A program made the translations under genes and the position numbers. The notes beneath the pieces are model-generated. The model saw only the letters and a program-made list of their open reading frames with translations, did no database searches and was not told the origin of the DNA. From assembly GCA_024281075.1 (NCBI GenBank), contig JAMXLK010000014.1:1-32879 (forward strand): a stretch of DNA of 32,879 nt, read 5' to 3'. Source of the DNA: Vulcanimicrobiia bacterium (GTDB lineage Bacteria; Vulcanimicrobiota; Vulcanimicrobiia; Vulcanimicrobiales; Vulcanimicrobiaceae). Positions 1-32,879 of this stretch are shown one piece after another (positions within the stretch are counted from its first letter, which is position 1; each line of letters opens with the position of its first letter).

Positions 1-2
1 TC

Positions 3-131
3 ATCACGCTGCTGCCGATTCTCACGCAAGCGTGGAGCGATATGCTGCACGGCGTCGTTCGAGCGCCGCCCGAATCGTTCGCGGGCATGGCGCTGCCCGG
101 CGCGATTCCGACGATGTCGTTGAAACCGTGA
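3..131 (+). CDS. 3' end of an unidentified protein (partial)
   Basis: An open frame enters from the left edge and stops at TGA 129-131, giving about 42 C-terminal residues (ITLLPILTQAWSDMLHG at the start, ending in MSLKP). I do not recognise the family. It converges on mccB, whose stop lies only 3 bases away, so the two ends abut and the fragment is not in the mccB operon. Its coding status rests on the open frame and on how neatly it fits against the next gene; other frames here are also open, so this is tentative. Confidence 0.45.
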   Translation: MTLLPILTQAWSDMLHGVVRAPPESFAGMALPGAIPTMSLKP

Positions 132-134
132 CGC

Positions 135-1718
135 CTACATGCGAAAGACGCCGAACTGCGTACGCGGCTGAGGCGCGTGCGCGGCGGCGTCGAGGCCGAT
201 CGCGATGACGCGGCGCGTGTCCAGGGGATCGATGATGCCGTCGTCCCACAGCCGTGCCGTCGAATAGTACGGATTGCCTTCCCGCTCGTATTTCTCCAAG
301 ATCGGCGCTTCGAAGGCGGTCTTTTCGTCCGGCGAAAGATCGCCTTTGACGGTCGAAAGCACGCTCGCGGCTTGCGGGCCGCCCATTACGCTAATTCGCG
401 CGTTCGGCCACATCCACAGCTGGCGCGGCGCATAGGCGCGTCCGCACATTCCGTAGTTGCCCGCGCCGAAACTTCCACCGATCACGACGGTGAACTTCGG
501 CACCTCGGCGCAAGCAACGGCGGTGACGAGCTTCGCGCCGTCTTTGGCGATGCCGCGGTTTTCGTACTCGCGGCCGACCATAAAGCCGGTAATGTTCTGC
601 AGAAAGAGCAACGGCGTACCGCGCTGCGTGCAGAGCTCGATAAAGTGCGCGCCCTTGAGTGCGCTTTCACTGAACAGGATGCCGTTGTTGGCGAGAATGC
701 CGATGGGATGCCCTTCGATGTGCGCGAAGCCGCACACGAGCGTCGTGCCGTACCGCGATTTGAACTCGTGGAACTCCGAAGCATCGACGAGCCGCGCGAC
801 GATCTCGCGGACGTCGTATCCGATGCGGCTGTCCGCCGGAATGATGCCGTAAATGTCGCGCGGTTCGTATTTCGGCGGTGCGGCGTCGGTGCGATCCCAC
901 TGGCGCGGCAGCTCGAGGTGCAAGTTGCGCACGATCTCGCGCACGATTGCGAGCGCCTGCGGATCGTCGTTGGCGAAATGGTCGGCGACGCCCGACACGC
1001 GCGTGTGAACGTCGGCGCCGCCCAAATCTTCGGCGCTGACCTCTTCGCCGGTCGCGGCTTTGACCAGCGGCGGCCCGCCGAGAAAGATCGTGCCTTGGCC
1101 CTTCACGATCACGGTCTCGTCGCTCATCGCCGGCACGTAGGCGCCGCCGGCGGTGCACGAGCCCATCACCGCCGCGATCTGCGCGATGCGTTTGCTCGAC
1201 ATGCGCGCTTGATTGTAAAAGATGCGTCCGAAATGATCGCGATCGGGAAAGACGTCGGCTTGCAGCGGCAAGAACGCTCCACCGGAATCGACGAGATAGA
1301 TGCACGGCAGATGGTTCTGCTCGGCGATCTCTTGCGCGCGCAGATGCTTCTTCACCGTCATTGGGTAGTAGGTGCCGCCCTTGACGGTTGCGTCGTTTGC
1401 GACGATGACGCAGTGCTGGTCTTCGACGATGCCGATGCCGGTGATGATTCCGGCTGCGGGCGAGTCGTTGTTGTACATATCGACGGCTGCCAGCGCCGAG
1501 AGTTCCATAAAATCGGAGCCCGGATCGACCAGCCGGTCGATGCGTTCGCGTGCGGTCAGTTTATTGCGCCGCCGATGTTTTTCAACAGCCTCGGCGCCGC
1601 CGCCGGCACGCACCGCAACGAGCCGATCGCGCAATCCCGCAACTAATCGCTCCATCCGTTGCGCGTTCGCACCGAAGCCCTCAGAACGCCGGTCGAGCCG
1701 CGTTTCAAGCACCGCCAT
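135..1718 (-). CDS. mccB: Methylcrotonyl-CoA carboxylase, carboxyltransferase (beta) subunit
   Basis: A 527-aa protein that transfers carboxyl from carboxybiotin to 3-methylcrotonyl-CoA in leucine breakdown (cytoplasm). It aligns with mammalian MCCB and Pseudomonas LiuB along its whole length as I recall them. Visible blocks are [11 protein letters not shown] (about 53-63), [14 protein letters not shown] (about 106-119), [20 protein letters not shown] (about 140-159), [18 protein letters not shown] (about 184-200), and, near the C-terminus, the glycine-rich [16 protein letters not shown] and the terminal FGVFRM. The length matches bacterial homologues (about 535 aa). MCC is preferred over propionyl-CoA carboxylase because the [18 protein letters not shown] block is typical of MCCB. 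The start is ATG 1718; I see no clear Shine-Dalgarno. The biotin carboxylase partner is not in the window, and the upstream neighbour is divergent. Confidence 0.93.
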
Positions 1719-1810
1719 CGCGCGCCCATTCGGCGCAACGCGCTTAGAGCCCGGTTAGACGTACGGTACGGCTCAAGGGCCCGCGCACGGCCGACTCGTA
1801 GCCTAACCCC

Positions 1811-3217
1811 ATGGCCGCCCAGGCTAAGGTCGACGTCGGCGGCATTCTGCGTCCGCAGGGCCGTCTCGATCTCGCAACCGCGCTGCAACCCTATCCCGGT
1901 ACGCTTGGCGAGCGCGCCGCGGCGCATTTGCTTCGTCGCGCGGGTTTCGGCGGTACGCCGGCAGAGATTGCCCGTTATTCCGCGATGCGCGCCACCGATG
2001 CCGCCGCCGCGCTGCTCGCGATGCCTTCCGCCAGCTCAATCGCCCCGCCCGAACAAGCGCAGGTCGACGGACCGCTCCGGCAGGGCGAGACGCGCGAATC
2101 GCTCGCCGCGCTGCAGCTCTGGTGGCTTAACCGGATGTTGAATACGCCGGCGCCGCTGCAAGAGAAGATGACGCTCTATTTTCACGGGCACTTCACCTCG
2201 CGGGCGACGCCGCGCTTTCCGCGCATCACGTACAATCAAAATGCGTTGTTCCGCCGATACGCGGCCGGAAATCTTCGGGAGCTGACGCGCGAGGTTTCCA
2301 AAGACGCCGCGATGCTGATCTATCTCGACGGTGCCGAGAACGTCGCTTCGCATCCCAACGAAAACTACGCGCGCGAGCTCATGGAGCTCTTCACGCTCGG
2401 CGTCGATAATTACAGCGAAAACGACGTTCGCGAATCGGCGCGCGCTTGGACCGGATGGCGCGTCGTGCGCAGAACGGATTCCGTCGTCTTCGACGAGGCA
2501 CGTCACGACGCCGGCAGCAAGACCTTTCTCGGACGCACCGGCAACTTCAACGGCGACGATATCGTCGACATCATCTTCGACCAACCGCAGTGCGCCCGCT
2601 TTTTTGCGGCGAGTCTGTTAAACTGGTTCGTCTACAACGATCCGGAACCCGAACTGGTCGACGCCGTTGCCGGCGTTATGCGGGCTCATCGGTACGAGCT
2701 GGCGCCGGTGCTCGGCACGATCTTCGCCAGCAACGTTTTTTATGGCGAGCGGTCCTACCGCGCGCTGGTGAAGAGCCCGGTCGAATTCGTCGTCGGAACG
2801 TATAAGACGCTCGGCTTATCCGAGATCGGCGAAATGGCGATACCGTCACTGCAGCAGATGGGGCAGCGGCTCTTCTTTCCGCCCAGCGTCGCGGGATGGC
2901 CCGGAGGAAAGAACTGGCTGACGAGCGGCACGATGATCGACCGGCAAAACTTTCTCACCCGTCTGCTCGGTTCACAAACGTTGCGCACGTCGTCGTGGCT
3001 GCGGCAACTTCCCGTCGCGCCGGCGAGCGCCGCCGGCGTCTTGGCGCAGAGGATCGTGCAGAACGACGTTTCGCCGGCTTCGCGCAGCGAGCTCGAAGCG
3101 TATCTCGGCGGTGCGGGTTCGGCCGCGCTCCCGTCGCTCTCGGCTGAGAACTATGACCAACGAATCTCCGGCGCGGTCTATCTCGCGATGGCCACGCCCG
3201 CCTATCAATTGAACTAA
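1811..3217 (+). CDS. DUF1800 family protein
   Basis: A 468-aa protein with the DUF1800 pattern: an N-terminal AAHLLRRAGFGGTPAEI segment, then WWLNRMLNTPAPLQEKMTLY, HGHFTS, the NYARELMELFTLGV block and YSENDVRESARAWTGW, and towards the end PPSVAGWPGGKNWL. The biochemical function of this family is not established. Members usually sit beside a DUF1501 gene, as here: the stop TAA and the next ATG overlap by one base (TAATG at 3215-3219), implying translational coupling. No clear signal peptide is visible, although many relatives are thought to be exported. The ATG at 1811 has no obvious Shine-Dalgarno, so the start is probable rather than certain. Confidence 0.9.
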   Translation: MAAQAKVDVGGILRPQGRLDLATALQPYPGTLGERAAAHLLRRAGFGGTPAEIARYSAMRATDAAAALLAMPSASSIAPPEQAQVDGPLRQGETRESLAALQLWWLNRMLNTPAPLQEKMTLYFHGHFTSRATPRFPRITYNQNALFRRYAAGNLRELTREVSKDAAMLIYLDGAENVASHPNENYARELMELFTLGVDNYSENDVRESARAWTGWRVVRRTDSVVFDEARHDAGSKTFLGRTGNFNGDDIVDIIFDQPQCARFFAASLLNWFVYNDPEPELVDAVAGVMRAHRYELAPVLGTIFASNVFYGERSYRALVKSPVEFVVGTYKTLGLSEIGEMAIPSLQQMGQRLFFPPSVAGWPGGKNWLTSGTMIDRQNFLTRLLGSQTLRTSSWLRQLPVAPASAAGVLAQRIVQNDVSPASRSELEAYLGGAGSAALPSLSAENYDQRISGAVYLAMATPAYQLN

Positions 3218-4437
3218 TGAAACGAACCAATTTTCTCATCGGCGCGGTATCGGGTTTGGCGGTTGTCGCCAACAGCGACCACGTGTTCGCCAAAGCGCTG
3301 TCGCACGCACCGCTTCCGGGGCTTCCCGGCAGTGAAAAGCGCTGCCTCGTGCTGATCAATCTGTTTGGCGGTAACGACGGTCTCAACTGCGTCGTTCCGC
3401 ATGGGGACGATCGTTACTACCGGTTGCGCCCCGGACTCGCGATCGACCGTAACGAGGTCTTGGCGATCGATTCACACGTCGGCCTCAATCCGACGATGCG
3501 TTCGTTGAAATCGCTCTACGACCGACGTATGGTCGCAGTCGTTCAAGGCGTCGGCTATCCGAATCCCGATCATTCGCACTTTCGCTCGACGGAAATTTGG
3601 CAAACCGCCGCACCGGACCGCTACGAACATACCGGCTGGATCGGCCGCTACTTCGACGACGCTGCGTTGCCAAAGCAGAATCTCTTCAAAGGCGTTTCGA
3701 TTTCGAGGGTTTTGCCCGAAGCGCTCGTCTCGGCGCGCACCGACATTCCGGCGATTGCGGGCCTCGGCTCCTACGCAATGATGGCCGATCGCAACGTCGC
3801 AGCGCGCGATGCATTCTCGCGACAAGCGCACGACTCGACGCTGCCGTTTGCCTCGCCGTATCTGGCCCACGTCATGGAGATCGAGGGCGACGCGCAGCGC
3901 AGCTCCGAAGAGTTGCCGAGACTCGTTTCGGGCTATCAGGCCAAGGCGGCGTATCCCTCCACGGGAATCGGACGCAGTTTGGCGCTCGCCGCGCAGATCG
4001 TCGGCAGCAATCTCGGCACGAAAGTCATTTACGTCGAGCACGGCTCGTTCGACACGCACGTGAACCAACGCAAGACGCAGGATCAGCTTTTGATGCAGTT
4101 CTCCGATGCGATCGCGGCGTTCTATGCCGACCTTGCGGCGCACGGAAACGATCGCCGCGTGCTGACGCTGACCTTCAGCGAGTTCGGCCGCCGGATCGAA
4201 GAAAACGGCAACCGCGGTACGGATCACGGCGAAGCGTCGCCGCTCTTCTTGATCGGCGGGGGCGTGCGCGGCGGATTGTACGGAGCCATGCCGGATTTGG
4301 CGGTGAGCAATATGGGCAACGTGCGCTTCAGCGTCGACTTTCGCAGCGTCTACGCAACCGTTCTCGAGCGCTGGCTGGGTCGTCCGGCCGCCACGGTCCT
4401 GGGCGGCGAGTTCTCGAAGCTTCCGGTTCTCGCGTAG
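3217..4437 (+). CDS. DUF1501 family protein (sulfatase-like fold)
   Basis: A 406-aa protein. The N-terminus (MKRTNFLIGAVSGLAVV...) looks like an export signal, but it has KR followed by TNFL and lacks the full twin-arginine motif common in this family. DUF1501 hallmarks follow: LVLINLFGGNDGLNCVVP (about 45-62), a conserved NPDHSHFRSTEIWQTA block, and C-terminal TLTFSEFGRRIEENG.RGTDHGEASPLFLIGGGVRGG. The family is related to the alkaline phosphatase/sulfatase superfamily, but its substrates are unknown. It is translationally coupled to the DUF1800 gene upstream, and an MBL-fold gene starts 4 bases after its stop, so the three genes probably form one transcript. Confidence 0.9.
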   Translation: MKRTNFLIGAVSGLAVVANSDHVFAKALSHAPLPGLPGSEKRCLVLINLFGGNDGLNCVVPHGDDRYYRLRPGLAIDRNEVLAIDSHVGLNPTMRSLKSLYDRRMVAVVQGVGYPNPDHSHFRSTEIWQTAAPDRYEHTGWIGRYFDDAALPKQNLFKGVSISRVLPEALVSARTDIPAIAGLGSYAMMADRNVAARDAFSRQAHDSTLPFASPYLAHVMEIEGDAQRSSEELPRLVSGYQAKAAYPSTGIGRSLALAAQIVGSNLGTKVIYVEHGSFDTHVNQRKTQDQLLMQFSDAIAAFYADLAAHGNDRRVLTLTFSEFGRRIEENGNRGTDHGEASPLFLIGGGVRGGLYGAMPDLAVSNMGNVRFSVDFRSVYATVLERWLGRPAATVLGGEFSKLPVLA

Positions 4438-4441
4438 CCGC

Positions 4442-5254
4442 GTGGCGCGCTCGATTCTCTTTCTCGGCAGCGGCGGCGCGCGTTTCGTCGTGGCACGTCA
4501 GCTGCGCGCCTCGGGCGGCATGTGGATGCGATTCGGTGAGACGCAGATCCACGTGGATCCCGGGCCGGGCGCGCTGGTGCGCGCGCTCTCGCACGTTCCG
4601 CCCTGTAATCCGCGCGAGCTCGAGGCGATCGTGCTCTCGCACAAGCATCTCGATCACTCGGGCGACGTCAACGTGCTGATCGAAGCGATGACGTCGGGCG
4701 GATTTCGCCGGCACGGTGCGGTGCTCGCGCCGGCCGACGCGTTCGACGACGAGCCGGTCGTTCTGCCGTATGCACGCGCCTTCGTCGAGCGCATCGAGCG
4801 ATTGGAAGCGAGCAGCGGGCCCTACCGCGTCGGCGAAGTTGAACTCTACACGTCGATACGGCACCGGCACGCCGTCCAAACGCACGGTTTGATCTTCGTG
4901 CACGGCGACGTGCGCGTCGCATATCTGCCGTGCGGGCGTTACTTCGACGGTCTCGCCGCCGACTACGCGCGTCATGCACCCGACGTGCTCGTGCTCAACG
5001 TCTTACGCTACCGCGACGAAATGAACGTCGATCACTTCACGTGGCGAGACGCTCGTCGCGTCGTCGCGGAGGTACGTCCAAAAGTTGCCGTTTTCCAACA
5101 CTTTGGAACGAAGATGCTCGAAGCGGATCCGCCACGGCTTGCAGCGGAACTCGAAGACGAACTTGGACTGCGGGCGATCGCGGTGTACGACGGATTAACG
5201 CTCGACGTCGAAACCGAAATCGCGGCGGCGGTCGGTTGCGACGCCGCCGTTTAA
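4442..5254 (+). CDS. MBL-fold metallo-hydrolase
   Basis: A 270-aa cytoplasmic protein starting with GTG 4442, four bases after the DUF1501 stop. It carries the metallo-beta-lactamase metal motif HxHxDH as LSHKHLDHSGD (about residues 62-72), preceded by a strand with IHVDPGPGALVRAL. Further plausible ligands are the H of RHRHAVQTHG, the DHFTW segment and the H of VFQHFGTKM. The arrangement resembles the RNase Z/PhnP-like branch rather than glyoxalase II or beta-lactamases, but the substrate cannot be named. It ends 2 bases before the convergent DUF4097-like gene. A GC-rich inverted repeat, GGCCGG-CGG-CCGGCC (5260-5274), lies just past the stop, but it has no U-tract. Confidence 0.85.
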   Translation: MARSILFLGSGGARFVVARQLRASGGMWMRFGETQIHVDPGPGALVRALSHVPPCNPRELEAIVLSHKHLDHSGDVNVLIEAMTSGGFRRHGAVLAPADAFDDEPVVLPYARAFVERIERLEASSGPYRVGEVELYTSIRHRHAVQTHGLIFVHGDVRVAYLPCGRYFDGLAADYARHAPDVLVLNVLRYRDEMNVDHFTWRDARRVVAEVRPKVAVFQHFGTKMLEADPPRLAAELEDELGLRAIAVYDGLTLDVETEIAAAVGCDAAV

Positions 5255-5256
5255 GT

Positions 5257-6318
5257 TTAGGCCGGCGGCCGGCCCGGGCGCGCGGTCGGATGCGCCTGGG
5301 CGCCGGCAGGCCGCGTGGGGAGCTGCGCGCTGCCGCTGAGCTCTTGACGAACGTGCGGGTGTTCGTTCATCGAGCCGCTGTAAAGATAGACGGAGCCGTT
5401 TTTTGACGTTGCGGTAACGACCGGTCCGCCGTTACCGACGGTCGCCTGTTTCGTCGTCGGATCGCCGCGCACTTGAGCATCGTCGCGGAAGCTCGATTCG
5501 ACATGGCCCGCGCCGCTATGCGCGCCGATCTGCGCGTTACCGCGTACGCCGAGCGCGACGTTGCCGTGCTCGGATTCGAAGCGCGCTAACCCCGGCTGAA
5601 AGTCGCCGTTGTCGTAGACGATCGAACCGTACGTGCTGTTTGCTTGGATTTGATGCGACGTGCAGCTTCGAAAGAGCATGTCGCCGGTGGCGGTGCGGGC
5701 ACGCAAGCGTTCGAACGTCGAGTCGGTTGCGACGACGCGCCCGCGCAGCGATTCGACGTAGGCCGTGCCGCCGACGCGATTGAGCGACACCTGGGCGCCG
5801 CGCACGTGCGCCACCAAGACGCCGTGGTAATCGTTGATCGTCAAGTGGCCGGCGCGCAAATGCGCAATCACCATCGCCGTCCCGCGCGGAATCATAATCG
5901 TCATCCGCCCGTTGCCGCGGGCCACGATCGCATCGTGCGGGCCGCCGGAAATCTCAGGAAGCACGAATGACTCGGCTGCAAGCGTCACGGGGCCGTGCTC
6001 GGTATCTATGCTATGCGACGGCATCTGGAACTGCTTGGGAATCCGCGGATCGACTTGGTCCGGGGTGAGGTGCCGGACGTCGGTGGGTTGTTCCGAGGCG
6101 ATGAGCACTTGCGGGCGGTCCCAGGTCTGAATCGTGACCTGGCCGCGGCCGCCGTTGACGTTGATGACCGGCGACGGGCCAACGTCAAACTCTTCGTCGG
6201 CCCGCGCGGGGGCGGCGAAGTTCAGGCAACAAAACGAGGCGACGAGCGTCACGAGTGCTCCCCGCCACCATCCTCGGCGCACGGCTTCATTGTATCGGGG
6301 GGCGCCGACGGGCATCAT
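5257..6318 (-). CDS. Secreted DUF4097-like repeat protein
   Basis: A 353-aa protein. An N-terminal signal peptide (basic start, hydrophobic GALVTLVASFCCLNFAAP, likely cleavage after ARA-40) leads to a region of short beta-strand repeats rich in G, N, D and V (for example HLRAGHLTINDYHGVLVAHV, STYGSIVYDNGDF, ATSKNGSVYLYSGS). This matches the beta-solenoid style of DUF4097 'putative adhesin' proteins. The C-terminal tail is Pro/Ala/Arg-rich. Its start overlaps the kinase stop by 4 bases (ATGA), so it is the last gene of the sigma/two-component transcript. In Firmicutes, DUF4097 proteins (LiaG/YvlB type) belong to cell-envelope stress responses; a similar role here is inference. Confidence 0.8.
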   Translation of the reverse strand: MMPVGAPRYNEAVRRGWWRGALVTLVASFCCLNFAAPARADEEFDVGPSPVINVNGGRGQVTIQTWDRPQVLIASEQPTDVRHLTPDQVDPRIPKQFQMPSHSIDTEHGPVTLAAESFVLPEISGGPHDAIVARGNGRMTIMIPRGTAMVIAHLRAGHLTINDYHGVLVAHVRGAQVSLNRVGGTAYVESLRGRVVATDSTFERLRARTATGDMLFRSCTSHQIQANSTYGSIVYDNGDFQPGLARFESEHGNVALGVRGNAQIGAHSGAGHVESSFRDDAQVRGDPTTKQATVGNGGPVVTATSKNGSVYLYSGSMNEHPHVRQELSGSAQLPTRPAGAQAHPTARPGRPPA

Positions 6319-7766
6319 GAAAGCTCGGTGAGCGGAAGCTTTATGCGAGGTAAGACAACACGGAAGAGCGCGCCGCCGCCCGGCGCCTTGCCCGCGGTCG
6401 CCTCACCGCCATGGACCCGGGCGATGGAACGGACGATCGCCAGCCCGAGCCCCGTCCCCGGCACGATGCGCGAACGCGCCTTATCCTCGCGATAGAATCG
6501 CTCGAAAATCTGCCCGCGTTCGCCCTCGGCGATTCCGGGGCCGGTGTCGGCAACTTCCACCCACGCCTGCTCGGGTGCTTCCCCGACCCGGACGTCAACG
6601 CGGCCGCGCTCCGTGAATTTGATTGCATTGTCGACCAGATTGCCGATCATCTGCCGCATCAAGGCGGCGTCGCCGTAGACGATCGGCGTGCCGCCGTGCT
6701 CGAATGTCAGATCGATTCGCTTTTCGGCGGCGCGCGGCATGGCGTTGTGTGCGACTTCACTCGCGATTTGTGCCAGCGAGAGCGGCTCTTTGGGAATCTC
6801 ATCGCCGCGGTCGGCCTTGGCGAGCGTGAGCATGCCGTTCACCATCCCGGCCAAGTCCGAGCTTTCGCGTACGATCGTCTCCAAGCTCTCGCGGCGGATC
6901 GTCGTATTTTGATCCCCCCATCGCAGCAGCATCTGGGCGTTTGCGTTGATCGAGGTCAACGGCGTTTTGAGCTCGTGCGATGCGTCGGAGATGAACTGCC
7001 GTTCGCGCGCAAATGCTTCGGCAAGCCGTGCAAGCAGATCGTTGAAGCTCTTGGCAAGCCGTCCGATCTCGTCGTCGCGCCGGCGCAGCCTGTTGCCGCC
7101 GACCTTGCCGTCCAGAGTTGAGGCCGCGAGTGAGAGCCGGTCGGAGCCGATCTCGCGCATCTCGCGCGCGAGCGCGTTAATCGGCGTCGTCACTTCGGAA
7201 GCAAACAGGATCGAGAAGATCACTACTGCGGCAGCCGTTGCGGCTAATACGACGGCAATCGCTTGGCGGGCGCGCCCGAACGTACGCTTCAGCGTGTCGA
7301 GCGGCTCGGCGACGTGAATGACCGCCGAGTTGGTGCCCTCGAGAAGGTAACGGTCTTCGACGAGGAACGGCCGGCCGCCGAGCACGATCTCCCGGTACGC
7401 CACGTCGTGGCCGGCGGAGAGCTTCGGATTGGTCGGTATGGTCGCTCCTCCCAGGTTCGCGGTTTTTGCCAGCGGGTAACCGTCGCCGGAATCGACCTGC
7501 ACGAAACTGTTTGCGGAGTTCCACGTGGCGAGGTTGGCGCTGTTGAAGAGAAATTGCAGCGTTCCCACCGACGGATCTTCAAGGGAGAACGGCGTCGTCG
7601 ACTGTTGGGCAAATTGCACGATCGCCTTCATCGTCGCGTTCACGCTCGTTTCGGCCTGATCGTAGAGAATCTGCTGAAAGCGCCAGACGATGAGCCCGCT
7701 CATCGCCGTCATGGCGACGATGAGCAGAACCGAATATCCCAGCGCGATGCGCCACTTTAGCGACAT
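6315..7766 (-). CDS. Sensor histidine kinase (HAMP-HisKA-HATPase)
   Basis: A 483-aa membrane kinase. TM1 spans about residues 8-29, an extracytoplasmic sensor domain about 30-165, and TM2 about 168-190. A HAMP linker (about 190-245) follows, then HisKA with the phospho-acceptor H264 in SDASHELKTPLTSI. The ATPase domain shows the N box (NLVDNAIKFTERG), G1 box (DTGPGIAEGERGQIFERFYR) and G2 box (GTGLGLAIVRS). All catalytic motifs are intact. It lies 22 bases downstream of the response regulator gene and is surely its partner. The sensor domain matches nothing I recognise, so the signal is unknown; the co-transcribed DUF4097-like protein suggests an envelope cue. Confidence 0.95.
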   Translation of the reverse strand: MSLKWRIALGYSVLLIVAMTAMSGLIVWRFQQILYDQAETSVNATMKAIVQFAQQSTTPFSLEDPSVGTLQFLFNSANLATWNSANSFVQVDSGDGYPLAKTANLGGATIPTNPKLSAGHDVAYREIVLGGRPFLVEDRYLLEGTNSAVIHVAEPLDTLKRTFGRARQAIAVVLAATAAAVVIFSILFASEVTTPINALAREMREIGSDRLSLAASTLDGKVGGNRLRRRDDEIGRLAKSFNDLLARLAEAFARERQFISDASHELKTPLTSINANAQMLLRWGDQNTTIRRESLETIVRESSDLAGMVNGMLTLAKADRGDEIPKEPLSLAQIASEVAHNAMPRAAEKRIDLTFEHGGTPIVYGDAALMRQMIGNLVDNAIKFTERGRVDVRVGEAPEQAWVEVADTGPGIAEGERGQIFERFYREDKARSRIVPGTGLGLAIVRSIARVHGGEATAGKAPGGGALFRVVLPRIKLPLTELS

Positions 7767-7788
7767 GGTCGTCTATGGCAGCGTCACG

Positions 7789-8481
7789 TTAGTCCTTGAT
7801 CGTATAGCCTACGCCCCGGACCGTCGTGATGAGCTTGTCGTCGAAGCCGTCGTCGATCTTTCCGCGCAGATACCGAATGTAGACGTCGATCAAGTTCGAA
7901 TCGCCGAGAAAATCGCTGCCCCAGACGCCGTTGAAGAGCTCGTCGCGTGTGTGCACTTTATTGCGGTGCAGCAGCAGGTACTCCAGCAGGGCGTACTCCT
8001 TGGCCGTCAGCGAGATCGGCTTCCCGCCGCGATGCACTTCGTGGCGATCGCGATCCATCACGACGTCGCGATACGTGATCACGTTGCCTTGCGGCGTGCG
8101 CTCGCGCAGCCGCGCGCGAACGCGTGCCAGCAGCTCGTCGGTCGAAAACGGTTTGACGATGTAATCGTCGGCGCCGACGTCGAGACCGGCCACACGGTCC
8201 GGCACCCGGTCGCGCGCGGTCAGCATGATGATGGGAACGCGGCTCTTGGCACGAATCCGTTTGCAGACCTCCATGCCGTCCATGCGCGGAAGCATGAGAT
8301 CCAAGATCACCAGATCGGGTTCTTTGAGCGCTTTTTCGAGGCCGGCAAGTCCGTCGCGTGCGACCTCGATTTCGTAGCCTTCGTGTTCCAGCTCGAGTTG
8401 TAAGACGCGGCTGATCGCCGCGTCGTCCTCGATGATCAGGACTCTATACGGGCGCCGCTCCTGCGGTGCGTGTTTCTCCAT
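7789..8481 (-). CDS. OmpR/PhoB-family response regulator
   Basis: A 230-aa two-domain regulator. The receiver domain (about 12-125) has the acidic pair in LIIEDD, the phospho-acceptor D61 in VILDLMLPRMDG, the T in IIMLTA and the K in IVKPFS. A winged-helix DNA-binding domain (about 137-228) follows, with LTAKEYALLEYLL, a DELFNGVWGSDF turn, NLIDVYIRYLRGKID and the terminal VRGVGYTI typical of the OmpR family. The start is ATG 8481, one codon cluster before a hydrophilic leader. No Shine-Dalgarno is visible; instead a 15-base palindrome sits directly upstream (8483-8497). It precedes the kinase gene in the same orientation. Confidence 0.95.
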   Translation of the reverse strand: MEKHAPQERRPYRVLIIEDDAAISRVLQLELEHEGYEIEVARDGLAGLEKALKEPDLVILDLMLPRMDGMEVCKRIRAKSRVPIIMLTARDRVPDRVAGLDVGADDYIVKPFSTDELLARVRARLRERTPQGNVITYRDVVMDRDRHEVHRGGKPISLTAKEYALLEYLLLHRNKVHTRDELFNGVWGSDFLGDSNLIDVYIRYLRGKIDDGFDDKLITTVRGVGYTIKD

Positions 8482-8482
8482 G

Positions 8483-8497
8483 ACGATACATTATCGT
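8483..8497. promoter_or_regulatory. Palindrome before the response regulator start
   Basis: ACGATA-CAT-TATCGT is a perfect 6+6 inverted repeat with a 3-base centre. It lies 2 bases upstream of the response regulator ATG and contains the stop codon of the preceding membrane-protein gene (8491-8493). It occupies the place where a Shine-Dalgarno would be expected. It may be a protein-binding site or a small RNA hairpin affecting translation; function unproven. Confidence 0.35.
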
Positions 8498-8868
8498 GCG
8501 TCCTGTCTGTCGGACCTGTGAGAAAGCGCCGCAATCGGGTGACTTCCCGTGAGAAGCGTGAGCCAGAGCGCCGCCGCGCTGCCCGCGGCGAGCCACGAAA
8601 CGAACGCGACGTTCGAGAAGCTGCGCAAAACAACCGAGCTAATCGCCGAGAGCGTGTGGACGAAGAGCGACCCGCCCCCCGAGACCAGGAGCACGATGAG
8701 CCAGAGCGCGACGGCGCCGAGCGTGCCGAACACGGCCACTTCGTGAAGCGAAAAAGCCGGGACCGGGCGGTGGTACGCCGTGGCGAGCAAGATTGACGCA
8801 CGCAAGCCGTCGGGCGGCTCCTCCAGCGGGAGCTCCATGATTGCGCGTTCGAGTTCGTCCATCGTCAC
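8491..8868 (-). CDS. Small two-helix membrane protein, candidate anti-sigma factor
   Basis: A 125-aa protein. A short acidic cytoplasmic N-terminus (MDELERAIMELPLEEPPDGLR) precedes two likely transmembrane helices, at about 45-65 (VAVFGTLGAVALWLIVLLVS) and about 88-107 (VAFVSWLAAGSAAALWLTLL). The start overlaps the ECF sigma factor stop by 4 bases (ATGA). Position, size and topology fit a membrane anti-sigma factor, but there is no HxxxCxxC zinc motif, and indeed no cysteine at all, so it would be a non-ZAS type. I recognise no Pfam family. The anti-sigma role is inferred from gene order only. Confidence 0.75.
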   Translation of the reverse strand: MTMDELERAIMELPLEEPPDGLRASILLATAYHRPVPAFSLHEVAVFGTLGAVALWLIVLLVSGGGSLFVHTLSAISSVVLRSFSNVAFVSWLAAGSAAALWLTLLTGSHPIAALSHRSDRQDAR

Positions 8869-9518
8869 GATTCGGTTACCTCCGTCCCGCTCAGAAGCCT
8901 GCGCAGCTGCTCCTTCGCGCGAAATAAATGCGTTTTTACCGTACCCATCGGCAGGCCGAGTACCGTCGCGATCTCTTCGTACTGCTTACCTTGAAGGTGA
9001 AAGAGCGTCACGACCGTGCGATACTTTTCGGGCAGCGAATCAATTGCGGCGCGTAGCCGGGAGGCCTCGTCGAGCGCGATGACGCGCGCTTCGGGCCCCG
9101 GCGCCGCATCGGCGCGATCCGGCAGCTCCTCGCTTGCATAGTGCTTTCGCCGGTTCAGCCGGTCGCAGCACGCGTGATACGTAATCGCGAAGATCCAGGT
9201 CGAGAATTTGGAGCCTTGCCGGAAGGTCCGCAGGCTGCGAAACGCTTTGAAAAACGCCTCCTGCGTCGCGTCGCGCGCCTCTTCGACGTCGTGCAGCGTC
9301 CGGTACGCCAGATGGTAGACGGCACGGTCGTACCGCTCCACCAGCGTCGCAAACGCCTCCGTGTTGCCGCGGAGCGTCAACGCTACCAAATCGCCGTCCG
9401 CCGGCTCAGCTTTCACGTGCACGGCCGGGGCTCGCAACGTGTCCTGAGCGAGCGGAGCGAGTCGAAGGAGCCTGTCCTGAGCGAGCGGAGCGAGTCGAAG
9501 GGGCAAGAGTGCCGACAC
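8865..9518 (-). CDS. ECF RNA polymerase sigma factor
   Basis: A 217-aa sigma-70 family protein with region 2 (about 48-115: AFATLVERYDRAVYHLAYR, ATQEAFFKAFRSLRTF, KFSTWIFAITYHACCDRLNRRK) and region 4 (about 155-210: LPEKYRTVVTLFHLQG, YEEIATVLGLPMGTVKTHLFRAKEQLRRLL). Regions 1 and 3 are absent, as expected for an ECF factor of the RpoE/SigW type. The start is uncertain. GTG 9518 gives a 32-residue extension that is a translated tandem REP repeat (twice the 11-mer LRLAPLAQDxL). Starting at GTG 9422 or 9416 gives about 185 aa, the usual ECF length, and leaves the repeats in the leader. It heads the minus-strand regulatory transcript. Confidence 0.93.
   Translation of the reverse strand: MSALLPLRLAPLAQDRLLRLAPLAQDTLRAPAVHVKAEPADGDLVALTLRGNTEAFATLVERYDRAVYHLAYRTLHDVEEARDATQEAFFKAFRSLRTFRQGSKFSTWIFAITYHACCDRLNRRKHYASEELPDRADAAPGPEARVIALDEASRLRAAIDSLPEKYRTVVTLFHLQGKQYEEIATVLGLPMGTVKTHLFRAKEQLRRLLSGTEVTES
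9441..9501. repeat. Tandem REP-like element (two copies)
   Basis: Two identical 28-base units, at 9441-9468 and 9474-9501, read GTCCTGAGCGAGCGGAGCGA followed by GTCGAAGG. Their period is 33 bases. Each unit is partly self-complementary (CGAGCGGAGCG core) and shares CTGAGC...GTCGAAGG with the elements at 11259-11277 and 14559-14601. The pair lies at the 5' end of the sigma factor reading frame, where the 33-base period keeps frame and encodes an 11-residue repeat. Confidence 0.85.
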
Positions 9519-9526
9519 GCCTCTTT

Positions 9527-9552
9527 TACGCGGCAGCCCGGCCCGTTGTTTC
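9527..9552 (-). promoter_or_regulatory. Predicted ECF-type promoter for the sigma factor operon
   Basis: On the minus strand, GAAAC (9548-9552) is followed after 17 bases by CGTA (9527-9530). This is the pattern of SigW-like ECF promoters (GAAAC, 16-17 bases, CGTA). It would start transcription near 9520, just upstream of the sigma factor frame, suggesting autoregulation. The -35 is one half of the palindrome GTTTCGAAAC (9548-9557) shared with the divergent promoter. Confidence 0.5.
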
Positions 9553-9577
9553 GAAACATCCGGGCCGCCGCGCCGTA
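9553..9577 (+). promoter_or_regulatory. Predicted ECF-type promoter for the DUF4097/membrane protein pair
   Basis: On the plus strand, GAAAC (9553-9557) is followed after 16 bases by CGTA (9574-9577), mirroring the minus-strand promoter from the same palindrome. The predicted transcript would start near 9584 and carry about 160 bases of leader before the ATG at 9745. Function is inferred from pattern and context. Confidence 0.5.
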
Positions 9578-9744
9578 ACTGGGGCAGGAACTTTTACGGA
9601 GGCCCAACCCAAAAATGACCACGATCCCGAACAAAACTCTTCCCCGCGGTATCCGCTCCGAGCGGCCGACTCTGCCGCAAGATGACCGGAACTCCGCGCA
9701 ATCCCTGCGCCCCACCTTTGACGGCTGGGGGCCGAGGCTCTAAA

Positions 9745-10662
9745 ATGTCGCGCGCAACGGTCGTCGCGATGCTCCTCGCGGCCGAGATTGCGATCGTCGG
9801 CATGGCGATCTACGCGCTCGGACGCGGCGGCACGTCGTTTGCCGCAAGCTTGCATTCGCCGGATTTCGCCGCGGCGCCGATCGCGCCGCTCGCGGCCGGC
9901 GCGACGCCCCACGTCGTCATCGACGATCCGCGCTCGCGCGTCATCGTCGGCACGTCGGGTGACGAGCTGGTCCACGTGCGCGATCTGACGCGCATCCGCG
10001 GCGCCGTCTTCTCGAGCGGTCCATATCCGCACTTGACGGCTACCCGCACGGCCGACGGCGTGCGCATCGCGCGACCCGACGGGGGCCGCGCCACCTTCAG
10101 CATTTTTGACATGAGCGTGCAGCGCATCGAAGTCGACGTGCCGCCCGGCGCGCGCCTAGAGGTCGCACGGTGCGAAGGCGCGGAGGTCAATGGCCTCGAC
10201 GGCGGCGTGAGCGTTCATTCGGTTGACGGCCACATCAGCCTGAGCGATCTGCGCGGCAGCGTCGATGCGCACAGCGATGACGGCTATATCAGCGCGACGA
10301 ACGTGCGCGGCGACCGCCTCGCGATGGAATCGATGGACGGGCATCTCTCGCTCGACAACGTTGCCGTCAACTCGCTGGTCGGCACGACGCGCGACGGCCA
10401 TATCGAGGCCGGCAATTTGAGCGTCGGAAACGACGCGAGCCTGCAGACCGCCGATGGATGGATGCGCGTACGCTTCGCGCCCGGCGCCGACGTCACCGTC
10501 GATGCCTCGACGCGCGACGGAAAGATCACCGTCGACGGATTCTCAAGCGATAACGACTCTTCCGCGCAGCGCACGATCCGTCTCGGCGCGGGCACCGGCC
10601 GCGTGAAGTTGGCCACCGATGACGGATCGATTCACATTACCACCAACGGAGCATTCCAATAA
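9745..10662 (+). CDS. Membrane-anchored DUF4097 family beta-strand repeat protein
   Basis: 305 aa. ATG 9745 is chosen because GAGG (9734-9737) lies 7 bases upstream and the hydrophobic segment follows at once (MSRATVVAMLLAAEIAIVGMAIYAL). An upstream in-frame start at 9682 would add a non-hydrophobic leader. The rest is a run of short repeats with a D-G turn (SVHSVDGHISLSDLRG, AHSDDGYISATNVRG, ESMDGHLSLDNV, TTRDGHIEAGNL, DDGSIHITTN), the classic DUF4097 beta-solenoid. The protein is probably held by one N-terminal helix with the solenoid outside the membrane. The stop overlaps the next start (TAATG). It is divergent from the sigma factor and in the same locus as a second DUF4097-like protein. 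Confidence 0.85.
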   Translation: MSRATVVAMLLAAEIAIVGMAIYALGRGGTSFAASLHSPDFAAAPIAPLAAGATPHVVIDDPRSRVIVGTSGDELVHVRDLTRIRGAVFSSGPYPHLTATRTADGVRIARPDGGRATFSIFDMSVQRIEVDVPPGARLEVARCEGAEVNGLDGGVSVHSVDGHISLSDLRGSVDAHSDDGYISATNVRGDRLAMESMDGHLSLDNVAVNSLVGTTRDGHIEAGNLSVGNDASLQTADGWMRVRFAPGADVTVDASTRDGKITVDGFSSDNDSSAQRTIRLGAGTGRVKLATDDGSIHITTNGAFQ

Positions 10663-11258
10663 TGGATGACAACATCGTAGCCGCCCTTGCCGTAACGTGC
10701 ATCTTCGGATTGCCGGTCATGGGCTGGATCGTCTCGCGAGTTCTCGCGCACCAGGAGCGTATGGAGATGCTGCGCCGCGGCGTCGTGCCGCCGCCCAACG
10801 CGCGCGACATGCGGCGCGCCATGAAGCACGGCTGGACGCCCGGCGCAGCTCCGCAAGACATGGCGAACCACTATGATTACTATCCGCATGACTTCTACGC
10901 TCAGCAGCAGCTGCGCAGGGGCATGCAAGTCGCCTGCATCGGATTGGCACTTCTGATCGGTTTGAGCTTCATCGGAAACCGCGGCGGCGTGTGGTACCCG
11001 GGTCCCTGGCTCCTGGGCGGACTGATCCCCCTCTTCGTGGGAATCGCCCAGATCATCAGCGCCGTGCTCGGCGGAGCCAGCTTCGGCCCGGCGTCGACCC
11101 GGCAGCGCTTCGGCCCGGGTCCGTCGACGGCGTCGGGGACGCCCGGCCCGCAGAGTGCCGGAGCGGTTCCTCCGGGGCCGGCCACGTACGGCGGCTGGCG
11201 CCCGGGCCCGACGCCCGAGATCGAGAAGCCGGCCTCACCCCCCGACTACCGCGGCTGA
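10662..11258 (+). CDS. Small membrane protein, DUF6249-like
   Basis: A 198-aa protein translationally coupled to the DUF4097 gene. There are three hydrophobic stretches: about 5-25 (IVAALAVTCIFGLPVMGWIV), about 88-105 (ACIGLALLIGLSFIG) and about 113-133 (WLLGGLIPLFVGIAQIISAVL). After the first helix comes HQERMEMLRRGVVPPP, resembling the post-helix motif of DUF6249-type proteins, a resemblance I cannot verify. The C-terminal 60 residues are Pro/Gly-rich and probably disordered. Function is unknown; it probably works with the DUF4097 partner. A REP-like element begins on the base after its stop codon. Confidence 0.75.
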   Translation: MDDNIVAALAVTCIFGLPVMGWIVSRVLAHQERMEMLRRGVVPPPNARDMRRAMKHGWTPGAAPQDMANHYDYYPHDFYAQQQLRRGMQVACIGLALLIGLSFIGNRGGVWYPGPWLLGGLIPLFVGIAQIISAVLGGASFGPASTRQRFGPGPSTASGTPGPQSAGAVPPGPATYGGWRPGPTPEIEKPASPPDYRG

Positions 11259-11277
11259 CCCTTCGACAGGCTCAGGG
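11259..11277. repeat. REP-like element
   Basis: CCCTTCGACAGGCTCAGGG lies directly after the TGA of the preceding membrane-protein gene. Its ends pair (CCCT/AGGG), and its reverse complement carries the CTGAGC...GTCGAAGG core seen at two other loci in the window. The position is typical for an intergenic REP element and may stabilise the 3' end of the upstream mRNA. Confidence 0.7.
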
Positions 11278-11293
11278 CAACGCCCAAAAGAGG

Positions 11294-11332
11294 AAAAAAA
11301 CAATGCCGCCGGTCAAGCGACCGGCGGCATTG
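11294..11332 (-). terminator. Intrinsic terminator of the 46-aa gene
   Basis: A perfect 13-base stem, CAATGCCGCCGGT (11301-11313) / ACCGGCGGCATTG (11320-11332), with a 6-base loop. On the minus strand it is followed directly by seven U residues (A-run 11294-11300). It sits 21 bases beyond the stop of the small minus-strand gene. Plus-strand reading lacks a U-tract, so the terminator is directional. Confidence 0.88.
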
Positions 11333-11353
11333 CACATCGAAAAAAAGACGATT

Positions 11354-11494
11354 CTATTTGCAGGACACCAAGGCCATAGCCCAACCAGCGGCCGTGCGAG
11401 TCCTGACCAGATATCCGTCCGCAGTCCGATCGTAAACCTGATAGCCCGCTCTGAGTGCGTCGGCTAGCGATTTGAAGACGATAAGACCTGCCAT
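11354..11494 (-). CDS. 46-aa orphan small protein
   Basis: A complete small gene: ATG 11494, stop TAG 11354-11356. A perfect AGGAGG (complement of 11503-11508) lies 8 bases upstream of the ATG. A TTGCTA-17-TATAGA promoter precedes it and a strong intrinsic terminator follows. The protein begins MAGLIVFKSLADALRAGYQV and continues with YDRTADGYLVRTRTAAGWAM, ending ALVSCK. It is predicted soluble and basic, with a possible alpha-beta arrangement and one Cys. I do not recognise a family. A monocistronic unit with all expression signals in a compact genome argues strongly that it is real. Confidence 0.82.
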   Translation of the reverse strand: MAGLIVFKSLADALRAGYQVYDRTADGYLVRTRTAAGWAMALVSCK

Positions 11495-11527
11495 CTGCGG
11501 ACCCTCCTTTCCCATTTATTTACGCTC

Positions 11528-11556
11528 TCTATACAGTATAACGGCTCAGGTAGCAA
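11528..11556 (-). promoter_or_regulatory. Promoter of the 46-aa gene
   Basis: On the minus strand, TTGCTA (11551-11556) is separated by exactly 17 bases from TATAGA (11528-11533). This is a good housekeeping sigma-70 promoter within an AT-rich patch. The start would fall near 11521, about 27 bases before the ATG. The -10 overlaps a small palindrome (11530-11540). Confidence 0.6.
11530..11540. promoter_or_regulatory. Palindrome between divergent small gene and pyrK
   Basis: TATAC-A-GTATA is a perfect 11-base palindrome overlapping the -10 of the small gene's promoter. On the plus strand it provides TATAAC (11537-11542), a possible -10 for the pyr operon, though no convincing -35 accompanies it. 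It could be a symmetric bidirectional -10 region or an operator. Confidence 0.35.
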
Positions 11557-11613
11557 GGGTGTGTAGCCGTTTCCGGAGATTTTAGTAAGAATTTGTTGAA
11601 AAACCGTGAAGCG

Positions 11614-12438
11614 ATGGCGACGACCGACCATACTGCCGCCGTGCACGAAACGACGGTGCTCGAACGTCACGAATTGGCGGCCGGCGTTATTCATTTGTCG
11701 CTCGATGCGCCGCAATTAGCGGGTGCGACGCGACCCGGCCAATACGTCATGGCGATTCCTCCAAGCGCGCAAACGGCTGCAACGGCGCTTGCCGTCTATG
11801 AAGCGGAAGGCAAGCGCGCAAGCCTTCTCTTCTTTGTAACCGGCAAACGCACGCGTGAGCTCGCCGAGCTTCGCTGCGGCGATCGCTTGGACGTGGTTGG
11901 TCCGCTCGGCAACGGTTTTCAATGTATGAATAACGCGCGAGACGTTGCGATCGTTGCCGGCGGAGTCGGAATCGCGTCGGTACTGCTCTGCGCGCGCGAG
12001 TTGCTGCGCGACGGCGCACGCGTGCGGCTCTTCTACGGAGCGCGTACGGCTGAACTGCTCGTCGAAGCGCAACGCTTCGCCGATGCTGGATGCGAGCTGG
12101 TGTTGACGACCGATGACGGCAGCGCCGGCGAACGCGGATTCATCACCGACGCCCTCGAGCGCGCGCGCAAACCCGAAGCCATCTACGCCTGCGGACCGAC
12201 GCCGATGCTGCGAACCGTCGCGCGCATCGCGACGGAACTTCGCATTCCGGCGCAGCTCGCGCTCGAAGAAACGTTTGGCTGCGGCATCGGCGGCTGCTGG
12301 GGATGCGTCGTGCCGCTTGCCGGTCACAGCTCGCAAGCACCGAGCTTTCCGCCCGCCGTGCGCGGCGGCAGCGACGTGGTTTACGCGCGCATTTGCCGCG
12401 AAGGCCCGGTCTTTCTCGCCGACGAGCTGCGATGGTGA
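11614..12438 (+). CDS. pyrK: Dihydroorotate dehydrogenase electron transfer subunit
   Basis: A 274-aa FAD/[2Fe-2S] protein that passes electrons from PyrD (class 1B) to NAD+. The N-terminal FAD-binding barrel includes ATRPGQYVMAI; the nucleotide-binding domain has VAGGVGIASVLLCAREL and IYACGPTPML; the C-terminal cluster motif GCGIGGCWGC plus a later Cys (ARICREGPVF) supplies four ligands. ATG 11614 is preferred over TTG 11593/11596, since it gives a normal N-terminus, although its Shine-Dalgarno is weak. pyrD begins inside its last codons (7-base overlap), as expected for an obligate complex. It is the first gene of pyrK-pyrD-pyrF-pyrE. Confidence 0.92.
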   Translation: MATTDHTAAVHETTVLERHELAAGVIHLSLDAPQLAGATRPGQYVMAIPPSAQTAATALAVYEAEGKRASLLFFVTGKRTRELAELRCGDRLDVVGPLGNGFQCMNNARDVAIVAGGVGIASVLLCARELLRDGARVRLFYGARTAELLVEAQRFADAGCELVLTTDDGSAGERGFITDALERARKPEAIYACGPTPMLRTVARIATELRIPAQLALEETFGCGIGGCWGCVVPLAGHSSQAPSFPPAVRGGSDVVYARICREGPVFLADELRW

Positions 12439-13394
12439 ACGTGCGGCCGAGTCTTACGACGCGGATTGGACAGCTCGAGCTTGCGTATCCGACGCTCATG
12501 GGCAGCGGCTGCTACGGCACCGGCGAGGAGTTCGCACCGTTCGCCGATCTTCGCAAGATTGGAGCGATCGTGCTCAAGAGCGTGACGCGCCTGCCGCGCC
12601 TCGGCAATCCGATGCCGAGAATCGTTCACACGTCGGCGGGCATGCTCAATGCGATCGGATTGCAGAATCCCGGAATCGAGTGGTATCTCGAGCGCGAGCT
12701 TCCGAAATATTCGGGCCGGCCGTGCAAGCTCGTCGGCAGCGTTGCCGGATTTTCGATCGACGATTATGCCTATGTCACGCAGCGTTTGGCGGCACGGAGC
12801 GAGATCGCCGCGATCGAGCTCAACGTATCCTGCCCGAACGTCGCGAGCGAAGGCGAGACGTTCGGATGCGATCCTGGTCTCACGGCGCGCGTCGTTCGCG
12901 CCGCACGCGCCGGAACCGATAAAACGCTGATCGTGAAACTCTCACCCAACGTCACCGATATTTGCGCCGTCGCACGTGAGGCCGAAGCCGCCGGTGCCGA
13001 CGCGCTGGCGGTGATCAATACCGTGCGCGGCATGGCGATCGACGTGGAAGCCTGGCATCCGCGGTTAGCAAATGTCAGCGGCGGACTCTCCGGCCCCGCG
13101 ATCCGGCCGGTCGCGGTGCTTGCGGTCTACGAAGTGGCGCAAGCGGTGAAGATCCCGATCGTCGGCCAAGGCGGCATCGAAACCGTCACCGACGCGCTCG
13201 AGTTCTTTTTGGCGGGTGCGAGTGCGATTTCGATCGGAACGGCGAACTTCACCGACCCGCGCGTTCCCGAGCGCATCGTCGCCGAGCTCGAAGCGTATCT
13301 GGCGCGCCGCGGGTGCGCGAGCATCGACGCGATCGTCGGAAAAGCGAATGTAGGCTTTGCCACACCGCACCAATACGAAGGAGACGAGGGGTGA
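12432..13394 (+). CDS. pyrD: Dihydroorotate dehydrogenase, class 1B catalytic subunit
   Basis: A 320-aa FMN enzyme that oxidises dihydroorotate to orotate in de novo pyrimidine synthesis. ATG 12432 overlaps the end of pyrK; longer in-frame starts only read through pyrK in another frame. Motifs are LMGSGCYGTGEE, GMLNAIGLQNPGIEWYL, the catalytic cysteine in ELNVSCPNV, the FMN-binding lysine region IVKLSPNVTDI, INTVRGMAIDVE, VGQGGIETV and AGASAISIGTANF. A Cys (not Ser) base and the adjacent pyrK define class 1B. pyrF follows after 12 bases. Confidence 0.95.
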   Translation: MVNVRPSLTTRIGQLELAYPTLMGSGCYGTGEEFAPFADLRKIGAIVLKSVTRLPRLGNPMPRIVHTSAGMLNAIGLQNPGIEWYLERELPKYSGRPCKLVGSVAGFSIDDYAYVTQRLAARSEIAAIELNVSCPNVASEGETFGCDPGLTARVVRAARAGTDKTLIVKLSPNVTDICAVAREAEAAGADALAVINTVRGMAIDVEAWHPRLANVSGGLSGPAIRPVAVLAVYEVAQAVKIPIVGQGGIETVTDALEFFLAGASAISIGTANFTDPRVPERIVAELEAYLARRGCASIDAIVGKANVGFATPHQYEGDEG

Positions 13395-13406
13395 GAGGTT
13401 GATGCA

Positions 13407-14117
13407 ATGGCGCAGTTAATCGTGGCGCTCGACGTTCCCAGCGCCGAACGCGCCGAAGCGCTGGTGGATCAGCTCTACGATCTCGACGTGATCGTCAAAA
13501 TCGGGCTCGAAGCGCTCTGCGGCTATCCTCAACGCATTCTCACGTACTGTGAAGCGCGCGACGTCCGCACGTTCATCGACGCGAAACTGCACGACATTCC
13601 GCGGACGGTGGCGGCGGCAATGGCGCAGCTGGTACGTCCGAACGTGCATCTGATCAACGTGCACGCTCTGGGCGGTCTGGAAATGATGCGCGCCGCCGTG
13701 GATGCGGCGAACGAACGCGCCGCCGAGCTCGGCGTCGAGCCGCCCAACGTGATGGCGGTGACGCTGCTCACGAGCATCGCGCCTGAAGATCTCAACGAGC
13801 TGGGCTTTCAAGGCGGTCCGGGCGAAAACGCGATTCGGCTCGCTGCATTGGCGCGCGACGCCGGCTGTGCCGGCGTCGTCTGCAGCGCGCACGAGGTTCG
13901 CGACCTCAAGCATTTCTTCGGCGACGATTTTCTCACGCTGACGCCCGGAATTCGCCCGACCGGCAGCGTGCACGGCGATCAGAAGCGCGTTACCACGCCC
14001 GCCGAGGCCGTCGCGGCGGGTTCCGACTATGTCGTCGTCGGCCGTCCGATCGTCGAGGCGTCGGATCCACTCGCTGCCGCCAAAGAGATTCTCGAGCAGA
14101 TGTCGGTTCGCGCATGA
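13407..14117 (+). CDS. pyrF: Orotidine 5'-phosphate decarboxylase
   Basis: A 236-aa TIM-barrel enzyme converting OMP to UMP. It has LIVALDVPSAERAEALV at the N-terminus, the catalytic D-x-K-x-x-D in DAKLHDIPRTV (about 52-62), a VNVHALGG-like INVHALGGLEMM block, CSAHEV, and the phosphate-binding TPGIRP plus VVVGRPIVEA near the C-terminus. GAGAGG (13393-13398) lies 8 bases before ATG 13407. The stop overlaps the pyrE start by 4 bases (ATGA). Confidence 0.95.
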   Translation: MAQLIVALDVPSAERAEALVDQLYDLDVIVKIGLEALCGYPQRILTYCEARDVRTFIDAKLHDIPRTVAAAMAQLVRPNVHLINVHALGGLEMMRAAVDAANERAAELGVEPPNVMAVTLLTSIAPEDLNELGFQGGPGENAIRLAALARDAGCAGVVCSAHEVRDLKHFFGDDFLTLTPGIRPTGSVHGDQKRVTTPAEAVAAGSDYVVVGRPIVEASDPLAAAKEILEQMSVRA

Positions 14118-14710
14118 GCCTGACTCAAGCGGATCTGCACGGCGCGCTGGCGGAACGCGGCGCGCTGCTTCAGGGTCACTTCCGTTTGAGCTCCGGCCGT
14201 CACAGCGATCGCTTCGTTCAAAAGTTTCGCATTCTCGAAGACCCGGTGCTGCTCGAGCGCGTCGCGCGCGAGCTGGCGGATCGTTTTCGTTCGCTCGAAC
14301 CGACGATCGTCGTGGGCGCCGCAGTCGGCGGAATACTTTTGGCATACGAAGTCGCGCGTCAGCTCGGCACCAAAGCGATCTTCGTCGAGAAAGTAAACGG
14401 TGTACCGGTGTTGCGCCGTGGGTTCACTCTGAGGCCGGACGATCGGGCGCTGCTGGTCGAAGACGTTCTCACCACCGGCCAATCCATGCGGGAAACGATC
14501 GACGTCGTTCGCGCCACCGGCGCTTCAATCGTCGGATTGGGCGTGATCGTGTCACGCGCCGATCCTGTCACCCTGAGCGTGTCGAAGGGCGACAGGATCG
14601 GGAACACTGTGGCGCTGCTCGATTTACCGCTGCAATCGTACGACGAGGCGGAGTGTCCGCAATGCCGCGCCGGAGAGCCGCTCACCGATCCGGGCTCGCG
14701 CCGCGCGTGA
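14114..14710 (+). CDS. pyrE: Orotate phosphoribosyltransferase carrying a translated REP insert
   Basis: A 198-aa enzyme joining orotate and PRPP to form OMP. It has FRLSSGRHSDRFVQKFRI near the N-terminus, VGAAVGGILLAYEVARQ, and the PRPP-binding LVEDVLTTGQSM (about 115-126). After the strand GLGVIVSRAD the family's usual short RSGG...FGVP loop is replaced by a stretch encoding PVTLSVSKGDRIGNT, before VALLDLPLQSYDEAECPQC resumes. The inserted DNA (14559-14601) is a REP-like hairpin, kept in frame and without stops. The loop is surface-exposed in relatives, so activity may survive. A GNAT gene starts within its stop codon. Confidence 0.92.
   Translation: MSLTQADLHGALAERGALLQGHFRLSSGRHSDRFVQKFRILEDPVLLERVARELADRFRSLEPTIVVGAAVGGILLAYEVARQLGTKAIFVEKVNGVPVLRRGFTLRPDDRALLVEDVLTTGQSMRETIDVVRATGASIVGLGVIVSRADPVTLSVSKGDRIGNTVALLDLPLQSYDEAECPQCRAGEPLTDPGSRRA
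14559..14601. repeat. REP-like hairpin inside pyrE
   Basis: Perfect 11-base arms, CCGATCCTGTC (14559-14569) and GACAGGATCGG (14591-14601), flank the 21-base core 14570-14590, which includes CCCTGAGCGTGTCGAAGGG with its own CCCT/AGGG pairing. The core belongs to the same family as 9441-9501 and 11259-11277. It is translated as part of PyrE. Confidence 0.85.
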
Positions 14711-15171
14711 CGCTCGCAGTACGCGCGGCCGGCGGCGCGGATGACGCTGCGTTCATCAAGTCGCTCGGGCGCGAGTGCGCGATGTCGAGCGTCGCGTCGT
14801 TTCGGCCGGCGAGCGAATCGAAGGTGCGCACGGCATTCGACCGGCTCTACGATATCGTGGACGACCAATCGCACGTGAAGCTCATCGCCCAGCGCGATGG
14901 CGAGCGGGTCGGGTTTCTGCTGATGCTCGATGGGCTTGCCGACGAGGTGACGCTGGAGCCGCAGGCGTTCGTGGCCTATATGGCCGTTAAGCCCGGCGCG
15001 CGGGGTGAAGGGGTAGGCGCGGCGCTGCTCGCTGCGGCCGAGGATGAGGCAAGAAGGCGCCTTCTACCGTATATGGCTTTGATGGTCACCGAAGAGAACG
15101 AGGCTGCACGGCGGCTCTACGAGCGCGCCGGATATCGGACGGAGCGCCGATTGCTGTGCAAACCGCTGTAA
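14707..15171 (+). CDS. GNAT family N-acetyltransferase
   Basis: 154 aa. GTG 14707 overlaps the pyrE stop by 4 bases (GTGA); longer in-frame extensions run through pyrE and are rejected. Acetyl-CoA-binding motif A is AYMAVKPGARGEGVGAALLAAAEDEARRR (R-G-E-G-V-G-A pattern, about 97-116), and motif B is NEAARRLYERAGYRTERRL at the C-terminus. The acceptor substrate is unknown. It is coupled to the pyr operon and overlaps the following permease gene by 16 bases. Its role in pyrimidine metabolism is not evident, so the link may be transcriptional only. Confidence 0.88.
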   Translation: MTLAVRAAGGADDAAFIKSLGRECAMSSVASFRPASESKVRTAFDRLYDIVDDQSHVKLIAQRDGERVGFLLMLDGLADEVTLEPQAFVAYMAVKPGARGEGVGAALLAAAEDEARRRLLPYMALMVTEENEAARRLYERAGYRTERRLLCKPL

Positions 15172-16232
15172 CCCCGGCCCTGTGGCGCCGCATCGCCATC
15201 GGCGTCGTCATCATCCTGCTCGTATGGGCGGCGTTTTGGCTTGTGAAGCACATTCCGCGGACGATCGCAATCTTCGTCATCGCGGCATTCATCGCGTTTG
15301 GCGTTCACCCCATCGCCGTGCGGCTCGAGCGCCGCATGCCCAAGCTGGCCGCGATTGCGATCGTTTTTGCCGGACTGCTGCTGATCGTCGCGATCTTTCT
15401 GGTGATCGTCATTCCTCTGACGATCAGTCAAACGCAGGAGCTTGCGACCAATCTTCCGAGCTATGCGACGGCCGCGCAAGGCTGGGTCTTCGATGCTGAA
15501 GCCGCGCTCGAGCAGCACTTCCCGATGATCAAGATCCCCGCGTCGGAGCTGAATTTCGGCAAGATCGGCGCATCGCAAGCGTCGAGCGTCATTGCCGGGA
15601 CGGTTGCATCTCTGGGCGCAATCGCGCTCAACACCGCGACCGGATTCTTCATCGCGTTCTCCGCGATCATCCTGTCGTTTTTCTTCCTGCAGTACGACAC
15701 GCAAATCTCCGACAGCTTCGTATCGCTTTTTCCCCCGCGCAAACGGCAAACGGCGGCGAAGCTGGCCGCGGAAGTAACGGAGCTTTTCAGCAATTATATC
15801 TCCGGCCAGGTAATCGTCAGCGCCATCACCGGAACCGTGATCGCGATTCTGACTGCTTTGATCGGCTTTAAGTTCTCACTCATCATCGGAATCATTTCCG
15901 GCGTCGCGTACGCCATTCCGGTCGTCGGCATGTTGATTGCCCAACTGATCGCGCTTCCGATGTGCGCGCCGCAGGGTCTCTGGATGATCATTTGGGTTCA
16001 GGTCATCATGTTCGGCATGGCACGCGTCAGCGATAACGTCCTCGTGCCGAAGATCATGGGTCAGTCGGTGGGTGTATCCCCGATCGCTTCGATGTTCGCC
16101 GTCTTTGCCGGTGGCGAGCTCTTCGGCATCCCCGGCCTTATTTTGGGAATTCCGGCGGCTGCGCTCATCAAAATTCTTTGGCGCTATTTCGTCGCACCCT
16201 GGATCACGGCGCAGCTCGAACGCACCAGCTAG
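15156..16232 (+). CDS. AI-2E family transporter (UPF0118)
   Basis: A 358-aa polytopic membrane protein starting with GTG 15156, overlapping the GNAT gene by 16 bases. It has the AI-2E layout: an N-terminal helix pair (IAIGVVIILLVWAAFWLV; IAIFVIAAFIAFGVHPIAVRLERRMPK), the third helix LAAIAIVFAGLLLIVAIFLVIVI, an extracytoplasmic alpha-helical stretch (about 95-150), and a C-terminal helix bundle with YAIPVVGMLIAQ, the DNVLVPKIMGQSVGVSPIASMFAVFAGGELFGIPGLILGIP signature region and a final cytoplasmic tail. Family members export AI-2 or act as Na+/H+ antiporters; the substrate here is not known. It ends 7 bases before the convergent glycosyltransferase gene. Confidence 0.9.
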   Translation: MQTAVTPALWRRIAIGVVIILLVWAAFWLVKHIPRTIAIFVIAAFIAFGVHPIAVRLERRMPKLAAIAIVFAGLLLIVAIFLVIVIPLTISQTQELATNLPSYATAAQGWVFDAEAALEQHFPMIKIPASELNFGKIGASQASSVIAGTVASLGAIALNTATGFFIAFSAIILSFFFLQYDTQISDSFVSLFPPRKRQTAAKLAAEVTELFSNYISGQVIVSAITGTVIAILTALIGFKFSLIIGIISGVAYAIPVVGMLIAQLIALPMCAPQGLWMIIWVQVIMFGMARVSDNVLVPKIMGQSVGVSPIASMFAVFAGGELFGIPGLILGIPAAALIKILWRYFVAPWITAQLERTS

Positions 16233-16239
16233 AGAACTC

Positions 16240-17973
16240 TTACGGGCGCGTAGCGACCGCCGTTGCATCGGCGAAGAGCGTTACGCCGCAATCGCGCGCG
16301 GCGGCCAATCGTGCCGCATTTTCGCTCGGTGACAGGTCGTTTTGCTCAACCGCTACGAGCGCCGCGCTTTCGCGGCGAGCTTGCGCGCAGGCATCGCGAT
16401 CCGGCAGATCGAGCGTGCGCGTTCGCGGCGATAGAACGTTGACGACGCCTAAGCGCAAGCCCCAGCCGCCGATCGCCGGCGGACGCGTCGTCGCGATCCA
16501 GCGGTAGATCCCCGGCGGCGTGGCGCCCACGCGCAGCGCGTCGGCGTAATAGTCGAGCGGATGACGCGCTGCCAGATACGCCGTCGCGATCACGGCGAAT
16601 GCAAAACCGGCAGCATTTGCCCATGCGATGCGCCGGATCCGCGCCACGCCCGCAACCGCGGCGGCAAGAAGCGCGAACGCGATCGCGACGTGCGTGCCGC
16701 CGTCGTTCCAGAAGATCGCGAGCACGTACCAAATGCCGTATGCCGTTGAAGCCAACAGCAGTACCGTTGCCAACGTGGTGATGCGTTTCGCATACGGCGC
16801 CAGCACGAGCGCTCCCGCAGCCATGGCCGGAGCTGCGAAGCGTAACGATGCGCCCGTCGCCAGCTGCGCGACCGACGTCGCATAGCCGAACGGCAAGAGT
16901 AAAAAGAGCAGCGCGGCGGCGCACGGCGCCCACCGCAGAAGCGCATCGCGTCGCGCGATCGCCGGCGAAAGCAGTGCGGCGAGCAATGCGAGCGACGCAA
17001 ATGGTGAGACGCGCAGTGCCACGACGGCGAGCGTTGCGAACGCTTGGGCGCCGTGCGCGAAGATCGTCGAAGCGAAAATGTTGGCGCGGGCAGCGGCCGC
17101 CGGCGCAATCGCAGCGCTCCGCAAAAGAGCCGCATCGTGCAGAATCCATATACCGACCGCAACCGCCGTTGTGAGCCACACGCGGCGGCGCGCCTGGCCG
17201 GCAGCCAGCGCCACGAGCGCTAAGATCCATCCCTGGGGCTTGATCAGGGCCGTGACGGCGAGCGTCCGAATCGCGGCGCTTCCGCGCGTGCGGGCGCGCA
17301 GCGACCAGAGGCTTTCGACGAAGAACGCCGCCAGCCACACGTCGTTCTGCATCGTTCCGCCCTGGATCCCGATGGGATAAATCGTCACCGTTGCCGCGGC
17401 GAGCGCGTCGGCGAGCAGCGGCGGTGCGGCGTACGCCTCGCGCACCCACGCGCCGATACGAAAGCCCAAGAGCGCGAGCGCGCCGAAACCGCACCAGGGT
17501 AACGCAAACGGTCCGCTCACGCTGTAAAGGGCAGACGCAAAGAGCTCCGAGGCCGGCGGGTACCACCAATAACGCGTAACCGTGATCCAGAGTGAATGCG
17601 CCTGCACCCACGCGGCCGCGTTCGGCAGATGATACGAAAGCGAGTCGCCGTCGAGCGGCGGCCGCATCAGCTGCGGCCATGCGACGGCGACGAGCGCAGC
17701 GATCAAGACGTATGGGACGGGCGAACCCGAATCGCGCGGTGCGCCGGTCGCGAGCCTTCGCCGAATCACTGATGCGGCAAAGCAGAGCGCGAGGGCCAAC
17801 CATAATGCTGCAGGATAGAGCAGGTGCACGAAACCCAACCCGAACGGAATCGCGACGCCGAGTACGAGCGCATCGCGCAGCCGATCGGGGAAATCGTAGC
17901 GCGAGCCGGTGCGCAGCACGGGCGCAGCCGCGAAGAGACCGAGCAGCCAGATCGCTGCGAGCAATCCGGGCAC
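16240..17973 (-). CDS. Polytopic GT-C type glycosyltransferase-like membrane protein
   Basis: About 577 aa with roughly a dozen hydrophobic helices. Near the N-terminus of the mature fold comes RPPLDGDSLSYHLPNAAAWV, followed by WWYPPASELFASALYSVSG; this acidic D-x-x-x-YHLP signature is typical of GT-C (GT39/PMT-like) enzymes using lipid-linked sugars. The C-terminal 90 residues are soluble. The reading frame is open to 18105, but that extension lies inside argS and is strongly basic. GTG 17973, 8 bases after the argS stop, is the only start that avoids a long overlap, but it lacks a Shine-Dalgarno. Acceptor and donor are unknown. Confidence 0.8.
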   Translation of the reverse strand: MPGLLAAIWLLGLFAAAPVLRTGSRYDFPDRLRDALVLGVAIPFGLGFVHLLYPAALWLALALCFAASVIRRRLATGAPRDSGSPVPYVLIAALVAVAWPQLMRPPLDGDSLSYHLPNAAAWVQAHSLWITVTRYWWYPPASELFASALYSVSGPFALPWCGFGALALLGFRIGAWVREAYAAPPLLADALAAATVTIYPIGIQGGTMQNDVWLAAFFVESLWSLRARTRGSAAIRTLAVTALIKPQGWILALVALAAGQARRRVWLTTAVAVGIWILHDAALLRSAAIAPAAAARANIFASTIFAHGAQAFATLAVVALRVSPFASLALLAALLSPAIARRDALLRWAPCAAALLFLLLPFGYATSVAQLATGASLRFAAPAMAAGALVLAPYAKRITTLATVLLLASTAYGIWYVLAIFWNDGGTHVAIAFALLAAAVAGVARIRRIAWANAAGFAFAVIATAYLAARHPLDYYADALRVGATPPGIYRWIATTRPPAIGGWGLRLGVVNVLSPRTRTLDLPDRDACAQARRESAALVAVEQNDLSPSENAARLAAARDCGVTLFADATAVATRP

Positions 17974-17981
17974 GAACGCGA

Positions 17982-19664
17982 TTACATCGAATCGGGCGCG
18001 CTGACGCCGGCGAGTGCCAGCGTCCGCGCGAGCACGCTCTTTGCCGCCAACGCGAGCGCCAAGCGCGCGAGGCGCAGCGCCCGTTCCTCGGCGAGAATCC
18101 TGCACTCGGTATAGAACTGGTGGAAGTCCGATGCTACGTCGCGCGCGTAGCGCGCGAGACGGTGCGGCGCTAAATGATCGACGACGCCCGCAACGACGGC
18201 GGGAAACTCCGATAAGCGCCGCGCCAACGCCAGTTCCGACGCATGAACGAGCGGCGCGAGATCCGCGCCGGTCGCCGCTTCGACGTCTTCGGGCAACGCG
18301 CGCCGGAGCACCGATGCGATGCGGGCGTGTCCGTATTGCACGTAGTAGACCGGGTTCTCGTTATTTTTTTCAACCGCGAGCTTCAAATCGAATGAAAGCG
18401 GCGACTCCATTGCGAGCATGATGAAGAAGAAGCGCGCGGCGTCGACGCCGACTTCGTCGACGATCTCATCGAGCGTCGCGATCTCGCCCGCGCGTTTGCT
18501 CATGCTTACCTGCTCGCCGCCGCGCAGCAGCGTTATCTGTTGCGCGATTGCAACGTCGAGGTGGCCGGGGTAACCAAGGGCCGCCGCTAATCCCTTGATC
18601 CGGCCGATGTAGCCGTGGTGGTCCGGTCCCAGAATGTCGACGACCCGGTCGTTCTGCTTGAGCTTGAGAAAATGATACGCGACGTCCATTGCAAGGTACG
18701 TCGGCCGTCCGTCACGGCGCAGGAGCACGCGGTCTTTGTCGTCGCCGAACTGCGTCGCGCGAAAGAAGAGCGCACCGTCCTGCTCGTACGTCAACCCGAG
18801 CTGGCGTAAGCGCTCGATTCCTTCGCGGACCTTACCGGTTTCGTGCAGCTCCGCTTCACTCTGCCATAGGTCGTACTCGACACCGAAGCGGCGTGCCGTT
18901 GCGCGCTGCTCCGCAACGAGCCGGTCGCGGCCGAACTTCGCAAAATACGGTAGCCACTCGTCTTCGGGCGCTTGCGACCATCGCTCGCCATCGCGATGCG
19001 CGATCGTTTGCGCGATCGGAAGCAAATATTCGCCGGGATAACCGTCGTCCGGAAACGGATACTCGGAATCGAACGTCTGCCGGTATCGCGCGTAGATCGA
19101 GCGTCCCAGCGCGTCGAGCTGCCCGCCGGCATCGTTGATGATCCACTCGGTGAAGACGTCATAGCCGCGCAATCGCATGGCGTTTGCGAGCGTGTCGCCG
19201 ATCGACATCGAACGGCCTTGCACGACGACGAGTGGTCCGGTTGGATTGGCGCTGCCGAATTCCAGCGATACGCGTTTATTCTGCGCGGGCGCTTTCCCGA
19301 AGCGATCGCCCTCGCGCAGAATTTTCGCGATGGCCGCTTGCCAGACCGGCGGTGCCAAACGCAGGTTGATGAAACCGCCGACCGCTTCGATCGAGCTGAA
19401 GCTTTCGGCGAGAGCCGGCGCGTCGTGCGTCAACCGGTCCACAATTTCCGATGCAATCGCTTGCGGCGAACGGCGCGCCGTCTTCGCCAGCGCGAACGCA
19501 ACGTTCGTTGCAAAGTCACCGAACTCGGGCCGCCGGGGCGCTTCGAATGCCAGCTCCGGCGCCGGAATGGCGTAGGCAGCAGACGCGGCTCCGGCTGCGG
19601 CTTCGCGAAATGCCTGTAGCGCGTCGTCGAGCGGAAGCTGCTCCGGTGCAGCGTGGCGATTCAT
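17982..19664 (-). CDS. argS: Arginyl-tRNA synthetase with unusual HIGH motif
   Basis: A 560-aa class Ia synthetase charging tRNA-Arg. It has the N-terminal Arg-tRNA additional domain (FGDFATNVAFALAK, about 48-61), the catalytic core beginning SANPTGPL (138-145), YHFLKLKQNDRVVDILGPDHHGYIGRIKG (about 330-358), SMSKRAGEIATLDEIVDEVG (387-406) and the C-terminal DALR anticodon-binding domain (NNENPVYYVQYGHARI onward). Normally PTGPL is followed by HVGH (the HIGH signature); here residues 146-149 are VVVQ, so both histidines are missing without any frameshift. The start overlaps the dprA stop by 4 bases (ATGA). Everything else looks intact, so it is called functional with reservation. Confidence 0.93.
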   Translation of the reverse strand: MNRHAAPEQLPLDDALQAFREAAAGAASAAYAIPAPELAFEAPRRPEFGDFATNVAFALAKTARRSPQAIASEIVDRLTHDAPALAESFSSIEAVGGFINLRLAPPVWQAAIAKILREGDRFGKAPAQNKRVSLEFGSANPTGPLVVVQGRSMSIGDTLANAMRLRGYDVFTEWIINDAGGQLDALGRSIYARYRQTFDSEYPFPDDGYPGEYLLPIAQTIAHRDGERWSQAPEDEWLPYFAKFGRDRLVAEQRATARRFGVEYDLWQSEAELHETGKVREGIERLRQLGLTYEQDGALFFRATQFGDDKDRVLLRRDGRPTYLAMDVAYHFLKLKQNDRVVDILGPDHHGYIGRIKGLAAALGYPGHLDVAIAQQITLLRGGEQVSMSKRAGEIATLDEIVDEVGVDAARFFFIMLAMESPLSFDLKLAVEKNNENPVYYVQYGHARIASVLRRALPEDVEAATGADLAPLVHASELALARRLSEFPAVVAGVVDHLAPHRLARYARDVASDFHQFYTECRILAEERALRLARLALALAAKSVLARTLALAGVSAPDSM

Positions 19665-20554
19665 CGCAGCAACTCTTCGCCGCGCGATGGAGCGACGACC
19701 CGCGCGTAGCGCGTCGCGCCTCGAGATTCGACCGCTCCATCGAGTTCCAACAACGAAAGCGCTGCAAGCGCCGCGGCCGGTTCAACTCCGCTTACGGTGA
19801 CGAGTTCGTCAAACTCCAATGCGCCGGAATCGAGTGCGGCCAGCAACGCGGCCGAGACCGGATCGTCGCTCGCGGGTGCAATGCACGGCGCCGGAACGAG
19901 GCTCAGGCGCCCCAGCGCTTCGAGCACGTCGGCCGCATCGCGCGCCAAGGTCGCGCCATCCCGAATCAGCGCCAGACAGCCCGCGACGTGCTTGCGGTCG
20001 ACATCGCCCGGGACGGCGAGCACGGGAATACGCCCTGCCGCCCAGCCTGCGGTGTTGATCGCGCCGCTGCGAGCCGGCGCCTCGATGACGACCACGGCGT
20101 CGGCGAGCGCGGCAACGATCCCGTTGCGCTGCAGGAACTGTTGCGGGAAGGCGTCGTGCTCGGGCGGGTAGGGCGAGAGCACCGCGCCGCCGCCGGCAAT
20201 CATTCGATCGGCGAGCGTCCGGTTGCGTCGAGGGAAGAACCGATGGTGCCCCCCGCCGAGCACGCCGATGGTCGGCGCGCCGGCCTCCAACGCGCCTTCG
20301 TGGGCCGCGGCGTCGATGCCGAGTGCCAGGCCCGAGACGATGCCGCATCCCGAGCGGCCTAGATCGGCGGCGAACCGATGGGCGAGCCGGCGACCGTAGC
20401 CCGTCGCCGCCCGCGTTCCCACAATGGCGACGCAGGGCCGCGCGAGGCCCTCGAGCGAGCCGCAGACCCATAGGCCCGAGGCCGCGGCCGCAAAGCCACG
20501 CCCCTCCCGAGCCGACTCCAGGCGCTCGCGCGGCACGAAGATCGGGTCCCGCAT
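19661..20554 (-). CDS. dprA: DprA-like DNA-processing protein, short form
   Basis: 297 aa. ATG 20554 is chosen because GGAGG lies 4 bases upstream; the longer open frame to 21037 crosses nrdR and its promoter. The Rossmann-like DprA core is clear: VAIVGTRAATGYGRRLAHRFA, GIVSGLALGIDAAAHEGAL, TIGVLGGG, LSPYPPEHDAFPQQFLQRNGIVAALADAVVVIEA, SGAINTAGWAAGRIPVLAVPGDV. A C-terminal winged-helix-like segment (FDELVTVSGVEPAAALAALSLLELDGAVE) follows. The N-terminal SAM/HhH domain of full-length DprA (about 360 aa) is missing. The usual GTN-LI motif reads GCLALI. DprA loads RecA on incoming ssDNA in transformation. It is translationally coupled to argS. Confidence 0.88.
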   Translation of the reverse strand: MRDPIFVPRERLESAREGRGFAAAASGLWVCGSLEGLARPCVAIVGTRAATGYGRRLAHRFAADLGRSGCGIVSGLALGIDAAAHEGALEAGAPTIGVLGGGHHRFFPRRNRTLADRMIAGGGAVLSPYPPEHDAFPQQFLQRNGIVAALADAVVVIEAPARSGAINTAGWAAGRIPVLAVPGDVDRKHVAGCLALIRDGATLARDAADVLEALGRLSLVPAPCIAPASDDPVSAALLAALDSGALEFDELVTVSGVEPAAALAALSLLELDGAVESRGATRYARVVAPSRGEELLR

Positions 20555-20656
20555 CGCCCCTCCATCACGCGGCTGCGGCGTTCGCGCTAGGAGCGGGTAT
20601 GCGGGGGAAGGGGCGGCCGTCACGGAATAGGCAGGCCGCAAACGGAGGGACGAGAG

Positions 20657-20803
20657 TTGGCAGCAGAAGCATATTGCGTCAAGTGCAAGGCAAAGCGTGA
20701 AATCAAGGACGCGGTGCAGATTCAGATGAAGAACGGCCGCCCGGCCGTGCAAGGCAAGTGTCCGGAGTGCGGCACGAAGATGTTCAAGATCGGCGCCGCC
20801 TAA
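20657..20803 (+). CDS. 48-aa zinc-ribbon protein (DUF5679-like)
   Basis: A TTG start at 20657 with GGAGG (20644-20648) 8 bases upstream; stop TAA 20801-20803. The protein begins MAAEAYCVKCKAKREIKDAV and ends KCPECGTKMFKIGAA, with two CxxC knuckles (C7/C10 and C35/C38) forming a zinc ribbon. It resembles DUF5679 proteins, small ribbons frequent in Chloroflexota and related phyla. Function is unknown; RNA or protein binding is plausible. It is monocistronic and closed by a strong terminator at 20829-20860. Confidence 0.88.
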   Translation: MAAEAYCVKCKAKREIKDAVQIQMKNGRPAVQGKCPECGTKMFKIGAA

Positions 20804-20828
20804 GGCAAGCGACGCGTCGCAAATGAGT

Positions 20829-20860
20829 CCCAACGCACGCGATGCGTTGGGGCTTTTTTT
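20829..20860 (+). terminator. Intrinsic terminator of the zinc-ribbon gene
   Basis: Stem CCCAACGCA (20829-20837) / TGCGTTGGG (20843-20851), 5-base loop, two bases, then seven T residues (20854-20860). It is 26 bases past the stop of the zinc-ribbon gene. The T-run abuts the -35 of the nrdR promoter. Confidence 0.92.
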
Positions 20861-20888
20861 GCCTTCCCTACCAATAGTGACGTATAAT
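20859..20888 (+). promoter_or_regulatory. Promoter of nrdR
   Basis: TTGCCT (20859-20864), an 18-base spacer and a perfect TATAAT (20883-20888). The start would be near 20895, giving a leader of about 35 bases that contains a six-codon ORF in frame with nrdR (ATG 20906, stop TGA 20924-20926). No clear NrdR box is visible. Confidence 0.65.
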
Positions 20889-20929
20889 ACGTGCACCCAC
20901 AAGATATGCCGTGGGGGAGAGACTGACCG

Positions 20930-21373
20930 CTGACCTGCCCGACTTGTCGCAAGAGCGAAACGCGCGTCGTCGACTCGCGCGACGACGAAACGGTGGTACG
21001 CCGGCGGCGCGAATGCCTCGATCCGCGCTGCAAGCATCGCTTTACTACCTACGAGCGAATGGAAGTTCCGCGCCTCTTCGTCGTCAAGAAGGATGGGCGA
21101 CGCGAGCAGTATAGCCGCGACAAAATTCTCGCGGGCTTGCGCAAGGCATGCGAAAAACGGCCAATTTCCGAGAGTCGCATGGAAGCCGTCGCTGCGGATC
21201 TCGAACGCGAGCTTTTTGCGCGCGGCGAGAGTGAGGTCGCGTCGTCGCTCGTGGGCGAGAAGCTGATGGAGGCATTGCGATCGCTCGATCCCGTTGCGTA
21301 CATCCGGTTTGCGAGCGTCTATCGCTCGTTCCGCGACATCGAAAGTTTCCGCGAAGAACTGGCGCAGTTATAG
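20930..21373 (+). CDS. nrdR: Transcriptional repressor NrdR, apparent CTG start
   Basis: A 147-aa zinc-finger/ATP-cone repressor of ribonucleotide reductase genes. The zinc domain reads TCPTCRKSETRVVDSRDDE then RRRRECLDPRCKHRFTTYER; cysteines are at 3, 6, 29 and 34. The ATP-cone follows (about 45-135: RLFVVKKDGRREQYSRDKI, LEALRSLD-like MEALRSLDPVAYIRFASVYRSF). NrdR proteins begin M-x-C-P; here the codon at that place is CTG (20930), preceded by CCG and an in-frame TGA. The next usable start, GTG 20993, would delete both first cysteines. GGAG lies 10 bases before CTG. The second knuckle is C-x4-C instead of C-x2-C. Confidence 0.9.
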   Translation: MTCPTCRKSETRVVDSRDDETVVRRRRECLDPRCKHRFTTYERMEVPRLFVVKKDGRREQYSRDKILAGLRKACEKRPISESRMEAVAADLERELFARGESEVASSLVGEKLMEALRSLDPVAYIRFASVYRSFRDIESFREELAQL

Positions 21374-21390
21374 GTCTCTGACGGAGCTTC

Positions 21391-21846
21391 ATGCAAAACG
21401 TGCGCGTCGCGCTGGTGCGTCTGCCGCAGGGCGATGGATTGGCGCTTCCCGATTATAAAAGCGAGCACGCCGCCGGTGCCGATCTCTGCGCGGCGGTACG
21501 CGAACAGCTCACGCTGTTGCCGGGCGCCCGCGCGCTGGTCCCGACCGGTTTTTCGATCGCGTTGCCGGTCGGGTACGAAGCGCAGGTACGGCCGCGCAGC
21601 GGGCTTGCGATTCGCAACGGCGTGACCTGTCTGAACTCGCCGGGCACCATCGATGCCGATTATCGCGGCGAGGTGCAAGTCGTGCTGGCGAACTTCGGAA
21701 CCGAACCGTTCGTCGTGCGGCGCGGCGATCGCATCGCGCAGCTGATCGTGAGTCCGGTGGCGCGCGCTGCATTCGAAGTCGTTGACGAACTTCCACCGAC
21801 CGAGCGCGGCGGCGGCGGCTTCGGTTCGACGGGCGTCTCCGTATGA
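21391..21846 (+). CDS. dut: dUTP diphosphatase
   Basis: A 151-aa trimeric dUTPase hydrolysing dUTP to dUMP, protecting DNA from uracil and feeding dTMP synthesis. All five motifs are present: AGADLCAAV (motif 1), RPRSGLA (2), [20 protein letters not shown] (3), [13 protein letters not shown] (4) and the C-terminal [10 protein letters not shown] (5). It sits 17 bases after nrdR, a sensible pairing for dNTP control, and overlaps the next gene by 4 bases (ATGA). Confidence 0.96.
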
Positions 21847-22814
21847 ACGTCTATATCGTCGGCAAAGGGGCCGTCGGCACGTATTTAGGCGATTTACTTC
21901 GGGGCATCGGCGTCGAGGTGGCATACGCGCCGAGAGCCTTGGATGAGGTGCGCCCGTTCGACGCCGACGTCGCGCTGGTCGCGACGAAAGCCTACGATAC
22001 CGAGGGCGCGATCGACACATTGCGCAAAGCGATCCCGTACCCGCAGAAGTGCGTCTTCATTTCGCCGCAAAACGGCGTCGGCAACGAAGAGCGCATTGCC
22101 GCCGCGTTCGGCGCGGACAACGTCGTCGCCGCGGCGTTGACCACGCCGATCGACCGGGATCGCGACGGCAACGCGCGGCCGGCAAAAGAGGGCGGTTTGG
22201 CGCTGGCGCCGATCGGCGCGAATGCCTATAACTGGCTCGCCGCAACGTTCGCCGGAACGGGGCTGACGGTGAAGGTCGTCGAGGACTGGCGGTCCTTAAA
22301 GTGGAGCAAGCTCGCGCTCAACGTCGTCGCCAATGCAAGCTGTGCGATCCTCAACGTTTTGCCGAATCGTTTCGTGCACTTCGACAAGATCTTTGCACTT
22401 GAGATTCGCATGATTCGCGAGGTGCGTTCGGTCATGCAGGCGCTGCACGTCGAGCCGATCGACTTGCCGCGCTATCCGGTGCGCGCGCTCTTTGGCGCGG
22501 CCGCGTTACCGACTCCGGTTTCGCGTACGCTATTGGCGCATAGCATCGCGGGCGCGCGCGGCACGAAGCCGCCGTCGCTCCTGCTCGACCTGCGCCGTGC
22601 GCGTCCGCAGACCGAGGTCGACGTCCTCAACGGCGCCGTGGCGTCGGCCGGGCTGGAACTGCGCGTTCCCACGCCGGTCAACGCCGTCTACGCGCGCGTG
22701 CTCAACGACATCGCGCACACGCCGCCGCTCTGGGCGAAGTATCGCGAACACCCCGATCGGCTGGAGGCGGAGGTCGAAGCCGAGGTGAAACGCGCCAAAG
22801 TCTTGGCCCGCTAG
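21843..22814 (+). CDS. Ketopantoate reductase family (PanE/ApbA-like) oxidoreductase
   Basis: A 323-aa NADPH-dependent enzyme. An N-terminal Rossmann motif, [19 protein letters not shown] (GxGxxG), is followed by [14 protein letters not shown] and [17 protein letters not shown], then a helical C-terminal domain with the family's lysine in [20 protein letters not shown]. Ketopantoate reduction for pantothenate/CoA synthesis is the best-known activity, but many PanE paralogues act on other substrates, so no symbol is given. It is coupled to dut by ATGA. hemQ follows 11 bases later. Confidence 0.85.
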
Positions 22815-22825
22815 CACGAGAGGTT

Positions 22826-23677
22826 ATGCGCGACCCCAACGTTCCCGAGTCCATCGAAGGCTGGTGGATTCTCCACCGGATGTTCGGATTCGACCGGCGG
22901 CGCTGGGATGCGCTGCCGGAGAAGCGACGCGATAAGTACGCCGGCCACGCCGAGGATCTCGTCGATCACCTCAGAGGCAACGACGACGGCGACGTCGGCC
23001 TGACGCAGATCGTCGGGCACAAAGGCGATCTCATGCTCACGCATTACGCGCGCAGCTTCGATGGCTTAGCCTATGCCCAGACGCTCGTGGATAAGCTCGA
23101 GCTCCGCGATTTTCTCGATCCGCAAGGATCGTACGTCTCGGTCCTGGAGCTGGGGCTCTACGATGCAACCGGAAAGATCCATGCCGAGCTGAATCAGCGC
23201 GGACTCCCGCCCCAATCGCCGGAATGGATTGCGGCGTTCGACGAGCTCATGCGCAAGCAGGCCGAAAGCCCGTACGTCGCGCCCCGCCTTTTTGCGAAGA
23301 TCCCGTCGCGCCGCTACCAGTGTTTCTATCCCATGAGCAAGCGGCGCGGGGAAGTTGCGAACTGGTACATTCTCGGCTTTGAAGCACGAGCGAAGATGAT
23401 GAGCGCGCACGGCGTCGTCGGGCGTTCGTACCACGGCCGCGTGACGCAAGTTATCTCCGGCTCGATCGGCTTCGACGATTTCGAATGGGGCGTCGACCTG
23501 TATGCCGACGATCCGCTCGTTTTTAAAAAGCTCGTGTACGAGATGCGCTTCGACGAAGCCAGCGCGCGGTACGGCGACTTCGGCGCGTTCTGGGCGGGTT
23601 TGCAGTTCTCGCCCGGCGAGCTGCGCGCATTTCTCGACGGCGACGCGATCCCGCAGTTCGAGGCGCTGGCAACGTAA
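22826..23677 (+). CDS. hemQ: Coproheme decarboxylase HemQ (chlorite dismutase family)
   Basis: A 283-aa peroxide-dependent coproheme III decarboxylase, last step of the coproporphyrin route to heme b. It shows GWWILHRMFGFDRRRWDALP at the N-terminus, IVGHKGDLMLTHYARSFDGL, YVSVLELGLY, CFYPMSKRRGEVANWYILG, and the heme-binding segment MSAHGVVGRSYHGRVTQVISGSIGFDDFEWGV. This carries the proximal His (SAHG) and, in VTQVI, the Gln that replaces the catalytic Arg of true chlorite dismutases. The C-terminal KKLVYEMRFDEASARYGDFG is diagnostic of HemQ. Its TAA abuts the stop of the convergent mannosidase gene (TAATTA). Confidence 0.93.
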   Translation: MRDPNVPESIEGWWILHRMFGFDRRRWDALPEKRRDKYAGHAEDLVDHLRGNDDGDVGLTQIVGHKGDLMLTHYARSFDGLAYAQTLVDKLELRDFLDPQGSYVSVLELGLYDATGKIHAELNQRGLPPQSPEWIAAFDELMRKQAESPYVAPRLFAKIPSRRYQCFYPMSKRRGEVANWYILGFEARAKMMSAHGVVGRSYHGRVTQVISGSIGFDDFEWGVDLYADDPLVFKKLVYEMRFDEASARYGDFGAFWAGLQFSPGELRAFLDGDAIPQFEALAT

Positions 23678-26600
23678 TTACGGCGCCGCCACCGTATACG
23701 GGCCGATTCCGAGCGGAATCGGCCTACTCACGCGCCCGCTGTCGACGTCGATGAGCACGCAATTGTCGTCGCGATGCGATACGACGACCGCCGTGCGACC
23801 GTCTGACGTAACGGCGACGCCGTACGGCGCCCCGCCGACCGGGATAGGCGCCATGGCTCGTTGCGTCGTCAAATCGATCGGCGTGATTGTCGAGTTTGCA
23901 TAGTTTGTGACGTACGCGAAGCTGCCGTTGCGCGCGAGCGCAATCTGCATCGGATAGACGCCTGTCGGAATGCGCACGGCATCGTGCGTGCCCGCGAGAT
24001 CGACGATTCTGACGTCGTTGTCGGCGCTCTCGGCGACGTAGAGGTGTGTGCCGTCGGTGCCAATTGCAAGCCCCGAGGGTTTGCTGCCGACGGCAATCGC
24101 GTGTTGGGCGCGGCCCGATCGCACGTCGACGGGCGTGACGGTATTCGAGCCGTTGTTGCTCACGTAGAGCATCGAGCCGTCGGGCGCAATCGCGATCGAT
24201 TTCGGATTCAGGCCGACCGCAATCGGTGCCGAAGTGGTGAGCGACCGCGTATCGACCGATTGAATCGTCGCGTCGCCGGAGTTGGCGACCCACAGCCTTC
24301 GTCCAGTTGGTTCGAGCGCGAGACCGTTTGGTCCGGAACCGGTCTTGATCGTCGCGATCGTTTCCAGGCGGTTCGTGTCGACGACGCTGATCGAATTGCC
24401 GGCGAGATTTGCAACGTACAGCCGAGTGCCGTCGGCGCTGAGTACCGCGTCCCGCGGCTCTTCACCGACGGTAATCTCCGGCCCGGTGAAACCGGTGTCG
24501 AGATCGATTGGCGTGATCGTGTTGCCGAAACGATTCTGCGCGTAGGCAATGCGCGGACGCTCGGCGCCGTTGCTCACCCGAACCGGCACGATCAGATGCT
24601 CGAGGAGCGCGCCGTTCTGCTCGTGAGCGTCGAACCGGACGCCGTAGTATCCGGCGTTCAGCGCGCCGCCGGCGGCAATTTGCGTCGATACGGTTGCGCG
24701 GGACCCGGCGTTTACCGCGACGCTGCCGCTGGTCGGAGCTAGCTCGAGCCCGCGTGGAACCGTCGCGTGCCATGCGACGACGGCCGGAGCCGTCCCCTCG
24801 TTCGCGATTGAGAAGCCAAACGCTCGAGCGGCGCCGGCGCCCATCGAAAGACTTTTCGTAGCAACGAAGACCGCGCCCGAAGACGGCGGAGTCACGAGCT
24901 GCGTGGTCGCAAACGATGGCGGCGCAGCGTCCGCGCTCGCGGCCCACTGCTTATTCGGTCGATCGCCCACCGCGACGTCGAGGCGCAGGCTTCGGTGCAG
25001 CGGCAGGCTGAGCCACGCCGCGTTGCGCGGCCGGCCGTTGACGGCGAGCTGCTGGACGTAAAGATTCGCATCGGAACTGCCCGGCGAATTCATGACGACC
25101 GCCGGTGATCCGGGTGCGCGCAGCGTGACGGACGTAAAGAGCGGGGCGCCGACGTCGAGATAGCGCGCGGCCGAATTTTGCGGATAGAGACCGATCGCGC
25201 ACCAGACGTACCACGCGCTCATCGTTCCGAGGTCGTCGTTGCCGGGAAGCCCGTCGGGCGTATCGGCATAGAGCGTCGTCAGGGCGCGGCGAACGATCTC
25301 TTGCGCGCGCCACGGCGCGCCGTCGGAGAGATAGACCCACGGCGATCCGAGGCTCGGCTCGTTACCGAGCCACGCATAGGGTTTATCCTGCCCGGCATTG
25401 AGTTGTGAGAAGAAATCGTCGAGTTTCGTACGTGCCGATTGCGTTCCGCCCATTGCGACGATCAGATTGCGAAGATCCTGCGGAACCATCCACGTATACT
25501 GCGCCGCATTGCCTTCCTGAAAGCCGCTCTCGCCGTTTTCGGTGACGGCCGAGTGCATGAACGCGCCGTCGGAGTCGCGGGGCTCGATTGATGCGCGGCT
25601 CGTATCGAAGAGCGTCATCCAATTTGCGGAGCGGCGCATGAATCGCGCGTACACCGACGCGTTGCCGACCGCCGAAGCGAGGCGCGCAATCGAGAAGTCG
25701 TCGTAGGCGTATTCGAGCGTCTCCGACGCGCCGTTCGGTCCTGGCGAAACCGACGTCGTATGCGTGTTCACGACGAAACCGCGCTGCAGGTAATCGTCGT
25801 CTAGCTCCCAGCGCGGAACGTACCAGCCTTGTCCGGGCTGTCCGGCAGTCGTCGAGGCGCCTTGTACCATCGCGGCAAGTGCGCCGCGTGCGTCAAAATC
25901 GCGCGCGCCAAATGCATACGCGCCCGCAATCACCGGATCGATCGAGTCGCCGCCCATCACGCTCGTCGGACCGTTCACGAGCGCCCATCGCGGAAGCCAT
26001 CCGTTGCCTTGCGTGGCGGCATCGACCAGCGATTGCATCATGTCGCTCGTTTGGCGCGGCGCGAGCAGCGCGAGCAGCGGTACTTCGGTGCGATAAATAT
26101 CCCAATCCGAGAAGTTTGCGTATTCGTCGTGGCCGGGCCGCACGCGGTGGACTCGTCCGTCGAAGCCGGTGTAGTTACCGGTTACGTCGCTGATGAGATT
26201 GGGATGGAGGAAGACGTGATAGAGCGCCGTGTAGAACGTGCGACGTTCGCCTTGCGTGCCGCCGGTCACCGCAATGCGGCCGAGCATCGCACTCCAAGCG
26301 TCGGTGGCGCGGTTGCGAACGTCGATGATGTTCCAGCTTTTGCCCTCTGCCGCGAGATTCGCACGAGCGCCGGCGGCGCTCACGAACGAAAGGCCGACTT
26401 TCACGACCACGTCGTTGCGATGCGTCGTGTCGAAGGAAACCCACGCGCCCCGGCCGTCGGCGTAGCTGCCCGATTGTCGAAACGGCCGATCGAAGCGCGC
26501 CGCAAAGTAGACGGTGTACCGGTCGGGCATGCCGCAGAAGAATCCGCTCGAGGCAGATCCCGAGAGTCCGTCGTTGCCGTCGACCTCGACGTGCGCACGC

Positions 26601-27085
26601 GTGACGCCGGCTTGATTCGAGGCGCCGTTCAAGAAAAGATTCGCCTGCGCGGTCGAAGGAAAAGTGAATCGGCCGATTCCGGTGCGCGGCGTGACGCTGA
26701 GCTCCGTTCGAATCGCCGGGGTACCGAGCGAAACCGCATACCATCCCGGCGCGGTGACTTCGGTTGCGTGCGTAAACGGCTGGCGAAGCGATGAGGGATC
26801 GCTCGGAATCGCGCCGACAGCCGGCAGGATTGCGAAATCGCCGAAGACGTTGCAGCCCGGTCCGCTCAAGTGCGTCAAACTGAGGCCCGTGATCTCGCGG
26901 TCGCTATACTCGTAACCGCCGCCGGCATTCTGCGAGGGCGTGTCGGGACTCCATTGCACCATGCCGAAGGGCAGATCGGCGCCCGGAAACGTGTCGATCG
27001 GACCGCCGACCGGCGTGCCGGACGTCCCCACGAACGTATCGACCAGCGAGGTAAGCGCAGCAAAGAGCGCCGCAGCAAATAGCAC
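23678..27085 (-). CDS. Secreted GH92 alpha-mannosidase fused to a YVTN beta-propeller
   Basis: 1135 aa from GTG 27085; the longer frame (to 27355) runs antisense-free through comM and is basic and implausible. A short signal peptide (LFAAALFAALTS) leads to a GH92 exo-alpha-mannosidase domain (about 14-740) with GGPIDTFPGADLPFGMVQWS, GGGYEYSDREITGLSLTHLSG, the catalytic-acid region FQEGNAAQYTWMVPQD (Glu near 523), WLGNEPSLGSPWVY, and GLPGNDDLGTMSAWYVWCAIG with the catalytic aspartates. Then comes a NEW3-like beta-sandwich (about 745-840) and a seven-bladed YVTN propeller (about 842-1131; for example LYVANLAGNSISVVDTNRLE, LYVSNNGSNTVTPVDV). GH92 enzymes trim alpha-mannosides from glycans and are Ca2+-dependent. 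The propeller may bind ligand or cell wall. Confidence 0.9.
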   Translation of the reverse strand: MLFAAALFAALTSLVDTFVGTSGTPVGGPIDTFPGADLPFGMVQWSPDTPSQNAGGGYEYSDREITGLSLTHLSGPGCNVFGDFAILPAVGAIPSDPSSLRQPFTHATEVTAPGWYAVSLGTPAIRTELSVTPRTGIGRFTFPSTAQANLFLNGASNQAGVTRAHVEVDGNDGLSGSASSGFFCGMPDRYTVYFAARFDRPFRQSGSYADGRGAWVSFDTTHRNDVVVKVGLSFVSAAGARANLAAEGKSWNIIDVRNRATDAWSAMLGRIAVTGGTQGERRTFYTALYHVFLHPNLISDVTGNYTGFDGRVHRVRPGHDEYANFSDWDIYRTEVPLLALLAPRQTSDMMQSLVDAATQGNGWLPRWALVNGPTSVMGGDSIDPVIAGAYAFGARDFDARGALAAMVQGASTTAGQPGQGWYVPRWELDDDYLQRGFVVNTHTTSVSPGPNGASETLEYAYDDFSIARLASAVGNASVYARFMRRSANWMTLFDTSRASIEPRDSDGAFMHSAVTENGESGFQEGNAAQYTWMVPQDLRNLIVAMGGTQSARTKLDDFFSQLNAGQDKPYAWLGNEPSLGSPWVYLSDGAPWRAQEIVRRALTTLYADTPDGLPGNDDLGTMSAWYVWCAIGLYPQNSAARYLDVGAPLFTSVTLRAPGSPAVVMNSPGSSDANLYVQQLAVNGRPRNAAWLSLPLHRSLRLDVAVGDRPNKQWAASADAAPPSFATTQLVTPPSSGAVFVATKSLSMGAGAARAFGFSIANEGTAPAVVAWHATVPRGLELAPTSGSVAVNAGSRATVSTQIAAGGALNAGYYGVRFDAHEQNGALLEHLIVPVRVSNGAERPRIAYAQNRFGNTITPIDLDTGFTGPEITVGEEPRDAVLSADGTRLYVANLAGNSISVVDTNRLETIATIKTGSGPNGLALEPTGRRLWVANSGDATIQSVDTRSLTTSAPIAVGLNPKSIAIAPDGSMLYVSNNGSNTVTPVDVRSGRAQHAIAVGSKPSGLAIGTDGTHLYVAESADNDVRIVDLAGTHDAVRIPTGVYPMQIALARNGSFAYVTNYANSTITPIDLTTQRAMAPIPVGGAPYGVAVTSDGRTAVVVSHRDDNCVLIDVDSGRVSRPIPLGIGPYTVAAP
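23701..23724. other. Hairpin downstream of hemQ, inside the mannosidase 3' end
   Basis: GGCCGATTCC (23701-23710), GAGC, GGAATCGGCC (23715-23724) form a perfect 10-base stem with a 4-base loop, 23 bases past the hemQ stop and within the last codons of the convergent gene. There is no U-tract, so it may slow or protect transcript ends rather than be a standard intrinsic terminator. Confidence 0.45.
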
Positions 27086-27098
27086 GCGGTTTGTTACG

Positions 27099-28634
27099 TT
27101 ATGCCGCGGCGCCCAGCCTTTCCAAACTGCGATACTGGATCGCCTCCGCGACGTGCTCGGCCGCGATTGCGTCGTGTGCGCCGAGGTCGGCGATCGTCCG
27201 CGCGACGCGTGCGATGCGGTCGAGCGCGCGCGCCGAGAACTGTCGCTTCGCGCTGGCACGCGCGAGGAGGCGCATCGCGCTCTCGTCGAGCGCGCAGTAA
27301 CGCCGCATCGCGTTGCCGGGAATTTCGGCGTTATTCGAGAGCCCCGTGCCGGCAAAGCGGTTATTCTGGCGCTCGCGGGCTGCGAGAACGCGCGCCCGGA
27401 TTTGCGCGGAGTGCTCGGCGCCGTCGTAGCGAACCATGTCGTCGAACGGCACGCGTCCGATCTCGATCTGCATATCGATGCGGTCGAGCAGCGGCCCTGA
27501 AAGTTTACCGACGTACTTCGCGACCATCGCGTCGTCGCAGCGGCACTCCGTGCTCCGCGTGCCGCGATAACCGCACGGGCAGGGATTCATCGAAGCGACC
27601 AGCTGAAAGCGCGCCGGGTACGTAAACGTTCCGGAGGCCCGCGCAATCGTCACGGTGCCTTCCTCCAGCGGTTGGCGCATCACTTCGATCGCGCTGCGCG
27701 TGAACTCGGGCAGCTCGTCGAGGAAGAGCACGCCGTGGTGCGCGAGCGAGATTTCGCCGGGCTTGACGAGCGCGCCGCCTCCGACGAGCGCCGTTTGGCT
27801 TATCGTGTGATGCGGAAAACGAAAAGGGCGTACGCGCACGATGCCCGCGCGATCCACCAGTAAGCCGGCGACGCTGTAAATTTTCGTCACTTCAAGGGCT
27901 TCGTGCAGCGACATTGGCGGCAAGATGGAGGGCAGGCGGCGCGCGAGCATCGTCTTTCCGCATCCCGGCGGACCGACGAGCAAAAGATTGTGTCCTCCGG
28001 CGGCGGCGAGCTCGAGCGCGCGTTTTGCGGCGATTTGCCCGCGCACGTCGGCGAGATCGCCGTGTGCGAGCGCGTCGACGTCGTCGAGAACGGGAGCCGC
28101 GGTCCGGCGGCGCCATTTCGCGCCGTGTCCGCTCACGACGGCGACCACCTGCTGCAGCGAATCGACGGCGTAGAGCTCGATCTCTGCGACGAGCGCAGCC
28201 TCATCCGCATTGCGCGCCGGAACGATCAGCTTGGTGAAGCCCGCATTGCGCGCGCCCAACACCATTGGAAGAATTCCGCTTACCGGCTGCAGCTTGCCAT
28301 CGAGCGCGAGCTCGCCGAGTGCGATGAACTCGCGCATTGCCGCGCGATCGATTTGTTCGTCGATGCCCATCAACGCAAGCGCGATGGCGACGTCGAACGC
28401 CGGCCCCGCTTTGCGAACGTCGGCCGGCGAAAGGTTGACCAGAAGCTTTCCAGCCGGATACGCAAATCCGGAGTTGAGGATCGCCGCCCGCACGCGCTCG
28501 CGTGCTTCGCCCAGGGCGCGATCGGGGAGGCCGATGATTGCAAAGGCCGGCGTCCCGGGCGCGCTGTCCGCTTCGACGCGCACGACGTAGCCTTCGATGC
28601 CGAGCATCGCGGCTGTAAAGGCGAGGGAAAGCAT
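27099..28634 (-). CDS. comM: YifB/ComM family Mg-chelatase-like AAA+ ATPase
   Basis: 511 aa. An N-terminal Lon-protease-like ChlI domain (VRVEADSAPGTPAFAIIGLPDRALGEARERVRAAI, about 17-50) and KLLVNLSPADVRKAGPAFDVAIALAL are followed by the AAA+ domain with Walker A LLVGPPGCGKTMLARRLPSILPP (about 220) and Walker B GVLFLDELPEF. The zinc-associated PCPCGYRG and the C-terminal Mg_chelatase_C region (SARALDRIARVARTIADL) complete the family pattern at normal length. In Haemophilus and Vibrio, ComM is a branch-migration helicase that extends recombination of transforming DNA. Fourteen bases separate its stop from the mannosidase start. Confidence 0.94.
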   Translation of the reverse strand: MLSLAFTAAMLGIEGYVVRVEADSAPGTPAFAIIGLPDRALGEARERVRAAILNSGFAYPAGKLLVNLSPADVRKAGPAFDVAIALALMGIDEQIDRAAMREFIALGELALDGKLQPVSGILPMVLGARNAGFTKLIVPARNADEAALVAEIELYAVDSLQQVVAVVSGHGAKWRRRTAAPVLDDVDALAHGDLADVRGQIAAKRALELAAAGGHNLLLVGPPGCGKTMLARRLPSILPPMSLHEALEVTKIYSVAGLLVDRAGIVRVRPFRFPHHTISQTALVGGGALVKPGEISLAHHGVLFLDELPEFTRSAIEVMRQPLEEGTVTIARASGTFTYPARFQLVASMNPCPCGYRGTRSTECRCDDAMVAKYVGKLSGPLLDRIDMQIEIGRVPFDDMVRYDGAEHSAQIRARVLAARERQNNRFAGTGLSNNAEIPGNAMRRYCALDESAMRLLARASAKRQFSARALDRIARVARTIADLGAHDAIAAEHVAEAIQYRSLERLGAAA

Positions 28635-28703
28635 AACGCACTTTCGTACTGCGCGCAGCCGCTGCAGTATCTAGGGGAGTAGGCTCCGGGGCGTCGGGCA
28701 AGA

Positions 28704-29291
28704 ATGACGGCGGCAATGAGACCCGATGTGCTTGCGGACTGGGCTCAAGTCGGCACGTTCGTCGTGATCTTCGGCAGCGTCATCGCGGCCATGATCCAAC
28801 TGCGTCACATCCGCGCGGGAAATCAATTGGAAGCGCTGCTCTCGCTGCAGCGCGAGTTTCGCGTCCCCGAGCTTCAGGCCGCGTTGACGTACCTTCAAGA
28901 GCAACTGCCGCAGCGGCTCGAGGATCCCTCGTACCGTCAAGAGCTCGAGCGCGTCGGATACGTCGACACGGCCGCGCATCCCGAAATGGTCGCGTGCAAC
29001 TGGCTCAACGTCATGGGGACGCTCGTCGCCCGCGGCTATGTCTCCGAAGACGCGTTTATGGATCTCTTCGCGCGCCTGATCGTCTTTTGCTGGCGGCAAG
29101 TCGCTCCGGCTATTGCAATCATGCGACGGACCCGCGGCCAAGGGCAGTATCACGACTTCGAATACCTGGCGGCGCGCGCCGCGGCATGGCTCAAACGCAA
29201 CCCGGACGGCACCTTTCCGCTTTCGTTCGCACGCGAACCGTTACCCGACCGCTGGCTCGAAAGCGACCGGCGCCAAGCGGTCGAGAGCTAG
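28704..29291 (+). CDS. Membrane-anchored protein of unknown function (DUF4760-like)
   Basis: 195 aa. One N-terminal helix (VGTFVVIFGSVIAAMIQLRHI, about 16-36) is followed by a soluble alpha-helical domain (EALLSLQREFRVPELQAALTYLQEQL, NWLNVMGTLVARGYVSEDAFMDLFARLIVFCWRQV, YHDFEYLAARAAAWL). The build resembles DUF4760-type proteins, but no motif is decisive and I cannot name a function. ATG 28704 and 28716 are both possible starts; neither has a strong Shine-Dalgarno. It is divergent from comM, with 69 bases between, and the ABC importer operon follows after a leader that has its own regulatory features. Confidence 0.75.
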   Translation: MTAAMRPDVLADWAQVGTFVVIFGSVIAAMIQLRHIRAGNQLEALLSLQREFRVPELQAALTYLQEQLPQRLEDPSYRQELERVGYVDTAAHPEMVACNWLNVMGTLVARGYVSEDAFMDLFARLIVFCWRQVAPAIAIMRRTRGQGQYHDFEYLAARAAAWLKRNPDGTFPLSFAREPLPDRWLESDRRQAVES

Positions 29292-29312
29292 GAAAACGGC
29301 AATTTCGCCCAT

Positions 29313-29355
29313 TTTTCCACAGATTGCACAAGTTAATGTCACAGGCTGTGGACAA
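29313..29355. promoter_or_regulatory. Paired inverted DnaA-box-like sites in the importer leader
   Basis: TTTTCCACA (29313-29321) and TGTGGACAA (29347-29355) face each other. Extended by one G/C, the arms form a 10-base inverted repeat with one mismatch, separated by 23 bases of AT-rich sequence. Each arm resembles a DnaA box (TTATCCACA). The pair lies just upstream of the Shine-Dalgarno of the binding-protein gene, so an operator for a sugar-responsive regulator is equally possible. Confidence 0.4.
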
Positions 29356-29380
29356 TAACGCAGCTTTAAAGGAGATCAAA

Positions 29381-30340
29381 TTGATCAAAAAGCTTGCTCG
29401 TATTGCCCCGGCAACGATTGCCGTCGCGCTTTTTGCCGGCTGTTCGCACGGCACGTCCCAATCGTCCGCCGCGGCGTCGCCGGCAGGCGCACCAGGCGCG
29501 CACAAGACGATCGGCGTGTCGATTCAAAACCGGGAAGCGCAATTCTATCAGGATATGGAGTCCGGGATGCGCCAGCAGGCGGCGAAATACGGCTACGCGC
29601 TCATCGTCGTGGATGCAAGCCGGGACAACGCCAAACAGCAGAGCCAAGTGGAAGATTTCATCTCCAAGCGCGTCGATGCGATCGTCCTCACCCCCTACGA
29701 TTCGCAGGCGATCGGAAGCGCGATCGCCGAGGCAAATAATGCGGGCATTCCGGTCTTCACGGCCGACATTGCAAGCACGAGCCGGCAAGGCCGCGTGGTC
29801 GCGCACATCGCCAGCGATAACGTGCAAGGCGGATTCCAGGCCGGCAAACTGGTCTGTGAAGCCGTGGGCAAAACCGGCAGCGTCGCGATCATCGACGAGC
29901 CCGAAGTGACGAGCGTTCAAGATCGCGTCAAAGGTTTCAAGATGGCGCTCGCGCAGATCTGCCCGAGCGTCACGATCGTGGCCGACGTCGATTCGGGCGG
30001 TACCCGCGACAAAGCGAGCAGCGATACGGGCGACGTGTTGCAGGCGCATCGCGACCTCAAAGGCATCTTCGGCATCAACGACGATTCGGCGCTCGGTGCG
30101 ATGGCCGCGGTCAAGGCCGCCGGCATGAAGAATATCGCGATCGTCGGATACGATGCGACGCCCGAAGCGCGCTCCGCGATCGCGAAAGGCGATATGTATG
30201 GCGATGCAATTCAATATCCGGCCAAAATCGGATCGACGACGATCGACATCATCCACGCATATTTCAATAGCCAGACGCCGCAGCCGGTGGTGAAGATCCC
30301 GGTCGGCACGTACACGCGCGCGAACGCTTCGGCTCCTTAA
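29381..30340 (+). CDS. Sugar ABC transporter substrate-binding lipoprotein (RbsB-like)
   Basis: 319 aa from TTG 29381, chosen because AAAGGAG (29368-29374) lies 6 bases upstream and a lipoprotein signal follows directly (MIKKLARIAPATIAVALFAGC, lipobox LFAGC, Cys21). The mature protein is a periplasmic-binding-protein type 1 fold: KTIGVSIQNREAQFYQDMESG, ALIVVDASRDNAKQQSQVEDF, VDAIVLTPYDSQAIGSAIAEA, VAHIASDNVQGGFQAGKLV, KGIFGINDDSALGAMAAVKA and NIAIVGYDATPEARSAI. It resembles ribose-binding proteins (CUT2 class), but the exact sugar is unknown. It is the first gene of a three-gene importer. Confidence 0.92.
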   Translation: MIKKLARIAPATIAVALFAGCSHGTSQSSAAASPAGAPGAHKTIGVSIQNREAQFYQDMESGMRQQAAKYGYALIVVDASRDNAKQQSQVEDFISKRVDAIVLTPYDSQAIGSAIAEANNAGIPVFTADIASTSRQGRVVAHIASDNVQGGFQAGKLVCEAVGKTGSVAIIDEPEVTSVQDRVKGFKMALAQICPSVTIVADVDSGGTRDKASSDTGDVLQAHRDLKGIFGINDDSALGAMAAVKAAGMKNIAIVGYDATPEARSAIAKGDMYGDAIQYPAKIGSTTIDIIHAYFNSQTPQPVVKIPVGTYTRANASAP

Positions 30341-30347
30341 GTGTAGC

Positions 30348-31844
30348 TTGGCGCCGCTGCTCGAAATGCGCGGCATCGGGAAGAGTTTTCCCGGCGTGCG
30401 CGCACTCTCCGACGTTTCCTTGACGCTTAACGCCGGCGAAGTGCTCGTGCTGGTCGGAGAGAACGGCGCCGGCAAATCGACCCTAATGAAGATTCTCTCC
30501 GGGGCGCTCTCTGCCGACGAGGGTGAAATTCTCGTAAACGGCACGGCGGTGCGAATTGGTTCGCCGCAAGAGGCGCAGCGGCTTGGAATCGGCATGATCT
30601 ATCAAGAGTTCACGCTCGTTCCGCAGCTGAATGTGCCCGCGAACATCAGCCTCGGCGCCGAAGCGACGCACGCCGGCCTAATCGATTCGGCGGCCGTGAA
30701 CGCGCGCGCGCGCCGCGTGCTCGACGAGCTCGGATTGGAGCTGCCGTTCGACGTTCCCGTGTCGCGGCTCTCGGTGGGGCAACAGCAGCTCGTCGAGATC
30801 GCCAAGGCGCTCGCAACGTCTGCGCGCATCATCGTGATGGACGAGCCGACTGCGGCGCTCTCGGATCGTGAAATCGAGCGGCTCTTTACGATCGTACGGC
30901 GTCTGCGCGCGAGCGGCGCGGGCATCATTTATATCTCGCACCGCATGGAGGAGCTGCCGCAAATCGCGGATCGGGTCACCGTATTGCGCGACGGCAAAGT
31001 CGTGGAAACGCGCGCCGCCAAGCAGTTTCCGGCGGCGGAAATTATCGCGGCTATGGTCGGGCGGCAACTCGCCGCGCATTTCCCGGAGCTGCCGCCGGTG
31101 CCCGCGGAGGCGCCGGTGCGCCTCGAGGTGCGTGGGCTGCGCCGCGATGGGATCGTCAACGATGTGAGCTTCACGGTTCGCGCGGGCGAGATCGTCGGTT
31201 TGGCCGGGCTGATCGGCGCAGGCCGCACCGAAATCCTGCGTGCCATCGCCGGAGCCGACTCGGCGGTCGAAGGTGAGATTCGCATCGACGGCCGCGTGCT
31301 GCACACCGGCCGCGTCGGCGGTGCGATCGACGCCGGCGTCGCGTTCATCACGGAGGACCGCAAGGCACAGGGGCTCGTCCTCGGCATGACCGTGCGCGAA
31401 AACGTCACGCTCGCGCATCTGAAAGATTTCGTCGACCGCGATGCCCTCGTCGACGTCGCTCGCGAGCGCGCCGCAACGGTTCGATTGATCGAGGAACTGC
31501 AGATCAAGACGCCCGGAACCGAACAGCTCGCGCGTAACCTTTCCGGCGGAACGCAGCAGAAGGTCGTACTCGCCAAGTGGCTGTTGGGCGACGCTCGCGT
31601 CTTTCTCTTCGACGAGCCGACTCGCGGAATCGACGTCGGCGCCAAGAGCGAGATTTACAAACTGATGGTCGATCTCATCGCGCGCGGCGCCGCGATCGTC
31701 ATGGTGTCGAGCGACTTGCCGGAGATGCTCGGTATGTCGCACCGCGTGCTGGTGGTGCGCGGCGGCCGGATTGCCGCAGAGTTTTCGCGGGCCGAGGCGA
31801 CGCCGAATCGCGTGATCGCCGTCGCAACCGGCGCGGCCGCATGA
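30348..31844 (+). CDS. Sugar ABC transporter ATPase (RbsA/MglA-type, two domains)
   Basis: A 498-aa cytoplasmic ATPase with duplicated nucleotide-binding domains, as usual for CUT2 importers. NBD1 has Walker A GENGAGKST (about 38-46), Q-loop YQEFTLVPQL, signature LSVGQQQ and Walker B IIVMDEPTAAL. NBD2 starts near residue 255 with a degenerate Walker A (GLIGAGRTE), signature NLSGGTQQK and Walker B VFLFDEPTRGID. The degenerate second site is normal for RbsA. TTG 30348 gives MAPLLEMRGIGKSFPGV, matching relatives. It overlaps the permease gene by 4 bases. Confidence 0.93.
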   Translation: MAPLLEMRGIGKSFPGVRALSDVSLTLNAGEVLVLVGENGAGKSTLMKILSGALSADEGEILVNGTAVRIGSPQEAQRLGIGMIYQEFTLVPQLNVPANISLGAEATHAGLIDSAAVNARARRVLDELGLELPFDVPVSRLSVGQQQLVEIAKALATSARIIVMDEPTAALSDREIERLFTIVRRLRASGAGIIYISHRMEELPQIADRVTVLRDGKVVETRAAKQFPAAEIIAAMVGRQLAAHFPELPPVPAEAPVRLEVRGLRRDGIVNDVSFTVRAGEIVGLAGLIGAGRTEILRAIAGADSAVEGEIRIDGRVLHTGRVGGAIDAGVAFITEDRKAQGLVLGMTVRENVTLAHLKDFVDRDALVDVARERAATVRLIEELQIKTPGTEQLARNLSGGTQQKVVLAKWLLGDARVFLFDEPTRGIDVGAKSEIYKLMVDLIARGAAIVMVSSDLPEMLGMSHRVLVVRGGRIAAEFSRAEATPNRVIAVATGAAA

Positions 31845-32842
31845 CGCAACGCGAGCGCTTCGACTACTGGCTGCGCATCGGCGGCGCGATCGCTTTCATC
31901 ATCGTGCTCGTCGTCATCGTGGACGTCGCCTCGCACGGTTCGTTTCTCCAGGCGAGCAACATCGTTCGCGTGCTGCGGCAGATCACGTACAACTGCATCT
32001 TGGGCGTCGGCCAAACGTTCGTCATCATCACGGCCGGCATCGACCTTTCCGTCGGTTCGCTCGTCGCGCTGACCGGCGTGGTCGCGGCGCTCTTCGCGAA
32101 CTCGGTTCACTTGAGCGGGTTTCCGCTGATTGCGGCGACGTTGATCGTCGCACTCGCGGTCGGTTGCGCTGCGGGCTGGATCAACGCGCTGCCGGTCGTG
32201 AAGCTGAATCTGCCGCCGTTCATCACCACGCTGGCGATGCTCGAGATGGCGGTCGGCGCGGCTTTTATTCTTTCGCACGGCCGCCCGGTCGCGCTGCAGA
32301 GCGCGGATTTTCAAAACACCGGCATCGGTTCGTTTGTGGGCGGCGTGACGGCGGCGTTGCATCTGCCGAACATTCCGGTGCCCGTCGTTTGGATGCTCGC
32401 CGTCATCGTCATCGCGTCGGTGCTGCTGAACCGCACGCGCTTCGGGCGGTACGTCTTTGCAATCGGCGGCAACGAGGAGGCGGCGCGGCTGGCCGGCATC
32501 AACGTCACGCGCGTCAAGACGGCGGTCTACATGATCAGCGGCGCGTGCGCGGCGATCGTCGGTTTTCTCTACATGGCGCTCTTCTCGTCGGGGTCACCAC
32601 AGACGGGAACCGGTGACGAGCTGCTCGAGTCGATCGCCGCCGTCGTCGTCGGCGGCACAAGTCTGATGGGCGGACGAGGAAGCGTCGTCGGAACCTTCTT
32701 CGGCGCGCTCCTGATCGGCGTGCTCTACAACGCGATGAATCTGCTCAACGTGGATTCGTATTTGCAGAAGGTACTGCTCGGCGCGGTCATTCTGCTCGCC
32801 GTCGTTCTCGACGAACTGCGCAAGCGCTACCTGGCGCGGTAG
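31841..32842 (+). CDS. Sugar ABC transporter permease (RbsC-like)
   Basis: 333 aa from ATG 31841 (ATGA overlap with the ATPase); longer in-frame readings lie within the ATPase gene. A polytopic membrane protein with about 9-10 helices and the BPD_transp_2 pattern: NCILGVGQTFVIITAGIDLSVGSLVALTGV, LPPFITTLAMLEMAVGAAF, the ATPase-contacting loop AIGGNEEAARLAGINVTRVK, and AAVVVGGTSLMGGRGSVVGTFFGALLIGVLYNAMNLL near the C-terminus. It forms the pore of the three-gene importer, presumably as a homodimer. No sugar kinase, isomerase or regulator accompanies it within the window. Confidence 0.93.
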   Translation: MTQRERFDYWLRIGGAIAFIIVLVVIVDVASHGSFLQASNIVRVLRQITYNCILGVGQTFVIITAGIDLSVGSLVALTGVVAALFANSVHLSGFPLIAATLIVALAVGCAAGWINALPVVKLNLPPFITTLAMLEMAVGAAFILSHGRPVALQSADFQNTGIGSFVGGVTAALHLPNIPVPVVWMLAVIVIASVLLNRTRFGRYVFAIGGNEEAARLAGINVTRVKTAVYMISGACAAIVGFLYMALFSSGSPQTGTGDELLESIAAVVVGGTSLMGGRGSVVGTFFGALLIGVLYNAMNLLNVDSYLQKVLLGAVILLAVVLDELRKRYLAR

Positions 32843-32879
32843 CCGCTGCCGGCGTTCAGCAAAAAGAAGTGGGCCCGCC

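Follow-up and report, generated by a model that had tools for sequence, protein, structure and literature searches.

A divergent pair of SigW-like ECF promoters, most likely read by the adjoining sigma factor, between a sigma factor operon and a toastrack (DUF4097) operon in Candidatus Eremiobacterota

Introduction

Does a palindrome between two diverging operons act as a single shared element, or does it consist of two neighbouring promoter elements that touch each other? This question is raised by the sequence GTTTCGAAAC (positions 9548-9557, both strands) in a 32,879-nucleotide stretch of DNA of a Vulcanimicrobiaceae genome (hereafter referred to as the window). The original prediction regarded it as one palindrome serving two divergent ECF-type promoters, with one bound polymerase possibly excluding the other. 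The letters and coordinates on which it was built were correct. The minus strand, directed toward an ECF sigma factor operon, carries GAAAC-N17-CGTA (9552-9527; -35 element at 9548-9552, -10 element at 9527-9530), and the plus strand, directed toward a DUF4097 operon, carries GAAAC-N16-CGTA (9553-9577; -35 element at 9553-9557, -10 element at 9574-9577); the two -35 elements abut with zero gap. ECF promoters are characterized by AAC in the -35 and CGT in the -10 element, as stated in the promoter passages of PMC8103513, and the motif found here contains both, 16-17 nt apart.

Results

Gene content of the two operons

Judged by gene strand and closeness, two putative operons diverge from this region. 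The minus-strand operon would comprise the sigma factor gene (8865-9518, GTG at 9518), a gene for a small protein overlapping it (8491-8868), and the genes for an OmpR-type response regulator (7789-8481), a sensor histidine kinase (6315-7766) and, in the last position, a DUF4097 (toastrack) protein (5257-6318). The plus-strand operon would start with a microprotein gene (9615-9743, see below), followed by the genes for a second DUF4097 protein (9745-10662, its ATG 1 nt past the microprotein stop) and a DUF6249 protein (10662-11258). Both toastrack proteins match Pfam PF13349 (49.3 and 28.4 bits, cut-off 22.9).

The sigma factor belongs to the ECF type (group IV), as its 217 amino acids contain Sigma70_r2 and Sigma70_r4_2 only (TIGR02937, 114 bits, cut-off 42.9). 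It does not reach the cut-offs of the SigW equivalog models (TIGR02948, 118.2 versus 243.1 bits; NF007223, 134.9 versus 209 bits) and is therefore SigW-like rather than SigW. The overlapping 8491-8868 protein has hydrophobic stretches (by eye), and its LDRALxxLPLEEPPxxLRxxIL-like N-terminus is largely conserved among 48 homologs from named records; the protein gave no Pfam or NCBIfam match. Its position and its N-terminus make it a candidate membrane anti-sigma factor.

Conservation of the promoter pair

Taken by itself, the window is weak evidence, since counts in the window and in the genome barely exceed chance. The palindrome occurs once in the window (expected 0.06; at least one copy in 6 of 100 shuffles), GAAAC-N16/17-CGTA occurs twice where 0.42 would be expected (a count of two is reached in 5 of 100 shuffles), and the whole genome contains 57 matches compared with 38 for the reversed pattern. 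At this level the whole pattern could be a product of chance in GC-rich DNA. What speaks against chance is the comparison of 87 orthologous loci (ortholog cut-off, E below 1e-70) from 86 of the 99 genomes and 34 of the 38 genera of one family of Candidatus Eremiobacterota. Twelve genomes without an ortholog at E 1e-45 and one with a split gene (G067) were left out, and one genome (G070) contributes two loci. Within the upstream 200 nt, the exact motif is directed toward the sigma gene in 82 of the 87 loci, toward the divergent gene in 81 and in both directions in 78, whereas 50 dinucleotide shuffles per locus gave means of 0.08, 0.08 and 0, respectively. This difference points to a genuine divergent ECF promoter pair that is, on comparative sequence grounds, real and conserved, and it makes a chance origin extremely improbable.

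Homologous loci were thus checked for a missing GAAAC/CGTA pair and were found to have kept it, and the prediction of two divergent ECF-type promoters between the sigma and DUF4097 operons stands. At least one locus with both exact sites is present in 32 of the 34 genera. Under a lax criterion (spacers 15-18), eight of the nine loci that do not have both exact sites carry, on either side, a site deviating by no more than one mismatch, and the ninth (L110) possesses an exact divergent site, but at a greater distance. Among 27 distant homologs from outside the order (L159-L185), six have a sigma-directed site (five exact, one relaxed), and a single one, L171, shows a divergent pair, in relaxed form.

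The following counts refer to the 79 loci with an exact pair. The spacer on the sigma side is 17 nt long in 60 and 16 nt in 19 of them, and that on the divergent side is 16 nt in 67 and 17 nt in 12. The way these pairs were selected makes GAAAC and CGTA invariant in their logo; around the two motifs, only a C preceding and an A following GAAAC are prominent, and most spacer columns have no more than 0.7 bits.

The neighbouring genes are retained as well. In tblastn searches over the 87 loci, several of which are cut by contig ends, the candidate anti-sigma factor and the response regulator were each found in 84 loci, and DUF6249 was found in 85. The DUF4097 gene is absent from view in a number of loci, and DUF6249 comes first there. 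In the sister family, GAAAC-N17-CGTA-N8-ATG precedes DUF6249 in both loci (L256, L257), giving this gene a leaderless-type start, and the -10 element on the sigma side reads GCTA instead of CGTA (by eye).

The palindrome and the distance between the -35 elements

The 16- and 17-nt spacers are thus kept in related genomes, while the palindrome is not. Of the 79 exact pairs, 3 have their GAAACs at distance 0, 18 at 12 bp, 9 at 13 bp and 7 at 24 bp; the distance ranges from 0 to 48 bp with a single outlier of 309 bp (L110), and 12 bp is the commonest value. The idea of one palindrome serving both promoters does not hold, as each promoter has its own GAAAC and the two abut so rarely that the palindrome has to be regarded as two touching neighbours instead of a shared element. 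As a functional unit it was rejected on the same count. The comparison indicates that it is a lineage-specific accident of two closely spaced conserved elements. In L110, tandem units of ~45 bp of a dispersed-type repeat lie between the two promoters.

The same distances bear on the proposal that the palindrome is an operator or shared element at which a bound polymerase excludes the other one, resulting in an either/or switch. The -35 elements do abut in the window, and the gap does not exceed 13 bp in 50 of the 79 exact pairs; at such gaps, two polymerases would probably overlap upstream of the -35 elements. However, this geometry is not conserved: apart from the rarity of gap 0 and the 309 bp of L110, gaps of 24 to 48 bp are present in many loci, close relatives among them, and the nearest relative of the window (L025) has a gap of 48 bp. 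Furthermore, an either/or output is not expected if the same factor acts at both promoters. We consider such a switch rather unlikely.

A gap of 12 bp is found in 11 genera of the family and, by eye, in both sister-family loci, and is therefore likely the ancestral value (as read on the tree); the palindrome would then probably be a derived, zero-gap form. For one locus from each of these 11 genera and one sister-family locus, the mean identity of the gap letters is 0.335 over all 12 columns versus 0.272 in shuffled controls (sd 0.013), and 0.286 versus 0.266 (sd 0.016) over the inner 10 columns, i.e., the excess is located mostly at the edge bases adjoining GAAAC. As the letters are hardly conserved beyond these edges, it may be the length that is held by selection. 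Concerning helical phasing, 50 distinct genus/gap values gave p ≤0.0005 at periods of 10.5-12; after thinning by hand for shared ancestry to 39 values, p was 0.03-0.05 at 11.5-12 (two nulls, uncorrected for the nine periods tried). Shifts of the gap in steps of 11-12 bp are thus only suggestive.

Transcription starts and the sigma factor mRNA

On the divergent side, the position 8 nt after CGTA is a pyrimidine in 74 and the following position a purine in 78 of the 79 exact-pair loci, and mostly there is no start codon of the first gene at either place. This pyrimidine-purine pattern suggests a transcription start at the A in position 9586 (CGTA+9, plus strand). The corresponding signal is weaker on the sigma side (61/79 and 58/79), where the start would fall on position 9518 (minus strand). 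The sites forecast originally, near 9584 and 9520, are close to these positions.

The GTG of the sigma gene at 9518 is located 8 nt past CGTA, that is, at the inferred +1. In 54 of the 82 loci used for this count, the first in-frame start codon is found at exactly this distance, and three more have an earlier start in addition to one at 8 nt; in the remaining loci it is found at 9 nt (8 loci), 11-12 nt (14 loci) or elsewhere (3 loci). In five loci an in-frame stop codon lies 2 nt past CGTA, which excludes an earlier start there. Within the genus of the window, between 9 and 32 codons separate the start codon from the conserved domain, a variation due in part to copies of a dispersed repeat. 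Nevertheless, the length changes past the start keep the frame in all 15 same-genus loci, which makes the upstream GTG the most likely site of translation initiation. With the start codon at the presumed +1, the sigma factor mRNA is probably leaderless.

The genome of the window carries seven copies of this dispersed 27-nt repeat (at most two mismatches), two of which (9442-9468 and 9475-9501, minus strand) lie in frame in the N-terminal coding region of the sigma gene. Inserts resembling the repeat (by eye) are also present in L025, L027, L031, L032, L035 and L047. In one genus (g37; L094, L095, L097, L099-L101, L103, L104, L106, L108 and L109), the DUF4097 gene itself looks leaderless, with CGTA-N8-ATG.

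A conserved microprotein

The first reading frame downstream of the plus-strand promoter is an unannotated one that encodes a 42-amino-acid microprotein (9615-9743), preceded by a Shine-Dalgarno-like GGAGG (9598-9602). The protein ends with RPTFDGWGPRL; its terminal F-x-G-W-G-P, followed in the window by two further residues, is invariant in 26 aligned copies. By motif it is present in 32 of the 87 loci (13 genera), and by profile in 36 of the 99 genomes, a number that includes the 26 rows from which the profile was built. The 38 profile matches are distributed between the sigma locus (33), the genome G045 (two) and three weak hits. In G045, which is 77% complete and in which no sigma ortholog was found, they are located on contigs C123 and C80. 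In the final 16 codons, compared among 14 same-genus loci, differences at the three codon positions amount to 0.10, 0.009 and 0.42, i.e., substitutions are of the coding type. The stop codon overlaps the next start or lies at most 2 nt from it in 23 of the 32 loci. The microprotein, which has no Pfam match, may act as a peptide in its own right or serve as a regulatory leader peptide.

Unlinked sites and the identity of the reading sigma factor

Genome-wide matches had been expected to cluster upstream of a regulon. What was found bears this out only in part, as a small excess next to start codons and one well-supported unlinked target. In 18 genomes of the genus, the motif followed by N8-RTG occurs 43 times versus 9 for the reversed pattern (the sigma gene itself accounts for 15 of the 43), with N8-12 143 versus 46 times and with N3-7 83 versus 52 times; some of the latter represent the sigma locus with an extra start codon. 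Family-wide, the 99 genomes contain 791 start-adjacent (N8-12) matches versus 350 reversed ones, and the regulon is therefore small.

The well-supported target is an unlinked gene for a secreted-type DUF885 protein. Among its 12 orthologs with at least 61% identity, the exact motif is present upstream in 10, and the start codon is at N8 or N9 in 8; without the four orthologs picked by the motif, the numbers are 6/8 and 4/8, respectively. Seven homologs with 40-45% identity have no exact site. Six of 16 loci for a 142-amino-acid membrane protein, which has hydrophobic stretches, combine the motif with a start at N7-9; one of the six belongs to the genome of the window. Without the two loci picked by the motif, the count is 4 of 14. 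Further candidates confined, or almost confined, to a single species are alpha/beta hydrolases (L200, L207) and aspartyl-protease-like, DUF4386 and CAAX-protease-like proteins.

These unlinked sites also help to judge whether the inverted GAAAC pair binds the response regulator of the operon, CGTA being incidental. An OmpR-type regulator is indeed encoded beside the pair, and an arrangement of inverted half-sites 12 bp apart is found repeatedly. Nevertheless, CGTA follows each GAAAC after 16 or 17 nt in 78 of the 87 loci, the gap varies widely, and single GAAAC-N17-CGTA sites precede the unlinked DUF885 genes. Binding of the response regulator is thus very unlikely, and the reading as a pair of ECF promoters is preferred.

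Which sigma factor reads them can be inferred only, as the genome has 15 sigma region-2 matches. The promoters may be real and yet depend chiefly on a different ECF sigma factor of the cell, and the motif excess does persist where the adjoining sigma was not found: start-adjacent (N8-12) matches are 62 versus 38 in the 12 genomes lacking a detected ortholog and 729 versus 312 in the 87 genomes possessing it, and, for genomes at least 90% complete, 24 versus 16 (4 genomes) and 511 versus 196 (53 genomes), respectively. Without the ortholog the excess is smaller yet above the control, and these genomes are too few to define the regulon by sigma absence. On the other hand, the motif accompanies the sigma gene throughout 34 genera; moreover, according to passages of PMC8103513, most ECF operons are positively autoregulated, with ~55% predicted to be autoregulated. 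Reading mainly by another sigma factor is thus unlikely, and autoregulation by the adjoining one is likely.

Discussion

The palindrome appears to be the point of contact of two promoters. We are highly confident in the overall picture of a divergent, SigW-like ECF promoter pair, most likely read by the adjoining sigma factor, with both operons and a few unlinked genes co-induced, the sigma mRNA probably leaderless and the palindrome derived. In the proposed circuit, the first promoter would drive the genes for the sigma factor, the candidate membrane anti-sigma factor, the response regulator, the histidine kinase and a toastrack protein, and the second one those for the microprotein, a toastrack protein and DUF6249. 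Once set free by a signal, which is probably envelope stress, the sigma factor would turn on both operons along with a small number of unlinked genes whose products are secreted or located in the membrane. The outcome would be a positive feedback loop rather than an either/or switch.

A more far-reaching version, in which the pair is a coupled unit, is tentative and in our opinion doubtful. The 12-bp distance between the -35 elements would have been selected over two families despite the turnover of its letters, later shifts would have been close to whole steps of 11-12 bp, and the leaderless sigma mRNA would place the feedback loop on an initiation route other than that of the Shine-Dalgarno-led microprotein and toastrack genes opposite.

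The analysis yields a promoter code that applies across a family of uncultured bacteria and makes their ECF stress circuit open to testing. Toastrack proteins become linked to an ECF sigma factor through their promoter as well as their position, and two further features are brought to light, a conserved microprotein that had not been annotated and a sigma gene that is probably leaderless. The case also illustrates how two conserved elements can, by an accident of one lineage, form a conspicuous palindrome.

Several components of this picture are already known: passages of PMC8103513 cover autoregulation, ECF promoters of the AAC/CGT type and the control of a divergent operon by one and the same ECF response (EcfG/PhyR). 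In the latter system of Alphaproteobacteria, ecfG or nepR-ecfG and the divergent phyR similarly have promoters of the same response; it differs in its -10 element (CGTT) and its other partner genes, and the passages of PMC8103513 dealing with it mention neither toastrack proteins nor a microprotein. The toastrack neighbourhoods presented in PMC11237479 likewise include two-component systems and an operonically linked sigma factor, whereas the divergent layout, its promoters and the microprotein are not described in the corresponding passages. In the literature searched on ECF sigma factors, divergent promoters, DUF4097 and Eremiobacterota, no divergent unit with a probably leaderless sigma gene, a recurring gap and a microprotein was found.

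The consensus of sigma-W promoters is of the GAAAC/CGTA type, and in Bacillus subtilis sigW and yvlABCD are separate loci. This sigma-W/yvlABCD system resembles the one described here in having an ECF sigma factor, a promoter of the same type and a DUF4097 gene in the core regulon: yvlB is a DUF4097 gene according to a passage of PMC9239133 and is listed in the core sigma-W regulon in a table of PMC3498285. In contrast to B. subtilis, the sigma factor and DUF4097 operons studied here are divergent neighbours, a two-component system is encoded in the sigma operon, and a probably leaderless sigma mRNA faces a microprotein gene.
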